Assembly: GCF_000411555.1 (NCBI RefSeq)
Contig: NZ_KE150486.1
Location: 806,001 to 870,000 of the forward strand
Source of the DNA: Atopobium sp. oral taxon 199 str. F0494
GTDB taxonomy: Bacteria > Actinomycetota > Coriobacteriia > Coriobacteriales > Atopobiaceae
DNA length: 64,000 bases
Reading direction: 5' to 3'
The notes under the pieces were generated by a model. It did not search any database and was not told where the DNA came from. It saw only the letters and a program-made list of their open reading frames with translations. Within the stretch, counting starts at the first letter, position 1. Each line of letters begins with the position of its first letter. The translations under genes and the position numbers were made by a program. Positions 1-64,000 of this stretch are shown here, piece after piece.

Positions 1-141
1 ATCACTATTGACAGCGATACCTTTATCCTCGAAGCAGGCAATTCCATTGTCATGCCGCTTGGCCACCCGCATGCCTTAAAGGCTCTTGAAGACTTCAAAA
101 TGCTGCTCGTTATTGTGTATCCGGAAGATCCTAAAAAATAA
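1..141 (+). CDS. Cupin-domain protein, C-terminal fragment
   Basis: Open reading frame from the window edge to TAA at 139-141, 46 residues visible. The sequence contains VMPLGHPHALKALEDFKMLL, the second conserved cupin strand pair with a proline/histidine metal-ligand-like segment, followed by a short charged tail PEDPKK. This supports a small single-domain cupin, but the N-terminal half lies outside the window, so the substrate cannot be judged. It is co-oriented with eno, 124 bp upstream of it. Confidence 0.6.
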   Translation: MTIDSDTFILEAGNSIVMPLGHPHALKALEDFKMLLVIVYPEDPKK

Positions 142-188
142 TAAGGATATATAACAGTTATTTTGTTACGAAATTACTTTCAACATCG

Positions 189-216
189 TTATCTCGTAAG
201 GCATAACGGGTATAAT
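189..216 (+). promoter_or_regulatory. Candidate eno promoter
   Basis: A perfect -10 hexamer TATAAT lies at 211-216, 50 bp upstream of the enolase start. No good -35 is visible; TTATCT at 189-194 is the nearest possibility at a 16 bp spacing. Assigned from the -10 and its position only. Confidence 0.35.
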
Positions 217-262
217 TATATTGTCTGTGAAGGCAGAAAAGCTGTTACCAATAGAAAGGTGA

Positions 263-1555
<1,293 letters not shown>

Positions 1556-1597
1556 GCTATTGCGTAACCCTAAAGCAAGTTGCGTAGTATGTACAAC

Positions 1598-1628
1598 AAA
1601 GCCGCACCTCAACGGGTGCGGCTTTTTA
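1598..1628 (+). terminator. Rho-independent terminator after eno
   Basis: AGCCGCACC at 1600-1608 pairs with GGTGCGGCT at 1615-1623, with a short loop, followed by a T-rich run. It lies 45 bp after the eno stop codon. Confidence 0.9.
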
Positions 1629-1686
1629 TTACAACCGATTACTGCAGCTGAACTTTTATTTATCAACCTCATTTGTAGGAGGATGC

Positions 1687-2157
1687 GTGGAGCTCACAAT
1701 AAAAGAGATCTCCGACAAAAAAGAAAAAGAGGCCATCTCAAGGGAAATCCTCAATGATCTTCCGGAGTGGTTTGGGATGCCGGAAAGCACGGAAGAATAT
1801 GTTGTAGATTCCCAGGACAAGCCTCTTCTCGCCTGTTTCATTCATGACGAAGTGGCGGGTTTTATCGTGTTGAACGCCACAAGCAAAGACTGTGCGGATA
1901 TTTTTGTAATGGGCATTAAGAAAAAATATCATCGTATGGGGATAGGAACAAAACTGAATGCAGTCTATGAGGCGATGGCAAGAAAGCTCGGGTATACCTA
2001 TTCACAAGTAAAGACTGTCAAGATGGGACAGTATAAAGAATATGACACAACCAATCGCTTCTATATCGCCATGGGCTATAAAGAGCTGGAGTGTTTCCCT
2101 ACCTTATGGGATGAGTGGAATCCTTGCCAAATCTATATTAAGTATATTGGGAAGTAG
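1687..2157 (+). CDS. GNAT-family N-acetyltransferase
   Basis: 156 residues. The acetyl-CoA binding loop of the GNAT fold is visible as YHRMGIGTKLNAVYEAMARKLGY, with the preceding strand ADIFVMGIKKKY and the C-terminal substrate-side strand FYIAMGYKELECFP. The GTG start at 1687 is preferred because AGGAGG lies at 1677-1682; an ATG at 1683 is out of frame. Acceptor substrate unknown. The gene is more A/T- and Lys-rich than the flanking glycolytic genes, compatible with later acquisition, though this is only an impression. It stands alone between eno and the first phosphofructokinase. Confidence 0.85.
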   Translation: MELTIKEISDKKEKEAISREILNDLPEWFGMPESTEEYVVDSQDKPLLACFIHDEVAGFIVLNATSKDCADIFVMGIKKKYHRMGIGTKLNAVYEAMARKLGYTYSQVKTVKMGQYKEYDTTNRFYIAMGYKELECFPTLWDEWNPCQIYIKYIGK

Positions 2158-2248
2158 TATTCTCTACATTGTTGAAGAAATGCGGTGAGATATTTCACTC
2201 GAAAACACCGCGCATGTATAAGAGACCAAGGAGCTATGACGAAAAACC

Positions 2249-3493
2249 ATGCGTAAAATCAAAACCATCTTGGTAGGACAATCCGGCGGCCCAACTGCTG
2301 CCATCAACGCATCGCTTGCGGGTGTCATACGCACTGCATATAGTCATAATCTTCGTATTCTTGGCATGCGCAACGGCATCCAAGGTTTTCTTGAAGGCCG
2401 TGTGGCTGATCTTACCCAAGCCCTTAACCTTGCTTCCTCCCCCAATACAGCCGAGCAAAACTTCAGGCTGTTGAGAAAAACACCTTCAAGTTGGCTTGGA
2501 AGCTGTCGTTTTAAGTTGCCTAAACCTGATGAAAACCCTTCCTTCTACCAGCGCATTACCATGCGCATGAATGAGCTTGGAATAGACGCCATTCTCTACA
2601 TCGGTGGCAATGACTCCATGGACACCACCGATAAGCTTTCTCGCTACTTTGCAAATACAGGCATTGACGTGCCGGTTGTTGGCATTCCCAAAACCATCGA
2701 TAACGACCTTGAAGGTACCGACCACACACCTGGTTTCGGAAGTGCTGCACGCTTTGTAGCAACCGTGACCGCAGAGCTTACCTGCGACGGTGGTGTTTAC
2801 GACATAAAAAACGTTACCTTCATTGAAGCCATGGGCCGAGAAGCCGGCTGGCTCACCGCTGCCGGAGCACTTGCAGGCGATATCTGCGGAACCGCCCCGG
2901 ACTTTGTACTTTTACCGGAAGTCCCCCTTGATGAAGAAGTTCTTCTCGCCCGCATCAAAGCACGCCTTGCCGAGAAGAACAACGTAGTGATTGTGGTCAG
3001 CGAAGGTGTACATCGTGCAGACGGAAGTTTCCTGTTTGACGCGGGCTCTATTGCAACCGACACTTTCGGACACCTTGCAGCACAGTCCGGAACGGCAGCA
3101 TATCTGGCACAGCTTGCTAAGGCGCGACTGGGCGTAAAATCCCGTGGCATTGAGCTCAACACGCTGCAGCGCTGTGCGTCGCATGCGGCGAGCAAAGTTG
3201 ATCTGGACGAGGCTGAAGCGTTGGGAACCGCCGGGGTTGTCGCTTCTCTCCAGGAAGAAACAGGTGTTATGGTGGGCATTCATCGCCTCTCCAGCAAGCC
3301 TTACGCCACAGAGATTCGCACTGTTCCGGTTGCTAACGTAGCAAATAAAGTAAAACTTATACCTGCAATAATGATTTCAGATGACGGCTTTAACGTAACC
3401 GATGAAGCGCTCCGCTACCTGCGCCCCTTGGTAGCCGCAGCAGAGGAGCCAATTCTTGGGGACGGACTTCCTCGGTTTCTTGACGCGCTGTAA
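2249..3493 (+). CDS. pfp: Pyrophosphate-dependent 6-phosphofructokinase, copy 1
   Basis: Reversibly phosphorylates fructose 6-phosphate with PPi. 414 residues. Motifs: N-terminal VGQSGGPTAAINASLAG phosphoryl-donor loop, GGNDSMDTTDKL where Asp replaces the Gly of ATP-dependent enzymes, GIPKTIDNDLEGTDHTPGFG with the Lys and Asp typical of PPi enzymes, and MGREAGWLTAA. The ribosome-binding site is oddly placed: AAGGAG at 2228-2233 is 15 nt before this ATG and 2 nt before another ATG at 2236 that opens a six-codon frame ending across this start. A paralog follows at 3968. No ATP-type phosphofructokinase 1 is seen in the window. Confidence 0.93.
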   Translation: MRKIKTILVGQSGGPTAAINASLAGVIRTAYSHNLRILGMRNGIQGFLEGRVADLTQALNLASSPNTAEQNFRLLRKTPSSWLGSCRFKLPKPDENPSFYQRITMRMNELGIDAILYIGGNDSMDTTDKLSRYFANTGIDVPVVGIPKTIDNDLEGTDHTPGFGSAARFVATVTAELTCDGGVYDIKNVTFIEAMGREAGWLTAAGALAGDICGTAPDFVLLPEVPLDEEVLLARIKARLAEKNNVVIVVSEGVHRADGSFLFDAGSIATDTFGHLAAQSGTAAYLAQLAKARLGVKSRGIELNTLQRCASHAASKVDLDEAEALGTAGVVASLQEETGVMVGIHRLSSKPYATEIRTVPVANVANKVKLIPAIMISDDGFNVTDEALRYLRPLVAAAEEPILGDGLPRFLDAL

Positions 3494-3540
3494 TGGCAGT
3501 CTCACAAAGTGGCGCTTTCATTTCCAAAAGCACGTGGAAC

Positions 3541-3660
3541 TCCAAAAAAGTGCGTGAGTTGTGATATAAAAGCTCCTAATTTAGGCATCAGTTGTGATAA
3601 ATCCCCCAAAAACTTCATGAGTTGTGACATTTTTTATCACAACTGATGCACTTTTTTGGA
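3541..3660. repeat. Inverted-repeat intergenic element, diverged copy 1
   Basis: TCCAAAAAAGTGC at 3541 is mirrored by GCACTTTTTTGGA ending at 3660. Inside are three direct copies of AGTTGTGA spaced about 30-33 bp apart and one inverted copy TCACAACT. It is the same family as 5366-5488 and 28114-28236 but with several substitutions, for example ctaatttagg in place of ctaaaaaagg. A second, weaker inverted pair lies outside it (TTCCAAAAGCACG at about 3522 and CGCACTCTTTGGAA at about 3665), giving a nested structure. No transposase is nearby. Confidence 0.85.
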
Positions 3661-3967
3661 AACGCGCACTCTTTGGAAACGTGTAGTCAAGCATCCAAAG
3701 GTACATTGTAGTAGCGACCTCATAGGATGACGACCTTGTATAGCAGTACTCTCGTATAGTAACGCCCTTGGTTAGACCAACAGTATCTACCGCTCGGCTG
3801 GAATTACCTATTGTGAACGGTATGGCTACGTACTCATTTAGAATAAGGATTCATGTGCCACGTGTCTTCCGTATAGTTATTTCTCGTGTGTCATTTCGAC
3901 CATTGTTTTTCGTTCGGCGCTCCACATTTCTGTTTTCAACTGTCAGTTTCCAAACACAGGGAGTTCC
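3661..3967. other. Intergenic region upstream of second pfp
   Basis: 307 bp without a credible gene. A short plus-strand open frame crossing it (3768-3995) has no ribosome-binding site and no recognisable protein features. It presumably carries the promoter of the second phosphofructokinase; several TATAGT/TAGAAT-like boxes occur (for example near 3757 and 3839) but none has a convincing partner. The gene's ribosome-binding site GGGAG lies just before ATG 3968. Confidence 0.5.
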
Positions 3968-5239
3968 ATGTGCACAATTAAGAAAGTGCTTGTAGGCCAA
4001 TCAGGCGGACCAACGGCAGTGATTAATGCTTCACTCGCAGGTGTTATCAGACAGGCACATGAGCACGGCCTTGAGATCATCGGAATGCGAAACGGTATCG
4101 AAGGCTTTCTGGAAGGCCGCACTGCCAACTTGACCGACCTGTTTCACCCCGCACGCAACCACCACACCTATGGCAAACAAGCCGTTGAACTTCTCGCCCG
4201 AACTCCTTCAAGCTTTCTCGGAAGCTGTCGCTACAAACTCCCCGATTATGAGAAAGACCTGCCTTTCTATCAACACCTAGCACACAGCCTTGCCTCACTG
4301 GACATTGACGGCATTTTGTACATCGGCGGCAATGACTCAATGGATACCGTCGAGAAGATTTCAGCGTATTTTGCAGCGAATCACACCGACATTCCTGTTA
4401 TCGGCATTCCTAAAACCATCGACAATGACCTTGAAGGCACTGACCACACGCCCGGATTCGGAAGCGCCGCAAGATACATTGCCACCGTTGTGCAGGAACT
4501 AGCTCGAGACGCTGAAGTTTACGGTAAACCAAGTATCACCATCATCGAAACAATGGGTCGTGACGCAGGCTGGCTGGGCGCCGCTTCCGCCCTTGCTCGC
4601 GAGAAGAACGAACAGGCTCCGGACATCATCCTGCTCCCCGAGGTGGCATTTGACGAAGAAAGGCTTATCAGCAAAATCGGAGCGCTTTTTGAATGCAAAA
4701 AGAGCATCATCATAGTGGCAAGCGAAGGCGTGCGGAGGCCTAACGGCTCGACACTTTTAGCCAAAAGCAAAGTCAGAATGGACGCCTTCGGACATCTTGC
4801 AGACCAGTCAGGCAATGCGCTGTACCTTGCAGAACTTTGCCAGAAACATTTTGACTGTAAGATCCGCGGCATCAATTTGAACTCTTTACAGCGTTGCGCC
4901 ATTCATGCAGCAAGCGAAACCGATTTGCGCGAGGCATGGCAGCTGGGAGCCGCAGGAGTGGACGCACTTCTCGCCGGCAAAACCGCCTGTATGGTGGGGT
5001 TACAAAGGGTCAGCGATACCCCCTACCAAACGGAGATTCATTGTGTCGCTGTTGCTGAAATTGCCAACAAAGTCAAGCATGTACCTGCAGATATGATTTC
5101 AAACGATGGTTGTTGGGTAACTGAAAAAGCGCTTACATATCTGCGGCCCCTGATTTCTAACGGGAACCATGAAGCAGAGTCTCAAGAAGATGGGCTGCCT
5201 GTCTTCATTCCAAAGCTGAGCCAAAACAATGGGTTTTGA
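3968..5239 (+). CDS. pfp: Pyrophosphate-dependent 6-phosphofructokinase, copy 2
   Basis: 423 residues, clearly paralogous to the protein at 2249 over its whole length. Shared motifs: VGQSGGPTAVINASLAGVI, GMRNGIEGFLEGR, GGNDSMDTVEKI, IPKTIDNDLEGTDHTPGFG, MGRDAGWLGAAS. The Asp/Lys signature again indicates PPi as phosphoryl donor. The C-terminal tail EAESQEDGLPVFIPKLSQNNGF is slightly longer than in copy 1. Its own upstream region and the repeat element between the two genes suggest separate transcription. Whether both are glycolytic enzymes or one is specialised cannot be told from sequence. Confidence 0.93.
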   Translation: MCTIKKVLVGQSGGPTAVINASLAGVIRQAHEHGLEIIGMRNGIEGFLEGRTANLTDLFHPARNHHTYGKQAVELLARTPSSFLGSCRYKLPDYEKDLPFYQHLAHSLASLDIDGILYIGGNDSMDTVEKISAYFAANHTDIPVIGIPKTIDNDLEGTDHTPGFGSAARYIATVVQELARDAEVYGKPSITIIETMGRDAGWLGAASALAREKNEQAPDIILLPEVAFDEERLISKIGALFECKKSIIIVASEGVRRPNGSTLLAKSKVRMDAFGHLADQSGNALYLAELCQKHFDCKIRGINLNSLQRCAIHAASETDLREAWQLGAAGVDALLAGKTACMVGLQRVSDTPYQTEIHCVAVAEIANKVKHVPADMISNDGCWVTEKALTYLRPLISNGNHEAESQEDGLPVFIPKLSQNNGF

Positions 5240-5281
5240 GGGTGAAACCCTTTAAATTCGATTCCGATTTGGCTCCCGCTC

Positions 5282-5325
5282 GGTTCCGATTCGGTTCCGA
5301 CTTAGTTCCGATTTAGTTCCGAGCG
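5282..5325. repeat. 11-bp tandem repeat, 4 units
   Basis: Four consecutive units of the form GGTTCCGATTC (5282, 5293, 5304, 5315) with small substitutions, preceded by a related ATTCCGATTT at about 5261. It lies about 40 bp after the stop codon of the second phosphofructokinase and next to the 123-bp inverted-repeat element. Confidence 0.85.
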
Positions 5326-5365
5326 AGAAGGTCTTGGCTGTTTTCGCTTCCAAAAGCGCATGCGA

Positions 5366-5488
5366 TTCCAAAAAAGTGCGTGAGTTGTGATATGAAAACT
5401 CCTAAAAAAGGCATCAGTTGTGATAAATCCCCTAAAAATGCCATGAGTTGTGAAGTATTTTTATCACAACTGTGGCACTTTTTTGGAA
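5366..5488. repeat. Inverted-repeat intergenic element, copy 2
   Basis: 123 bp bounded by TTCCAAAAAAGTGC (5366-5379) and its exact reverse complement ending at 5488. Internally AGTTGTGA occurs three times directly (about 5383, 5415, 5445) and once inverted (TCACAACT), so the whole can fold as a long hairpin. It differs from the copy at 28114-28236 at only two positions. It lies between convergent pfp and murB. Function unknown; a small non-autonomous mobile element or a structured intergenic repeat are the obvious options. Confidence 0.9.
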
Positions 5489-5519
5489 ATCCATTTCTGG
5501 AAATCCAGACAGACGCACG

Positions 5520-6446
5520 TTACTCGCCAAGGAATCGCACCTCAGGATGAAGCTCAACGCCAAACTGACGTTTGACCTCTGCTTGCACATGTTCAATAAC
5601 GGCATGAACATCGGCGGCAGTCGCATGATCGTAATTGACCACAAAGCCCGCGTGCTTATCGGACACGCCGGCTCCACCAAAACGATAGCCTTTAAGCCCC
5701 GCATCGGTTACAAGCTTGCCTACGAAATAACCTTCCGGCCGCTTGAATGTCGAGCCGGCAGAAGGCAGCTCAAGTGGCTGTTTTTCCTCGCGGCGATGCG
5801 TATACTCATCCATTTTTTCGCGGATTTTCTCACCATCAGCACGGCGGAGCGAAAATGTAGCCGAAAGTACAACCATACCCTCATCGGCAATGCGACTGTG
5901 ACGGTAGCCTAGATCCAAATCGCCAGCGTCAATAGTTGCCTGTGTACCGTCGGCAAGCAGCACACGAACGTTTTTAAGCACGTCGGCGATGCAACCGTCA
6001 TAGGCGCCAGCGTTCATGTAGCACGCGCCGCCGATAGAACCCGGAATGCCACAGGCAAACTCAAGGCCGGTGAGGTCCAGCTCGCACGCCATCTCAGAAG
6101 CTTCTTTAAGACCGACACCTGCCTGACAGGTAATCTCATTGTCCTCAACCGTAACGCCCGACATGCCGTCCGCGATGGCGACAATGGCCCCGCGATACCC
6201 GGCGTCAGACACCAGAAGATCCGATCCGTATCCCAAGATGAAATACGGGATGCCGGCGCTTTTGCATTCCTCCAGCACCTCATGAACCTCGTCAGCGTCA
6301 TCGGGAATGACGTATATATCCGCAGGTCCACCAACTTTAAAGGTAGTATGTTCGCTCATTGGCTCGTCCGTACGGACATTTTCCTCTCCAACAATCGAAC
6401 GAAGTCTCCAGGCCAGGCTTTCTAAGTCATAGCCGCTTTCAGACAT
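5520..6446 (-). CDS. murB: UDP-N-acetylenolpyruvoylglucosamine reductase
   Basis: FAD/NADPH enzyme that reduces UDP-GlcNAc-enolpyruvate to UDP-MurNAc in peptidoglycan synthesis. About 308 residues. Visible: N-terminal HTTFKVGGPADIYV, FAD-binding GYGSDLLVSDAGYRGAIV, GIPGSIGGACYMNAGAYDG, the catalytic serine region SAGSTFKRPEGY, and AGVSDKHAGFVVNYDHATA before the C-terminal helix. The ATG at 6446 is preferred over a GTG at 6455 because AAGGAG sits directly next to the GTG but about 9 nt from the ATG. Confidence 0.96.
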   Translation of the reverse strand: MSESGYDLESLAWRLRSIVGEENVRTDEPMSEHTTFKVGGPADIYVIPDDADEVHEVLEECKSAGIPYFILGYGSDLLVSDAGYRGAIVAIADGMSGVTVEDNEITCQAGVGLKEASEMACELDLTGLEFACGIPGSIGGACYMNAGAYDGCIADVLKNVRVLLADGTQATIDAGDLDLGYRHSRIADEGMVVLSATFSLRRADGEKIREKMDEYTHRREEKQPLELPSAGSTFKRPEGYFVGKLVTDAGLKGYRFGGAGVSDKHAGFVVNYDHATAADVHAVIEHVQAEVKRQFGVELHPEVRFLGE

Positions 6447-6534
6447 ACAATACACTCCTTACCAAAGGCCAACATATCCATTCTACTTCAATGCTCGCGC
6501 TAAGGCATCGCGGGCGAGAAGAGCTTATATCCTG

Positions 6535-6570
6535 AAACAGGACTGCATCATAAGATGCAGTCCTGTTTTA
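6535..6570 (-). terminator. Terminator after the surface protein gene
   Basis: AAACAGGACTGCAT at 6535-6548 is the reverse complement of ATGCAGTCCTGTTT at 6555-6568, with a 6-nt loop. The arms end in A/T runs on both sides, so it can act in both directions; on the minus strand it lies about 35 bp after the adhesin stop codon. Confidence 0.85.
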
Positions 6571-6603
6571 GTTTACCTCTCTGAGAGTATCAGTGAATCT
6601 TGC

Positions 6604-8793
6604 TTACTTGTTCCTCTTTCTAAGGTAGATACCTGTACCAAGAAGAGCAATAGCTCCTGCGCTTAAAGGCACTACTGTACCCAAGACACCAGCGTCTCCT
6701 GTATAAGGGACCTTCTTAGAAGGCTTTTTAGGCTTAGGTGTCTCCGTATTGGTGATGGTAAAGCCTGTGGCAGCATCACCTGTCACTTCTGCAGTGTAGT
6801 TGGGAACATCGTCTTCTTTGACGGTGTAGACAATCTCATGTCCGTCTGCAGCGTACTTGTCAAGACCAGAGAAGCTACCTTGCCAGTTGCCTGCTTCATC
6901 AAGCGTTACGGTCTTTCCGGTATCGGTATCGTCTGCGAGCAGATGCACTGTTACAGGTCCTGCCTTAGGTCCGACCCACTCTTTCTTGACAGGGACATTG
7001 ACTTTCTCAGTGTTGGTATTGGTGATGGTAAAGCCTGTGGCAGCATCACCTGTCACTTCTGCAGTGTAGTTGGGAACATCGTCTTCTTTGACGGTGTAGA
7101 CAATCTCTGTTCCATCAGCCTTGTACTTGCGAAGATTGTCGAACTGTCCCTTCCAACCGTTGGACTCATCAAGAGTGAGCGTTTTGCCGGTATCGGTACC
7201 GTCTGCGAGCAGATGCACTGTTACAGGTCCTGCCTTAGGTCCGACCCAGGTCTTCTTAACGCAAACCGAAATTTTAATGGGCTTGTTGGTAATGGTCTTA
7301 AGAGCACCTCCTGCAGGAGTTACCTCAAGGGTGTACTCATCGCTTCCAAGCTCATAGCCCAAGGGAGCCTTCTTCTCCTTGACCTTGTAGGTACCTTGCA
7401 CAAGAACACCTGAAGTTACTGTTCCGTCTGCTCCTGTCGTCAGCTCAAAGGTAGAACCGTCAGGAGCGGTTACCGTAAATACGGCATTTTTCAAGGGTGT
7501 GACGCCATCTTCGTCAACTTTGGTAAGTTTAATCTTGCTGGCAAGGTCACCACCAGCTGTTCCTCCATTGTCCTGAGTAGCATATGAAGCCGTTATTTCT
7601 TTTGATTCTTCACGAGATGTAAGCTTTATTTTATTGCGAATCGTTGTACCCGGCTTATATGTTGTGGTATAGGCAAGCTCATACTGTGAACCGGCAACAT
7701 CTCCCAAATTGAGTGTAAAGGATTTTTTGTCAGGACTTAAGGTAAGCTTTCCGCTTATGTCTATATTTTCAAGAACCTGCGTAGCTTGACCTTCATCGTT
7801 CAAGACAACCTTATTAAGCCTAAAGGAGCCCGGTATATAGGTTTCATCACCGCTTAGTGAGTCTGTAACGACTGCATTATGGAGGTTTGCCTTTTTGTAA
7901 TTGAACCGTGCGTACCATATTACCTGGTCAGCACCATTAATGCGTTCTCCCCATTTTCCAAGGAGTTCATCGCTTGGAATACCCTTTTTAGTCGGCGTAA
8001 GATCCGTCGATATGGCCTTCCCATTAACAGTCACAGTAAAAGTATTTGGCTTATTGTCTTGTATTTTTTGCTTATTGAACAGGGCGGACATGTACAGTGT
8101 GCCGTGCACATTATATTTATTCTCAATCTTATCATTAAACGTAACTCTTACACTGCCCCCTGCATTATCAGGTCCGGGTGTAACTTTTGCGCGTGCAATC
8201 ACATTTCCGTCAGAATCCGTTAGATCAAATTCAGGAGCGGAGTAATTAGGGGGAAACTTCAGGTTGTCAGGAAGGGTAATATCGAAGTAATCACCTTTAT
8301 GCAACACCGTAGAGCTATCTTTAACCTTCCAGTCCATTGCCAAATAAAACGACCAGTTTTTGTCCAGCTCTGTAACAGGATTTCCCTTTGGCGCCTCAAT
8401 CTGAAAACGCGTGATATCAACATCAACGACTTGAGGAGCTGTAGGAGCACGCAGAAGTGATACAGGGGCAATAGGATTATCTAAGGAGGTATCACTAGCG
8501 CTTACTTCAGATAAAGGACCTGCCCTTGTACCATTGGTCTTTTGTTCTTCATTCTCATCAGATACTTGCTGCTCTGAAGGAATGGTCTGCTCGTCTTCAG
8601 TAGCAGCTTCGGCTTGCTCTTCTTGAGCCTCTTGATCTTTTGCCTTAGAGCTACTTTGAGTTTGCTCGGTGGTTAGCTGAGGGGTATCACGCGTAGACGT
8701 AATTTCATCAGCAAAAGCGGCAAAAGCACCTCCCGGAACCATAAGGCTCACAGCAAGCAGTACTCCCAAGAAGTTACAAAACTTCTTTTTCAT
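6604..8793 (-). CDS. LPXTG-type surface protein with SpaA/CnaB domains
   Basis: About 729 residues. Order: signal peptide (MKKKFCNFLGVLLAVSLMV...), a Ser/Thr/Glu/Gln-rich spacer, a collagen-binding/SdrD-like adhesion region (about 120-400), a SpaA prealbumin-like domain beginning KIKLTKVDEDGVTPLKNAVF, two near-identical 90-residue CnaB-like repeats (KTWVGPKAGPVTVHLLADG... and KEWVGPKAGPVTVHLLADD...), then sorting motif VPYTGD, a hydrophobic segment and KRNK. VPYTG is a variant of LPXTG; it should be covalently anchored by a sortase, though none is in the window. The spacing of Lys, Glu and Asn in the CnaB domains fits intramolecular isopeptide bonds. Start chosen at the methionine before the signal peptide, 12 codons inside the longest frame. 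Likely an adhesin or pilus-like subunit. Confidence 0.9.
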   Translation of the reverse strand: MKKKFCNFLGVLLAVSLMVPGGAFAAFADEITSTRDTPQLTTEQTQSSSKAKDQEAQEEQAEAATEDEQTIPSEQQVSDENEEQKTNGTRAGPLSEVSASDTSLDNPIAPVSLLRAPTAPQVVDVDITRFQIEAPKGNPVTELDKNWSFYLAMDWKVKDSSTVLHKGDYFDITLPDNLKFPPNYSAPEFDLTDSDGNVIARAKVTPGPDNAGGSVRVTFNDKIENKYNVHGTLYMSALFNKQKIQDNKPNTFTVTVNGKAISTDLTPTKKGIPSDELLGKWGERINGADQVIWYARFNYKKANLHNAVVTDSLSGDETYIPGSFRLNKVVLNDEGQATQVLENIDISGKLTLSPDKKSFTLNLGDVAGSQYELAYTTTYKPGTTIRNKIKLTSREESKEITASYATQDNGGTAGGDLASKIKLTKVDEDGVTPLKNAVFTVTAPDGSTFELTTGADGTVTSGVLVQGTYKVKEKKAPLGYELGSDEYTLEVTPAGGALKTITNKPIKISVCVKKTWVGPKAGPVTVHLLADGTDTGKTLTLDESNGWKGQFDNLRKYKADGTEIVYTVKEDDVPNYTAEVTGDAATGFTITNTNTEKVNVPVKKEWVGPKAGPVTVHLLADDTDTGKTVTLDEAGNWQGSFSGLDKYAADGHEIVYTVKEDDVPNYTAEVTGDAATGFTITNTETPKPKKPSKKVPYTGDAGVLGTVVPLSAGAIALLGTGIYLRKRNK
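6746..7249 (-). repeat. 270-bp in-frame repeat in the surface protein gene
   Basis: Two tandem copies with a period of 270 bp (90 codons). The block 6746-6837 is identical over 92 bp to 7016-7107, and 6911-6979 is nearly identical to 7181-7249. Identity at the DNA level, including synonymous sites, indicates recent duplication or gene conversion. Recombination could change the number of stalk repeats. Confidence 0.9.
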
Positions 8794-8910
8794 GGTGCAT
8801 CTTATCCTTTCTTTTTGACTACATAACAAAAATTAACACACCTACAGATAACCTTTCTATATCACTGACCATAGCTTGCATTACCGTAAGTGGCAGAGGA
8901 CTAAATACAT

Positions 8911-8939
8911 ATTAAAAAGTCTACCCCCCCCGATCACAA
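8911..8939 (-). promoter_or_regulatory. Candidate promoter with G8 tract in its spacer
   Basis: Reading the minus strand: TTGTGA (8939-8934), a 17-bp spacer containing eight consecutive Gs (8931-8924), then TTTAAT (8916-8911). The hexamers match the sigma-70 consensus at 4/6 and 5/6. It lies about 120 bp upstream of the surface protein start, in the only sizeable gap before it. Confidence 0.5.
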
Positions 8940-9079
8940 AGCAACCAAAACCTATCTAAGTCCTTATGTCTACACTCTAAATTCACAACTTGTCAATATG
9001 AGATTAATTAGGTGTCTTTTCCAGGAACTTTTTACTTCAAAAAACCTCTCTTTGCTGGTAAAACTATAGTTATATACTC

Positions 9080-9520
9080 TTAAGAGCGCTCACTTAAATA
9101 CTGAGTAATTTCCTCTTTTTTGAGCTTTCTCACACTTGTATAGGGAAACTCTTTATACGCCGCTGCCGAGAACAGAGGCGCCATCTGGGAGCACTTTTTA
9201 TCCCTGTGCTTTTTGAGGAATTCCTCTAAATCGGTAACAGTTGGAAAAATTTTATACGAGAGTCTCTTGTTCGCATCTTGCAACTCGTAAATACCACATG
9301 CAGTTTTTACCGTATAGTCAGCGGCGCGTAAGTAAAGCTTGGCAATTTCAAGCGACTTAAAGGGGAAATTCCACCTCTGCAAGCCTCTCTTTGGATCTCG
9401 CTCAATACAGATGCAGCGGCCGCAGGTACCGCATATATACTGCGTGTGATGCTCCAGACATTCCAAAGGATTGATGAGCGGGGTAATCCTTCTATCGTCA
9501 ACGTAGCATTCCTCGCACAT
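9080..9520 (-). CDS. Cys-rich conserved hypothetical protein
   Basis: 146 residues, no recognised function. The N-terminal 50 residues carry CEEC, then a CxxH-like spacing in LECLEHHTQYICGTCGRCICIERD, which looks like one or two zinc sites. The middle (RWNFPFKSLEIAKLYLRAADY) is helical and the C-terminus is Lys/Glu-rich. There is no signal peptide or membrane segment, so it is probably cytoplasmic. A start at MCEECYVDD is supported by AAAGGAGGCTGAG just upstream. I have the impression of similar proteins in other Firmicutes and Coriobacteriia, but cannot verify that here. Confidence 0.75.
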   Translation of the reverse strand: MCEECYVDDRRITPLINPLECLEHHTQYICGTCGRCICIERDPKRGLQRWNFPFKSLEIAKLYLRAADYTVKTACGIYELQDANKRLSYKIFPTVTDLEEFLKKHRDKKCSQMAPLFSAAAYKEFPYTSVRKLKKEEITQYLSERS

Positions 9521-9742
9521 CTCAGCCTCCTTTTCGTATCAACCTGTCTCTATGGAAGCATAGTACGGCGACAAGAACGCATGTCTCGAAGCATTATTCA
9601 GTTCACAAAATAAACTTCTCCTCACGATAGTTAACTTTTTATGATGGGTATCTCCTTGCAGCAGGCACCTGCTGATGTCAAGGGGCGTGTAGTCGTCAAT
9701 CCGACAGCTCAAAGAAAAATACAATTTCTGCTTTCGCTCAAA

Positions 9743-9753
9743 CGTGCTATAGT
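9743..9753 (+). promoter_or_regulatory. Candidate extended -10 promoter for the riboswitch transcript
   Basis: TGCTATAGT at 9745-9753 is an extended -10 (TGn plus TATAGT), about 12 bp upstream of the first paired bases of the FMN riboswitch, which is where transcription should begin. No strong -35 is seen. The preceding gap from 9521 holds no credible gene. Confidence 0.45.
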
Positions 9754-9764
9754 TCCTCATGACA

Positions 9765-9908
9765 GTTTCAGGAAAGGGTGAGATTCCCTACTGGTGGTGA
9801 CGTTTGAGACAGATAAAAGCCTGCTCGATCAAACGAAGTCCGCGACCCGCGCAAGCGGTTGACTTGGTGAGATTCCAAGACCAACGGTATAGTCCGGATG
9901 GGAGAAGC
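9765..9908 (+). promoter_or_regulatory. FMN riboswitch (RFN element)
   Basis: Conserved RFN blocks are all present: AGGGTGAGATTCCCTACTGG at about 9775, AGTCCGCGACCCGCGCAAGC at about 9837, TTGGTGAGATTCCAAGACC at about 9864, and AGTCCGGATGGGAGAAG ending near 9907. It precedes a riboflavin-type ECF transporter. The ribosome-binding site GGAG (9909-9912) begins directly after the element. A distal GTTTC (9765-9769) could pair with GAAAC (9912-9916), extending the basal helix into the ribosome-binding site. This arrangement suggests FMN-dependent control of translation start. Confidence 0.95.
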
Positions 9909-9918
9909 GGAGAAACCC

Positions 9919-10566
9919 ATGCCTACAACTCATGACACAACAGCCGAACCTCAAGGCGTCTCGCACAACGCAACCGCCGGCACCCGGAGCGCCTCACACG
10001 CCACCAGCCTCTCAAGCGGAGGGTGGAGCACCAGGCGCATTGCTCTTCTCGCCGTGCTCTGCGCGGCGGCGGCAATCTGTACGCTGGTACTGCAGTTTCC
10101 TATCCTGCCGGGCATTACGTTTCTCAAGTATGATCCCTCGGGCATCATCGCGCTCATTGCGGGCATCGCCTATGGACCGGCCGCGGGAGCCGTCGTTTCG
10201 ATTCTTCCCTACCTGGTACATCTTGCAACTGAGTCCGGCATATATGGCACTGTCATGGCAATCCTAGCCACGCTGAGCATGGTGCTCCCTGCGAGCCTCA
10301 TAATCCACGGACACGCCACAAGTGTCAAAGGGGCCATTCCGGGACTCGTCGTAGGGGGCGTCGTCAGCGTTGCCACGTGCATCCTTGGAAACCTTGCGGT
10401 AACGCCGCTCTACACTGGCATGAGCATCGATGCCGTCATCGGGCTTATCATTCCGACGCTCCTCCCCTTCAACGTGCTTAAAGTTGTCATCAACGGCATC
10501 GTAACCACTCTCTTACTGCGGTCGACCACGCGCCTGTGGAAGATGCACGCCATCGACGCTTCCTAA
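9919..10566 (+). CDS. ribU: ECF transporter substrate-binding subunit, riboflavin type
   Basis: Membrane-embedded S component of an energy-coupling-factor importer. About 215 residues: a Ser/Thr/Ala-rich N-terminal extension of about 40 residues, then five to six hydrophobic segments. The family-typical stretch FLKYDPSGIIALIAGIAYG follows the first helix and is characteristic of RibU. The FMN riboswitch immediately upstream supports riboflavin as substrate. Start chosen at ATG 9919 with GGAG six bases upstream; the longer frame from 9898 begins inside the conserved riboswitch core. It overlaps the upstream end of the following ATPase frame and forms an operon with ecfAA' and ecfT. Confidence 0.93.
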   Translation: MPTTHDTTAEPQGVSHNATAGTRSASHATSLSSGGWSTRRIALLAVLCAAAAICTLVLQFPILPGITFLKYDPSGIIALIAGIAYGPAAGAVVSILPYLVHLATESGIYGTVMAILATLSMVLPASLIIHGHATSVKGAIPGLVVGGVVSVATCILGNLAVTPLYTGMSIDAVIGLIIPTLLPFNVLKVVINGIVTTLLLRSTTRLWKMHAIDAS

Positions 10567-10577
10567 GCGGAACTCCC

Positions 10578-12560
10578 GTGAGTACTTCTTCCGCACAGCT
10601 CAGAGGGTCTGAGGCGCCGCAACCCAAAGAGACGCGAGGCACAGCGATACAGCCCGAAGCGACACAATCCGAGACGGCACAGCGTGAAACGCCCCGAACT
10701 ATTGCACACCTCAGTGACGTTACCTACATCTACGAGAACGGCACTATTGCCCTCGATGGCATCTCTCTTGAGATTCCAGCAGGTCAGAGGACCTGTATCG
10801 TAGGAGCTAATGGCAGTGGCAAATCGACGCTCGCCTCAATTCTCTGCGGGCTTTCTGCTCCCGACTCAGGCTCTGTTATGCTTGCAGGCGAGAAGGTCTT
10901 CGCAGATGGAAAGGCAGACTTTACCGCCTATGCCCATGCATGCCGACAGTTGGGTCTGGTGTTTCAAAATCCCGAAGACCAAATTGTTACGAGTCTGGTA
11001 GATGAAGATATCGCCTTTGGCCCCGAAAATCTCCAGGTACCAAGCGCAAAGATTGACAGCCTTGTCCGGCGTGAGCTCAAGCGCGTTGCCATGACAGACT
11101 TTGCCCAAAGAGATCCCTCAACGCTCTCCGGCGGCCAGCTGCAGCGTGTTGCTATTGCAGGCGCTCTGGCGATGGATCCAAAGCTACTGGTACTTGACGA
11201 GCCTTCCGCCTCACTGGATGCCATCGGGCGACGCGGCGTTATGAAGCTCGTTAAAAAGCTCTGCCAAGATGGGTGCACGATTGCCCATATCACGCATTTC
11301 ATGGATGAAGTTGTGAACGCCGACCAGGTCATTGCCTTGGATCACGGACACGTAGCCTTCGCGGGACCACCGGCCGATTTCTTTATACAACAAAATCTTG
11401 TCGCCTCGTTGGAACTTGAAGAACCCTTTGAGGTGCAGCTTCAGGATCGCCTTCGCGAGAAGGGCTTTGAAGTCCCTTGGACTCTCGACTCGGAGCAGCT
11501 CAAAGACTCGATAATGGAGTTGCTTGCTGTCCTACGCTCGGACTCGAAAACAAAACCTACCGCAGGTACGACCGCAGGCGGCACCGCCACCACGGCCACC
11601 GGCGATGCCGCAACCGGCACCGCCACCACGGCTGCAACCAGTATCGCAGCCGAAAGCGTCAAAGAAGACCTTGTTGCCGTCTCCCACGTCACTCAGACCT
11701 TCGGCGTAGAGACCGGCCGCAAGCACAAGCTCTTCTCGACACGTGCACAAACGCACCGCAGTAACAGTATCCGCGCCTTGGACGACGTAAGCTTTACGCT
11801 ACAGGAGTGCTCCTCAACTGCTATTATCGGCGCAACCGGATCGGGCAAATCGACCCTTGCCCGCCTGCTCTGCGCGCTGAGCACTCCCGACTCGGGAACC
11901 ATTGTGATCAACGGCTACAACACTTCCAACAGACGTCACCGAAAACTGCTCCATGGTATTGTCGGCTTTGTCATGCAACGGCCTGAGCGGCAGCTTTTTG
12001 CTGAGAGCGTATTCAAAGACGTCGCCTTCGGTCCCGAAAATTTGGGACTTTCCCCGCAAGACGTCAATGCCCGTGTGGTTCATGCACTTGAGCTTGCCGG
12101 ACTCCAGAACAAAGCCGATGTTTCGCCATTCGAGCTTTCCGGCGGCCAGCAGCGACTCTGCGCTGTCGCCGGCGTGCTTGCCATGCAGCCGCGCATTCTT
12201 GTTTTGGATGAGCCGACCGCCGGGCTTGATCCTCATGCCAGAGCCAAGCTCCGCGCCCTGCTCGATCAGGTCAAATCATCAGGCGCCACGCTGATTGAGG
12301 TCACGCACTCCATGGACGACGCCGCGCTGGCGGACCGGCTTATCGTGCTGTCCCAAGGCTCTATCGTCGGCAATGATACGCCTCTCAAGGTGTTCACAAC
12401 GCTTGGCGAGAAGTACCTCCGCCAGATAGGCCTGAGCGTACCCAAAGCGCTTATATGGGCAGACGCTCTCGCGGAAGCCACCGGCACAAACCTTGGCCGA
12501 CCACTTACTCTTGACGAACTGACCGGCGCGCTTTTTGACGCTTTGAACGGTGATGCTTAA
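10578..12560 (+). CDS. ecfA: Fused energy-coupling factor ATPase EcfA-EcfA'
   Basis: Two ABC ATPase domains in one chain, about 660 residues. Domain 1: Walker A GANGSGKS, Q-loop FQNPEDQIV, signature LSGGQLQRVA, Walker B LLVLDEPSASLD. Domain 2: GATGSGKS, MQRPERQLF, LSGGQQRLCA, ILVLDEPTAGLD. The linker is an Ala/Thr/Gly-rich low-complexity stretch (TAGTTAGGTATTATGDAATG and on), and a further insertion (HKLFSTRAQTHRSN) lies early in domain 2. Energises the RibU S component with EcfT. GTG 10578 is the likely start because upstream codons overlap ribU; not certain. The stop overlaps the ecfT start by one base. Confidence 0.92.
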   Translation: MSTSSAQLRGSEAPQPKETRGTAIQPEATQSETAQRETPRTIAHLSDVTYIYENGTIALDGISLEIPAGQRTCIVGANGSGKSTLASILCGLSAPDSGSVMLAGEKVFADGKADFTAYAHACRQLGLVFQNPEDQIVTSLVDEDIAFGPENLQVPSAKIDSLVRRELKRVAMTDFAQRDPSTLSGGQLQRVAIAGALAMDPKLLVLDEPSASLDAIGRRGVMKLVKKLCQDGCTIAHITHFMDEVVNADQVIALDHGHVAFAGPPADFFIQQNLVASLELEEPFEVQLQDRLREKGFEVPWTLDSEQLKDSIMELLAVLRSDSKTKPTAGTTAGGTATTATGDAATGTATTAATSIAAESVKEDLVAVSHVTQTFGVETGRKHKLFSTRAQTHRSNSIRALDDVSFTLQECSSTAIIGATGSGKSTLARLLCALSTPDSGTIVINGYNTSNRRHRKLLHGIVGFVMQRPERQLFAESVFKDVAFGPENLGLSPQDVNARVVHALELAGLQNKADVSPFELSGGQQRLCAVAGVLAMQPRILVLDEPTAGLDPHARAKLRALLDQVKSSGATLIEVTHSMDDAALADRLIVLSQGSIVGNDTPLKVFTTLGEKYLRQIGLSVPKALIWADALAEATGTNLGRPLTLDELTGALFDALNGDA

Positions 12561-13360
12561 TGTCATGTAAGCTCACTATCGGCCGGTACTACCATGCATC
12601 GTCCATCGTCCATCGGCTGAATCCCACGGTAAAAAGCGTTTGCGCGCTGCTGCTCATACTTGCGTCGTTCTTTGTAAAAACACCGCTGCAGCTGGCTTTT
12701 TTCTGCGTAATTGCCCTAGCGCTTCTCGCTCTGGCGCACATACCTGTCCGTCACGTCCTGCGCTCTGCTGTTCCGGTAGCCTGGGTTTTGACGGTACTCG
12801 CCCTTTGTAACCTCCTTCTGGTGCGGGGTGGAGACACCCTGGTTGCTGCGGAGTTCGTAGTCATTACCTCCGCTGGCGTCTGGGCGGCTATTCTCTATCC
12901 CATACGCGTTTTTGCCGCCATCCTTATCGGCATGCTGCTCATGCTCACCACCACGCCTAACGACCTCGGCAAAGCGTTCGATACGGCACTCTCGCCGCTC
13001 TCGCGTATCGGGTTGCCCGGTCACGAGCTTGCCATGGTTTTCTCGCTTATGCTGCGTTTTATCCCAACGCTCTCTGCGGACGCGACCTCCATTACCGAGG
13101 CTCAAGAAGCGCGAGGCGGAAGCGCTCGTCATGGCTCACTTATCCAGCGCTGTCGGGCGTTGCAGTCGATTACGGTGGCGCTTATCGCCAGCTCCTTGCG
13201 ACATGCGGAGAACCTTGCGCGAGCCCTTGATGCTCGCAACTATGTTGCCGCAGCCCCGCGCACCTCATGGCGCCAGACTCGCTTTACCTTCCGAGAGGCT
13301 GCGTCCCTGCTTGTTACAGCCGCGGTTATTGCTGGTATCTTTGTACTTGCGTTGGTTTGA
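12560..13360 (+). CDS. ecfT: ECF transporter transmembrane scaffold EcfT
   Basis: 266 residues with about five membrane segments (FFVKTPLQLAFFCVIALALL, VAWVLTVLALCNLLLV and others). The cytoplasmic coupling helices carry the EcfT family signature EAQEARG (residues about 180-190) and a second Ala-Arg-Gly-like motif ALDARNY, which contact the ATPases. The start codon overlaps the stop of the ATPase gene (TAATG), indicating translational coupling. Because the module is co-transcribed behind an FMN riboswitch, the energising components themselves should fall under FMN control. Confidence 0.93.
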   Translation: MSCKLTIGRYYHASSIVHRLNPTVKSVCALLLILASFFVKTPLQLAFFCVIALALLALAHIPVRHVLRSAVPVAWVLTVLALCNLLLVRGGDTLVAAEFVVITSAGVWAAILYPIRVFAAILIGMLLMLTTTPNDLGKAFDTALSPLSRIGLPGHELAMVFSLMLRFIPTLSADATSITEAQEARGGSARHGSLIQRCRALQSITVALIASSLRHAENLARALDARNYVAAAPRTSWRQTRFTFREAASLLVTAAVIAGIFVLALV

Positions 13361-13513
13361 GGGATTGCTCCTTGACTGATAAACCACTCGCATCCATCGG
13401 ACAAAACTTGTTACAAAACAGGCACTTCTCGCCAAACACCGCCGTCATACCGCAAACGTACCGTAGAATAGAGACACTCGACGAAAGCGCTCGTGCACGG
13501 GAAAGGTGAACCT

Positions 13514-16500
13514 ATGGTCTTGCGTGTCTATGTCCAGAGAAGAACCGGTTTCGAAGGCGAAGCAACCGCCCTCCTGAAAGAGATCCGAGATTCGCTTGGT
13601 ATCACCGCGCTGCAAGAGGTAGACCTTATCAACCGCTATGACGTCGAAGGCATCTCCGAAGAGCTTTTTGAATCCTGCATTCCTACGGTTTTCTCCGAGC
13701 CGCAATCGGATTGCGCTTTTCGCACTATGCCTGAGCCTCGCTTTGCAAGCGAGAAGAACCTCCCCGTCCACACCTTTGCCGTTGAATTTCTCCCGGGTCA
13801 GTTTGACCAGCGTGCCGAGTCCGCCGCTGAATGCGTACAGCTTATCAGCCAGGGCGAGCGCCCGATGGTGCGCTCTGCTCGCATCTACGTTCTGGGCGGC
13901 AAGCTGAACGCGGCCGACATCGCCTCCATCAAACGTTTTGTCATCAACCCCATTGAGGCTCGCGAAGCGTCGCTCGACCTGCCCGCTACGCTGAGGTCTG
14001 CCGCTCCCGAACCTGCCGATGTCGAAGTGCTTCGTGGCTTTCGGGAACTAGACGAAGCGGGGCTGAAAGAGTTTCTCGTCACACGCGGCCTTGCCATGGA
14101 CCTCGCCGATCTCACATTCTGCCAGCGCTATTTCACCGACGAGCACCGCGACCCCACCATCACCGAGATTCGCGTCATCGATACGTACTGGTCCGACCAC
14201 TGCCGCCACACGACATTCAACACCGGCATCACCGGTGTTCAGATAGATGATTCCGTGGTACAAGCGGCCTTTGAGCGCTACCTTCACCTGCGCCATGAGC
14301 TTGGGCAAGAAGATCGCGCGGTCTCACTCTGGGATATGGCTACCATCGGCGCGAAGTATCTGCGTAAGCGTGGTATTCTCACCACTTTGGACGAGTCTGA
14401 AGAGATTAACGCCTGCACGGTCAAGGTCAAAGTCGACGTCAATGGTCATGACGAAGACTGGCTCTTCCTGTTCAAAAACGAGACCCACAATCACCCCACC
14501 GAGATCGAACCCTTCGGCGGCGCGGCAACGTGCATCGGCGGCGCTATCCGCGATCCGCTTTCCGGACGCAGCTACGTCTATCAGGCTATGCGCGTAACCG
14601 GCGCAGCAGACCCCACAGTTCCCATCGCAAAAACGCTTCCCGGCAAACTTCCCCAGCGCACCATCGTCCGCACGGCGGCAGCCGGGTACTCTTCTTATGG
14701 CAACCAAATCGGTCTTGCAACGGGTCAGGTCTCGGAGCTCTATCACCCGGGATATATGGCCAAACGCATGGAAATCGGTGCCGTTGTCGGCGCTACGCCT
14801 GCCAATCACGTCCGCCGCGAACGCCCTGCGGACGGTGACGCCATCGTGCTCTTAGGGGGTCGCACCGGTCGCGACGGCATCGGCGGCGCTACAGGCTCAT
14901 CCAAAGCGCACGACTCCGGCTCCATTGAACGTGACGGTGCGGAAGTTCAAAAGGGCAACGCACCTGTTGAGCGCAAGCTTCAGCGCCTCTTTCGCCGTGG
15001 TGACGCGTGCCGCCTAATTAAGCGCTGCAATGATTTCGGCGCCGGCGGCGTCTCCGTTGCCATCGGAGAGCTCGCCGACGGCTTGGACATCAACTTGGAC
15101 GCCGTGCCAAAGAAATACGACGGCCTCGATGGCACAGAGCTGGCTATCTCAGAGTCGCAGGAGCGCATGGCGGTAGCGCTGGACCCTGCCGATGTGGAAA
15201 CCTTCCGGCGCTATGCCCGTGAGGAAAACCTTGAATCTACTGTTGTTGCCCGCGTAACCGAAGATCCGCGCCTCGTCATGCGCTGGCGTGGCGAGAAAAT
15301 CGTCAACATCAGCCGCGCGTTTCTCGCCTCAAACGGCGCTCCCAAGTCGACAACGATGCGGCTGAAAAAGCCTGAACCCTATACGCGCTACCAGTCCGCC
15401 TGGACCGGCACAACGCTGCGCGAACGGCTCCACGCGCTGGTAAGCGACTTGAACGTTGCTTCCAACAAAGGGCTTGCCGAACGCTTTGATTCCACCATCG
15501 GAGCGGCTACCGTGCTGATGCCCTTTGGCGGCACACATCAGCTGACCCCCGCGCTCGCTATGGTGGCAAAGCTGCCGGTTTATGGCGAGACAACCACGGT
15601 TTCTGGCATGGCATGGGGCTTCAACCCCTACCTTATGGAGGCCGATCAGTTCCGCGGCGCTTACCTCTCCGTTGTTGAGTCTGTTTCACGCCTGGTAGCA
15701 ACGGGCTTTAATCATACAAAGCTCTACCTGACCTTCCAGGAGTATTTTGAGAAGCTGCGCGACGATCCTGCCCGTTGGGGCAAACCCGCGGCGGCTCTGC
15801 TCGGCGCTCTGATGGCACAGATCGATCTTGGACTGGCGGCTGTCGGCGGCAAGGATTCTATGTCCGGCAGTTTTGAGCAGCTGGACGTCCCGCCCACGCT
15901 TGTTTCTTTTGCAACAGGTCTTGCGAGCGTATCGGACATCATTTCCCCGGAGTTCAAAGGCACCGGGCACCGTCTCATTGCTATCGTGCCCACCTACGAT
16001 GAAACCGGTCTGGTGCCCAAGGCCGACTCTCTCACCACCGCTTTTGAGCTGGTCTATGGCCTTGCGCAGTCTGGATCCGCCCTTGCCGTTACCACACCTG
16101 GCTACGGCGGAGTCGCTGAAGCGCTTTTCAAGAGCTGTCTGGGCAACGGCATAGGCGTTGAACTTGAACCGGAATTTACTACTGACGCGCTCTTTGCGCC
16201 GGCGTACGGCTCCTTTATTGTGGAGCTCAAGCCCGGCGTATCCCTTGACGATGTTGCGGGCGTTACAGTAGCTCCCCTTGGAACCACCGTCTCCGACTAC
16301 ACGCTTTCCGCATGTGGCGAGAAGATCGACCTCGCCTGGCTACAGGAAGCGTGGGAGCGGCCGCTGGAGGGGGTATTCCCTTATCGCAGCGGGAACGCAC
16401 GCGAGGGCGTCGATGCCGTCACGTTTGACGGCAGCCAGGCACGACACACCTACACCGGACCCGCGCTTGTACGCCCTGCAAGCCCCGCTAGCCCCATTGG

Positions 16501-17335
16501 CCCTGTCCGGACTGCTAGCTCTACTTGTCCACGTGTAGTGATTCCCGTCTTCCCGGGAAATAACTGCGAATACGATGTTTCTCGCGCCTTTGAGCGAGCC
16601 GGCGCAAAACCCACTACACTCATTATCAACAACCTCACAGCCGCTGACATTACCGAATCCGCAAACGCGCTTGCTGCAGAGATTGACCGTAGCCAGATTG
16701 TTATGATTCCTGGCGGATTTTCGGGCGGCGACGAACCTGACGGTTCCGCCAAATTCATCTGCGCTCTGTTTCGAGCACCCCAGGTCACAGAGGCTGTCCG
16801 CCGGCTTCTGAATGACCGCGATGGCCTTATGCTAGGCATTTGTAATGGCTTCCAAGCACTAATTAAGCTGGGGCTCGTTCCGTATGGCGATATCCGCCCC
16901 ATGGACGATACCTGCCCCACGCTTACCTTCAATACCATCGGCCACCATCAGAGCAAGCTTGTTCGCACGCGCGTGGCATCAAACCTATCGCCCTGGCTCT
17001 CACGCTGCACGCCCGGTGACATCCACACCATTGCCATCAGTCATGGCGAGGGTCGCTTTGTGGCCTCTGAGGACCTTCTTACCCGTCTTAAAGACGCAGG
17101 TCAAATTGCCACACAGTATGTTGACGCGGGAGGTAATCCCAGCATGGATATCTCGGTCAATCCTAACGGATCCGTTTGGGCCATCGAAGGTATCACCAGT
17201 CCTGACGGTCGTGTGCTTGGCAAGATGGGCCACACTGAACGTGCGGGCTTTGGTCTCTACCGCAACATTCCGGAACTTACGCCAGGCGATCAGTTCCAAC
17301 CGCTCATCGAAGGTGGCGTTGACTACTTTGCGTAA
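13514..17335 (+). CDS. purL: Phosphoribosylformylglycinamidine synthase, long fused form
   Basis: Catalyses ATP- and glutamine-dependent conversion of FGAR to FGAM in purine synthesis. About 1273 residues, fusing PurS-like N-terminal, two AIRS-type synthase and class I glutaminase domains. Visible: NETHNHPTEIEPFGGAATC, GGRTGRDGIGGATGSSKAHD, FGAGGVSVAIGELADG, VGGKDSMSGSF in the synthase, then FPGNNCEYDVSRAFERAGA, GGFSGGDEPDGSA, catalytic Cys in LGICNGFQALI and His in ISHGEGRF. It resembles the clostridial/streptococcal long form that needs no separate PurS or PurQ. A Pro/Ala/Ser linker (VRPASPASPIGPV) joins the glutaminase. ATG 13514 is preferred over a GTG at 13493 because AAAGGTG lies 5-6 nt upstream. 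It stands alone, without other pur genes. Confidence 0.97.
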   Translation: MVLRVYVQRRTGFEGEATALLKEIRDSLGITALQEVDLINRYDVEGISEELFESCIPTVFSEPQSDCAFRTMPEPRFASEKNLPVHTFAVEFLPGQFDQRAESAAECVQLISQGERPMVRSARIYVLGGKLNAADIASIKRFVINPIEAREASLDLPATLRSAAPEPADVEVLRGFRELDEAGLKEFLVTRGLAMDLADLTFCQRYFTDEHRDPTITEIRVIDTYWSDHCRHTTFNTGITGVQIDDSVVQAAFERYLHLRHELGQEDRAVSLWDMATIGAKYLRKRGILTTLDESEEINACTVKVKVDVNGHDEDWLFLFKNETHNHPTEIEPFGGAATCIGGAIRDPLSGRSYVYQAMRVTGAADPTVPIAKTLPGKLPQRTIVRTAAAGYSSYGNQIGLATGQVSELYHPGYMAKRMEIGAVVGATPANHVRRERPADGDAIVLLGGRTGRDGIGGATGSSKAHDSGSIERDGAEVQKGNAPVERKLQRLFRRGDACRLIKRCNDFGAGGVSVAIGELADGLDINLDAVPKKYDGLDGTELAISESQERMAVALDPADVETFRRYAREENLESTVVARVTEDPRLVMRWRGEKIVNISRAFLASNGAPKSTTMRLKKPEPYTRYQSAWTGTTLRERLHALVSDLNVASNKGLAERFDSTIGAATVLMPFGGTHQLTPALAMVAKLPVYGETTTVSGMAWGFNPYLMEADQFRGAYLSVVESVSRLVATGFNHTKLYLTFQEYFEKLRDDPARWGKPAAALLGALMAQIDLGLAAVGGKDSMSGSFEQLDVPPTLVSFATGLASVSDIISPEFKGTGHRLIAIVPTYDETGLVPKADSLTTAFELVYGLAQSGSALAVTTPGYGGVAEALFKSCLGNGIGVELEPEFTTDALFAPAYGSFIVELKPGVSLDDVAGVTVAPLGTTVSDYTLSACGEKIDLAWLQEAWERPLEGVFPYRSGNAREGVDAVTFDGSQARHTYTGPALVRPASPASPIGPVRTASSTCPRVVIPVFPGNNCEYDVSRAFERAGAKPTTLIINNLTAADITESANALAAEIDRSQIVMIPGGFSGGDEPDGSAKFICALFRAPQVTEAVRRLLNDRDGLMLGICNGFQALIKLGLVPYGDIRPMDDTCPTLTFNTIGHHQSKLVRTRVASNLSPWLSRCTPGDIHTIAISHGEGRFVASEDLLTRLKDAGQIATQYVDAGGNPSMDISVNPNGSVWAIEGITSPDGRVLGKMGHTERAGFGLYRNIPELTPGDQFQPLIEGGVDYFA

Positions 17336-17343
17336 AGGAAACA

Positions 17344-17664
17344 CTACTCAACAGGACCGGTATAGCCTCTGATACCTCCGATATTGCGTACGCTTGTATA
17401 GCCCATCTGCTTCAGGGCTTTCATAGCGCGTGCGCTACGAGCCCCACTTGCGCAGTATAGAAAGAGCGGAACCGCAATATCGGAAACAGTGGAGGAAATC
17501 TTTCCAATGCTGGAAAGAGGCACGTTCACTGCACCTTTTATATGGCCTGACGCATATTCATCTGCCTCGCGAACGTCCACCAGAATGGCGCCTGAAGTCT
17601 CACGAGCTTCAGCAACGCCTTCGTTGATATTTGCTCCACCGCCAAAGAAAGAAAAGATACTCAT
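17344..17664 (-). CDS. Rhodanese-like single-domain protein
   Basis: About 106 residues. Rhodanese fold with ILVDVREADEYASGHIKGAVNVPL, the active-site loop LYCASGARSARA containing the sulfur-accepting Cys, and GYTSVRNIGGIRGYTG at the end. The N-terminus MSIFSFFGGGANINEG is typical of short bacterial versions. Could be a sulfurtransferase for thiosulfate or persulfide; substrate unknown. The internal ATG at 17664 is used because AAGGA lies just upstream of it. Convergent with purL, eight bases between stops. Its upstream region holds tandem repeats and a 38-bp palindrome. Confidence 0.88.
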   Translation of the reverse strand: MSIFSFFGGGANINEGVAEARETSGAILVDVREADEYASGHIKGAVNVPLSSIGKISSTVSDIAVPLFLYCASGARSARAMKALKQMGYTSVRNIGGIRGYTGPVE

Positions 17665-17728
17665 AGTGTTCCTTGTTTTTAAAACATACCCATATCGATA
17701 ATAGCGAAGATTGCAGACTACAAGCAGC

Positions 17729-17807
17729 CACATACAGCTACTAGCGGCTATGCCGACTATGTGCAGTTATGCGCAGCTATGTGCCATTACACGCAGCTAT
17801 GTGCAGC
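17729..17807. repeat. 10-bp degenerate tandem repeat
   Basis: About eight units related to TATGTGCAGC, one slightly short, just upstream of the rhodanese gene. In-phase repetition is clear from 17751 to 17807. Confidence 0.75.
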
Positions 17808-17838
17808 CTTTCTAGCTACACAATTATAAAATGAGGCT

Positions 17839-17876
17839 TGTTGGCGATGTACCATAATTATGGTACATCGCCAACA
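17839..17876. promoter_or_regulatory. 38-bp perfect palindrome
   Basis: Each arm reads TGTTGGCGATGTACCATAA and the centre is AATT at 17856-17859; the two halves are exact reverse complements with no loop. It sits in the 423-bp gap between the divergent rhodanese start (17664) and the end of the ABC exporter gene (18088). With no T-run and no loop it looks more like a protein-binding operator or an end-joined element than a terminator. No neighbouring regulator gene is present. Confidence 0.8.
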
Positions 17877-17893
17877 GACACAAAAACAAAATT

Positions 17894-17937
17894 CATTAGC
17901 CTATACAAGACTCATTAGCCTGTACAATTCATTAGCT
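17894..17937. repeat. CATTAGCC(A/G)TACAA tandem repeats
   Basis: Three copies of a 17-19 bp unit starting CATTAG at 17894, 17913 and 17930. A little further on, CCGCCAGACTGTT at about 18045 repeats the 3' end of the ABC gene (about 18100-18112), so the flank seems built from local duplications. No gene is seen in 17877-18087. Confidence 0.65.
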
Positions 17938-18087
17938 CATAATTCACAAACCAAGGCCCAGTTAACAAGCATGATTCCTGCAGGCGTAGGCAAACCTATT
18001 AGCCTAGTGTGGACATCACTTGCGGCAAGGCACTCACTCCACCCGCCAGACTGTTCCGCCAAGACACACACCCACAAAACTCTTACG

Positions 18088-20016
18088 TTAAAGTGCCCAT
18101 CCGCCAGACTGTTGCTGCAGCTCAGTCATGTGACGGAAGACTCCATCTTCTTTCTCGCACAGCTCGGCAGGCATGCCCTCCTCAACGACCTTGCCGTCTG
18201 CCAACACCACAATCTTATCGGCAGCCTCAACCGTGCGCATGCGGTGTGCAATCACCAGAACAGTCTTGCCCACCAGCAGGCGCGTCAGGGCTTCTTGCAC
18301 CTTGGTCTCGTTTTCCACGTCAAGTGAGGCGGTCGCTTCATCCATAAGTACAATCGGCGCGTCTTTCAACAGCGCGCGAGCAATCGATATCCTCTGGCGT
18401 TCACCACCTGACAGCCTGCTTCCGTTCTCACCAATCATGGTCTTGTAGCCGTCGGCCATCTTGTCTACGAATTCATCGCAGTTGGCCGCTCTAGCGGCAG
18501 TAAGAACTTCCTCATCAGTAGCATCCTTGCGCCCGATGCGAATATTCGCCATTACTGTATCGTCAAAGAGTGTGACGTCTTGGAAAACCATCGAGTAGTC
18601 CGTGAGAAGTATCTCGGGATCAATGCTTGCAACATCCACGCCGCCCACAAGGACGGATCCGGAAGAAGCGTCCCACAGCCGAGCCGCAAGGCGCGCGCAG
18701 GTTGACTTACCGGAACCTGATGGTCCGACAAGGGCGGTAACCTCGCCTTCCTTTGCTGTAAAACTCACGCCGTTGAGCACAACGTTGGGCGCAGCTTTAA
18801 GCTCAGCGTTGAGCACAACATTGGGCGCAGCTTTAAGCTCAGCGTTGGGCTCAGTGCCAGTCGCAACATCGGTCACGGCGTTGGTAGCAGCGCCAGCCGT
18901 AGCATCAGTCACAGCGTCCCCGCCAGCCGGAAGGTCCTTCTCGCTGTAAGTGGTTTTGTACGCAAAGGAAACATTGTCGAACACTATATCGTGCCCAGCA
19001 GGGTTAAATTCGGCTGCTCCTTCGGCAATAGGCTCGTCATAGATTGCCTGCAAGCGCTCGGCGGCAACCTCCGAGATAAACAGCTCCGCAATGAGAGCCA
19101 GCGCCTGATCAAAGGGGGCATAGATGCGAGTTACCGTCAAAAGGTACATGAAAAAGACCATGAAGTCGATCTGCCCGGTCAGTATGAGATGGACGCCGGT
19201 AATGATGGTAGTTGCCACGCCAAGACGCATAATAACCGCCGCCGCATTGACAATAAGCCCGACTTTCAGCTCGGCAATGGAGGTGCTTCGCTCCGAGGCA
19301 TCAATCTTGTTATCAAGCTCATCAAGGTAATGTTCAACCTGGTTGGTGGCACGAATCTCACGTGCGGTATCCAACATCTCTTGGATACCGTCGGACACAA
19401 CCAGCGCATCCGCGCGAGACTCCTCCGCGCTCTTTGAACAGACCTTACGCAAGCCAAAAAGCAGGCCAAACGCTACAGGAACGCTCCACATGACCGCGAT
19501 TCCCATGCGCCAGTTAAAAGCGATAAGCGCAATAGCCACAACAGCCGTTGAAATATACGATCCGTATAGATAGCCCAGCACATGCGACCAGACGTGCTCC
19601 AAACGGTCAACGTCACTCATGATAGTTTCAGCGAGGTCAGCCAGATCACGACCGCCGAAGAAGGAAAGTGGAAGCTTACGGAGACGCTCGGCGATACCTA
19701 TGCGAAGCTTGCCAACCTCCGTATATACCGTACCGTAGGTATTTCTATATTGCATCTTATGAGCGGCGAACGATATAACCAAAAATATTGCGACACTACC
19801 AACGCTATAGACCGGATCCGGTGCAGAGGCGCCTGTAAGCATCATCGCCATCAACTGCTGCATAAGCACGAACAATAAGCCGATGCCCGCAAAGTCCACA
19901 AAATTGACGACAACAGTCCACAGCGTACCTTTCTTGACGTTGGCGATGCCTTCGTCGGTCAGGGCAAAACTGCGTTTGAACTTCTCGTTGAACATCTTTA
20001 CCTTTTCTTCAAACAT
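18088..20016 (-). CDS. ABC exporter half-transporter (permease-ATPase fusion), subunit 2
   Basis: 642 residues: six membrane segments (about 30-310), then an ATPase domain with Walker A GPSGSGKST, signature RLSGGERQRIS and Walker B IVLMDEATASLD. Between the first ATPase strand (DNVSFAYK) and the next (NGVSFTAKEGEV) is a low-complexity insertion of about 55 residues with a duplicated AELKAAPNVVLN unit, coded by a 36-bp tandem repeat at 18771-18842. Such insertions are not normal in this fold. It directly follows its partner gene with AAAGGAGGTGG before ATG, so they form a heterodimer. The IrtA/IrtB-like type is linked to siderophore or peptide transport; the substrate here is unknown. Confidence 0.9.
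   Translation of the reverse strand: MFEEKVKMFNEKFKRSFALTDEGIANVKKGTLWTVVVNFVDFAGIGLLFVLMQQLMAMMLTGASAPDPVYSVGSVAIFLVISFAAHKMQYRNTYGTVYTEVGKLRIGIAERLRKLPLSFFGGRDLADLAETIMSDVDRLEHVWSHVLGYLYGSYISTAVVAIALIAFNWRMGIAVMWSVPVAFGLLFGLRKVCSKSAEESRADALVVSDGIQEMLDTAREIRATNQVEHYLDELDNKIDASERSTSIAELKVGLIVNAAAVIMRLGVATTIITGVHLILTGQIDFMVFFMYLLTVTRIYAPFDQALALIAELFISEVAAERLQAIYDEPIAEGAAEFNPAGHDIVFDNVSFAYKTTYSEKDLPAGGDAVTDATAGAATNAVTDVATGTEPNAELKAAPNVVLNAELKAAPNVVLNGVSFTAKEGEVTALVGPSGSGKSTCARLAARLWDASSGSVLVGGVDVASIDPEILLTDYSMVFQDVTLFDDTVMANIRIGRKDATDEEVLTAARAANCDEFVDKMADGYKTMIGENGSRLSGGERQRISIARALLKDAPIVLMDEATASLDVENETKVQEALTRLLVGKTVLVIAHRMRTVEAADKIVVLADGKVVEEGMPAELCEKEDGVFRHMTELQQQSGGWAL
18771..18854 (-). repeat. 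36-bp in-frame tandem repeat in ABC gene
   Basis: Units start at 18771 and 18807 and differ at one base; a partial third unit starts at 18843. It encodes AELKAAPNVVLN repeats in the insertion of the ATPase domain. In-frame units allow copy-number change without frameshift. Confidence 0.9.
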
Positions 20017-21825
20017 TTAGGCCACCTCCTTTGAGATCTTCCACGAAACGGCCTTCTGATAGTCGGCCCACATACGCGCGTACAGACCGTCTTTTTCTAC
20101 CAGCTCAGCGTGAGTTCCCTGTTCAACCACGCGGCCCTCGTCAAGCACCACGATCTTATCGGCATTAACGACGGTCGAGAGTCTGTGGGCAATCATTACA
20201 ACGGTGCGGCCCTGGGTCAGCCGCGCGAAAGCCTTCTGAATGAGCACTTCGTTTTCAGGATCGGCGAACGCGGTGGCCTCGTCGAGCACCACGATAGGAG
20301 CGTCCTTCAAAATAGCGCGTGCAAGAGCAATGCGCTGCTGCTCGCCACCGGAAAGATATGTGCCATGCGTTCCGATAACCGTATCCACGCCCTCAGACAT
20401 CTTCTCGATAATGTCCTCGCACTGCGCAGCCGCAAGAGCTTCCAGCGCCTCCTCGCGCGAGGCTTGTGGTCGAGAAGCACGGACGTTCTCCAAGATTGTA
20501 GTTTTGAACAGATGGTTGTTCTGGAACACGAAAGCAACCTGATCCATCAAGACCTTAGGAGCAATAGAGCGCACATCGGCACCGCCGACTAACACGGAGC
20601 CCGTGTCACTGTCCCAAAAGCGAGGGATAAGACTTGCGGCTGTAGTTTTGCCGCCGCCCGAAGGTCCCACAAGCGCAACGGTCGAACCGGCGGGAACCGT
20701 AAACGTTACCTCGTCCAAGGCTTTCTTCTCGGCACCTTCATAGGTAAAGCTCACGTTTTGGAACTCAATGCCGTTGTCGGCGGGAATCTCAAAGGTCTGC
20801 GCCTCGCTCACCTGCGGAGCCGTAAGGATTTCTTCCACACGCCGCAAAGCGTCACTTGCCTGCATCATACCGCCCGCAGCGAACATGATCTTTGCCAGCG
20901 ATGTAGACATAATTGCCGAGAAAATCGCGTAGAACGCAAAGTCGGTTATGAGCTCTGCAAGATTGCCCGACGCAATCGACCCCGGAAGCAGAAGAATGGT
21001 TACCGGAATCAAAAAGACAAAAGCGGCTTCGGTAAAGCTCAGGTTAATGCTTTGAGGAGTCTCGCAGACCTCTCCTTGATACTGTTCGGATTTAGCACTG
21101 TACTCGTCAATAGTCTTTTTAAATATCGTAAAGGTGTGCACCGTCTGCTGGAACATCTTAACCACAGGAATGCCTCGCACGTATTCAGTACTGGCTTTGC
21201 TCATCTTATCGAGCGCCGTCTGATATTCGGCCATAAAGTCCTTGCCTTTGCCGGATACCATATGCATTATGCAGGCTACAGAAATGATTGCCACTGCAAA
21301 GCACGCCAGACCCATACGCCAATCAAAGACAAAAAGCAAAATTACCATTGAGACGAACATGGAAATGGTACCAGCAATGTCTGCAAGATTATGGGCAAAG
21401 AGCTGCTCAATGTTGAGGGTCGCCGAATCCATACGACGGCGAAGGATGCCCGAAGCATGGTTGTCGTAGTAGCCAAGCGGAGCTGCCATCAAGCGCCTTG
21501 CACATGCCTTGCGCATATTTGTCTCAATGCGAAACGCTGCCAGGTGTGTGCACATGAGGCCGCAGAAATAAATGATGATACCCCAGACGGCAAACCAAAA
21601 TGCCGCCCAACCGTAACTGGCAATAGTACTGGCTTCTTCCCATCTGGGAGCAACTGCAACAAGGTTGCGAACGACAAGCCAGATAAACACATAGGGCATC
21701 ATGGTGAATATCATGGAAACCGCTACCAGCACGCAGCCAACGATGGTAAGTGAGCGTCTTGTCCCCGCAAAGTCCATGATGCGGGATATCGTTCCGCGTT
21801 TCTTTTGACTTTTTTCCTGCGCCAC
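20017..21825 (-). CDS. ABC exporter half-transporter (permease-ATPase fusion), subunit 1
   Basis: 602 residues with an N-terminal Lys-rich tail, six membrane segments and an ATPase domain: Walker A GPSGGGKTT, Q-loop FQNNHLF, signature YLSGGEQQRIA, Walker B IVVLDEATAFADPENE, H-loop MIAHRLSTV. The DEATAFADPENE form is typical of the IrtA-like half-transporter family. Both ATP sites in the predicted heterodimer keep the catalytic Glu. The stop codon abuts the start of subunit 2. The substrate could be a siderophore, peptide or drug. Confidence 0.92.
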   Translation of the reverse strand: MAQEKSQKKRGTISRIMDFAGTRRSLTIVGCVLVAVSMIFTMMPYVFIWLVVRNLVAVAPRWEEASTIASYGWAAFWFAVWGIIIYFCGLMCTHLAAFRIETNMRKACARRLMAAPLGYYDNHASGILRRRMDSATLNIEQLFAHNLADIAGTISMFVSMVILLFVFDWRMGLACFAVAIISVACIMHMVSGKGKDFMAEYQTALDKMSKASTEYVRGIPVVKMFQQTVHTFTIFKKTIDEYSAKSEQYQGEVCETPQSINLSFTEAAFVFLIPVTILLLPGSIASGNLAELITDFAFYAIFSAIMSTSLAKIMFAAGGMMQASDALRRVEEILTAPQVSEAQTFEIPADNGIEFQNVSFTYEGAEKKALDEVTFTVPAGSTVALVGPSGGGKTTAASLIPRFWDSDTGSVLVGGADVRSIAPKVLMDQVAFVFQNNHLFKTTILENVRASRPQASREEALEALAAAQCEDIIEKMSEGVDTVIGTHGTYLSGGEQQRIALARAILKDAPIVVLDEATAFADPENEVLIQKAFARLTQGRTVVMIAHRLSTVVNADKIVVLDEGRVVEQGTHAELVEKDGLYARMWADYQKAVSWKISKEVA

Positions 21826-22058
21826 AAGAACCTTCTTTCTTTTTCCTCGTTGCGATTCACAACCCTAGTTTTGTAGTGCCTTGCAATTACGTTCCATCGT
21901 AATTCATTATCGGCGTGACCTGTGGGCGTGACCGCTCTCTATACAAACTGTTTTTGGTGATGCCGCTTTATCGCGGCAGCGTAGTTCCACATAACACATA
22001 TTGTAATAGTAGACGAGTTTCATCTAAAAAGTAAGATAACGCTTACAATTGAAGACTC

Positions 22059-22172
22059 TCCGACGAAGGAATGCTTGCAGCAAAAGGGATGCTCACTGAC
22101 AAAAGAGTAGCCTGCGGGCGAAGGGATGGTCCCTGCCAAAAGAACAGCCCGCGAACGAAGAAATGATCCCTG
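22059..22172. repeat. 37-bp degenerate tandem repeat
   Basis: Two full units starting at 22096 and 22133 (CTGACAAAAG... and CTGCCAAAAG...), with the start of a third at 22170 and a looser unit before 22096. The gap 21826-22234 holds no credible gene; it contains these repeats and the upstream region of the ABC operon. Confidence 0.7.
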
Positions 22173-22234
22173 GGTATGCAGAGCTTTCTTCGTTTGTCCT
22201 TCATAGAGTGCGGCGCTGGACGCGAATCTACGCC

Positions 22235-22268
22235 TAAAAAAAGCCAGAGGCGCTAACCTCTGGCTTGT
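22235..22268 (-). terminator. Terminator after tRNA-Pro
   Basis: AAGCCAGAGG (22241-22250) and CCTCTGGCTT (22257-22266) form a 10-bp stem with a 6-nt loop; the seven As to the left become a T-run on the minus strand. Directly downstream of the tRNA-Pro gene. Confidence 0.88.
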
Positions 22269-22275
22269 CTTTTCA

Positions 22276-22352
<77 letters not shown>

Positions 22353-22376
22353 TTGCAAGAGAAAACTCTAGCAGAT

Positions 22377-23270
22377 TTAGCCGTCAAAACCAACGGTCAT
22401 TGTTGCAAAAGCACGCCAACCGTGCAAGCTTTGCGCCTCCTGGGCAATCTTTTTTGCTGATTCATGCGACGTACAAATAGCAAATGAGCAGCTACCCGAA
22501 CCAGAGACCATCGCGCCTACAACATCTGACCGCGCGGAAAGCCACCTCTCAATTTCTGCCACCTCAGGGCAAAGCGCCTTTGCCGAAGGTGCGAGATTGT
22601 TGTACAGAAGATCTGCGACCTGCTGGTATTCAGCTTCCGTAACGCCCGCACGTAAAAGATCGCACAGTCTGCGATACTCCTTCGGCTGCGTTGGCGCAAC
22701 GTCAAAGGCATCGTACGCATCTGTAGTCGATACGCCATCTGTCTTGGGAAGTACCAGTACAAGTGGCATCCCCACAATTTTGGGAAAGGCTTCTTCCAAC
22801 ACATCTCCCGCATTCAGAAAAAGTGATGGTACGGGGTGTAAAAAGAACGACACGTCAGCACCCACGCGGCGCGCCACGGCTACCACTCTGGAGTCCAACG
22901 CGTCAATACCCCACCGCTCAGCCAGCGCCCTCAACGTAGCCGCAGCATCTGCTGACGATCCTCCCAGTCCCGCTTGGTCAGGAATGGTATTTTCAACCTT
23001 GATAGAGACATTCGGTTCGCAACCGAGTTCTGCGGCCAGCATAGTGGCAGCCTTCCACACCGCGGTCTTCTCGCCAGCGATATCAAGGGCCGGAGCGTGC
23101 TCAATCACAAGCTCAGATGCATCGCAAACCGTAATAGTATTGTACAGTCCCACGGGAACCATGACAGAATCAACGCGATGGTAACCGCGTTTATCTTTCT
23201 CCGCATGAATTCCCAGATGAAGATTGATTTTGCAAGGAGTTTTTACCGATCGGCGTCCTTGTTCCTGCAT
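22377..23270 (-). CDS. ispE: 4-diphosphocytidyl-2-C-methyl-D-erythritol kinase
   Basis: GHMP-family kinase of the MEP isoprenoid pathway, phosphorylating CDP-ME at the 2-OH. 297 residues. N-terminal PCKINLHLGIHAEKDKRGYH includes the substrate-binding Lys; the ATP loop is IPDQAGLGGSSADAAATLRAL; the C-terminal GHMP motif is VVGAMVSGSGSCSFAI. It indicates the non-mevalonate route. It is in line with veg, nagB, rdgB and rph on the same strand, 17 bp after veg. Confidence 0.96.
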   Translation of the reverse strand: MQEQGRRSVKTPCKINLHLGIHAEKDKRGYHRVDSVMVPVGLYNTITVCDASELVIEHAPALDIAGEKTAVWKAATMLAAELGCEPNVSIKVENTIPDQAGLGGSSADAAATLRALAERWGIDALDSRVVAVARRVGADVSFFLHPVPSLFLNAGDVLEEAFPKIVGMPLVLVLPKTDGVSTTDAYDAFDVAPTQPKEYRRLCDLLRAGVTEAEYQQVADLLYNNLAPSAKALCPEVAEIERWLSARSDVVGAMVSGSGSCSFAICTSHESAKKIAQEAQSLHGWRAFATMTVGFDG

Positions 23271-23287
23271 GGGCGCGCCCGTCTTGC

Positions 23288-23578
23288 CTATTCCTCGAAC
23301 GCGAAGTCAAAAAGACGTTCGCCGGATTCGATGTCAAACAGCTCAACGGTACCTGTCAGCACGTCTACATATTGATACGATTGGCGAGCAGTACGACCAC
23401 GTCTCTCGCCGACCTCAACAATAAACAGGCTCGGGTGCACCTGAATCAGCGTGCCCGTGCGCTCAATAATACGCGAGCGGCCCATATTAGCCTTGACTTT
23501 GACCTTTTGACCTTGGAGAGCACTCAGCTTCTCGTGAATCTCGTCCACACGATTAACTGGTGGAATCTCGTTTTCCAT
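23288..23578 (-). CDS. veg: Veg-family protein
   Basis: 96 residues. The core KLSALQGQKVKVKANMGRSRIIERTGTLIQVHPSLFIVEV followed by TARQSYQYVDVLTGTVELFD matches the small beta-rich Veg family (formerly DUF1021), known in Bacillus as a stimulator of biofilm genes. Start at the internal ATG 23578 with GGAGG upstream. veg next to ispE is a common arrangement in Gram-positive genomes. Confidence 0.88.
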   Translation of the reverse strand: MENEIPPVNRVDEIHEKLSALQGQKVKVKANMGRSRIIERTGTLIQVHPSLFIVEVGERRGRTARQSYQYVDVLTGTVELFDIESGERLFDFAFEE

Positions 23579-23737
23579 CTGGCCTCCAACGCGCGAACTA
23601 CCAGTACACAGGGCGTCCGCGCACATATCCTAGACAATTCATCAAGACACTATCATACGGACTTTGGAGGTGAATCTCAAGAGCCGCATAACATCGTGCC
23701 AGAAAATCATGTCGTGGTGGCAGAGTTTGACAGAGTC

Positions 23738-24472
23738 CTACTCCGCGGGACAAAGCGAAAGCGCGGCTTCGTCGGCAATAACCGTGCAGTTGGGATGCAG
23801 CTGCAAAATGGAGGCGGGACACTGCGGCGTCACATGCCCATAGCACATGTCGTACACCGCTTGAGCCTTATCAACGCCCGACGCCAAAATAAGGATTGAG
23901 CGAGCAAACATAATGGTTTGGACACCCATGGTATACGCCTGGCGCGGAACGTCTTTTTCGTGCTCAAAAAGGCGGCTGTTAGCTTTGATGGTACTTTCGG
24001 TCAAATCGACGCAGTGCGTGCCCTTGGAGAAATACTCGGAAGGCTCGTTGAAACCGATGTGGCCGTTATGTCCGATACCCAAAAGCTGCAGATCAGGATA
24101 GCCTGCCTCGGCGACCATCTCGTCATATTCACGGCACGCCGCGTCAGCGTCTGGGTTTGAGCCGTCAGGCACATGTGTATGGGCGATATCGATATTCACC
24201 AAGTCAAAGAGATTTGTCTTCATGAAGTAGTGATAGCTTTGAGGGTCGTCATGCGAAAGGCCGCGATATTCGTCCAGATTATAGGTGCTCACCTGGGAAA
24301 AATCCAAATCGCCCTTTTTGTTCCACTCGGCAAGCTGCCGATACGTTCCGATAGGAGTCGAGCCTGTAGCCAAACCGAGTACTGACTCGGGTTTCAAAAT
24401 AATCTTCGCGGAAATGACGTTTGCAGCCTTGCGGCTCATATCATCGTAATCACGCGTGCGGACGATCCTCAT
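23738..24472 (-). CDS. nagB: Glucosamine-6-phosphate deaminase
   Basis: Converts glucosamine 6-phosphate to fructose 6-phosphate and ammonia, feeding amino sugars into glycolysis. About 244 residues, the short Gram-positive type. Visible: LGLATGSTPIGTYRQLAEW phosphate loop, YNLDEYRGL with the catalytic Asp, GIGHNGHIGFNEP with the active-site His, and MGVQTIMFARSILILASG. The second ATG of the frame, 24472, begins the conserved MRIVRTRDYDDM. No nagA is in the window. Confidence 0.96.
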   Translation of the reverse strand: MRIVRTRDYDDMSRKAANVISAKIILKPESVLGLATGSTPIGTYRQLAEWNKKGDLDFSQVSTYNLDEYRGLSHDDPQSYHYFMKTNLFDLVNIDIAHTHVPDGSNPDADAACREYDEMVAEAGYPDLQLLGIGHNGHIGFNEPSEYFSKGTHCVDLTESTIKANSRLFEHEKDVPRQAYTMGVQTIMFARSILILASGVDKAQAVYDMCYGHVTPQCPASILQLHPNCTVIADEAALSLCPAE

Positions 24473-24531
24473 CAAAACCTCCAGATATTACACGATTTGC
24501 TGTTAAAACTACCTTTTCTACCGGCAATATT

Positions 24532-25194
24532 TTAACCTTTGATTTGCTCGGAAAGCGCCTCAAGCGCATGGAACCGGTGAGAGATAGCATTTTTTTGGGC
24601 GGGCGTCAGCTCAGCCATAGTCATACCTGGCGAATCTATTGGCCAGAAAAGCGGGTCGTATCCAAAGCCATTCTCGCCACGCGGTTCAAAGCCAATGGAG
24701 CCCTCGCAATCTCCCTCGCCAATGAGCACGCCTCCGTCTCGGTACACAAGCGCAACTGAAGAGTGGAACCGAGCCGTGCGCTCCTCCTTGGGCACCTCCT
24801 TGAGCTCATCCAACAGCTTGGCATTGTTCTTGGCGTCGTTTCCGTGCTCGCCGGCATATCGGGCGGAGTAGATGCCCGGAGCGCCTTCGAGCGCATCGAC
24901 GCACAATCCTGAATCGTCAGCAATAGCCGCCGGAAAAGGCGTCTCGTCCAACGCGGCAAGCGCTTTGATAAGTGCGTTATCGCGAAAATTGGCGCCCGTT
25001 TCCTCAGGCTCGGGGAAGTCGCCGAGATCGCCAAGGGCAACAAAGCGCATCTCAGGCATGACTTTGGAAAGAATTGCCTCAATCTCCGTCAGCTTGTGCG
25101 CATTGCCCGTCGCGACCACTACGGTATGCTCGGGGTCAAGTGCAGTACCGCCCTCGGAGCCAAGTGCTACGCTGCCAATCTTTGCATGAGTCAT
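24532..25194 (-). CDS. rdgB: XTP/dITP diphosphatase
   Basis: Hydrolyses non-canonical purine triphosphates, cleaning the nucleotide pool. About 220 residues. Signature: VVVATGNAHKLTEIEAIL near the N-terminus, ADDSGLCVDALEGAPGIYSARYAGEHG in the middle, and FGYDPLFWPID with NAISHRFHALEAL at the end. A start at ATG 25194 gives a modest N-terminal extension. It follows rph, the standard pairing; 25-bp direct repeats lie between them. Confidence 0.95.
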   Translation of the reverse strand: MTHAKIGSVALGSEGGTALDPEHTVVVATGNAHKLTEIEAILSKVMPEMRFVALGDLGDFPEPEETGANFRDNALIKALAALDETPFPAAIADDSGLCVDALEGAPGIYSARYAGEHGNDAKNNAKLLDELKEVPKEERTARFHSSVALVYRDGGVLIGEGDCEGSIGFEPRGENGFGYDPLFWPIDSPGMTMAELTPAQKNAISHRFHALEALSEQIKG

Positions 25195-25261
25195 ATTATC
25201 TCCCATCTGAGATGTATTGCGAGAAGTACGCGGACACGGCATCGGACGCTGACACCTACGG

Positions 25262-25303
25262 TCTTCATTGTCACAATTATCCGAAATCTTCATTGTCACA
25301 ATT
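25262..25303. repeat. Two 17-bp direct repeats with an ATTGTCACAAT core
   Basis: TCTTCATTGTCACAATT occurs at 25262-25278 and 25287-25303, period 25. The core ATTGT-N-ACAAT is itself an inverted repeat. Lies between the end of rph and the rdgB start, about 70 bp upstream of the latter. Confidence 0.7.
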
Positions 25304-25315
25304 GTTCCGATTGCC

Positions 25316-26044
25316 TCAAAATCCCGTTATCTCATGTTGCAAGTCCAGTAAGTGCGCAACACCCTTTAAGCCGAGATCAAGCAGTTGATCAAGCTGGTCG
25401 CGCTCAAACGGACCTCCCTCGCCTGTTCCTTGCACCTCAATAATACGACCGCCATCCGTTCCCACGAGGTTCATGTCTACGTCGGCGTGACTGTCTTCTG
25501 GATAATCAAGATCAAGCAAAACGCGACCGTCCACCACGCCCATTGAAACCGCCGCTACCCGACCTGAAAGAGGAAGCCGCGGCAGCACGTCACGCTCAAC
25601 CAGGCCCATCAGAGCATCATGGAGCGCCACCCAGGCTCCCGTAATACTTGCCGTACGCGTACCGCCATCGGCCTGAAGCACATCGCAGTCAAGCGTAACG
25701 GTATATTCGCCCAGACGCTTCAGGTCACACACCGCACGCAGTGAGCGGCCGATAAGTCGTTCAATCTCCATCGAGCGACCTTTACGCGCAGTGCGCTCCC
25801 GCTTTGTACGGCGATTCGTGGAAGCGGGAAGCATGGCATACTCGGCAGTCACCCAACCCGCATGTGAGCTGCACCGCCACAGGGGTACCCCTTCTTCAAC
25901 CGTTGCCGAGCAGAGTACCTGTGTGTCTCCAAACTTCACCAGACACGAACCATCGGCATGCTTCATTACATCGCGCTCAAGCATCACCGGGCGCATCGCA
26001 TCCCATGCGCGTCCATACGAGCGGTCTACCTGCACGTCCGCCAT
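25316..26044 (-). CDS. rph: Ribonuclease PH
   Basis: Phosphorolytic 3'-5' exoribonuclease that trims tRNA precursors. About 242 residues. Motifs: [65 protein letters not shown] (with the phosphate-binding Arg and catalytic Asp) and [20 protein letters not shown] 26044 is preceded by AGGAGGAGC. It lies immediately downstream of tRNA-Val, separated by a terminator. Confidence 0.96.
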
Positions 26045-26064
26045 TGAAGCTCCTCCTAAGGGGT

Positions 26065-26108
26065 CAAAAAAACGCGGCACCCGAGCTGCCGAGCACCCGA
26101 GAACCGCG
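26065..26108 (-). terminator. Terminator between tRNA-Val and rph
   Basis: On the minus strand CGCGG (26108-26104) closes with CCGCG (26078-26074), with additional internal pairing between CGGGTGC-type segments, followed by seven Ts. It would separate the tRNA from rph. Confidence 0.7.
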
Positions 26109-26117
26109 ATGATTTCC

Positions 26118-26193
26118 TGGTGGGCGATGAGGGATTTGAACCCCCGACCTTGTGCGTGTAAAGCACCTGCGCTAGCCACTGCGCCAATCGCCC
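26118..26193 (-). tRNA. tRNA-Val (TAC)
   Basis: 76 nt with encoded CCA (26118-26120). Acceptor GGGCGAT/ATCGCCC, D arm TGGCGCAGTGGCTAGCGCA, anticodon loop TTTACAC giving anticodon TAC, and T arm GGGGGTTCAAATCCCTC. Confidence 0.96.
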
Positions 26194-26353
26194 ATGACCT
26201 GTGCAGTTTATCACAGGTTCACGCTTGCGCGCGCGTCATTATCAAACGGGCGGTATACTTTCATCGAAAACAAATTTTTGCACGCCCTCACCTGCAACCA
26301 ACAATCGACCTTCAACTGATGGTCGACCCTCAACTGACGGGAGTCTATCTCAC

Positions 26354-27913
26354 ATGGCACTTCACTTGGCGGGACTTATTTCATACTTAACCGAGAAGAA
26401 CCTTCTCGCTCGAACCTATTGCTGCGAAAACGCCGAGGCGATAGACGTAAACGGCGTTGATCACGATTCCCGTATTGTTGAGCCGGGGCACTTATTTGTA
26501 TGCAAAGGGGTCTCGTTCAAACCGACATTTCTGACATCCGCCCTTGAAACTGGCGCTGTAGCGTATCTTTGTGCAGAGTCTCATGCCGCTGAGCTCGCTC
26601 AAAAAGAGCCTCATGTACCGGCCCTTATCGCGACCGATGCTAATTTGCGCCGTGCAATGGCCGAAGCTGCGGCATACGTCACCGGACATCCCGACCGCGA
26701 CCTCACTATGATTGGCATCACAGGAACGAAGGGCAAGTCAACCACCGCCTACATGCTGCGCGCCATTCTTGACGGCGATACTCCTTATGAAAAGACCGCC
26801 ATTATGGGCTCCATTGAAGTCTTTGACGGCATTGAGCGCGGTATGCCAAACAACACCACGCCGGAAGCTCCTGAACTCTGGAGGCACCTTGCCAACGCAA
26901 AGCGCTCAGGCCTCGCCTACATGGATATGGAAGTCTCCAGCCAGGCGCTTAAATATGATCGAACCTATGGCCTGAGCTTGGATATTGCCGTCTTTCTCAA
27001 CATCGGCCGCGACCATATCTCCCCTGTTGAGCATCCCACCTTTGAAGACTACTTCGAGAGCAAGATGAAGATATTCGACATGGCGCAAACCGCTGTTGTC
27101 AATATGGATACCGACCATTACGAGGATGTTATCGCTTCCGTCCGCGCCGCTCACGCGCGCAATCCCCAGCACTGCCAGCGCATATGCACGTTTTCCGCCA
27201 CCAATCCTCAGGCGGACGTTTGGGCAGACGACATTTCGTCCGAGTACGGCGTCGTTTCCTTCCGCGCTCACACGCCTGAGTGGACCGGCTATCTTTCCAT
27301 TCCCATGCCCGGCCTCTTCAACGTTGATAACGCGCTTGCGGCCATCGCCGTTGCGAGCCTGCTCGGATTTTCCGGCGAGAAGCTCCAGTATCCCTTACTC
27401 AATACGCATGTGCCAGGTCGCATGGAGCTCATCCCCACCAAAGACCGCAAGGTTATGGCACTCGTTGACTACGCGCACAACCGCCTTTCCTATCAGAAGC
27501 TTTTCTCGTCATCGTCAAAAGAGTTTCCCAATTACAGCCGCTATATCGTTACGGGGACTCCCGGCGGCAAAGCGCAGGAGCGGCGCCGGGACCTTCCGGA
27601 AGAGGGTGCCAAGTGGGCTGACCACCTCATTTACACGGCCGAGGATCCCGCCTTTGAGGATCCGGCGGATATCTGCGCGGAAATGGCCGCAGCTACGCCA
27701 AAGGGCGCCTCATACGAGATTATCCCTGACCGAGAAGAAGCCATTCGTCAGGCCGTTCGCCTCGCTTATGCGGATAAGCGTCCGAGCATCGTGTATCTTC
27801 TCGCTAAAGGCGATGAGGACTTCCAGCATGTAAGGGGCAGAGACGTCCCCTGGAAAACCGATGCTGCAGCGTTCAAAGACGCCGTGCGCGACTATGAGGC
27901 GGGCAGGCTGTAA
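26354..27913 (+). CDS. murE: UDP-N-acetylmuramyl-tripeptide synthetase
   Basis: Adds the third amino acid to UDP-MurNAc-L-Ala-D-Glu. About 519 residues. Visible: uridine-binding VNGVDHDSRIVEPGHLFVCKG, P-loop GITGTKGKSTTAYM, NNTTPEAPELWRHL, DMEVSSQALKYDRTYGL, NIGRDHISPVEHPT and ALVDYAHN. The usual diaminopimelate motif DNPR is absent; the aligned stretch reads EDPAFEDPADI, closer to L-lysine-adding enzymes. This suggests Lys or another diamino acid at position 3. ATG 26354 is chosen at the conserved N-terminus; upstream lies an 18-bp duplication (about 26308-26345). A CGAGAAG/CTTCTCG inverted pair sits inside codons 14-18. Confidence 0.93.
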   Translation: MALHLAGLISYLTEKNLLARTYCCENAEAIDVNGVDHDSRIVEPGHLFVCKGVSFKPTFLTSALETGAVAYLCAESHAAELAQKEPHVPALIATDANLRRAMAEAAAYVTGHPDRDLTMIGITGTKGKSTTAYMLRAILDGDTPYEKTAIMGSIEVFDGIERGMPNNTTPEAPELWRHLANAKRSGLAYMDMEVSSQALKYDRTYGLSLDIAVFLNIGRDHISPVEHPTFEDYFESKMKIFDMAQTAVVNMDTDHYEDVIASVRAAHARNPQHCQRICTFSATNPQADVWADDISSEYGVVSFRAHTPEWTGYLSIPMPGLFNVDNALAAIAVASLLGFSGEKLQYPLLNTHVPGRMELIPTKDRKVMALVDYAHNRLSYQKLFSSSSKEFPNYSRYIVTGTPGGKAQERRRDLPEEGAKWADHLIYTAEDPAFEDPADICAEMAAATPKGASYEIIPDREEAIRQAVRLAYADKRPSIVYLLAKGDEDFQHVRGRDVPWKTDAAAFKDAVRDYEAGRL

Positions 27914-27979
27914 GGTCACCTCACTACCTACCAGCTGGAGAATTCCTCGCTGAACGTGCCGCGCTTCTTGTGTCTCTCG

Positions 27980-28105
27980 TGCCTCTTCCAACGGCGGCCT
28001 TTTCACGAGGTGGCCTTTTCCAAAGGTAGCCTCTCCAACGGCGGTCTCTTCCGAAGGTGCACCTCTTCCGAAGCTGTGCCTTTCCTCAAGGCGTGTCATC
28101 TCCCT
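27980..28105. repeat. 16-18 bp degenerate tandem repeat after murE
   Basis: About seven units resembling GCCTCTTCCAAAGGTG, with unit length varying from 15 to 18 bp. They start about 65 bp after the murE stop and end next to the 123-bp inverted-repeat element. Confidence 0.75.
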
Positions 28106-28113
28106 CCGCACGA

Positions 28114-28236
28114 TTCCAAAAAAGTGCATGAGTTGTGATATGAAAACTCCTAAAAAAGGCATCAGTTGTGATAAATCCCCTAAAAATGCCATGAGTTATG
28201 AAGTATTTTTATCACAACTGTGGCACTTTTTTGGAA
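28114..28236. repeat. Inverted-repeat intergenic element, copy 3
   Basis: 123 bp bounded by TTCCAAAAAAGTGC (28114-28127) and its reverse complement ending at 28236. It differs from the element at 5366-5488 at only two positions (G to A at 28128 and in the third AGTTGTGA copy). It lies between convergent murE and yebC. An open frame running through it encodes repeated (M/I)SCD units only because of the internal repeats and is not judged a gene. Confidence 0.9.
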
Positions 28237-28310
28237 TTACCGTCCGCGCGTACTCTAAGAAACGCGTTCACGCATGTTTTGGAGACATAGCCGTGCATAA
28301 CAAAAAAGTA

Positions 28311-28343
28311 AAGCCCGAGAAGTACAGAGAACTTCTCGGGCTT
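28311..28343 (-). terminator. Terminator built from an inverted CGAGAAG pair
   Basis: AAGCCCGAGAAGT and its exact reverse complement ACTTCTCGGGCTT flank a short loop, a 13-bp stem. A-rich sequence on the left (CAAAAAAGTAAA) gives a T-rich tail on the minus strand, so it should end the yebC transcript. It may also act weakly on the plus strand. Confidence 0.85.
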
Positions 28344-28400
28344 TATACACGAAGTCAAGACGCCTAAAGAAAGCGAACTTCTCGCCAGAACTCGCTTTTA

Positions 28401-28500
28401 TGTTGTAGGCCTTGCTTTTGTACCACAAGCCTTGCTTTTGCGCTACCGGCATTGCCTTCGTCCCGTAAGCCTTGCTTTCACAGCACGGGCCTTGCCTTAC
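28401..28500. repeat. 20-bp tandem repeat, 5 units, beginning at the yebC stop codon
   Basis: Five consecutive units of exactly 20 bp (28401, 28421, 28441, 28461, 28481) sharing GGCCTTGCTTTTG-like cores. Read on the minus strand the array starts with the TAA stop of yebC and becomes part of its 3' untranslated region, about 60 bp before the terminator. Confidence 0.88.
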
Positions 28501-29297
28501 TCGTCCTCTTCCAGAGCGGCGGCAATCTCATCGGTAACGTTCATGGTGCTGTAAACGTTCTGAACGTCATCAAGCTCGTCAAGCTTGTCCAGCAGGCGCT
28601 GAACCTTCTTGGCATCAGAAACGGACACGTCGGTGGGGGTAGTGGGAACCATAGTGAGCTCGGAGCCCTTGACCTCAATGCCCTGAGCCTCGAGACCCTT
28701 CTGGACATCCTGCATCTTGTCATAGGCAGTCCAGACAATCCACTGCTCGCCGGCGTCTTCGTAATCCTCGCCACCGGCCTCAGCAACGGCCATCATGAAC
28801 TCGTCCTCATCGGTAGCGTTATCGCGATCGGCAACTTTTTTATCATCGGACACGATAACCTTGTCCACTGCAAGCGAGCCGCGACGCTCAAACTGAAAGG
28901 CCACGGAACCCGCCGTACCCAGATTGCCGCCCGAGTGTGTAAAAGCGGAACGGACATCGGCAGCAGTACGATTCTTATTGTCGGTCAGGCAATCAACATA
29001 CACTGCGATACCCGCGGGACCATAGCCCTCGTAGACAATCTCCTCGTAAACGGCCGCGTCGGCGCCGGCGCCAAACGCCTTGTCGATAGCAGCTTTGATC
29101 TTTGCGTTTGGCATGGAAACCATGCGGGCGCGAGCGACAGCAGCGGAAAGAGTGGCGTTGTTGTCCGGGTTGGGATCGCCGCCCATCTTCGCGGCGACGG
29201 TGATATTGCGGGAAAGCTTGGAGAACAGCGACGAACGCTTGGCATCGATAGCTGCCTTTTTATGCTTCGTTGTTGCCCATTTAGAGTGTCCAGACAT
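28497..29297 (-). CDS. yebC: YebC/PmpR-family protein
   Basis: About 266 residues. N-terminal SGHSKWATTKHKKAAIDAKR and the following ARMVSMPNAKIKAAIDKAFG are the family hallmarks; YEEIVYEGYGPAGIAVYVDCLTDNKNRTAADVRSAF follows, and the C-terminus is acidic (AALEEDE). YebC proteins act as transcriptional regulators in some species and as ribosome-associated factors relieving stalling in others; which applies here is unknown. ATG 29297 has AAAGGAGAG upstream. Confidence 0.95.
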   Translation of the reverse strand: MSGHSKWATTKHKKAAIDAKRSSLFSKLSRNITVAAKMGGDPNPDNNATLSAAVARARMVSMPNAKIKAAIDKAFGAGADAAVYEEIVYEGYGPAGIAVYVDCLTDNKNRTAADVRSAFTHSGGNLGTAGSVAFQFERRGSLAVDKVIVSDDKKVADRDNATDEDEFMMAVAEAGGEDYEDAGEQWIVWTAYDKMQDVQKGLEAQGIEVKGSELTMVPTTPTDVSVSDAKKVQRLLDKLDELDDVQNVYSTMNVTDEIAAALEEDE

Positions 29298-29428
29298 TTG
29301 CACTCTCCTTTTGTTTACATATAGAGTCAATAGCCTTTATACATTACCCTAAATCACGTTGCGAGAAAACCCTCGGCGCGGGAAACATAACATTTTCTGC
29401 ACAGCCGCCCGCAGCTCTGCTCGCACAC

Positions 29429-30346
29429 TTACGCGACCACGGAAACATGAATCTGCCGAGCAATTTCATCTACGAGCGCAAAGTCTCCAAGGCCGGCGCT
29501 CATGGCAACGTTTCCGCCGGTAGCCATGGCGCGTGTCAAAGCGCCCTCAACATTGCGGCGGTCAGCAAGCCACACGGAAAGAAAGCTTGCCAAAGTCGCG
29601 TCGCCAGCGCAGGCCGTCGAGAGCACCTGTACCTGAGCGGCATTGGCATGCCAGATATGCCTCCCGTCCGAGAAGTACGCGCCCTCGCCACCAAGCGTCA
29701 ACAGGATATTTTGCGCGCCTCTTTGATGAATCTCGCGCAGCGCCCTCACCACGTCAGCTTGATTGCAGACGTTAACTCCAAAGATGGCGGCAACCTCTTC
29801 ATCGTTGGGCTTAATCAAAAGCGGCCGGCGCTCAACCAGCTCAGCCAGATGAGGATGGGAAATATCCAGAATAAACTCAGCGCCCTTTTGCGCACATACG
29901 TCCACGAGCTCGTCATAAAAACTCGCGTCCATCTCAGGCGAAAGCGACCCTGACACCGAAAGCACCTCAAGGTCATCGGCGGCACGCAGCAGTTCAAGCA
30001 TTTCCTCCTGGCGAGCACGATTCACGGGAGCACCCGCATTGGGGAACTTAAGCTCGCCTTTTGGCGTGGTCACAAAAACGTTCACGCGCGTGATTCCTTC
30101 AATCATCACCGGTTTGACCGGACAGATTTTAGACGCTTCCCCTACGATGTACTCTCCCGAAAATCCACCAAAGAATCCCATGATTACACTGGCAACGCCA
30201 TAGTGTTTCAGCGTAAACGAAACGTTCAGGCCTTTGCCGTTGGGCGTATAGACCGCATTGGTCGTGCGGTTGACACGGTCATATGAGAGCTCGCTGGCAT
30301 TGACGTTCATGTCAATGGCAGGGTTTGTCGTAAGCGTATAAATCAT
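29429..30346 (-). CDS. fruK: PfkB-family kinase, probable 1-phosphofructokinase
   Basis: Phosphorylates fructose 1-phosphate delivered by the fructose PTS. About 305 residues. Visible: N-terminal YTLTTNPAIDMNV typical of FruK/LacC, PNGKGLNVSFTLKHYG, GFFGGFSGEYI, and the C-terminal catalytic motif STACAGDATLASFLS. The anion-hole motif is usually GAGD; here it is CAGD, but the Asp is retained. It follows fruA but a terminator lies between them. ATG 30346 is chosen because the family begins at this point; the 40 residues upstream do not match. Confidence 0.9.
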   Translation of the reverse strand: MIYTLTTNPAIDMNVNASELSYDRVNRTTNAVYTPNGKGLNVSFTLKHYGVASVIMGFFGGFSGEYIVGEASKICPVKPVMIEGITRVNVFVTTPKGELKFPNAGAPVNRARQEEMLELLRAADDLEVLSVSGSLSPEMDASFYDELVDVCAQKGAEFILDISHPHLAELVERRPLLIKPNDEEVAAIFGVNVCNQADVVRALREIHQRGAQNILLTLGGEGAYFSDGRHIWHANAAQVQVLSTACAGDATLASFLSVWLADRRNVEGALTRAMATGGNVAMSAGLGDFALVDEIARQIHVSVVA

Positions 30347-30391
30347 CGTGGTCCTTCTCGCCAGCTTAGCGCACGCATGCGAAGCGCTTTC

Positions 30392-30426
30392 CCTAAAGAA
30401 AAGGCCCGACGACACGCGCCGGGCCC
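30392..30426 (-). terminator. Terminator between fruA and fruK
   Basis: GGCCCG (30403-30408) pairs with CGGGCC (30420-30425); on the minus strand the hairpin is followed by TTTTCTTT. It would limit readthrough from fruA into fruK. Confidence 0.75.
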
Positions 30427-30495
30427 GTTCGTATCGATGCGTATCGTACGATGTTTTACGCATCACGACAAGACTGAATTATCGGGCGAGAAGAA

Positions 30496-32028
30496 CTACC
30501 CCTCCACAACCTTATTGTCGTTTTTTTTGTACTCCGCAGCTTTGAACGCTACAAAGAGAATGCCGCCGACAACGGCGCCGATAAGGATAGCGAGCACCCA
30601 CATAAGCCCGCCGTCGACAACAGGAAGCACGAGGAAGCCACCATGAGGCGCGGGATCGTGCACGCCAAAGAAGATGGTGAGGATGGCGGCGATGGAAGAT
30701 CCCAGCATCATGATGGGCATCACGGGCCAAATATTTTTGGTCATGAAGGGAATGGCTCCCTCTGTAATGTGCGTGCAGCCCAAAATGAAGTTGACCAGGC
30801 CGGCGTTGCGGTCAGATTCCGTAAAGTACTTTTTGCCCACGATAACCGCAAACGTAGTAATCAGCGGCGGAACGATGCAAGCGGCGGAAACGGCGGCCAT
30901 AAAGTTGGTGCCAAAGTTATAGGTCGGCGTACCAACACCCGCGGTCAAAGCTTCGGTCAGAAGCGCAGTGCCGGTCACATATGCCGCCTTATTGACAGGG
31001 CCACCCATGTCAAAGGCGCACATGCAGCCAATGGCCAAGCCGAGCACAATGGGGCCGGAATTGGCAAGGCCACGCAGGAAGTTCATCATACCGGTATTGA
31101 TGCTTGCCATAGGACCGGAAATGCCCAGCATGATGAGGCCAACAACAAGAGTCGAAAGCAACGGATACAGGAAGATTGCTTTCAGACCGTCAAGGTTCTT
31201 CGGAAGAAACGCCAGCGCCTTCTCAAGTCCCACAATGACATAGCCGGCTACAAAGCCACCGACGATGCCGCCCAAAAATCCAAAGCCGACACCAGCGCCG
31301 GCCGGATCAATCATGTTTGTAGTGGGATTGATTGGCAATCCTTGAATGGCAATCATGCCGGCTACAAAACCCGGTACGAGTGCCGGTCTCTTACCGATGG
31401 ACTCTGCAATGTAGGCTGCCAAAACAGGAACCATAAGGTTCATAGCAATGCCGCCGATAATCTTAAGCATGGCGGCGAAGCTGTTGTACTGAGCACTGGT
31501 AGAGTCAAACGAATAGATGCCCCACAAGAATGAAACGGCTGTCAGCACACCGCCGGCCACCACAAAGACCAGCATGTGAGAAACGCCGTTCATAAGATGC
31601 TTGTAGATGATATGACCCACGGACTCTTTTTCAGTTGTGGCAACCTCAGCAGCATTGGCGCCGTTTACGACGTCGGCTTCGTTAAGGTCTTCAGCGAGAG
31701 AACCCGTCGGTTGCGCCGCAAGTGCACGGTCAATGAGACCGCCCGCATCCTTAATGGCCGCGGTGACGCCGACATTTACCATCGGCTTGCCGGCAAAACG
31801 CTCAGCCTGAACGTCCTTGTCGGCAGCCACCACTACCGCCTTCGCGGCTCTAATCTCTGCAGGCGTCAGTTCGTTTTCGATGCCAACCTGCCCGTGTGTC
31901 TCAACCTTAATGGTGAGTCCCTTTGCTTTGGCGGCTTTCTCTAATGCCTCCTTGGCCATAAAGGTGTGCGCAATACCAGTCGGACAGCCCGTTGCTGCCA
32001 CAATGTCATACGTTGACACGTCTGCCAT
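30496..32028 (-). CDS. fruA: PTS fructose transporter, fused IIB-IIC
   Basis: Imports and phosphorylates fructose to fructose 1-phosphate. About 510 residues: IIB domain first, with phosphorylated Cys in VAATGCPTGIAHTFMAKEAL, then a linker and a IIC membrane domain of about ten segments (for example FVVAGGVLTAVSFLWGIYSF and GFLGGIVGGFVAGYVIVGL). No IIA domain is present at either end and none is nearby, so IIA must be encoded elsewhere. AGAGGAG precedes ATG 32028. The upstream ROK kinase lies on the same strand. Confidence 0.95.
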   Translation of the reverse strand: MADVSTYDIVAATGCPTGIAHTFMAKEALEKAAKAKGLTIKVETHGQVGIENELTPAEIRAAKAVVVAADKDVQAERFAGKPMVNVGVTAAIKDAGGLIDRALAAQPTGSLAEDLNEADVVNGANAAEVATTEKESVGHIIYKHLMNGVSHMLVFVVAGGVLTAVSFLWGIYSFDSTSAQYNSFAAMLKIIGGIAMNLMVPVLAAYIAESIGKRPALVPGFVAGMIAIQGLPINPTTNMIDPAGAGVGFGFLGGIVGGFVAGYVIVGLEKALAFLPKNLDGLKAIFLYPLLSTLVVGLIMLGISGPMASINTGMMNFLRGLANSGPIVLGLAIGCMCAFDMGGPVNKAAYVTGTALLTEALTAGVGTPTYNFGTNFMAAVSAACIVPPLITTFAVIVGKKYFTESDRNAGLVNFILGCTHITEGAIPFMTKNIWPVMPIMMLGSSIAAILTIFFGVHDPAPHGGFLVLPVVDGGLMWVLAILIGAVVGGILFVAFKAAEYKKNDNKVVEG

Positions 32029-32146
32029 GTTTTGCACTCCTCTCATAACAGGTACCGGATAGCTAAAAGCAACTTCAGACCCTCACCCGACCGGTACGAT
32101 TTAACCTGTCCTCATACTAAGCCCGAACACCCCTTGAAACAAGCTT

Positions 32147-32318
32147 CACTCTGCGCGGGACTTCTCACTCTGCAACGAAGCTTCTCACCCCGCAGCGGGC
32201 TCTTTCTCTCACTCTGCACGGGACTTCTCGCTCTGCAACGAAGCTTCTCACCCCGCAGCGGGCTCTTTCTCTCACCCCGCAGCGGGCTCTTTCTCTCACT
32301 CTGCAGCGGGGTCTCTCA
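32147..32318. repeat. 63-bp/24-bp nested tandem repeat after the ROK kinase
   Basis: A 63-bp unit starts at 32147 and repeats at 32210 with very few changes; a 24-bp sub-unit (GCTGCGGGGTGAGAGAAAG on the minus strand) repeats again at 32273 and 32297. The sub-unit resembles the last codons and stop of the adjacent kinase gene (GCCGCGGAGTGAGAGA), as if the gene's 3' end had been copied downstream. Confidence 0.85.
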
Positions 32319-33290
32319 CTCCGCGGCGAGCACTTCTTCACCAAAGCGTTCTTTGCGCAGGCGAAGCGCCTCATATGCGCAGCCATACATTGCCGCCTGA
32401 TTGCCAAGACTTGCCGCTTCGATACGCACGGGGCGGCTGACGCGCAGCGCGTACTCCTCAAAGCGGGCGCGCAGCTCGGTAGCAAAGGTTGCAAATGAAC
32501 CGGCGACTCCTCCGCCAATCAGATACATGGACGGGTCGACCACACATGAAACCTGCGCCATGGCGCGCGCCAGATACGAGCACATCTTATCGATAGCAAG
32601 CGTCGCGCACTCATCACCCGCGGCATGCGCACGGAACACCGAAAGAGTATCTGTCTCGTGCTCAACACTCACAGGCGTCACGCCGCGCCTCTCGCACTCC
32701 TCGAGGTACAGGCGAACAATGCCCTTCGCAGACGCGTACTGCTCAAGGCAACCATGACGACCACAGCCGCACGTTTTAGGCTCTTCGGGTTCAACCGTAA
32801 TGTGACCAATCTCGCCGCCCGCTCCAAACGCGCCTGCCACCAGCTTGCCGTTACAAACTACCCCCGCGCCGACGCCCGTGCCAATAGCAATGAGTACGAA
32901 GGAGGGCGCACCCACGGCAACGCCCGCCCACGCCTCACCAAGAGCGGCGGCATTGGCGTCGTTGACAAAGGCCACCGTGGCGTTAGGCAGAGCCGCACTG
33001 ATGGCCTGCACCAATTCTTCGGGATTCAGCTGCACGTTGGCGAGAAAACCGACGGTGCCGTCATCGGCAACCGGGCCGGGAATATCCAATCCGCAGGCGA
33101 TAACGTCTTCCGGCCTGCCGTCTCGGGACGCGACAACCTCTTCAAGCGCGTGGCAAACGGTGCGGTACGCCTCCCGCGAGATAAGCGCAGGCGTTGGAAC
33201 CTTCTCTTCCGTCAGCAACTCTCCGTCAGGCGTAAACAGACCGATTTTGATGCTGGTGCCACCGATGTCAATGCCGAATACGTACTGCAT
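32316..33290 (-). CDS. ROK-family sugar kinase, probable glucokinase
   Basis: About 324 residues. N-terminal phosphate loop FGIDIGGTSIKIGLF, sugar-binding VNDANAAALGEAWAG with catalytic Asp, IGTGVGAGVVCNGKLV, and the ROK zinc motif CGCGRHGCLEQYASA. HITVEPE before the zinc motif (GEIGHITV) supports a glucokinase/ROK kinase rather than a ROK repressor, as no N-terminal HTH exists. ATG 33290 is preceded by GGGGGAG. It closely follows the Ddl-like gene. Confidence 0.93.
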   Translation of the reverse strand: MQYVFGIDIGGTSIKIGLFTPDGELLTEEKVPTPALISREAYRTVCHALEEVVASRDGRPEDVIACGLDIPGPVADDGTVGFLANVQLNPEELVQAISAALPNATVAFVNDANAAALGEAWAGVAVGAPSFVLIAIGTGVGAGVVCNGKLVAGAFGAGGEIGHITVEPEEPKTCGCGRHGCLEQYASAKGIVRLYLEECERRGVTPVSVEHETDTLSVFRAHAAGDECATLAIDKMCSYLARAMAQVSCVVDPSMYLIGGGVAGSFATFATELRARFEEYALRVSRPVRIEAASLGNQAAMYGCAYEALRLRKERFGEEVLAAE

Positions 33291-33304
33291 AGTCTCCCCC
33301 ATCA

Positions 33305-34306
33305 TCAGTTTCCGCGCGCAAGCGCACCGTTCACCAGGTCAGCAAGGACTTCACGAAGTTCAAATCCTGCCGCCTCAACCGCCATAGGAACCAAGGACGT
33401 CTCAGTAAGTCCCGGGAATGTTTTAAGTCCCATAACCATGGCCTTGTGGCCGTCCCAAATAAAATCAACACGCGCGAAGTCGCGACAATCATAGGCGCGA
33501 TACACTTCACGAGCCGCCTGTTCAAGAGCAATGCGGGCGTTTTCCACATTGCCGCCAAGCGCCGCCAGCGACTCATCACGAGCCGGACAGAAATGGTTGA
33601 CGCGGGAGGTCTCAAGACGAGCATCCGTGTCGTAGATACCTTCAAGAACCTCAATCTCCACGGGCGGAAGGACCTTCTCGGCACCCGGCGTACCCAAGAC
33701 GGTAAGGCTAACCTCAACACCTTCAATCCAACGCTGGATGATGACGGAATCGTCGTAGGCAAAGGCCGCCATAAGAGCGCTGCCCAAATCGTCCGGACTG
33801 TCGACGCGCGAGAGGCCCATAGCGGAACCGCCGTGCACAGGCTTGACCGCCAGAGGAAATCCCGTACCTCCCCCAAGGCGCTCGGGAATAATGTCCAGCG
33901 CCTGAGCCGCTCCCAAGTCTTTGAACGCGCTTGCAGGAAGCACCAGCTGAGGCGGCCACACCACCAGCGATTCTCCCTTATCGTACACACGGCGCATTAA
34001 AAACGGCATGTCCGCTTTATTCCAGGCGGCTCGGCAGGACGCGGGTCTTGACCCCACATATGGGATACGCAAAAACTCAAGCAGCGCCGGTACCGCGCCG
34101 TCCTCTCCGCCTGCCCCGTGCATGCAAATGAAGGCAACCGCGGGCTTTTCCGCCCGAAGCGTCTGTACAAGGTTGGCATCCGCATCAAGCGTCAATACGT
34201 CAAAGCCCGACTCGGCAAGCGCTTCAGATACCAGACGGCCGGAAAGAAGCGAGAAGTTCCTCTCAAACGAGGTTCCGCCCATAATGACAGCAACTTTGGC
34301 AGCCAC
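33305..34306 (-). CDS. D-alanine-D-alanine ligase-like ATP-grasp protein
   Basis: 333 residues with N-terminal KVAVIMGGTSFERNFSLLSG, MHGAGGEDGAVPALLEFLRIPYVGS, and the ATP-grasp KPVHGGSAMGLSRV and EVSLTVLG segments, all as in Ddl. However, near the C-terminus the normally invariant EVNTxPGxT reads GLKTFPGLTETS: the Glu and Asn metal ligands are Gly and Lys, while RVDFIWD keeps the earlier Asp. The codons (GGA CTT AAA) are not explained by a frameshift. It may be a ligase with altered metal binding, a different dipeptide ligase, or inactive. Co-oriented with the aminotransferase just upstream. Confidence 0.8.
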   Translation of the reverse strand: MAAKVAVIMGGTSFERNFSLLSGRLVSEALAESGFDVLTLDADANLVQTLRAEKPAVAFICMHGAGGEDGAVPALLEFLRIPYVGSRPASCRAAWNKADMPFLMRRVYDKGESLVVWPPQLVLPASAFKDLGAAQALDIIPERLGGGTGFPLAVKPVHGGSAMGLSRVDSPDDLGSALMAAFAYDDSVIIQRWIEGVEVSLTVLGTPGAEKVLPPVEIEVLEGIYDTDARLETSRVNHFCPARDESLAALGGNVENARIALEQAAREVYRAYDCRDFARVDFIWDGHKAMVMGLKTFPGLTETSLVPMAVEAAGFELREVLADLVNGALARGN

Positions 34307-34308
34307 AA

Positions 34309-35640
34309 CTACCTCCTGTTTTGATTGGTCGAATACTTGGCCGAATGCTCAGTTGAATACTCGGTCGAATACGTTGAAACGGTCTCAGGCAAGGCGCCCG
34401 CCGCACGAAACGCGCGGTACAGTTCCATGCGATCCTGAACGCAGGACGACAGACGGCAGATTGCCTCATGAATATGGTCGGGCGTCTCAAAGGAATAGCA
34501 CAGGCGCATGCTTGAGGCTCCGCGACCGTCGGGATAACAATTTGTTCCAGGCACATACGCCACGCCCTTTTCGAGCGCCGCCGGAAGCAGCTGGCTCGTA
34601 TCAAAGTAAGGCGGAAAGGTAACCCAGAGGAACAGTCCCCCTTCGGGATGCGTCCACTGCACATCCTCTGGGAAGCACTCTTCAAGAGCCGCAAGCATAG
34701 CGTTCTTACGCTCACGATAGCGCCTCTTAGAAACTTCAAGCGCCGCCTGCCAGTCCACCTCATTGAAATAGTGCTCCGCCAATACCATGTTAAAGGGGCT
34801 TGTACACAAGTCCGCTCCCTGCTTGGACAAGTTGATCCGTTCAAGAAAATGGTGCGGCGCCACAATCCATGCAAGACGCAGACCCGGAGCGAATATCTTT
34901 GAGGTGGTTCCCAGATAGATGACACTCTCGTCAAGCGCCTTGAGGCGGGTCAGATCCTGACCCTCATAGCGTATCAGTCCGTAAGGATCATCTTCAACTA
35001 CCGGAATGACAAAACGGTGCGCCAGCTCAAGCAGGCGGTGGCGACGCTCCATGGACATGGTGGTTCCTGTGGGATTGTTGAAGTTGGGGATAACATAGAT
35101 GAACTTGGGCTTTCTGCCGACGGCGCTCAGCTCTTCGAGCTTGGCCTCAAGCATATCCATTCGCATGCCCTCCGCGTCCATCTCTATACAATGTACGCGG
35201 GGCTGATATGCCGAAAATGCCTGAAGCGCTCCGAGGTAGCTGGGACCTTCGCAGATGACGTCGTCACCCGGGTTGAGAAAGACGCGGCCAAGAAAATCCA
35301 GCGCCTGCTGAGAGCCGGATGTCAGAACCATATCTTCAGGCTTAGCTTCAACGCCTTGAACCGCAAGGATCTTGCAGACGGCCTGCCTGCATTCCACACG
35401 CCCGTCTGAGCTGCCGTATTGCAGCGCTCGCAGACCCTCAACGGTAACGCAGCGCTTAGCGCATTCGGCGACTTCGTCAAGCGGCAACGATGAAATATCC
35501 GGCATGCCGCCCGAAAGTCCGATAACATCCGGGCGAGAAATAGCGGCAAACAAATCGCGCACGGCACTTCTGCGCATATGTAGGATACGGTCGGCATAGA
35601 GTCCGTCCCACGCGTCAAACGAGATCCTGCTATCGTTCAT
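34309..35640 (-). CDS. Class I/II PLP aminotransferase
   Basis: 443 residues, of the 2-aminoadipate/MocR-derived aminotransferase type without an HTH. Visible: IGLSGGMPDISSLP, ALQYGSSDGRVECRQAV, LTSGSQQALDFLGRVFLNPGD, IPNFNNPTGTTMS, VVEDDPYGLIRY, the PLP-binding Lys in YLGTTSKIFAPGLRLAW, and FLWVTFP. The last 25 residues are an expansion of a YSTE-like unit (TYSTEYSTEHSAKYST), coded by tandem 12-15 bp repeats at about 34325-34380, not expected for the family. The product could supply an amino acid for the neighbouring ligase, but this is speculation. Confidence 0.9.
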   Translation of the reverse strand: MNDSRISFDAWDGLYADRILHMRRSAVRDLFAAISRPDVIGLSGGMPDISSLPLDEVAECAKRCVTVEGLRALQYGSSDGRVECRQAVCKILAVQGVEAKPEDMVLTSGSQQALDFLGRVFLNPGDDVICEGPSYLGALQAFSAYQPRVHCIEMDAEGMRMDMLEAKLEELSAVGRKPKFIYVIPNFNNPTGTTMSMERRHRLLELAHRFVIPVVEDDPYGLIRYEGQDLTRLKALDESVIYLGTTSKIFAPGLRLAWIVAPHHFLERINLSKQGADLCTSPFNMVLAEHYFNEVDWQAALEVSKRRYRERKNAMLAALEECFPEDVQWTHPEGGLFLWVTFPPYFDTSQLLPAALEKGVAYVPGTNCYPDGRGASSMRLCYSFETPDHIHEAICRLSSCVQDRMELYRAFRAAGALPETVSTYSTEYSTEHSAKYSTNQNRR

Positions 35641-35861
35641 GAAAGACTCCCCTTATAAAACGCACGCCAACAACGCAGCCCTTCTCGCCAGTCATTCTCG
35701 CCAGTCACCTTTTACGCAAGACGTTGTGCACAAGGCGAGAAGTACGATCGAGCCGCCGCGCATTTATCCATCTCGTTAAGTATCGCTCAAAAGAGCGCTC
35801 CGGTCGCGTAAAATACTTGATTATATGTAAAAGGTATGTCAACGCATGTTGAGGAGGGTAT

Positions 35862-37415
35862 ATGGCTGACGAAAACGGCACCACCCCGTTGAACGCGGCG
35901 CTTTCCAACCCGCGAGAAGATATCGCTGAGCTGGATAGACTTGAAAAGAAACTCTTCGCGCTTCGGTACAGCACCAGTGAATTAACGTCGTTTGGTCCGT
36001 GCCTCGATCCTGAGAAGGCAACAGAAGAGCGCGGAGAAGCCCTGGCGATTCTGGGTGAACAAATACAAGCGCTTTTAGCAGACCCTCAGGTAGGAGCGCT
36101 GCTTGACCGACTTCATGAAAATCGCGCTTTGCTTGACGAAACACAGCGAGCGCAGGTAAAAATTCTGCGCCGTGACCGCGCGCAGTTGGTGGATGTACCG
36201 CCTGAAGTGAAGAGCGATTTTGTGCGCCTTACAACCGAAGCCAACGATGTATGGGAAAAGGCGAAGGCGACCAATGACTGGGATTTGTTCGCTCCGTATC
36301 TTGATCGCTTGGTAGAAAGTCAGATCAAAATCGCGCAGTATCGCGATGCCGAAAAAGCTCCCTACGATGTACTGCTAAACGATTTTGAGTTCGGAACAAA
36401 CCGGGCGTTTTACGATCCGTTTTTCGCGAAAATCAAAGATGTGGTAGTGCCTTTAGTGGCCGATTGCATGGCGTCCAAGCACCAGCCCAGCAAAAAACCG
36501 CTTGAGGGAACCTTTGACGCCACCCGCCAATGGAACCTCGCACGTGACATCGTTACGCTGCAGGGCATTGATGAAAAGGCTTTTTGGCTCGGCGCGACCG
36601 AACATCCCTATACCGCAGGTCCCGGCATCGGTTTTGTCATGGTAGCCTCACATGCCTACGAAGACGACGTCCTTTCCAATGTCTATTCCATGCTGCATGA
36701 AAACGGTCATGCCCTCTATGAACAGGGCGTCAATTGGGACTATCGCTTTACGTCCCTTAAAGGCGGCACCTCAATGGGCATGCATGAGTCGCAATCGCGC
36801 TTCTTTGAAAACTACGTGGGGCATTCTGAAGAATTCGCCGAGCCGCTCATAAACCTCATGCGCAAGCACTTCCCAGGCCAGCTTGGCCGCGTGACCGCCT
36901 TCCAGCTCTTCTCCGCAGCCAATAAGGTACAGCCAGATCTCATCCGCACCGAAGCCGACGAGCTTACCTATCCTCTGCACATCCTGGTGCGCTATGAGAT
37001 TGAGCAGGCTCTCATGTCCGGCGAGGTAAAAGCCGCCGATGTCCCGGCGCTGTGGGCGGAAAAGCACCAAACGTATCTGGGCGTCACCGTTCCCGACAAT
37101 ACGCACGGAGCGCTTCAAGACGTCCATTGGAGCTGGGGAGAGTTCGGTTACTTCCCCACCTACGCTTTGGGCAGCGCGTTCGGAGCGCAGTTCAAGCACG
37201 CCATGATTGAAGACGGTATGGACTTTGCCGCCGTATGCGCTTCCGGTGATCTTACGCCGATTCGCACGTGGCTGGGCGAGAAGATCTGGACGTGGGGACG
37301 GGCCAAGGACTCCGACGAGCTTATCCTGTCAGCTACCGGCGAGCCCTTCGATGTGGCCTACTTTACCGACTATTTAGTTACAAAGTTCTCGCGAATTTAT
37401 GGATTGTCATCGTAG
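35862..37415 (+). CDS. M32-family metallocarboxypeptidase
   Basis: Removes C-terminal residues from peptides in the cytoplasm. 517 residues, almost entirely helical, the usual M32 length. The zinc site is MLHENGHALYEQG (HEXXH), with the downstream ligand region GTSMGMHESQSRFFENYVG; WSWGEFGYFPTYALGSAFGAQ near the C-terminus is also characteristic. The start has GAGGAGG just upstream. Divergently transcribed from the aminotransferase; the 221-bp gap contains two CTTCTCG/CGAGAAG words. Confidence 0.95.
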   Translation: MADENGTTPLNAALSNPREDIAELDRLEKKLFALRYSTSELTSFGPCLDPEKATEERGEALAILGEQIQALLADPQVGALLDRLHENRALLDETQRAQVKILRRDRAQLVDVPPEVKSDFVRLTTEANDVWEKAKATNDWDLFAPYLDRLVESQIKIAQYRDAEKAPYDVLLNDFEFGTNRAFYDPFFAKIKDVVVPLVADCMASKHQPSKKPLEGTFDATRQWNLARDIVTLQGIDEKAFWLGATEHPYTAGPGIGFVMVASHAYEDDVLSNVYSMLHENGHALYEQGVNWDYRFTSLKGGTSMGMHESQSRFFENYVGHSEEFAEPLINLMRKHFPGQLGRVTAFQLFSAANKVQPDLIRTEADELTYPLHILVRYEIEQALMSGEVKAADVPALWAEKHQTYLGVTVPDNTHGALQDVHWSWGEFGYFPTYALGSAFGAQFKHAMIEDGMDFAAVCASGDLTPIRTWLGEKIWTWGRAKDSDELILSATGEPFDVAYFTDYLVTKFSRIYGLSS

Positions 37416-37517
37416 GCTTTCAACGTTGTCCGATATGATTTTCATGCTGGTCTTTCGGCCGGCATGAAATGTTTTACCCAATGCGGCAATTCGGCTCAAT
37501 GTAGTAAAGGAGTCTGT

Positions 37518-37946
37518 ATGAAAAAGTTTATGACCGAATTCAAGGAGTTCATTGCACGCGGTAATGTCATGGATATGGCCATCGGCATCATCATTGGCGG
37601 CGCTTTCACAGCAATTGTTACTTCCCTTGTCAACGACATCATCAACCCGTTTATCAAGCTGATAAGCGGCGGAGGCACTGAGGTATCGGGTCTCTCTATC
37701 CCCGTTCCGGGTACGGAAAACGGCATTGACTTTGGAGCGTTTATTTCCGCAATTATCAACTTTTTGATTATCGCTTTGATCGTTTTCCTCCTCGTCAAGG
37801 CTGTCAACAAATTTATGAACCGCAATAAAGAAACCGAAGCAGTTGCCACTCCCGTCTGCCCCCACTGTCTTGAAGAGGTTAAAGATGGCGCCACCCGCTG
37901 CCCGCACTGCGCCGGAGAGATCTCTGGAGGAGCTCATGTAGCATAA
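37518..37946 (+). CDS. mscL: Large-conductance mechanosensitive channel with C-terminal zinc ribbon
   Basis: Releases solutes under hypo-osmotic shock. 142 residues: FKEFIARGNVMDMAIGIIIGGAFTAIVTSLV gives the N-terminal helix and pore TM1 with the conserved glycines, and FGAFISAIINFLIIALIVFLLVKAVN gives TM2. After a short linker the protein adds CPHCLEEVKDGATRCPHC, a two-knuckle zinc ribbon, in place of the usual C-terminal helical bundle. ATG 37518 has AAAGGAG upstream. A terminator follows. Confidence 0.95.
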   Translation: MKKFMTEFKEFIARGNVMDMAIGIIIGGAFTAIVTSLVNDIINPFIKLISGGGTEVSGLSIPVPGTENGIDFGAFISAIINFLIIALIVFLLVKAVNKFMNRNKETEAVATPVCPHCLEEVKDGATRCPHCAGEISGGAHVA

Positions 37947-38006
37947 AGGCTGCCTGCAACAACGCACAACCACCTGCATGATGAGCGTGTTTGGCAGTTC
38001 AACACT

Positions 38007-38043
38007 ATGCCCTTCTCGTCAAATCAATTGGCGAGAAGGGCAT
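38007..38043 (+). terminator. Terminator-like hairpin after mscL
   Basis: ATGCCCTTCTCG (38007-38018) and CGAGAAGGGCAT (38032-38043) form a 12-bp stem made from an inverted pair of the recurring heptamer. No strong T-run follows, so efficiency on either strand is uncertain. Confidence 0.6.
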
Positions 38044-38102
38044 GTCATTGAAGAAGGTAATTGCGCTATATGCGCTTGCCTGCGTGTGTTGAGCTGCGCG
38101 CG

Positions 38103-39095
38103 TTACCCTTCAGGCACATACGAGGTAATAAGCGTCATCGTGCCAGTTAGAGTCAAATCTCCCGAACTGGCAGGCGCGATGAAGTGGCTTCCCCGCGTAA
38201 GCGTGTGGGGTTTTCCCGCAGCGGACGTTGCAACGGTGCCGTCGCCCTCAATCACGCTGACGCACAAGAAGGGATAGGGATGAGGCTGCTTCAACATCCT
38301 CTCACCAGAAACCACCACACGGTCAACGACAAAGTTGTCGCAGGTCATCAGATTGGTAATACCATCAATCTCCGGAGCGGCCACCTTACCGGAAACGGGC
38401 GGTACCAAATCATAGTCAACCACATCAAGGCTCTGTTGAATATGCAGCTCACGGGGCTTCCCGTCAACTCCAAGGCGGTCATAGTCGTACACACGATAGG
38501 TAACGTCAGAACTCTGCTGTGTCTCCAGAATAAGCGTGCCACCTTTGATGGCATGAACGGTACCAGGATCAATGCGGAAGAAATCACCTTTGTGCACGGG
38601 GATGAAGTTGAGCATATCATTCCACCGGCCCTCGTCAATCATGCACGCCAGCTCTTTGCGATTATGAGCGCGCTGACCGATGATGATGGTGGTATTAGGT
38701 TCCGCGTCAAGCACATACCAGCATTCCCGCTTGCCAAACGATCCATTTTCATGTTCAGCGGCATACGCATCGTCAGGGTGAACTTGCACGGACAGATCTT
38801 CGCGAGCGTCTAAAATCTTAATGAGAAGAGGGAAACGGTCGCCTTGAGCGGCACCAAAGAGCTCACGATGCTCATCCCAGAGCTCGCTGAGCGTTTTGCC
38901 CGCAAAGACACCTGAAGCAACAGTACAGTCACCGTTGGGATGCGCACTGATAGCCCAGCACTCACCTATGTCGCCGTCAGGAATGTCATAGCCAAAATCA
39001 TCCGCAAGGCGACGACCTCCCCAGATTTTCTCGTGAAAAATGGGAGTCAGCACAATGATGTCATGCGAACAATCATGTGTCGTAGTAGTGCTCAT
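38103..39095 (-). CDS. manA: Mannose-6-phosphate isomerase, class I
   Basis: Interconverts mannose 6-phosphate and fructose 6-phosphate; zinc-dependent cupin enzyme. 330 residues, the short Firmicute type. Visible: FHEKIWGGRRLADDFGY, GECWAISAHPNGD, zinc ligands in LSVQVHPDDAYAAEHE, KRECWYVLDAEP, and FFRIDPGTVHAIKGGTLILETQQSSDVTYRVYDYDR. It lies 9 bp after the lipoprotein gene at 39105 on the same strand and may be co-transcribed with it. Confidence 0.95.
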   Translation of the reverse strand: MSTTTTHDCSHDIIVLTPIFHEKIWGGRRLADDFGYDIPDGDIGECWAISAHPNGDCTVASGVFAGKTLSELWDEHRELFGAAQGDRFPLLIKILDAREDLSVQVHPDDAYAAEHENGSFGKRECWYVLDAEPNTTIIIGQRAHNRKELACMIDEGRWNDMLNFIPVHKGDFFRIDPGTVHAIKGGTLILETQQSSDVTYRVYDYDRLGVDGKPRELHIQQSLDVVDYDLVPPVSGKVAAPEIDGITNLMTCDNFVVDRVVVSGERMLKQPHPYPFLCVSVIEGDGTVATSAAGKPHTLTRGSHFIAPASSGDLTLTGTMTLITSYVPEG

Positions 39096-39104
39096 GGTTC
39101 TTCC

Positions 39105-39758
39105 TTACTGCTTAAACGCTGGCGGCGCATACACAACGGAAGCAAAATCATCGGGCTTTGCTGAGAGTTGCTTCATTGTCAGGGTATAGGCGGGAAAATC
39201 AATGGTAATTTCACCCGAAGACGCATTTCTTGTAACGGTAACAGTCTCTTTCCGTTCTTCAGTCTGCAACGGAAATACAATGGAGTTGCCCTGCACGGTC
39301 CAGTTGACCTCATACATCAAATCCTCGGCGTAAAAGGTTCCCGTACCATCCGACTTAAACGTGATATAGAATCCCATCTGAGATTCCTTCTGGCGATCCT
39401 CCAGCGCTTTTTCATCCATATCCGCACGGTCGGGATCTTTCCAATCAAGATAGGTCGCCTGCCAGGTACCTACGATTTGTTTGTCAAAAGACTGCTCCTT
39501 TTGAGAATCGTCTTCCTTTTGGGCATCCGGCTCTTTTTGCGTATCAGGCGTCTTCTGATCTTTTCCTGTTTCTTCCTGCTGAGTCCGCCCAGCGCCATCT
39601 TGAGGTTTTTGCACGCCGCCGGAGCAGGCCGACAAGGCCAGCGCTGCTCCGATAAGCATGCAAACAACAAGGAGACCAACACGCGTGGTAAGACCTTTTT
39701 TGGCGCCTCTATAAGAGGACTCTGACAAGCGGAAGTTATTTGTTGGAGCTGTCATCAT
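39105..39758 (-). CDS. Lipoprotein of a three-member paralogous family, member 3
   Basis: 217 residues. An N-terminal segment of about 30 residues precedes the hydrophobic signal and lipobox LALSAC, then a Gln/Lys/Asp/Glu-rich spacer (QKTPDTQKEPDAQKEDDSQK) with repeats, and a beta-rich domain starting VGTWQATYLDW and containing YITFKSDGTGTFY, GNSIVFPLQ and GEITIDFPAYTLTM. The layout (VGT, tryptophan/tyrosine start; GEIT near the end) resembles the two upstream lipoproteins. The predicted start overlaps the preceding gene by 23 bases, with no clear ribosome-binding site. Function unknown. Confidence 0.8.
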   Translation of the reverse strand: MMTAPTNNFRLSESSYRGAKKGLTTRVGLLVVCMLIGAALALSACSGGVQKPQDGAGRTQQEETGKDQKTPDTQKEPDAQKEDDSQKEQSFDKQIVGTWQATYLDWKDPDRADMDEKALEDRQKESQMGFYITFKSDGTGTFYAEDLMYEVNWTVQGNSIVFPLQTEERKETVTVTRNASSGEITIDFPAYTLTMKQLSAKPDDFASVVYAPPAFKQ

Positions 39759-40293
39759 AGTATCCGGTCTTATCGCTTACCTTAGTAAACACCATGGTCA
39801 TCGTACTGCCATCATCATCGTCTTCAATTTCAAGGGTAATCTCACCGTTCTCGCCGACTGTCGCTTCAATCTTGTCGTCATCGGAAGAGCCATACATAAC
39901 AAGAGATTTTCCGTCAGTAGTCTTCCACTTGAAATAGGCTGACTCGCTTGTATTGCTATCAGGATCGGGAGTAGTCATCTTGCCGTTTCCATCACCTGAG
40001 AACTCGAGCGTAAAGTGCAGCCCACTATCACCTATGAAATCTTGATACTCTTCCTTGGTAAGTGTCTGAGTCTCTCCATTCTCGGTAAAGTCTTCATGAT
40101 CAAGCTCATAGGTCCCGACCAGGCTAGCGGTGTAATCAGCAGATTTTTCTTCTTTTTTTGTCTCCGTCGTCTTGGTTTCCTGAGAACCGGACTTGGAATC
40201 ATCGGTAATCTGAGGAGCGAGCCAGCTGCATGCAGACAGTGAAAACGCCAGAGTGACACCAATCAGAGCTGTTACCAGTTTGTTGAGTTTCAT
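39736..40293 (-). CDS. Lipoprotein of a three-member paralogous family, member 2
   Basis: 185 residues. Signal peptide MKLNKLVTALIGVTLAFSLSAC with lipobox LSAC, an acidic/Lys/Thr spacer (SGSQETKTTETKKEEKS), then a compact domain: SLVGTYELDHEDFTENGETQTLTKEEYQDF ... YFKWKTTDGKSLVMYG ... VGENGEITLEI ... MVFTKVSDKTGYYDDSS. This core aligns directly with the protein at 40396. GGAGGAG precedes ATG 40293. It may be a lipocalin-like small-molecule-binding fold, but that is only a guess from the beta pattern. Confidence 0.85.
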   Translation of the reverse strand: MKLNKLVTALIGVTLAFSLSACSWLAPQITDDSKSGSQETKTTETKKEEKSADYTASLVGTYELDHEDFTENGETQTLTKEEYQDFIGDSGLHFTLEFSGDGNGKMTTPDPDSNTSESAYFKWKTTDGKSLVMYGSSDDDKIEATVGENGEITLEIEDDDDGSTMTMVFTKVSDKTGYYDDSSNK

Positions 40294-40344
40294 TTTTCTC
40301 CTCCAAAGGTAGCCGTTCATCGGATAGATACATAAAAAATAAAA

Positions 40345-40374
40345 AATGGGGCGAGAAATACTTCTCGCCCCATT
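40345..40374 (-). terminator. Terminator between lipoprotein genes
   Basis: ATGGGGCGAGAA and TTCTCGCCCCAT form a 12-bp stem with a 4-nt loop; the A-rich run 40331-40346 gives a long T tail on the minus strand. It follows the stop codon of the 40396 lipoprotein gene by about 20 bp. Confidence 0.9.
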
Positions 40375-40395
40375 ATTGTAGCAATGAAACAGCGC

Positions 40396-40875
40396 TTATT
40401 TGGACGAATCCGAATAATAGCCCGGCTTATCGCTTATCTTGGAAAAAACCATCTTGACCGAGGTGTCATCTTGAGACTCCTCTAGAGTAATTTCACCATT
40501 ATCCCCTACCGTAGCGGAGACTTTCCCGCTTTCAGAATCGCTTGTAAATGTGATGGTCTTGCCGTCATCCGATTTCCATTTCAAATCGGCTTTTTGAGTA
40601 TCACCCGTTGCGGTAATCCCCGTCAAAACAGCTGAACCGTCTTCTGAAAGCTCTAACGTTATGTGAATATTGCCCTGTTCAGACAACTGCTTATACTGTT
40701 CTTTGCTAATAGACTGGGTTTGCGAACCGTTTTTAAGCTCCATGCTTTCAAGCTCATAGGTGCCCACAAGCGCCTTACCCTTATCTGCGCCACCGCTAAC
40801 AAGGCCGCTGCACCCCGCAAGGACAAATGCTAATACCGCAGTCAATACGAGCAGTCCGACTTTCTTTGTCTTCAT
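40396..40875 (-). CDS. Lipoprotein of a three-member paralogous family, member 1
   Basis: 159 residues. Signal MKTKKVGLLVLTAVLAFVLAGC with lipobox LAGC. Core: LVGTYELESMELKNGSQTQSISKEQYKQL ... DLKWKSDDGKTITFTSD ... VGDNGEITLEESQDDTSVKMVFSKISDKPGYYSDSSK, strikingly close to the protein at 39736, so the genes arose by tandem duplication. A terminator separates it from the next gene. Membrane-anchored on the cell exterior; function unknown. The TetR gene lies just downstream of its start on the other side (40968). Confidence 0.85.
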   Translation of the reverse strand: MKTKKVGLLVLTAVLAFVLAGCSGLVSGGADKGKALVGTYELESMELKNGSQTQSISKEQYKQLSEQGNIHITLELSEDGSAVLTGITATGDTQKADLKWKSDDGKTITFTSDSESGKVSATVGDNGEITLEESQDDTSVKMVFSKISDKPGYYSDSSK

Positions 40876-40967
40876 ACAAATCCCTTCATAACCGCGCTTT
40901 GTAAAAGCGCTTTTCCTGAACAACTGCTCATATCATATCAAATAACATAAAATCTGTAGAAATAGTT

Positions 40968-41591
40968 TTAAAATTGCTCGTTCGCCAGAGCTTTCAACCC
41001 TCCTTGCGTAAAAACAAGCGCAGAGGCAACGTGCTTTTCGGCCTCTTTTCTGGTCTTGTCATTGCGCAAGATGTCGGTAATGGTGGTCATTTCTGTCTGG
41101 GCAAGCCAGTCAATGATAAATTCGTCATAGGGCTCAACAAGCGTTAAATCGGGGTACAAAATCAAACGGATGGTCGCTGAAATAACGTTTTTGAACGCCT
41201 TCAAAAACGCAATAACGGAAGGATTTTCCTCGTTGTTGAGGATAATTGTCACCACATGCCGATGGGCGTACATAAGGTCAAAAAACTCACTAAGAGTCTC
41301 TGCGTCTCCCATCGGTGAACCAAGTTCATTTCGCACGCCTTCTTCTTCGATGCGCTCACGATACTCATCCAGGATTTTAATAGCCTGTCTGGTTACCGGC
41401 TGAAGAACGTGTTTGAACAAATCTTCCTTATTGTTAAAGAAGAAGTAAAGCGCACCAGTGGTTACTCCGACACGTGAGCAAATTCTTCTAAGAGAAGCTT
41501 TTTCATATCCCTGCTGGGCAAATTCTTCCTCCGCAGAGGCAATGAGCCTCCGCCGCGTATCGCGGCTATCTACCTGTGGTCGCCTCGACAT
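40968..41591 (-). CDS. TetR-family transcriptional regulator
   Basis: 207 residues. N-terminal HTH: DTRRRLIASAEEEFAQQGYEKASLRRICSRVGVTTGALYFFFNNKEDLF, the standard TetR DNA-binding region. The C-terminal ligand domain is not informative. GGAGGAG precedes the start. It is upstream of, and co-oriented with, the lipoprotein genes and could regulate them; no operator was identified in the 90-bp gap. Confidence 0.92.
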   Translation of the reverse strand: MSRRPQVDSRDTRRRLIASAEEEFAQQGYEKASLRRICSRVGVTTGALYFFFNNKEDLFKHVLQPVTRQAIKILDEYRERIEEEGVRNELGSPMGDAETLSEFFDLMYAHRHVVTIILNNEENPSVIAFLKAFKNVISATIRLILYPDLTLVEPYDEFIIDWLAQTEMTTITDILRNDKTRKEAEKHVASALVFTQGGLKALANEQF

Positions 41592-41791
41592 TTGTCGTCT
41601 CCTCCAAAAGTCGTAAAAATCCCCCTAGAGAAATAGTACCTAACTTCTGAAGGTTTTATAACAAGAAATGAACTATTTCACGTATTTTCACGAATTAAAA
41701 CATAACGATAACTAATGTTTTTATTTTCTGTTTTTATGGAATTGCGAGCATACTCTGTCAACAAAAGTATTCAAGCAAGACACAGCTCAGT

Positions 41792-42043
41792 CTACCGGTC
41801 CGCCTTCTGTATTCTGCGCGTAAATTCATCGCACACGTTTGTTTTACGGAGGTACTCGTTTCCAAAAGGATCGATAATGGGAACAAACTTATCAATCGTA
41901 TCTGCAAAATGCTGCGTAATCTCATGATGGTTACGCGGATCGGCAAGCGTATACCCACGCGCACAGGACGCCTGATACAATCCCACTTCTTTATTCAACT
42001 TGAAGCTGCTAAATTCACAATCGGCACAGTGAAGCCCCGGCAT
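41792..42043 (-). CDS. Small Cys-containing hypothetical protein
   Basis: 83 residues starting MPGLHCADCEFSSFKLNKEVG; CxxC plus later Cys residues (QASCARGY, TNVCDEF) may bind a metal. The remainder is hydrophilic with no membrane segment. ATG 42043 is chosen because AGAGGAG lies just upstream; the longer frame begins at 42091. Not recognised. It follows the HTH gene at 42142 on the same strand and may share its transcript. The 200-bp gap to TetR holds nothing evident. Confidence 0.65.
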   Translation of the reverse strand: MPGLHCADCEFSSFKLNKEVGLYQASCARGYTLADPRNHHEITQHFADTIDKFVPIIDPFGNEYLRKTNVCDEFTRRIQKADR

Positions 42044-42141
42044 TGACTCTCCTCTTTCACGGTAGACACGGCAGCTATCTTTCGCCGTCATTCAGACATG
42101 CCACTATACTCCTAGAGTATGTCCTGTTCAATCCTGTTGCC

Positions 42142-42549
42142 TTAGCACGTCGTTTCGCCGGAAACCTGCTTCAAAGAGACAGTCTCAGCAGCTACAGGCA
42201 CTAAAGACTCCTGCAAAAACGGCTCTTTTTCAACAAACCGAAAAGGGACGCGATGCCGCTCCAATGCCGCTCTGTCGTCATCGCTCAACTCAATACCCGA
42301 TTCTTGCAGATCAAGCAGATGCTCAGCCCAAAGCTGATCCATAGTCAAACCAAAGAAATCAGCGATAATCTTTGCCTTGTCAAAGGATGGCCATTTACGG
42401 CGCTCAGTGCAGATATATGAGACATATGCTCGTGACCAGTGGGAAAAATCACAAAGATCAACCTGACGCTTACCGGATTCACCAAGAAGCCGTGCAACAG
42501 TTCTACCAAGGCCGAGTTCCGTCTTTGTCTCTACTCCTGTTCTGCTCAT
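42142..42549 (-). CDS. XRE-like helix-turn-helix protein
   Basis: About 135 residues. Residues about 10-75 fit an XRE-type HTH: LGRTVARLLGESGKRQVDLCDFSHWSRAYVSYICTERRKWPSFDKAKIIADFFGLTMDQLW. The C-terminal part is charged and unassigned. The start is uncertain: ATG 42549 (MSRTG) fits the domain, but ATGs at 42582 and 42660 are in frame. Upstream, TCATTA-tctg-TAATGA (about 42592-42607) and ATGACA-N6-TGTCAT are inverted repeats that could be its own operator. Confidence 0.75.
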   Translation of the reverse strand: MSRTGVETKTELGLGRTVARLLGESGKRQVDLCDFSHWSRAYVSYICTERRKWPSFDKAKIIADFFGLTMDQLWAEHLLDLQESGIELSDDDRAALERHRVPFRFVEKEPFLQESLVPVAAETVSLKQVSGETTC

Positions 42550-42928
42550 CTCAGGACCCCCATCTGCAAACTTTAATGACATGTATCTGTCATTATCTGT
42601 AATGATACTACAAAAAAATCTTGATATATCTATTGTTATGTTTGCAGATAAAATGCTCATTTTTATTGATGTACTAACACGTTATGAATGAACATAACAC
42701 TACTTTCATTTGTTGTATTCATAAACAATACATTTTTATATGAGAATATTCATCTTTGGCAAAAATACTTTACCTTCCTTCAGATAAGAGTTTTTCTTTC
42801 CGCAGTTCAGCCGCAACTCGTTTTCGCCATTACCATCTACAGAAAACCGAAAACCGTTAATCCGAGTGAACCATGACGAAGCGGCAATGTTCACGATAAT
42901 AAAGATTATGTCATTCGAGGGAGGGCTC

Positions 42929-43891
42929 GTGAGTGATCATATCGCGCAAAAAACAATCACCTATCCATCAGCAGACGGCGTCTCAACAGTAGTTGCAACC
43001 CTGTGGCTGCCACCTTCTGACGTCTCCTTGAAAGGTATCGTCCAGATCAGCCACGGCATGGTTGAGCACATTATGCGCTATGAGGCGTTTGCGTATGCTC
43101 TCTGTAACGCTGGATATATAGTAGCAGGTAATGATCACATTGGACATGGCCGCTCAAGCGCTCCTGAAGCACGAGGTGTACTCAATCCTCTCAAAGGTTC
43201 AGACATCCTTATCAAAGACACCGATACCCTTCGGCACCATATGACCGAACAATTTGGCACATCGCTTCCCTATGTTCTTTTTGGACACTCAATGGGAAGT
43301 TTTATCGTCCGAGCCTATGCCGGCAGATACAACGAAGACTTAGCCGGCGTTATCGCCTGTGGAACCGGTACTGTTTCTCCGCTTCTGTCAGATATAGGAT
43401 TTGCCGTTGCTCATCATCTGTGCAAAACAAAAAGCATCGAGTACCGCTCTGCCTTCGTGGATAATCTCGGCATCGGCGCCTACGCAAAAGCGGTTCCGGG
43501 GCCAACCAACTATGAATGGCTTTCCTATAACCAAGAAAATATAAGCTCATACATGGCGGATCCCGCTTGCGGATACATGTTTTCCGCAGGGGGATATGCC
43601 GCGCTTGCGAAACTCACCAAAGAAGCTTGTTCAAAAACGTCAGCCTCTCATATCCCGTCAACGCTTCCGTTCCTTTTTATCGCCGGCGCGGAAGATCCAG
43701 TCGGAGCAAACGGCAAAGGCGTACGCAAAGCGGCGCAGCTTACCAAAGACGCGGGCGTCACCGACGTTACGACAATTCTGTATCCCCATATGCGCCATGA
43801 AATTCTCAACGAGGATGCGCGCGAAACGGTCTTTAACGATGTCATCAGCTGGCTAGGGAGTCACCATGGCAACAATACCTCAACACGATAA
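42929..43891 (+). CDS. Alpha/beta hydrolase, monoacylglycerol lipase-like
   Basis: About 320 residues, no signal peptide. Features: GIVQISHGMVEHIMRYEAFAYALCNAGYIVAGNDHIGHGRS, the nucleophile elbow FGHSMGSF (Ser), a catalytic Asp region FIAGAEDPVG and a His in YPHMRHEILNE. This is the serine aminopeptidase S33/monoacylglycerol lipase group. GTG 42929 is favoured because GAGGGAGG is 5 nt upstream, over earlier GTG/ATG codons at 42866, 42887 and 42908. The 3' end overlaps the glycerol kinase start by 26 bases, suggesting coupled lipid-glycerol release and phosphorylation. Confidence 0.88.
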   Translation: MSDHIAQKTITYPSADGVSTVVATLWLPPSDVSLKGIVQISHGMVEHIMRYEAFAYALCNAGYIVAGNDHIGHGRSSAPEARGVLNPLKGSDILIKDTDTLRHHMTEQFGTSLPYVLFGHSMGSFIVRAYAGRYNEDLAGVIACGTGTVSPLLSDIGFAVAHHLCKTKSIEYRSAFVDNLGIGAYAKAVPGPTNYEWLSYNQENISSYMADPACGYMFSAGGYAALAKLTKEACSKTSASHIPSTLPFLFIAGAEDPVGANGKGVRKAAQLTKDAGVTDVTTILYPHMRHEILNEDARETVFNDVISWLGSHHGNNTSTR

Positions 43892-45374
43892 GTATGTCAT
43901 CGCCCTCGACCAAGGGACCACTTCCTCCCGAGCAGTGCTCATCAATCACGAAGGCCGCGTGGTCGACCTGGTACAGCGCCCCTTTGCGCAAATTTATCCG
44001 CAGCCGGGCTGGGTTGAGCACAACCCGCAAGATATCCTTTTCTCTCAAATTGGCGCCCTTACTGAGCTTATAACCAAACACGGCCTCACCGCCGATACCG
44101 TCGACTCGATTGGCATCGACAACCAGCGTGAAACTACACTGGTGTGGGATCCTGCCACCGGCGCTCCTGTATGCAACGCAATCGTGTGGCAATGCCGCCG
44201 CACCTCTGAACTTGTCGAGGAGATTTGCGGTTCTTCTCGCGTGAAAGAACTGATTCGCAAGAAGTGCGGTCTGCTCCCCGACGCCTATTTTTCAGCCAGT
44301 AAAATTCGCTGGATTCTTGACACCGTAGCCGGAGCGCGCGAGCGCACCGAAGCCGGCGATCTGCTCTTTGGCACCGTTGATACCTGGCTCATTTGGGTGC
44401 TGACAGGCGGTCTTGTACATGCAACCGATGTTTCCAACGCAAGCCGTACGATGCTCTACAACATTCACGAGAACTGCTGGGATAAAGAGCTGCTCGCCCT
44501 CTTCGACATCCCCGAGTGCATGCTTCCGGAAGTGCGGCGCTCATCGGGTTTCTTCGGCGAAACAAGCTATCCGGGTCTTCCCGCTGGTATTCCTATCACG
44601 GGCGTGGCCGGCGACCAGCAGGCCGCCCTTTTTGGTCAATGCTGTTTTGAGCCGGGGCAGGCGAAAAACACTTACGGAACCGGCTGCTTTATGCTGCTAC
44701 ACACTGGAACAAACGCCCATATGAGCAAAAATAACCTAGTCACCACCATTGTCGCCTCACCGCCAAATCAACCAAAGACCGAATACGCGCTCGAAGGCTC
44801 CGTATTTGTCGCCGGCGCGCTGATTCAATGGCTTCGCGATGAGCTTGGGTTAATTCAGACGGCAGCCGAGACATCGTATCTGGCAAAGAGCGTTTCCGAC
44901 ACAGGCGGAGTGTACATAGTCCCCGCCTTCACAGGACTTGGAGCCCCGTGGTGGCAGCCTGACGCGCGAGGCGAGATTACTGGCCTCACCCGCGGAACCA
45001 CCCGAGCTCACTTGGTACGAGCCGCTCTTGAAGCGCTCGCGTACCAGATTAAAGATCTGGCGGACGCCATGAGTTCTGATTGTGGCCATGAGCTTGCCGC
45101 GCTGAATGTTGACGGCGGCGCATCGGCAAACAATTTCCTCATGCAATTTCAGGCGGATTTGTTAGGTTGTACGCTGAGAAGACCGCAAAACACTGAAACA
45201 ACCTCACTGGGCGCCGCGTATCTGGCGGGTCTTTCAACGGGCTATTGGAGCAGCACGGAAGAACTGAAGGCGCTGCGTCAATCTGACGAGATTTTTGTGA
45301 GAAAAGCGTCTGAGAAAACGATGGAGCGTCTTTTTGACGGCTGGCATGTAGCTGTCAGACGAACGATGCAATGA
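43866..45374 (+). CDS. glpK: Glycerol kinase
   Basis: Phosphorylates glycerol to glycerol 3-phosphate. 502 residues, normal length. FGGY-family signatures: YVIALDQGTTSSRAVLIN, GWVEHNPQDIL, IGIDNQRETTLVWDPATG, GVAGDQQAALFGQCCFEPGQAKNTYGTGCF, and LNVDGGASANNFLMQFQADLLG. It overlaps the hydrolase gene and has GGGAG before its ATG, arguing for translational coupling. No glycerol facilitator or glycerol-3-phosphate dehydrogenase is nearby. Confidence 0.97.
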   Translation: MATIPQHDKYVIALDQGTTSSRAVLINHEGRVVDLVQRPFAQIYPQPGWVEHNPQDILFSQIGALTELITKHGLTADTVDSIGIDNQRETTLVWDPATGAPVCNAIVWQCRRTSELVEEICGSSRVKELIRKKCGLLPDAYFSASKIRWILDTVAGARERTEAGDLLFGTVDTWLIWVLTGGLVHATDVSNASRTMLYNIHENCWDKELLALFDIPECMLPEVRRSSGFFGETSYPGLPAGIPITGVAGDQQAALFGQCCFEPGQAKNTYGTGCFMLLHTGTNAHMSKNNLVTTIVASPPNQPKTEYALEGSVFVAGALIQWLRDELGLIQTAAETSYLAKSVSDTGGVYIVPAFTGLGAPWWQPDARGEITGLTRGTTRAHLVRAALEALAYQIKDLADAMSSDCGHELAALNVDGGASANNFLMQFQADLLGCTLRRPQNTETTSLGAAYLAGLSTGYWSSTEELKALRQSDEIFVRKASEKTMERLFDGWHVAVRRTMQ

Positions 45375-45733
45375 CGGTCTTGCGAACATGTCATTGTGCG
45401 GACAGGCCAACGCAACTATAGCAACGTCTTCACAGAGCGCTGCCGAATTGTGAGGACAGAGCGAGTTTAGGGCAGACTAAAGCAGGAGGACTTCTCGGAG
45501 CCTGCCATAGGACGGAGCTGCAACAAGTGTGCGACCACGAGGTAAATCACGCCCCGTCCTATGGCCACGTTGTCTCGAGAATCGAGAAACCGCAATTGGT
45601 GCAAACCAAAAGCCGCCAACAAAAAACGAGTATTGGGGGATGCTCGTCTCTTTCTCAACGTATCACTATTGTTAGCAGAAAAAACTTTTTATATAAGCGA
45701 GAAGTGCAAATTTCTTGTAAAAGAATATAACAC
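45375..45733. other. 359-bp gap with strong RNA-like secondary structure
   Basis: No credible gene. It holds a 12-bp perfect inverted repeat (45504-45515 with 45554-45565), a GCAGG/CCTGC hairpin just before it (45482-45505), and a 5-bp hairpin TTGGT-GCAA-ACCAA with a GNRA-type loop (about 45596-45609). It also has a degenerate TTGTG(C/A)GGACAG repeat at about 45394 and 45448. The region lies between convergent glpK and the prepilin peptidase gene. Confidence 0.5.
45482..45565 (+). ncRNA. Candidate structured RNA (orientation uncertain)
   Basis: Two consecutive helices: GCAGG/CCTGC enclosing a CTTCTCG word, and GCCATAGGACGG/CCGTCCTATGGC enclosing a 38-nt loop that can fold further. The match is perfect over 12 bp, unlikely by chance in so short a region. 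I do not recognise an RNA family. It could be a processed 3' region of glpK, an independent small RNA, or a transcription-termination structure. Confidence 0.25.
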
Positions 45734-46279
45734 CTACAAATAATTGGCAAGTTTCAAACAGACAATCACGCCCGTCGCTATAAAGGGCACAAAGGGAAAA
45801 GTTGCGTTATATATAAGGAATGAACTGCTCTTTTGAGAACTTTGTGCCTCTTTTTGTTTTCTTTTGAGATTGGCTATCCGCCATCCATACAAGAACATAA
45901 CACTTGTGACGCATGCGATAAACATCACCAGCATCATACTCTCAACGCCAAAAATTCCCGCAAGCGCAGAAAGCAGCTTTATATCGCCCCCTCCGATGCC
46001 TGCACGCCCGCATATGAACCTCGCTATTCTTGAGGTGACGAGAAGCACTGTCAGAGTGTAAAAAAGACTCACCAGAAACCACATTGCTCTTTCACCTGCT
46101 GCATTTCCTTCAGGGTGTGAGCCTGCCACTGCATCAAGTATTCCTATGACAGCGATGCAGAGAGGTATTTGATTGGGAACTTTTCTTGTTTTAACGTCAA
46201 TAACCGATGCGATTGCTATCACTATCAGTACAAGCGCCACAGCAAGCGGCGACGGCCGAGTCAAAGCGTCGCCTCTCAT
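45734..46279 (-). CDS. A24-family prepilin peptidase (small form)
   Basis: 181 residues, about six membrane segments. The two catalytic Asp residues appear in IASVIDVKTRKVPNQIP and GRAGIGGGDIKLLSALAG (GxGD motif). The short form without an N-methylation domain resembles CpaA/TadV-type peptidases, which mature type IV or Tad pilins. No pilin or secretion ATPase gene is in the window, so its substrates are encoded elsewhere. GGGAGG lies upstream of the start. It suggests the organism can assemble type IV-like pili or competence pili. Confidence 0.9.
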   Translation of the reverse strand: MRGDALTRPSPLAVALVLIVIAIASVIDVKTRKVPNQIPLCIAVIGILDAVAGSHPEGNAAGERAMWFLVSLFYTLTVLLVTSRIARFICGRAGIGGGDIKLLSALAGIFGVESMMLVMFIACVTSVMFLYGWRIANLKRKQKEAQSSQKSSSFLIYNATFPFVPFIATGVIVCLKLANYL

Positions 46280-46642
46280 ATGCCCGCCACCTCCCCTCCG
46301 GATCCGTCTCTTATATCCTTATGCACAGCGTAGCTGAACAACACAAATTACTGCTTCACAAAAGCGGGTATTTCTCACGAAAAAGAGCTGGATACTACCA
46401 GTGCGCTACCGAAAAAGACCGATGCAGAAGCGCTTTGGAGAGCGCGATATTTGTATGCCTTCACCGGTTTCGTCAACTATCGGTCAGATTCGAATTTTGT
46501 ACTGCCACCGTGCGCATTTTTCGTATTGCCGCTGTGCCCTTTGCAACGCCGTTGTGCGACTTTTTTGTACCGTCACCGAGCGCAGGCAACTCCGCTACAC
46601 TCATGTCAGTGCACCGTACAGGTAATTGAGCGAAGGAACTCC
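46280..46642. other. Divergent intergenic region upstream of pth2
   Basis: 363 bp between divergent start codons with no credible gene; two long overlapping open frames here lack ribosome-binding sites and are low complexity. Its right part is a 20-24 bp degenerate tandem repeat (46495-46582). Confidence 0.5.
46495..46582. repeat. 20-24 bp degenerate tandem repeat upstream of pth2
   Basis: About four units of the form TTTTGTACTGCCACCGTGCG, with lengths 24, 23, 21 and 20 bp. Ends 60 bp before the start of pth2. Confidence 0.65.
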
Positions 46643-47083
46643 ATGGCTGATTCAGGCTACAAGGCAAAACAAATGATCGTTATGAGGCGTGATCTTAAGA
46701 TGCGCAAAGGTAAAATTGCCGCGCAGGCGGGACACGCTTGTGTTGAAGCAACGCTTATGGCACTTGCGCGCGAGCACCGCCTCTCACAGGTACGCGTCAA
46801 CGCCGCTGAAAGCTGGGTGTATCTCGACCATCAACAAGGTGACGCAACGCCGCTCTCAGACTGGTTTGACGCAGGCGTCGCAAAGGTATGCGTCTATGTA
46901 GACTCAGAGGATGCCTTACTTGACCTCTATGAACGCGGACGCGAGCTCGGTTTTGCCGTCGCTCTCGTACGAGATGCGGGGTTTACGGAGTTTCACGGCG
47001 AACCAACGTTTACCTGCCTTGCTTTCGAGCCCCTTACAGCAGATCTCATCGATCCCCTCACGGGCGAACTGCCGCTCTTCTAG
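46643..47083 (+). CDS. pth2: Peptidyl-tRNA hydrolase, archaeal/eukaryotic type (Pth2)
   Basis: Recycles peptidyl-tRNA. 146 residues. The N-terminal AKQMIVMRRDLKMRKGKIAAQAGHACVEATL contains the Pth2 family hallmark KxGKxAAQxxHA; the middle VCVYVDSEDALLDLYERGRELGFAVALVRDAGFTEF and the end PTFTCLAFEPLTADLIDPLTGELPLF also match. This form is typical of archaea and eukaryotes but is also found in actinobacteria. Whether a bacterial-type pth also exists cannot be seen here. ATG 46643 has GAAGGA upstream. Confidence 0.93.
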   Translation: MADSGYKAKQMIVMRRDLKMRKGKIAAQAGHACVEATLMALAREHRLSQVRVNAAESWVYLDHQQGDATPLSDWFDAGVAKVCVYVDSEDALLDLYERGRELGFAVALVRDAGFTEFHGEPTFTCLAFEPLTADLIDPLTGELPLF

Positions 47084-47093
47084 GACGTCTCTT

Positions 47094-47546
47094 TTAGAGC
47101 AGAAAGCACCTGCCCATAACCTCGTCGTATATGACCGCTACCAAAAACGAACCGGCAGCCGCTATCAAGATTGCCGTAGCCCATTCAATACCGGCCGGCG
47201 CAAGATGTTTGATTCGGGAGTCCAGTTTCCCGTCATCGTCAATATGCGTTTCCAGCGCGGTAATGTCTTTCGTAAAGCCGCGCTGCTTTTCCGCATATTC
47301 GCGCCCGGAGAATAACATGCCCACACCGGACGCAATGATTCCCAAGGAAGAAACCACATACAGCACGCGGCGCGTCCAGTCAGATCCAATCTCAATATTG
47401 CCGCCCGAGGTCAGAGTAGCAAAAAGAAAGACGAAAATGCCTAGTCCAACGGCCGCGATCATACCGTAGCCAAAGGCCACAGCCGCGCTCTTTGCAACAA
47501 CCTGTACGCGAGAAGAACTTCTCGGCCGGTCGGTTTTTATAGTCAT
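47094..47546 (-). CDS. Membrane protein with two to three hydrophobic segments
   Basis: 150 residues. Transmembrane candidates: VAFGYGMIAAVGLGIFVFLFATLT, VLYVVSSLGIIASGVGMLFSG and WATAILIAAAGSFLVAVIYDEVM. Between them lies a basic/acidic loop with QRGFTKDITALETHIDDDGKL. Not recognised. ATG 47546 has AAAGGA upstream; the longest frame starts at 47615. An inverted GCGAGAAG/CTTCTCGG pair lies within codons near the N-terminus. Convergent with pth2. Confidence 0.75.
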   Translation of the reverse strand: MTIKTDRPRSSSRVQVVAKSAAVAFGYGMIAAVGLGIFVFLFATLTSGGNIEIGSDWTRRVLYVVSSLGIIASGVGMLFSGREYAEKQRGFTKDITALETHIDDDGKLDSRIKHLAPAGIEWATAILIAAAGSFLVAVIYDEVMGRCFLL

Positions 47547-47672
47547 GCTTATCCTTTCGCGGCCCTGGGGCTTCTCGCTTGCTACTCTTTTGCAGAGCCG
47601 CAAGCGCTCACTCAATTATTGTCCGCCCTCGATGATACAATCACTGCAATACATAGCTCAAGGGAGACGTCT

Positions 47673-49154
47673 ATGCGCATTGGATTTGACAACGATACCT
47701 ATATCAGCATGCAGGCGGAAAGGATTCGCCAGCGCATCGGCGAATTCGGAGGAAAGCTCTACCTGGAGTTTGGCGGAAAACTGTTGGACGACAACCATGC
47801 TTCCCGCGTACTTCCGGGATTCGAACCGGATTCAAAAGCTCGCATGCTGCAACAGCTTGCAGAAGAGGCGGAGGTTGTCTTTGCCATCAGCGCCGCAGAC
47901 ATTGAATCGGGCAAACGTCGCAGCGACATCGGCGTAACCTATGCCGATGACGTCTTGCGCCTTATGGATGTGTTCCGCGGGCGGGGACTTGCTATCGGCG
48001 GCGTAGTCATTACACGCTTTTCAGGACAGCCAAAAGCCGAGGCCTATCAAACGCGCCTGGAAAACATGGGTATACCGGTCTATCGTCACTATCCCATCAA
48101 AGGATATCCCGCAAATATCGACCTCATCGTTTCGGAAGACGGTTACGGTAAAAATGAATACGTCAAGACGACGCATCCGCTGGTGGTCGTAACGGCTCCG
48201 GGTCCCGGATCGGGCAAGCTCGCGGTCTGTCTTTCCCAGCTGTACAACGAAAACTCTCGCGGCGTGAAGGCAGGATACGCAAAGTTTGAGACGTTCCCCG
48301 TTTGGAACCTGCCCCTCAAGCATCCGGTAAACGTCGCCTATGAAGCGGCGACGGCAGACCTTGACGATAATAACGTCATCGATCCGTATCACCTGGAGGC
48401 TCACGGCGTAATCACCGTCAACTACAACCGCGATGTTGAAGCATTTCCCGTGCTGAAGGCGATTATGGAAAAGATTGCCGGCGAAAGCCCCTATCAATCC
48501 CCCACTGATATGGGCGTCAACATGGTAGGAAAGTGCATCACTGATGATGATGCCTGCCAGGACGCAAGCCGCAACGAAATTGTCCGCCGCTGGTTCAGAA
48601 CGGCGGAACGCTTTGAGCGCACCGGCATGGGAGAGCGCGAACTCGACAAGATCAATCTTCTTATGAAGGAAGTCAGAGTTGACCAGAATTACTCCCCCGC
48701 GCACGCAACTGCCCTACTAAAGGCCGAAGTTACCGGAAAGCAAGCCGGCGCTCTAGTAACACCTGATGGCACCGTCATTACCGGCAAGGCCTCGGAGCTT
48801 CTTGACGCAAGCGCCTCGGTGCTTCTCAAGTCACTCAAATACGTTGCGCATGTAGATAAGAAGGCTTTTATCGTTTCCAACGAAGCCCTGGAGCCTATTT
48901 GCAGCCTGAAGTCGGCAACCCTGAAAGAAAAACAGCACGCGCTCACCGCCGGCGAAATGCTCATCGCGCTTTCCATCAGCTCCATCTCAAACGACCTCGC
49001 AAAGCAAGCGGTCGCTTCCGCAGATCTGCTCAGAGGCTGCGACGTGTACTTCTCGTCCATTATTCCTCGAGACGATGAAGACGTTTTTCGAAAACTGGGC
49101 ATCAACGTATGCTGCGAGCCTCTATTTGAGCAGGGATCGTTTTATCACCAGTGA
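47673..49154 (+). CDS. DUF1846-family protein
   Basis: About 493 residues, cytoplasmic. Matches the DUF1846 family by IGFDNDTYISMQAERIRQRIGEFGGKLYLEFGGKLLDD at the start, GVVITRFSGQPKAEAY, TAPGPGSGKLAVCLSQLYNENSRGVKAGYAKFETFPVWNL (a nucleotide-loop-like motif), and DMGVNMVGKCITDDDACQDASRNEIVRRWFR. Structures are known for the family but no biochemical function is established. ATG 47673 has AAGGGAG upstream. The GH25 gene starts inside its stop codon. Confidence 0.92.
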   Translation: MRIGFDNDTYISMQAERIRQRIGEFGGKLYLEFGGKLLDDNHASRVLPGFEPDSKARMLQQLAEEAEVVFAISAADIESGKRRSDIGVTYADDVLRLMDVFRGRGLAIGGVVITRFSGQPKAEAYQTRLENMGIPVYRHYPIKGYPANIDLIVSEDGYGKNEYVKTTHPLVVVTAPGPGSGKLAVCLSQLYNENSRGVKAGYAKFETFPVWNLPLKHPVNVAYEAATADLDDNNVIDPYHLEAHGVITVNYNRDVEAFPVLKAIMEKIAGESPYQSPTDMGVNMVGKCITDDDACQDASRNEIVRRWFRTAERFERTGMGERELDKINLLMKEVRVDQNYSPAHATALLKAEVTGKQAGALVTPDGTVITGKASELLDASASVLLKSLKYVAHVDKKAFIVSNEALEPICSLKSATLKEKQHALTAGEMLIALSISSISNDLAKQAVASADLLRGCDVYFSSIIPRDDEDVFRKLGINVCCEPLFEQGSFYHQ

Positions 49155-50035
49155 GCACGCGATCAACAAAGAACCGCTCAAAAAAGACAGCCGCGCGCCA
49201 TCTGATGAACCGTCGTGTCATCGGGCTCGGACTGCTGCTTATGGGCATCGTCTTTGCCGTTGCCCTTATAGAGTCCTGCACCCATTCTCGTCTCTTTCCT
49301 TTCCCAAAAACGCCTCCATCCGTCAATCAGACGCCGTATGACTGGAGCAATCTGCAGCGAGATAACAAAGGGCGCCTGAGCTATATTCGTGACGGCAAAA
49401 CCCTTTCACGCACGGGCATCGATGTTTCTTCTCACCAGCAGACAATCGACTGGGGTGGCGTCGCCCAGGACAGTATTTCATTCGCGTATATCCGCATCGG
49501 CTTTCGCGGCACATCAGAGGGATCTCTGAGCGCAGATAGTTTCTACGAGCAAAATATCGCCGGAGCTAAGGCCGCGGGACTTGACGTGGGCGTGTATTTT
49601 TACTCGCAGGCCATCACTGAGGACGAGGCTCGCGAAGAAGCTCGGTTTGTTTTGCAACAGCTCAACGGGCAGACTCTTGACTATCCCGTAGCGTATGATT
49701 TGGAACCCTCGCCTGACGGCGGCGGTCGCGCGGACAATTTGAGCCAAGAGCAAGCAACGGCTCTTGCCAAGGCATTTTGCGATGAAATCAGACGAGGAGG
49801 CTATCGCGCCATCGTATACGGCAATGCCTATGACCTAAGCAGATACGATCTCTCAACGCTCTCGGAAAACATCTGGCTCGCTCAATATGACGGTGTACCT
49901 GACGGATCGATATCATTTGTTATGTGGCAATACACCTCAAAAGGCGAGGTCAACGGCATCTCAAGACCCGTAGACATTACGCTTGACTTGTCTGACGTCG
50001 CACAACTCGCGTCTGAGTCGCAGCAACATCAGTAG
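49151..50035 (+). CDS. GH25-family lysozyme-like cell wall hydrolase
   Basis: 294 residues. N-terminal basic tail, a membrane anchor/signal (VIGLGLLLMGIVFAVALIESC) and a GH25 domain: TGIDVSSHQQTIDWGGVAQDSISFAYIRIGFRG, GLDVGVYFYSQAITEDEAREEA, YPVAYDLEPSP with the catalytic Asp/Glu, and FVMWQYTSKGEVNGISRPVDI. Acts as N-acetylmuramidase outside the membrane. The GTG start overlaps the upstream stop (GTGA). The C-terminus ends QLASESQQHQ just before a short CAG/CAT-rich repeat. Confidence 0.92.
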   Translation: MSTRSTKNRSKKTAARHLMNRRVIGLGLLLMGIVFAVALIESCTHSRLFPFPKTPPSVNQTPYDWSNLQRDNKGRLSYIRDGKTLSRTGIDVSSHQQTIDWGGVAQDSISFAYIRIGFRGTSEGSLSADSFYEQNIAGAKAAGLDVGVYFYSQAITEDEAREEARFVLQQLNGQTLDYPVAYDLEPSPDGGGRADNLSQEQATALAKAFCDEIRRGGYRAIVYGNAYDLSRYDLSTLSENIWLAQYDGVPDGSISFVMWQYTSKGEVNGISRPVDITLDLSDVAQLASESQQHQ

Positions 50036-50059
50036 CAGCTCCAGTGGCATCAGCAGCGG

Positions 50060-50524
50060 CTAATTGACCGACATGGTCCCCGTAACCATCGTCTGCGCGT
50101 CAGCGGGCGATGAATTTGACGCGGCGCCTCGCGAACAAGAACCAATCAGCGTCACCGCAAGCCATACCACAATGAGAATAATCACGATACCTGCAATGAC
50201 CCGGCCTGCTCGCATGCGGGAAGAACGGCGGCGCTTGTCGGCATAGACCGCCTGAGCTTCATCGCGTGGATTGAGCGTTCCGTACCGCCGCCCGTATCGT
50301 GACGCTCGGCTTCCCCGCGCACGCGCAGCGTCCGCACGTGCATGACGCACAGGGTCGCTGCGGTGCTCGTTTTGGCTGCGCATATGAGCGGCGACATGGC
50401 CGCCGGCTGCCGACCGTCGAGACGGTGAACCTTCCTTGCGCGGCGCCGTAGAGCCGTCACGAGACACCGTAGGAGGCACCTGCGCCACCCGGCGCGGACG
50501 TCCGAATAAGTTCCTTTGTGCCAT
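50060..50524 (-). CDS. Basic single-pass membrane protein
   Basis: 154 residues. The N-terminal 105 residues are Arg/Ala/Ser-rich and disordered-looking (GRPRRVAQVPP..., SRRSAAGGHVAAHMRSQ), ending in RRSSRMRAGR before a single membrane segment VIAGIVIILIVVWLAVTLIGSC; the C-terminus is short and polar and would face outside. Possibly a division- or envelope-associated protein, but no domain is recognised. A start at ATG 50524 is simply the longest frame; the ribosome-binding site is unclear. Confidence 0.6.
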   Translation of the reverse strand: MAQRNLFGRPRRVAQVPPTVSRDGSTAPRKEGSPSRRSAAGGHVAAHMRSQNEHRSDPVRHARADAARARGSRASRYGRRYGTLNPRDEAQAVYADKRRRSSRMRAGRVIAGIVIILIVVWLAVTLIGSCSRGAASNSSPADAQTMVTGTMSVN

Positions 50525-50728
50525 TGCCCGCCAATCTTCTCAACCAAAAAACACTGATGCAGCGTTTCAAACAGCTATGAATATACTGCAATTTCAGACT
50601 CTTCTCGCCAAAAAACCGCAACAAGGTTACGTATTGCGCATTGAGAGACATTTTTTCGCATAAGGCAGGTACAATGATTCGGCCGGCTGTTTTGCGCGGA
50701 AAGGATTGCGGGAGAGGGCCACAACAAG

Positions 50729-51796
50729 ATGAAAAAGCTTCTGATTTTGGCAACGGGCGGAACGATTGCGTCCGTTTCTACCGACGCTGGGCTTGTTCCG
50801 AATATTTCCGGAAAAGACCTGGTTAAAAGCGTTCCGCTCATTAACGAGATGTGCGAGTTTGACTTCTTGCAGCTCATGAATATCGACAGCACAAATATGC
50901 GCCCCCGTGATTGGATGCGTATACGCGCGTGCATTGTCGAGAAGTACGACGACTACGATGCTTTTGTCATTTTGCACGGCACTGATACCATGGCATATAC
51001 CGCGGCGGCTCTTTCATATCTGATTCAAAACAGCCAAAAACCGATTGTACTTACCGGCTCCCAGCAGCCAATGGCAAATCCGTTTACCGATGCCAAACTT
51101 AATCTGTACCATTCGGTTCTCTATGCTATCGATGATTTCAGCTGCGGCGTCGTTGTGGTCTTTGGCAATGAAGTCATTGCGGGAACCCGCGCTCACAAGC
51201 AGCGCACACTTAGTTTCAATGCGTTTACCAGTATGAACTTTCCAGCCCTCGCTCACATTAGGGGAAATAAAATCATTCGCAGCTACGCGGGGATGGGCGC
51301 CGGCAACAGCGAACTCTGCACTATGCCCACAAAGCCGCACGATGCCTTAGTCAAACCAGACTCCCCGAAATTGCAAACATACGACCGTCTCAACGAGCGC
51401 GTCATTGTCCTGAAGCTGACGCCGGAATTAAACCCGAGCATTTTCTATCTGCTGAAGCGCGATTACGACGCCATTGTTTTGGAAACCTTCGGCATCGGCG
51501 GCATTCCCGATCACGACGGCGAATATGAGAAGGCCATCGATGATTGGATCGCATCCGGTCGCAGCATCGTTGTTACGACGCAGGTACCTGAGGAAGGTCT
51601 TGACCTTGGCGTTTATCAGGTCGGCCACACCTACGCGCAAAAGCGCGGCGTTTTGAGCGGGGATGACATGAGCACTGAGGCGCTTGTCGCTAAAACCATG
51701 TGGGTGCTCGGTCAGACGAATGACCAAGATGAAATCTCAAAGCTTTTTTATCGCGTCGTTTTCCACGATCGTGTACCCGGACAGCGGCCAGCATGA
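50729..51796 (+). CDS. ansA: L-asparaginase, type I-like
   Basis: 355 residues, no signal peptide. The N-terminal LLILATGGTIASVSTDAGLVP carries the first catalytic Thr motif and FVILHGTDTMAYTAAALSYL the second; TGSQQPMANPFTDAKLNL and LETFGIGGIPDHDGEYEKAI are typical of the type I cytoplasmic enzymes. Hydrolyses asparagine to aspartate and ammonia. Its stop overlaps the EamA start by four bases (ATGA), forming a two-gene operon. Confidence 0.94.
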   Translation: MKKLLILATGGTIASVSTDAGLVPNISGKDLVKSVPLINEMCEFDFLQLMNIDSTNMRPRDWMRIRACIVEKYDDYDAFVILHGTDTMAYTAAALSYLIQNSQKPIVLTGSQQPMANPFTDAKLNLYHSVLYAIDDFSCGVVVVFGNEVIAGTRAHKQRTLSFNAFTSMNFPALAHIRGNKIIRSYAGMGAGNSELCTMPTKPHDALVKPDSPKLQTYDRLNERVIVLKLTPELNPSIFYLLKRDYDAIVLETFGIGGIPDHDGEYEKAIDDWIASGRSIVVTTQVPEEGLDLGVYQVGHTYAQKRGVLSGDDMSTEALVAKTMWVLGQTNDQDEISKLFYRVVFHDRVPGQRPA

Positions 51797-52719
51797 CGAC
51801 TGCCGACAACAAAAGCGCTAACAACAAAAGTGCAGGCAATCCAACTGTTCGGCCCACAATCGCGTACCTTGTCGCGCTCTTGATTTGCGGGTCAAACGGA
51901 ATAGTTGCAAGTTGTGTCAATCTGCCCAGTTATCAGATAGTTTTTTTCCGCATGATCTTGGGCATGCTGTTTCTTTTTGGACTTTTGGGAATAACTCGCA
52001 CTCGCCTGTCATGCAAACGCCATCCCGAGCAGCTCAAGTACCTTGCCGGCGCAGGTATCGCACTCGGATTCCAATGGGCGCTCCTTTTCGCGGCCTATCG
52101 GCATGTCGGAATCGGCGTCGCCACCCTTGAATACTACTGCGGTCCGGTCATAGTTATGGCGCTCTCACCTTTTCTCTTTCATGAAACGCTCACTCGGCGA
52201 AAAGTTATTGGATTTTTGATCGTGCTGGCCGGTATGGTACTTATCGTCAGCTATGGCGTTGGCGAGAATCTCTCGATTACAGGGCTTATATACGGAGCGC
52301 TCGCGGCGGTACTGTACGCTGCTATGATTGTTTTGAACCGCTACGCTCCCGATATTGAGGGTCTCGAAGGCACCGCTATGCAGCTTGCCGTCGGTGCGGG
52401 AGCAGTCGGCATCATTACGCTGCTCGTTCATGGTATTGAGATTCCCGCCGATATTCACGCGGTCAACTGGGGCGCCCTTTTGATACTGGGATTGTTTAAC
52501 ACCGGCGTTGGCAGCGGTCTTTACTTCCCGCAGCTCACAAAGATTCCGGTACAGCGCGTCGCGGTTTTCGGGTATCTTGAGCCGCTCTCCGCCGTTCTGT
52601 TCTCGTCTCTGCTCTTAGGAGAACCTCTTGGGATTCTCAAGATAGCGGGAGCGTTCTGCATTATCGGCGGCGCGCTTTTCGCTGAAACCGCACGCAGCGA
52701 AATTGCGCGCACATCATAA
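51793..52719 (+). CDS. EamA/DMT-family transporter
   Basis: 308 residues with about ten membrane segments in two EamA repeats (for example IVFFRMILGMLFLFGLLGI, LGFQWALLFAAYRHVGIGVATLEYYCGPVIVMALSPFLFHETL and VQRVAVFGYLEPLSAVLFSSLLLGEPLG). Substrate unknown; the pairing with asparaginase hints at amino-acid export but is not proof. The N-terminus has a 15-bp duplication coding NKSANNKSA. Overlap with ansA is ATGA. Confidence 0.9.
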   Translation: MTTADNKSANNKSAGNPTVRPTIAYLVALLICGSNGIVASCVNLPSYQIVFFRMILGMLFLFGLLGITRTRLSCKRHPEQLKYLAGAGIALGFQWALLFAAYRHVGIGVATLEYYCGPVIVMALSPFLFHETLTRRKVIGFLIVLAGMVLIVSYGVGENLSITGLIYGALAAVLYAAMIVLNRYAPDIEGLEGTAMQLAVGAGAVGIITLLVHGIEIPADIHAVNWGALLILGLFNTGVGSGLYFPQLTKIPVQRVAVFGYLEPLSAVLFSSLLLGEPLGILKIAGAFCIIGGALFAETARSEIARTS

Positions 52720-52727
52720 GCGCCGCA

Positions 52728-53285
52728 CTACCCGTCAGTGACCGTTCCGCGAAGAATATCCAGCCCGTGAAAAACAGGCTCAATCACTGATGAGATGTTT
52801 TCAACGGCAGCTTTAGGACTGCCTGGCAGATTTACGATGAGCGTACGCTCCGCAATTCCGGCGACTCCACGCGAAAGACAGGCCTTGGACGTGATGCGCA
52901 TCGATGCAGCCCGCATGGCCTCAGCAATGCCGGGTGCCATGCGCTCACACACCTCACCGGTTGCCTCGGGCGTCACATCACGCGGCGAGAAGCCCGTGCC
53001 TCCCGTAGTTACCACTAGCGCAATACCGTCAGCCACGGCGGCGCGCAAGGCTGAGACGATACGCTCACGCTCATCGGGCACCAGTGCCACCTGAGGCTCA
53101 ACTGCCAAGCCCTTCTCGCTGAGAAAGGCGACAAGGGCCGGGCCACTCGCATCAGCTCGCTCACCGCGTGAAGAACGATCACTCACCGTAATGACGCGCG
53201 CGGTGTACGCCTTCCGCAACACTCCAGCCGCTTCTTGTCGCGCCAATGCTTCCCGCTTTTCACTGGCTGTTTTTTGCTGCTCCAC
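52728..53285 (-). CDS. mogA: Molybdopterin adenylyltransferase-like protein (MogA/MoaB)
   Basis: 185 residues. Core: AYTARVITVSDRSSRGERADASGPALVAFLSEKGL, then VVTTGGTGFSPRDVTPEATGEV with the GTGxxxxDxTPE molybdopterin-binding motif, and TLIVNLPGSPKAAVENI. An N-terminal extension of about 25 residues (MEQQKTASEKREALARQEAAG) looks helical. It adenylylates molybdopterin before molybdenum insertion. It is the last gene of the run that starts with modA, 2 bp after the MoeA-like gene. Confidence 0.92.
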   Translation of the reverse strand: MEQQKTASEKREALARQEAAGVLRKAYTARVITVSDRSSRGERADASGPALVAFLSEKGLAVEPQVALVPDERERIVSALRAAVADGIALVVTTGGTGFSPRDVTPEATGEVCERMAPGIAEAMRAASMRITSKACLSRGVAGIAERTLIVNLPGSPKAAVENISSVIEPVFHGLDILRGTVTDG

Positions 53286-53287
53286 GG

Positions 53288-54322
53288 CTACTCCTTTACG
53301 ATAAGGCCACCCTCACCTAACGCTACAAAATCACGCTTGAAAAGCTCAATACCTGCGGCGATTCTGGGCAGCACCAAATCAAAGACGGTCGTGCTGCTAT
53401 ACATAACACAGCCAGGAAGCCCTAGTACAGGAACGCCGGGAGCCTCTTTGCCCTGAGCGTTGAGATAGCCTAGACACATCATTGCTCCCGGAAGTACCGG
53501 AGCACCATAGGTGACAATACGCGCGCCGGAGCGCTTAATGGCGCCAGGAGTGTTATCGTCAGGATCCACGCTCATGCCGCCCGTGCACAGGATCACATCA
53601 ACCCCGGCGTCAAGTGCTTCGCGAATAGCGACAACCAACGCATCCATATCATCGCCCGGTTTAGCGTAACGCACTACTTCGATACCCACAGCGTTCAGCT
53701 TATCTTTGACGACGGGCGTAAACTTGTCCTCGATAAGACCTTTTTGAACTTCGGAACCCGTAGCGATAATTGCCGCGGTCTTTAGACAGAAGGGTGCTAC
53801 GCGCATGAGCGCCCCGTGATGATCAATATCAGCGGCGGCTTCAGCGGCTTTCACAACCGCCTCGTCAACCACAAGAGGAATGACGCGAGTACCTGCGAGC
53901 GGCGCGTCCTTTTTCACCGCGCTGTTGCCGCGGCGCGTAGCTATCATCACTTCATCCACAGAGTTCACAGCATTGAGTCGGTTCGTATCAAGTACAAAAA
54001 CGCCATCGGTGCCGGCCGAAATGTTGAGCTTTCCCTCATGCGGCTCTGCGGACACCACGCAATTCTCGCCGTGGCAAAGCGCCGCCATGCGATACGCCGC
54101 GTCGTTTTCGTGGAGCTGACCCTCTTTAAGCTCCCACACAAAAAGGTGTTCTTTACCCATGCTCAGCAGCACGGGAATATCAGCTTCCTCCACTACATGA
54201 CCCTTTTGAAAGCGCACACCCTTGAAGCGCGTCTTGTCACTGGCTCCGGTACCGGGAATGATTTGGGTCATGTCATGGCACAGGACGTGTCCCACCGCTT
54301 CTTCGGTCTTGATTTGTTTCAT
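53288..54322 (-). CDS. Stand-alone MoeA-like molybdopterin-binding protein
   Basis: 344 residues, shorter than MoeA (about 400). The N-terminal half (MKQIKTEEAVGHVLCHDMTQII, ... GVRFQKGHVVEEADIPVLLSMGKEHLFVW) is MoeA-domain-like. The second half has the molybdopterin-binding fold with AIIATGSEVQKG and LCTGGMSVDPDDNTPGAIK, where the motif is GGMSxDPDD. Such proteins are usually found beside molybdenum hydroxylase genes and may insert Mo or handle the sulfurated cofactor. It has no glycerol-rich C-terminal MoeA domain IV. Between mogA and the MOSC gene, one base from the latter. Confidence 0.88.
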   Translation of the reverse strand: MKQIKTEEAVGHVLCHDMTQIIPGTGASDKTRFKGVRFQKGHVVEEADIPVLLSMGKEHLFVWELKEGQLHENDAAYRMAALCHGENCVVSAEPHEGKLNISAGTDGVFVLDTNRLNAVNSVDEVMIATRRGNSAVKKDAPLAGTRVIPLVVDEAVVKAAEAAADIDHHGALMRVAPFCLKTAAIIATGSEVQKGLIEDKFTPVVKDKLNAVGIEVVRYAKPGDDMDALVVAIREALDAGVDVILCTGGMSVDPDDNTPGAIKRSGARIVTYGAPVLPGAMMCLGYLNAQGKEAPGVPVLGLPGCVMYSSTTVFDLVLPRIAAGIELFKRDFVALGEGGLIVKE

Positions 54323-54796
54323 TTACAGCTCCTTAGCGCTCAGAACGCGAATAACGTCACCGGGCTTGACGGTACCCCCACGCAGTACGACCGTAAAAAT
54401 ACCGTCAGTGGGCATGACACAGGTGCCGATGAGTTTTCTGATTTCACAGTCATGGTGACAGGTCTTGCCAATCTGCGTTACCGCGAGAAGAACCTCGCCT
54501 ATGGCAAGTACGGTACCAACCGGAAGTGTGCGCAGGTCAATGCCGGAGGTAAGAATATTTTCAGCAAAGTCTCCGGGATTCAGCTCCGCGCCCTTCTCGC
54601 GCATGATGTCAACAGATTCGTTGCCCAACAAACTGACCTGACGGTGCCAATTTCCGGCATGTGCGTCGCCTGCAATACCCTCGCCCACACGAAGATCGAT
54701 GGAAGCGACAGATTGCTTGCGCGTACCTTTCTTACGACTGATACAGCAGCTGAGCACCGTACCTTCTACAGCGGATTGCGCCTCTTCACAACTCAT
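54323..54796 (-). CDS. MOSC-domain protein
   Basis: 157 residues, essentially a single MOSC domain: [108 protein letters not shown]. Cys residues in [10 protein letters not shown] are well placed for sulfur carriage. MOSC proteins are involved in sulfur or selenium handling of the molybdenum cofactor. Overlaps moaC by four bases. Confidence 0.93.
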
Positions 54797-55302
54797 GCGC
54801 GCCCATCCTCTCGTATATCCTCTCGCATAAAATGACCGGACGCTCCGCCGTCTTTCTCAAGCAAACGGACCTGGTCGATAACCATATCACGCTGATGAGC
54901 CTTACACATATCGTAGATAGTCAGGCAGGCCGCAGAGGCCGCTGTCAGAGCCTCCATCTCAACGCCCGTCTCCCCCGTGCAGCGGCAAAGAACTTCCGCC
55001 GTGATACCGTCGCCTTCAAACGCAAATGTAATGTCTATACCGGTAAGCTGAAGCGGATGACACATCGGAATAATCTCCCAGGTGCGCTTAGCCGCCATAA
55101 TGCCCGCCACCTGCGCCACAGCCAGAACATCGCCTTTTTTAATGCCGCCGGAACGCACCAGTTCAAGCGTATCGGGGCGCATGAAGATCTTTCCGCTCGC
55201 ACGCGCCATACGCGCCGTTTTAGCCTTAGCGGAAACGTCCACCATACGGGCTCGTCCCTGCTCATTAAAATGGGTAAACGCCACCCTAACCTCCAATTTC
55301 AT
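54793..55302 (-). CDS. moaC: Cyclic pyranopterin monophosphate synthase
   Basis: 169 residues. Second step of pterin formation with MoaA. The N-terminus carries [18 protein letters not shown]-like sequence, then [43 protein letters not shown] and [53 protein letters not shown], with the catalytic Lys and Asp. It lies inside the end of moaA (overlap 17 bases). Confidence 0.96.
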
Positions 55303-56233
55303 TCATCGCCCGAAGCGCCTTGCTTGCATGCTTCAAATCAATCGTATGACTCTTAGGCTTTTGGGCAATCCCCTTGCTCAAAACATCCAGAAGTTCCTCG
55401 CTTGAAAGTCCTCGCAGCGCTATCTCAGAGGCCGAATGCAGGCAAGGCTTCAGCATGCCGTCAGCAGTCACGCGGATTCTGTCGCAATCGCTGCAAAACT
55501 TATGCGTCATAGGACGAATGAGTCCCACTCTCCCCTGCCAGCCCGGCGCACAGAACAGCTCCGTAACACCGCTGGAACCCACAGCTTCAAGCTCAGGCAG
55601 CACCTCCAGCACGCGATCAGCACTGATAAAGCGCTCATCAGGCCAGCAGGCGCATTCTCCCATGCGCATAAGTTCAATAAAGCGCACGTCAACCGGCTCA
55701 TTTTGTGCCATTTCGGCAAGAGGGCGAATTTCATCCTCATTCAAGCCTCCCAACAGGACGGCATTGAATTTCGTATGGGTAAATCCCACTTCCCGTGCCG
55801 CCTCAATACCGGCAAGCGCGTCAGCAAGCGTTCCGATGCGACTCAGCTTCGCGTACCGTTCGGAGTTGAGCGTATCGAGTGAGATGTTGAGACGAGAAAG
55901 ACCAGCTGCCTTGAGGTCGGCTGCCACAGGAGCCAGAAGCGTGGCATTAGTAGTCATAACCACTTCATCGATGTCGTCCACTGCAGCAATCATACGCGTC
56001 AGGTCTACTATGCCTCGGCGCACCAACGGCTCGCCGCCGGTAAGGCGGACCTTTTTCACACCCAGCCGAGCCGCAGCCTCAACAATTGCGCGCATCTCTT
56101 CAAACGAAAGCACGTCTTTATGACGAAGCATAGGGACGCCGTGAGCCGGCATGCAATACAGACAACGGCAATTGCAGCGGTCCGTAACTGAAAGTCTCAG
56201 ATAGCGAATATTTCTCCCCAAATTATCACGCAT
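55286..56233 (-). CDS. moaA: GTP 3',8-cyclase (radical SAM)
   Basis: About 315 residues. Forms the first intermediate of molybdenum cofactor synthesis from GTP. The N-terminal [4Fe-4S] motif is [16 protein letters not shown] and the C-terminal cluster CysxxCys is in [41 protein letters not shown] and the GG-type tail ending NEIGG also match. ATG 56233 begins at the family start [18 protein letters not shown]; the longer frame is inside modC. The gene overlaps modC by 8 bases. Confidence 0.96.
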
Positions 56234-57311
56234 GAGAAATCTCTTCTTTCGCCGTACTCTCAACGAGAGGCATGACATGCTCAGGAGCAATATGCAACAA
56301 GATCCGCTTTGAATCGCCGCGCGCCGCCCAGGATTCTTTTGAACACTCATAGCGAAGCAGCGCTCCTTTGGGCGTCCGAGCCATTACGATGGTCGAAAAC
56401 GTATTATCGATTACGCGATCAACCTCACAGGGAATGACATTCTCAGACTCAGAAACACCGTCAAGAACCGTAAAGTAGTGAGCTCGCAGGCCCACGTACT
56501 GCACCTCGCCGCGTATCGGCAATGCTGTTTGCAGCTCTATACCCCAATCGCTGCATGCAAGGGTCTTCTCACCTGTCGCATGAGCCCGCGACACGTTCTT
56601 ACAGCCGGAAATGAGCGCCGCTGCCAGCGTTGCGGGAGCCGAGAAGAGCTCTTTGACGGGCACTTTTTTATCAGACATGCCTCGATCAATAACGCATACG
56701 GAATTGCACAGACGGTATACCTCATCGCGATTGTGCGATACGTATACCGCGCCACCGGGAAAAGCGCGCAGCGTATCGTTTAATTCCAATTCAAGCTGCC
56801 AACGAAGGTAGCCGTCCAAGGCGGAAAACGGTTCATCAAGCAAGATCAACTCAGGCTCGCTGACCAGGATGCGCGCCATCGCGCAACGCTGCTGCTGCCC
56901 GCCGGAAAGCTCGGAGGGGCGGCGATCAAAAAGTCCCTCAAGCTGCACCTTTTCCAGCTGTTTGCGTGCAGACGCCTCACGCTCTGAGCGCGTCTGTCCC
57001 ACGGCGCCCACCAGTACGTTTTGCATCACCGTCATATGAGGAAAGAGCGCGTAGTTCTGAAACAGATATCCCACATGGCGCTCTTGCGGAGGAAGATTAA
57101 GGTGCGTCTCAGAATCAAACAGCACGCGATTGTTAAGCACGATACGCCCGCGGTCAGGCTGCACGACACCAGCTATGCACTTGAGCGTCATCGACTTACC
57201 GCAGCCTGAAGGTCCCAAAAGCGCCAGAACCTCGTTGCTCTTGTCGACATCAAACGAAACGTGCAGGTCAAACCCATCAAGATGCTTAGTAATATCAACG
57301 GAAAGCGCCAC
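56226..57311 (-). CDS. modC: Molybdate ABC transporter ATPase
   Basis: 361 residues. Walker A LLGPSGCGKSMTLKCIAG, signature SELSGGQQQRCAMARIL, Walker B LILLDEPFSALDGYLRW, and a C-terminal TOBE-like domain (QYVGLRAHYFTVLDG... VDRVIDNTFSTIVMARTP). It completes ModABC with the two genes upstream on the same strand; its start overlaps modB's stop by one base. Confidence 0.95.
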   Translation of the reverse strand: MALSVDITKHLDGFDLHVSFDVDKSNEVLALLGPSGCGKSMTLKCIAGVVQPDRGRIVLNNRVLFDSETHLNLPPQERHVGYLFQNYALFPHMTVMQNVLVGAVGQTRSEREASARKQLEKVQLEGLFDRRPSELSGGQQQRCAMARILVSEPELILLDEPFSALDGYLRWQLELELNDTLRAFPGGAVYVSHNRDEVYRLCNSVCVIDRGMSDKKVPVKELFSAPATLAAALISGCKNVSRAHATGEKTLACSDWGIELQTALPIRGEVQYVGLRAHYFTVLDGVSESENVIPCEVDRVIDNTFSTIVMARTPKGALLRYECSKESWAARGDSKRILLHIAPEHVMPLVESTAKEEISHA

Positions 57312-58006
57312 TAGTGCACACCTCCCGCCAAGGAAGCCGACCCGTGCGTACGCCGGCTTCCCTTCTCGAAAAAGTTAAGCGCGAGAAGCACCACGGCAGA
57401 GATGGCAAGGTTCACCAGCACCCACTGCATCGCGGCCGCGTCATCTCCTGTACGCCACAGCTGGTATACCGTTGTTGACACGGTTGCTGTCTTGCCGGGC
57501 GTATACCCGCAGATCATCGATGTAGCTCCGTACTCACCGAGCGCACGGGCAAACGCCAGAACAGTACCCGCTACGACGCCCTTCATGCAGCAGGGCATCT
57601 TTACCCGCCAGAATATCCATGTGTTCGATTTGCCCAGCGTACGGGCAGCGTCGGCAAGCGTTTCATCAAAGCTCTCAAAGGCGCCGCGAACCGTGCGATA
57701 CATGAGCGGCAAACTCACGACAACCGTCGCGAAGATCGCCGCATACCAAACCATCGTGAGTTTCATGCCAAAAATACGCAATACCCACAGGCCTATGGGA
57801 CGGCGCGGGCCCAAAAGCAAGAGCAGCAGATAGCCCACGACCGTCGGAGGCAATACCAGCGGCAGCGTCAATATAACGTCCAAAAGGCCTTTGATAGCCC
57901 TTGGTGTCTTTGCTATAACGTTCGCCAGAGCGATGCCTAGCAAAAAGACGAGCGCCGTTGACGCTGCGGCAATCCTCAGCGAGTTATAGAGCGGATACCA
58001 ATCCAT
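57311..58006 (-). CDS. modB: Molybdate ABC transporter permease
   Basis: 231 residues, about five membrane segments. Begins LYNSLRIAAASTALVFLLGIALANVIAKTPRAIKGLLDVILTLPLVLPPTVVGYLLLLLLG, which is typical of ModB; EAA-type coupling loop in ESFDETLADAARTLGKSNTWIFWRVKMP and FARALGEYGATSMICGYTPGKTATV. Forms the membrane channel for molybdate or tungstate with ModA and ModC. Confidence 0.95.
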   Translation of the reverse strand: MDWYPLYNSLRIAAASTALVFLLGIALANVIAKTPRAIKGLLDVILTLPLVLPPTVVGYLLLLLLGPRRPIGLWVLRIFGMKLTMVWYAAIFATVVVSLPLMYRTVRGAFESFDETLADAARTLGKSNTWIFWRVKMPCCMKGVVAGTVLAFARALGEYGATSMICGYTPGKTATVSTTVYQLWRTGDDAAAMQWVLVNLAISAVVLLALNFFEKGSRRTHGSASLAGGVH

Positions 58007-58039
58007 ACAAGCACCAATCTGATTGCACTCATGTATCCA

Positions 58040-58912
58040 CTACGCCTTTGAAAGCGGAGTAAACCCGACCTTCTCAAAGCACGCGCTCGCATCGGACGTC
58101 TTCAGGAATTCAAGGAATTTCTTCGCCAGGTCAGCCTGCTTCGCGTTCTTGGTCGCAGCCGCGGGATAGACAACGCGCCCGCACATTTCCTCAGTCGCCT
58201 CATCAACCATCTGCAGCTTGGCGGAGGTAGCGTCAGTTTTGTAAATAACGCCGCAGTCAACGGAAGCCTCTTTGACCTGCGTGGTAACTTCCTTGACATT
58301 AGTGCCGTAGGAAATGTGTCCGTCTTTGGCAAGCGTCTCTTCATCAAGGCTGTAATACTTGAGAATCTTCTGTGTATACTGGCCGACAGGAACGTCAGAG
58401 TTGCCCATACCGAGCAGAACCTCTCCGGCATTGAGTTTTTTCGCCATATCGTCAAAGCTCTGAACGGCTTTGGGGTTATCTTGGGGCACGCACAAGGTAA
58501 CCTTGTTCTCAAGAATGTCAAAGCGAGTATCGGACGCAATGAGATCAAGATCTTTGTCGTGATCCTTCTTGGCGTTTGCATCAAGCTGATTCATCTGCTT
58601 CTGACCGGCGGAAATGAAGACATCGCAGTCGGAGCCCTCTTCAATCTGCGTCTTCAGGGTGCCCGAAGAATCAAAGTTGAAACTAATATCGACGCCCTCA
58701 TTCGCATTTTTGAAGAGCTCACCGGCCTCTGTCAGGCTTTCGGTCAGCGATGCGGCGGCAAACACGATGAGCTTTTGGGTCTCAGCGGGCTTCTCGCTAG
58801 CTGCGGGCTCCTCCTTTGCCTTACCGCCATTACAAGCCGCAAGACCAAACGCAGCGGCTCCTGCCGCGCCAACGATAAACGAACGACGGGTAACACTGCT
58901 TTCGAACTTCAT
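58040..58912 (-). CDS. modA: Molybdate-binding lipoprotein
   Basis: 290 residues. The N-terminus carries a twin-arginine-like motif VTRRSFIVGAAGAAAFG and the lipobox LAAC, so it may be exported by Tat and anchored as a lipoprotein. The ligand-binding fold shows VFAAASLTESLTEAGELF, FNFDSSGTLKTQIEEGSDCDVFISAG and VGQYTQKILKYYSL; residue choice does not allow molybdate to be separated from tungstate. AAAGGAGT is upstream of the start. The leader contains TCGTTATATA, resembling half a ModE operator. Confidence 0.93.
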   Translation of the reverse strand: MKFESSVTRRSFIVGAAGAAAFGLAACNGGKAKEEPAASEKPAETQKLIVFAAASLTESLTEAGELFKNANEGVDISFNFDSSGTLKTQIEEGSDCDVFISAGQKQMNQLDANAKKDHDKDLDLIASDTRFDILENKVTLCVPQDNPKAVQSFDDMAKKLNAGEVLLGMGNSDVPVGQYTQKILKYYSLDEETLAKDGHISYGTNVKEVTTQVKEASVDCGVIYKTDATSAKLQMVDEATEEMCGRVVYPAAATKNAKQADLAKKFLEFLKTSDASACFEKVGFTPLSKA

Positions 58913-59082
58913 ACCGTACTCCTTTGAACGAACCTAACCTTATATAACGAATCTTTTGTACTACGCTCCTATTGCCAAAAGACCCGGTAACGCCAATGTT
59001 TTTGCAGAGCGCTCCGCGCAAAGAGCCTCGTAAACCACCTTGTAAACCACACTGAAAGACGCGCAAGCACGCGCCCCTCTCT

Positions 59083-60117
59083 TTACGCCGAAGCGGGTTT
59101 TTTCTGATGCGGCTTTTCCGGACGGAGGTCAGCGCGGCAGCGAATCATCTCCGCGGCAATGGAGATAGCAATCTCTGACGGAGTGACCGCCATGATATCA
59201 TCCCCGATGGGCATATAAATAGCGTCGGACCACTCCTTAGAAACACCACGTTCTTCCAACGTCTTACGGGCAAACGCCGATTTTCTTTGGCTGCCAATAC
59301 AGCCCACATACGCCGGTTTGCACAGGTAGAGTTGTTCGAGCACGTCAATGTCAAACGCGTGGCCGTGAGTTGTTACCACCGCGTAATCGCGGCGCGTCAC
59401 ATGCACATGCTCTGAAATGTGCTTGAAGTCACCGAGAAAGACCGCCTCCGCAGCGGGGAAGGCTTCCTTCACCGCCACTCCTTCGCGATCGTCAAAGACC
59501 ACCACTCTAAAACCAACACTGGCAAGCACGGGCGTCAATGCGTGTCCTACGTGTCCACCTCCAAAAATATACGCCACAGGATCGGGACCCAACGGCTCTG
59601 TATACGTCGCCGTTGCCTCATCCCACAAGGGCATATCAAAAAGAGCTCGCGGGTCATCCGCCGGAAGTTCATCGATGGCCAACGCTTCAACTATCACATG
59701 ATCGGGATTCGACCACTGTTCCGTAATGACAAACGGTTTTCCTTCGCCAATCAGACTAAGCAGCCGGTCTGCAAAGAAGTCCTTTTGATCCGGAGTGACT
59801 ACACATGAAGCAACAAGTGCATCTCCTCCACAGGCCATACCTGTTTTGGCATGTGTCATCCACTCAATATAATTTCGCTGTGCGCCGGCAAGCATGGCGC
59901 GTGAGCGCTCCTGCGCCATAAGTTCAATGGAACCGCCGCCAACGGTCCCTAAAAACGTTCCGTCCTGCAGAAGCACCATGCGAGCGCCAGCATGACGCGG
60001 CATCGAGCCCTTTGTGGTTACAAGCGTTGAAAGCACAAAGCTCCGATCTGCCTCCAGCTCTGCAAGAAGACGACGCACAAAATGCTCATCGCAGAGCGTC
60101 TCATGTGAATCAGCCAT
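59083..60117 (-). CDS. xdhC: XdhC/CoxI-family maturation protein
   Basis: 344 residues. N-terminal XdhC domain (SFVLSTLVTTKGSMPRHAGARMVLLQDGTFLGTVGGGSIELM) and C-terminal Rossmann-like domain YIFGGGHVGHALTPVLASVGFRVVVFDDRE ... AVVTTHGHAFDIDVLEQLYLCKPAYVGCIGSQRKS. Family members bind molybdenum cofactor and deliver it in sulfurated form to xanthine dehydrogenase-type enzymes. It is 59 bp after selD in the selenium gene run. Confidence 0.92.
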   Translation of the reverse strand: MADSHETLCDEHFVRRLLAELEADRSFVLSTLVTTKGSMPRHAGARMVLLQDGTFLGTVGGGSIELMAQERSRAMLAGAQRNYIEWMTHAKTGMACGGDALVASCVVTPDQKDFFADRLLSLIGEGKPFVITEQWSNPDHVIVEALAIDELPADDPRALFDMPLWDEATATYTEPLGPDPVAYIFGGGHVGHALTPVLASVGFRVVVFDDREGVAVKEAFPAAEAVFLGDFKHISEHVHVTRRDYAVVTTHGHAFDIDVLEQLYLCKPAYVGCIGSQRKSAFARKTLEERGVSKEWSDAIYMPIGDDIMAVTPSEIAISIAAEMIRCRADLRPEKPHQKKPASA

Positions 60118-60176
60118 GGTACTACCTATCCTTATCTACGAAAATTCTGTGAAAACCCGCGCTTAAAAGCCGTATC

Positions 60177-61259
60177 TCAGCATCCCCGTCCGTGCATCAG
60201 CCTGATGCGCGTGTGGCCGTGTGAAGCATCGGCGCCTTCGTTTTCCGTCATGTGTCCAACTACGCGGGCGGAAGGCACGCGCCCGTCCGCGCGAAGCGCG
60301 GCGAGAAGCGCCTCGGCGTCCTCAGGCGCCACGGCAATAAGCAGGCCACCCGAGGTTTCCGGACAGAAGAGCACATCGGCTTTTTCACGGGAAACTCCTT
60401 CAGCTTCCACGTACTTCTCGGCATACCGGCGATTGCGATACATACCTGCAGGCAGAATACCTAGACGAGCCAGCTCAAACACATGGGGCGAGATAAACTC
60501 GGGGCCATCAACGTCAATCACCGCGCTCAAATCCGCTCCCTGACACATCTCAAGCAGATGTCCCATAAGCGAGAAGCCCGTCACGTCCGTTACGGCATGA
60601 ACGTCAAAGTTCACCATAATGTCGCGCGCATACCGGTTGAGCGTCATCATGGAGCGCTCGGCGGTATCAATCTCTTCTGCGGTTGCCATATTGGCTTTTA
60701 CTGCTGTGGTAATCACGCCTACGCCAAGCGCCTTGGTAAGAATGAGTACATCGCCCGCATGCGCTCCCGAATTGGTATACATCTTGGCTGGATTCACAAA
60801 ACCTGAGACAGCAAGACCGTATTTGGGCTCATTGTCATAAATGCTATGACCGCCCACAATGAGCGCACCGGCTTCATACACCTTGTCATAGCCGCCGCGC
60901 AAAATCTCGTGAACCACCTCAGAAGACATATCTTCCGGAACCGCCATAACGTTGAGTGCTACCTTGGGCTCACCACCCATAGCGTATACGTCGGAGAGAG
61001 CGTTTGTCGCCGCAATAGCCCCGTACACATAGGGGTCATCGGCGATGGGCGGAAAGAAATCAATAGTTTCCACCAGCGCGACATCATCGGTAACCTTATA
61101 AACTGCCGCATCGTCCGCCTTGTCAAAACCAACCAGCAAGTTGGGATCTTGACGCACCTTGATATCCGAGAGGAGCTTTGCAAGCTCACCTGCTCCAACT
61201 TTCGCACCGCATCCAGCGCATTCGGCAAGCTTCGTTAGTTTGACGTTTTCCACAGCCAC
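60177..61259 (-). CDS. selD: Selenide, water dikinase
   Basis: Makes selenophosphate from selenide and ATP. 360 residues. The catalytic Cys-Lys pair is in AECAGCGAKVGAGELAKLL; the Cys is a normal Cys and not a UGA-encoded selenocysteine. AIRS-type ATP motifs follow: DDAAVYKVTDDVALVETIDFFPPIADDPY, ALSDVYAMGGEPKVALNVMAVPED and DVTGFSLMGHLLEMCQG. The neighbours (yqeB, yedF, desulfurase) suggest its product here serves selenium-dependent molybdenum hydroxylases; use in selenoproteins or tRNA cannot be excluded. One base from yqeB. Confidence 0.97.
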   Translation of the reverse strand: MAVENVKLTKLAECAGCGAKVGAGELAKLLSDIKVRQDPNLLVGFDKADDAAVYKVTDDVALVETIDFFPPIADDPYVYGAIAATNALSDVYAMGGEPKVALNVMAVPEDMSSEVVHEILRGGYDKVYEAGALIVGGHSIYDNEPKYGLAVSGFVNPAKMYTNSGAHAGDVLILTKALGVGVITTAVKANMATAEEIDTAERSMMTLNRYARDIMVNFDVHAVTDVTGFSLMGHLLEMCQGADLSAVIDVDGPEFISPHVFELARLGILPAGMYRNRRYAEKYVEAEGVSREKADVLFCPETSGGLLIAVAPEDAEALLAALRADGRVPSARVVGHMTENEGADASHGHTRIRLMHGRGC

Positions 61260-62066
61260 TTACCCCACCAGCCTTTCCGTAAAGTGACAGAGGGCCTCAA
61301 GTACGCCTCCGCCTATCGCACGAGCCTTATCGGATGCGGAAAAACAATGTCCTACCTTACAACGAGGATCAATGTCGCCCGATTTCATACCCTTGGTTAC
61401 CGGCACGCCTTCTTGCAAAAGACCTCGCAGAACACCGTCAATGGTCGCTTTGACCGGAATGCCTGAAACCGTTGCCACGATGTCTCCCCGCTTGACGACA
61501 TCGCCGATTTTTGCCACCGGCTCAAAGACGCCTTCAGCCGGCGACCACAGCACACGCTCCTTGGTAAAGCCACCGATGTTGCCCGGAACGCCGGTATTCG
61601 GGATGGGCGTGCCATCGTAAATAACTTTTCCCAGGTAATGTCCGCGCTTCGTTTCAATCACCGCATGACAGTCCGCACTTGAATCGGTGCCGGCCTTAAA
61701 CCCCGGTCCCACTCCGATTACGACGGGAGCCATGGCTTTGGTTGTCCCCAAGTTGCGTTTCGCGAGAATGGCGTCTACCAGCACATCAGGCGCAAACTCT
61801 GAAATGCCTGCGCCTTCAGGGTCTACCAGCACTGCAATGTTCTTCTCGCTCACAATACGCAGCGCGTCAGACACATCAGCCGCGCGGACAGCCTTAACGC
61901 CCTCGACCGTTGCTTCTCCCAGGCGGATAGCTTCAGAAAACGCAACAGAGCGGCGGACGGCCGTCGGGATCGAAACGTCCAGCATCACGATATCACAGCC
62001 CGCGCGGCGCAGCCTGAGCGCGATACCCGATGCAAGATCACCTGCACCCCTGATAACTACCAGCAT
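61260..62066 (-). CDS. yqeB: YqeB/EF2563-family selenium-dependent molybdenum hydroxylase protein
   Basis: 268 residues. N-terminal Rossmann motif VVIRGAGDLASGIALRLRRAGCDIVMLDV, LVDPEGAGISEFAPDVLVDAILAKRNLGT, GVGPGFKAGTDSSADCHAVIETKRGHYLGKVIYDG and KVGHCFSASDKARAIGGGVLEAL. The family is restricted to genomes carrying selenium-dependent molybdenum hydroxylases; exact role unproven. ATG 62066 begins the conserved domain; the frame extends to 62093 without features. Confidence 0.93.
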   Translation of the reverse strand: MLVVIRGAGDLASGIALRLRRAGCDIVMLDVSIPTAVRRSVAFSEAIRLGEATVEGVKAVRAADVSDALRIVSEKNIAVLVDPEGAGISEFAPDVLVDAILAKRNLGTTKAMAPVVIGVGPGFKAGTDSSADCHAVIETKRGHYLGKVIYDGTPIPNTGVPGNIGGFTKERVLWSPAEGVFEPVAKIGDVVKRGDIVATVSGIPVKATIDGVLRGLLQEGVPVTKGMKSGDIDPRCKVGHCFSASDKARAIGGGVLEALCHFTERLVG

Positions 62067-62114
62067 GTCTGTCCCCTCCAACCGGACGCGCATTCGTCAT
62101 CCGCATGTGTTCGA

Positions 62115-62354
62115 TTACAATTCAAGTTCATATATACCCGACGGCAGAAAATTACCAGCCGCCGCTTTCTCAAGTGCCGAACGTACCTCCGGAGGCATAG
62201 CCCACGCCAGACCACAATCCGCCTTAATAGCAACAGGCGTTGGAATCAGACGGCCGGGTATGCTTCGTTCCTTGCAGACACGTTCGCACTCAAGCGCCTC
62301 ATATGTGGAATCAAACGCCACTACTGCCTGAAGGTGTCGCTTATGCCCCGCCAT
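62115..62354 (-). CDS. DUF3343-family putative Se/S carrier
   Basis: 79 residues: HLQAVVAFDSTYEALECERVCKERSIPGRLIPTPVAIKADCGLAWAMPPEVRSALEKAAA. This matches DUF3343 proteins, which are small and co-occur with SelD, YedF and desulfurases in the orphan-SelD gene set; the Cys of ADCGLAW could carry selenium or sulfur. The start overlaps the 3' end of the desulfurase gene by 14 bases. Confidence 0.88.
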   Translation of the reverse strand: MAGHKRHLQAVVAFDSTYEALECERVCKERSIPGRLIPTPVAIKADCGLAWAMPPEVRSALEKAAAGNFLPSGIYELEL

Positions 62355-63534
62355 GGCACGCCCCCTCCTTTGCAAGCTCACTCAGGGCGAAAAGCGCTGC
62401 GTCTACTTCGTCGTTTTTGGTATACCAGCCAAACGAGAAGCGCACGGCGCCTGTCTCGTGCGTACCAAGCGCCCGATGCATACGCGGGGCGCAGTGTCCG
62501 CCCGCGCGAACCGCAATGCCGTACTTCATGTCTAAAATTCCCGTAAGCTCTGATGACGTCCATCCGGCCAGATTAAGCGTGACAACCGGAGCGTGATCAC
62601 GGTCTGGCTCAGAGCCGTCAAGATCTGCAAGGTCATCAGGATAGCTACCATAAAGCGTTGCGCCGGAAATCGTACGAACCCCTGTCACAAACCGCTTAGT
62701 CAGCGCCACATCATGCGTGTGGATGGCGTCTATTCCCAGCTCGGCTACGAAGGCGGCTGCCGCAGACAGACCGGCTATGCCGTGCCCGTTAAGCGTACCA
62801 GCTTCAAGATGTTCGGGATAGCCATCCGGCATGCCCTCCTTGAAAGAAAGTACCCCGGTGCCGCCCTGGAAGACGGCTTCCACCTCAACGGACGGAGCCA
62901 CCAAAAGGCCGCCTGTCCCCTGCGGCCCCATCAGCGCTTTGTGCCCGGTAAATGCTAACAAATCAAGACCAAGGTCATCGAAATCAATCCGGAAAGATCC
63001 TGCCGTCTGCGCAGCGTCTACCAGTAGCAACGCGCCGGCTGCATGCGCAATGGCAGCCGCTCGCGTAAGATCGCAGACGTTGCCGGTAAGGTTGGAAGCA
63101 TGTGTTACCACCACAAGTTTTGTACCGGGAGTTACCAGCCGCTCAAAAGCATCCCAGTCAAGGCGTCCTTGCGCATCGGCGGGAACAAAGTCAACTTGCA
63201 CGCCGCTCTTCTCGCGAAGACGATAGAGTGGACGCAGAACGGAGTTGTGATCCCAGTCGGTTGCAACCACATGATCTCTTGGCTGCACAATGCCGAGAAG
63301 AGCCTTGTTCAGCGCGTCAGTCGCATTTGCAGCAAACACCACACGCTCAGGATGAGAGAACCCCAGAAGCGCAGCAAGGCGTTCGCGCGCCACTGTGACC
63401 GTGCGAGCCGCGTCAAGCTCGGCAGACGCAGTGCCGCGACCGGTGCTTCCCAATGAGCTGAGAGCGCAGGTAACAGCGTCAATCACACATGCGGGACGCT
63501 TATAAGATGTGGCAGCGCAGTTGAGGTATATCAT
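62341..63534 (-). CDS. Cysteine desulfurase/selenocysteine lyase-like enzyme
   Basis: 397 residues, PLP class V. Visible: IYLNCAATSYKRPACVIDAV at the N-terminus, ATDWDHNSVLRPLYRL, VVTHASNLTGNVCDLTRAAA, the PLP Lys in LLAFTGHKALMGPQGTGGLL, and the catalytic Cys in AVRAGGHCAPRMHRALGT. This group is the SclA-type desulfurase co-inherited with yqeB and yedF. In context it probably mobilises selenium or sulfur for YedF/DUF3343. Confidence 0.92.
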   Translation of the reverse strand: MIYLNCAATSYKRPACVIDAVTCALSSLGSTGRGTASAELDAARTVTVARERLAALLGFSHPERVVFAANATDALNKALLGIVQPRDHVVATDWDHNSVLRPLYRLREKSGVQVDFVPADAQGRLDWDAFERLVTPGTKLVVVTHASNLTGNVCDLTRAAAIAHAAGALLLVDAAQTAGSFRIDFDDLGLDLLAFTGHKALMGPQGTGGLLVAPSVEVEAVFQGGTGVLSFKEGMPDGYPEHLEAGTLNGHGIAGLSAAAAFVAELGIDAIHTHDVALTKRFVTGVRTISGATLYGSYPDDLADLDGSEPDRDHAPVVTLNLAGWTSSELTGILDMKYGIAVRAGGHCAPRMHRALGTHETGAVRFSFGWYTKNDEVDAALFALSELAKEGACHGGA

Positions 63535-63546
63535 AAAAATCGCAGC

Positions 63547-63999
63547 TTACAGCACCATTGCACCCGGCTGCTTTGAGATAATCTCGGCAATGGCGTAGAG
63601 GTTGGTAACCCCGCCCACCGCCAGCTTGTCTTTAATGCCATAAAAATCAAGGCAGGTACCACAGGTCAAAATCTTGGTGCCGCGCGATTCAAGCTCTTTG
63701 ATATCCTCAAGCGACTCCGAGCCCTCGCACGTCAGATGAGCACCGCCGTTGTAAAACAGCATGGTCTCAGGAACGCTCTCTTGGTGCGCAAGAGCGTAGA
63801 TGAGGCCTTTCATTAAAATATGCCCAAGCTCATCATCACCGCGACCCATAAACTCAGCATCAACTGCAACGACCGTAGCAGAACGATTGGGAATATTGCA
63901 AAAGAGAGACGCTTCGGTCGCCACGGACGCACTTGCCGCAACTGCTTCGCGAGGGGTGAAGGTCATGACAGTATCTTCGCCGTCTTTTGTCGTAGTAAG
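63547..63999 (-). CDS. yedF: YedF selenium metabolism protein, C-terminal part
   Basis: Runs off the window; about 150 residues seen. The visible DsrE-like domain reads RSATVVAVDAEFMGRGDDELGHILMKGLIYALAHQE, FYNGGAHLTCEGSESLEDIKELESRGTKILTCGTCLDFYGIKDKLAVGGVTNLYAIAEI. YedF normally has an N-terminal TusA-like domain, which would lie beyond 64000; the frame is open to the edge, so the first ATG at 63966 is probably internal. Belongs to the same run as the desulfurase, 12 bp away. Confidence 0.9.
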   Translation of the reverse strand, partial: LTTTKDGEDTVMTFTPREAVAASASVATEASLFCNIPNRSATVVAVDAEFMGRGDDELGHILMKGLIYALAHQESVPETMLFYNGGAHLTCEGSESLEDIKELESRGTKILTCGTCLDFYGIKDKLAVGGVTNLYAIAEIISKQPGAMVL

Positions 64000-64000
64000 C

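Follow-up and report, generated by a model that had tools for sequence, protein, structure and literature searches.

The repeat in the window

The window, the 64-kb stretch of DNA analysed here, holds three intergenic copies of a repeat without coding capacity. Between the copies at 5366-5488 and 28114-28236 there are two differences in 123 positions, just as the preliminary description of this 123-bp repeat had reported, and the diverged copy that it placed at 3541-3660 is present, although its limits are really 3540-3661. Two copies, those at 5366 and 28114, do lie between convergent genes. The copies are listed below, together with the modules and hairpins of the copy at 5366-5488.

3540-3661, plus strand: diverged copy of 122 nt, 89% identical to the main type, between the tandem pfk-type genes 2249-3493 and 3968-5239
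5348-5365, plus strand: degenerate extra half-module, TTCCAAAAGCGCATGCGA, abutting the element and ending in CGA
5366-5488, plus strand: main-type copy, 123 bp, between convergent genes ending at 5239 (plus) and 5520 (minus)
5366-5392, plus strand: module A, TTCCAAAAAAGTGC-GTG-AGTTGTGATA, left terminal inverted repeat and box
5399-5425, plus strand: module B, CTCCTAAAAAAGGC-ATC-AGTTGTGATA
5429-5455, plus strand: module C, CCCCTAAAAATGCC-ATG-AGTTGTGAAG
5462-5488, minus strand: module D, inverted, TTCCAAAAAAGTGC-CAC-AGTTGTGATA, right terminal inverted repeat and box
5439-5484, plus strand: hairpin C:D, intrinsic-terminator-like, with a 14-bp stem, a 10-nt loop and -17 kcal/mol, then CTTTTTT
5432-5480, minus strand: hairpin D:C', with a 15-bp stem and about -17.7 kcal/mol, then TTTTT
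28114-28236, plus strand: main-type copy with 2 differences from 5366-5488, between the convergent genes 26201-27913 (plus) and 28497-29330 (minus)

The element is laid out as three direct modules and one inverted module of ~27 bp, each combining an A-tract with AGTTGTGA (module consensus TTCCwAAAAAGTGC-nnn-AGTTGTGATA; box spacings 33 and 30 bp). This arrangement, claimed for every copy in the window, is complete at 5366-5488, where AGTTGTGA boxes start at 5383, 5416 and 5446 on the plus strand and at 5464 on the minus strand, but at 28114-28236 the third box reads AGTTATGA. Similarly, the 14-bp TTCCAAAAAAGTGC terminal inverted repeats found at both ends of most copies are perfect at 5366 and 28114, but not, as had been thought, at 3540, where the left end CTCC reduces the match to 13/14. 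Within the window, AGTTGTGA boxes occur 15 times against 1.75 expected, a count reached in 0/100 shuffles.

When folded as RNA, the element beats all shuffles on both strands (z -6.4 to -8.2). The C:D hairpin is missed by a terminator scan with a loop limit of 8, its loop being 10 nt long. On both strands, 34/34 copies (17 sites in two strains) retain a hairpin with a U-run after it, with weaker stems in this strain's copy 8 (the copy at 28114, which has one stem mismatch) and in copies 10, 12, 16 and 17.

Other repeats were also seen in the window. GCGAGAAG occurs 47 times on the two strands (for example at 28309-28345 and 28372-28386), in some cases inside inverted-pair terminator stems, and is a candidate for a recurrent terminator or an uptake-type motif, although by a Markov count it does not stand out strongly. 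Direct repeats at 6746-7260, with a spacing of 270 bp and 87-92% identity, lie in a minus-strand ORF of 741 aa (6604-8829) whose product is apparently a repeat-containing protein, and a tandem repeat with a 63-bp unit at 32146-32339 is made of TCACTCTGC-like pieces.

Copies in the genome and between strains

The number of copies given in the preliminary description is correct for the window, but a whole-genome search (1.67 Mb, two contigs) found 17, in both orientations. Twelve of these are 96-100% identical, three have diverged to 83-89%, and the remaining two, copies 13 and 14, have a common seven-base change near the left end and sit in a 176-nt inverted duplicate. Apart from this duplicate and 19 bp common to copies 1 and 7, the flanks of the copies are unrelated, which rules out a larger ordinary duplication. 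A composite element bounded by copies 13 and 14 was likewise ruled out, as the 10 kb between them contains ordinary-looking genes, one of which we take to encode PEP carboxylase. No match indicated carriage of the element by a phage or plasmid. One copy (L015:1501-1623) has its terminal arms swapped against the interior relative to the main type, as if the inverted repeats had recombined and flipped the middle. Where simple gene calls allowed a context to be assigned, roughly half of the copies stand between tandem genes, at least six between convergent ones and one between divergent ones; in tandem contexts the plus strand of the element runs along transcription in 7/8 cases, a weak bias (one-sided p 0.035).

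Another genome of the species (G069) likewise has 17 copies, all of them orthologous to the 17 here, so that no site is occupied in one strain and empty in the other. By contrast, blastn against 59 further genomes from the genus, family and order, three of them from the same genus, found zero copies. In the closest other species (G003), no element is present at any of the three window sites: the orthologous intergenic regions are much shorter at the 3540 and 5366 sites and hold unrelated sequence at the 28114 site. Since G003 also lacks the low-complexity DNA that flanks the element, its sequence gives no clean empty-site junction.

The near-identity of copies had been attributed to recent spread or to gene conversion. 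Between the two strains, the elements differ at 17/2091 positions (0.8%) and their 220-bp flanks at 214/7178 (3.0%; Fisher p 7e-10). Since strains with 3% diverged flanks have all 17 sites in common, recent spread is not supported. Judged from these two genomes, the comparison shows the element to have spread to many intergenic sites before the strains diverged, with no movement between them since. Gene conversion gains support from variants common to distant copies: this strain's copies 10 and 12, 650 kb apart, have in common a GTTATG variant absent from their orthologues, and copy 3 of G069 carries both linked changes of the copy-15 type. These few sites indicate that dispersed copies probably exchange sequence by gene conversion; the near-identity as a whole reflects gene conversion, constraint or both, which are not separated here.

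Convergent arrays in related genera

A three-box pattern scan over 85,000 species, with AGTTGTG as the search term, had among its listed matches the same layout in Atopobiaceae UBA1367 (G146). There, 21 arrays were found in the 715 kb sampled (about one per 34 kb), and in all 21 direct 25-bp modules (GGAAAGGAAAAGCCCGAGTTGTGCG) meet inverted ones at a single centre, none being divergent. Same-strand spacings are exactly 42 bp in 144/157 cases although the spacers differ, and in the first nine arrays spacers are no more alike within than between arrays. At the centre, 17/21 arrays pair one T-type with one A-type module, and two of the other four centres are broken by N. RNA pairing of mirrored modules was considered and set aside, as a permutation test gave no clear support for it (exact-match p 0.02; mean identity p 0.48). 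With no clear covariation, a long RNA hairpin is not supported as the selected form in UBA1367, which leaves open phased protein binding.

In a Reindeer MAG of the same genus (G161), AGTTGTG units repeat every 52 bp, their orientation alternating. The intergenic palindromic arrays of this genome (L231-L233) belong to two families, one of GCCGGTAAGTTGGAGAAAC..ATCACAACTTTGCGGCA with the 52-bp period and one made of CGGACTTnGACGGCCGGGGCCGnCCGAGTCCG units. In another genus (G095), modules converge at spacings of 30 and 41 bp, in arrays judged by eye. A de novo array search found none in the G011 and G003 samples, and only one weak GC-rich k-mer in the G155 sample. Further palindromic arrays, of TTTGTAGATGTGAACTC..GAGTTCACATCTACAAA in G102 (L289:9700-10100) and of TTTTGTGCACGTGTAC..GTACACGTGCACAAAA in G095 (L283:8300-8700), repeat about every 104 bp. 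As a separate observation, a RAYT-like protein of G146 that scores slightly below the cut-off (NF047646; L236, C4:107990-108070) has GCACGAGAGGGACGGGGGTTTTCGTGC repeats on one side, similar in style to GTACAAAAGGGACTGTCCC in G095.

The element has the layout of these convergent arrays, with A-tract and AGTTGTG modules (in UBA1367, A-tract and GAGTTGTG), several direct (here three) and then inverted (here one), about one centre. It differs from the UBA1367 arrays in that these have a variable number of modules, a strict 42-bp period and diverged spacers, and no fixed 123-bp cassette; its own spacings of 33 and 30 bp give no constant period. Common descent of the AGTTGTG modules between genera is plausible rather than shown, because the scan itself used AGTTGTG.

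These data raise a possible though doubtful alternative, in which the element belongs, as a short form, to a class of arrays acting at the DNA level, its modules being protein-binding sites placed near whole helical turns about one centre. The role might then be in chromosome organisation, supercoiling control or insulation, as is thought for protein-binding BIMEs. The single-centre arrays of UBA1367, with their constant spacing, unlike spacers and T-type plus A-type centres, speak for phased binding, as do spacings of 52 bp in G161, 30 and 41 bp in G095 and 33 and 30 bp in the element, all near multiples of 10.5. Against it, the binding protein is putative, spacings of 33 and 30 bp approximate three turns only loosely, the element spread as one unit with a fixed 3+1 layout, in contrast to the variable arrays, the G161 arrays alternate rather than converge, and homology between genera consists mainly of the AGTTGTG box, for which the scan had searched. 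It is therefore only tentatively that we suggest an Atopobiaceae array class, defined by A-tract/AGTTGTG modules, an asymmetric centre and a putative protein, that would organise the chromosome or insulate genes and of which the 123-bp element would be the minimal mobile form. A literature search found no description of an array class of this kind.

Origin, function and likeness to known repeats

The suggestion that the element is MITE-like or a mobile palindromic repeat agrees with its dispersal in both orientations, its sharp ends and its absence from related species, but neither a target-site duplication nor a partner element was found. None of the 17 copies is bordered by a direct repeat of at least 2 bp. 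CGA adjoins the left end in 8/17 copies (background 1.6%, p 7e-11), with no counterpart at the right end; it may have belonged to the ancestral element or reflect a target preference on one side, and hints at past site-preferring insertion. Genome-wide, no longer or autonomous element has the same ends, and a search for unpaired ends within 1 mismatch returned only one isolated 1-mismatch match, on C2. Searched family by family, the Y1 (RAYT), rve, DDE_Tnp_1 and ISL3 transposases are absent from the genome, so that no transposase with matching ends was found among these four families. At the transposase loci of the sister strain, boxes are absent from the Y1 locus and from one rve locus, and two further rve loci contain a single isolated box each.

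These results make it improbable that the element is a classical MITE moved by cut-and-paste through a DDE transposase whose activity in the species continues or ended very recently. Such an origin would account for the 14-bp terminal inverted repeats and for non-coding, intergenic, multi-copy and near-identical elements, but not for 0/17 target-site duplications, the lack of a solo or longer element with these ends, the absence of rve, DDE_Tnp_1 and ISL3, sister-strain loci with no module motifs beyond single chance boxes, and sites that are all fixed in the two strains. Even less probable is a structured RNA, trans-acting or mRNA-stabilising, in place of a terminator: the hairpin is very stable on both strands, but both strands fold about equally well, no Rfam family was matched beyond sub-threshold miRNA-like hairpins, and the mirrored modules of UBA1367 lack clear covariation. 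Least probable of all is a RAYT-driven repeat of the REP/BIME type, which would fit a palindromic, intergenic and 3'-biased element whose one-sided flank preference without target duplication resembles Y1 (IS200/IS605) targeting, but is contradicted by a genome with no Y1 domain, by a UBA1367 RAYT flanked by a different repeat, GCACGAGAGGGACGGGG, and by the lack of a GTAG-type head.

The best reading, which we favour with modest confidence, is that of an old SPRITE/MITE-like dispersed intergenic repeat, fixed at 17 sites, now immobile and resembling a bidirectional terminator. The element would have arisen in or entered the lineage of the species after its split from the other sampled members of the genus, or have been lost from them. 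It would have spread by MITE-like copying through a trans-acting recombinase or transposase, since lost or not found, inserting without target duplication and favouring CGA on the left side only. Transcription from either side would yield an RNA in which modules C and D form a hairpin with a U-run after it, with A and B as alternative partners for D. Terminator geometry is present in all copies; given a C:D hairpin and U-run on either strand, each copy is expected to cause intrinsic termination in both directions, an activity that we infer, and all copies are compatible with a predicted role in RNA 3' ends. The exact periodicity of the arrays in related genera, which a terminator does not need, argues against a terminator, as do the weak orientation bias, the C:D mismatch in the 28114 copy and the less stable copies 10, 12, 16 and 17.

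Small dispersed repeats are known mainly from proteobacteria and streptococci, and a literature search found no paper on such repeats in Coriobacteriia. The element adds a Coriobacteriia family that is kept uniform, probably via gene conversion, without a visible mobiliser, and that has two-way terminator geometry at each site. Its possible link to the regular 42-bp convergent arrays of a related genus is also of interest, as their spacing suggests a testable function at the DNA level.

The element works like a SPRITE/MITE-type dispersed repeat and is a full member of none of the families compared. Like the bacterial MITEs Correia, RUP and ERIC, it is non-coding, multi-copy and intergenic, with terminal inverted repeats and a stable stem-loop (PMC10969869); membership fails because it has no target-site duplication and no partner insertion sequence was found. 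With REP/BIME repeats and their RAYTs it has in common palindromic intergenic repeats in direct and inverted orientation (PMC2817692), but it differs in its head-to-tail modules before the inversion, and membership fails because the enzyme and the head motif are missing, the element starting with TTCC, with CGA as left flank, rather than with GT(A/G)G. BOX of Streptococcus pneumoniae is likewise modular and intergenic and repeats one of its internal units in tandem, but combines distinct boxA, boxB and boxC as boxA-boxB(n)-boxC (PMC3049150), whereas the element repeats one module type (three direct) and then inverts it (one), a layout that excludes membership. SPRITE of the same species, like the element, is a small dispersed intergenic repeat that is commoner than expected between convergent genes; it consists of a single 18-bp duplex with a long T-rich tract (PMC3049150). 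Its origin and layout are unrelated to those of the element, which has four modules and U-runs on both strands, but the SPRITE-type arrangement of a long stem and then a U-rich tract is found in 34/34 copies, on both strands.
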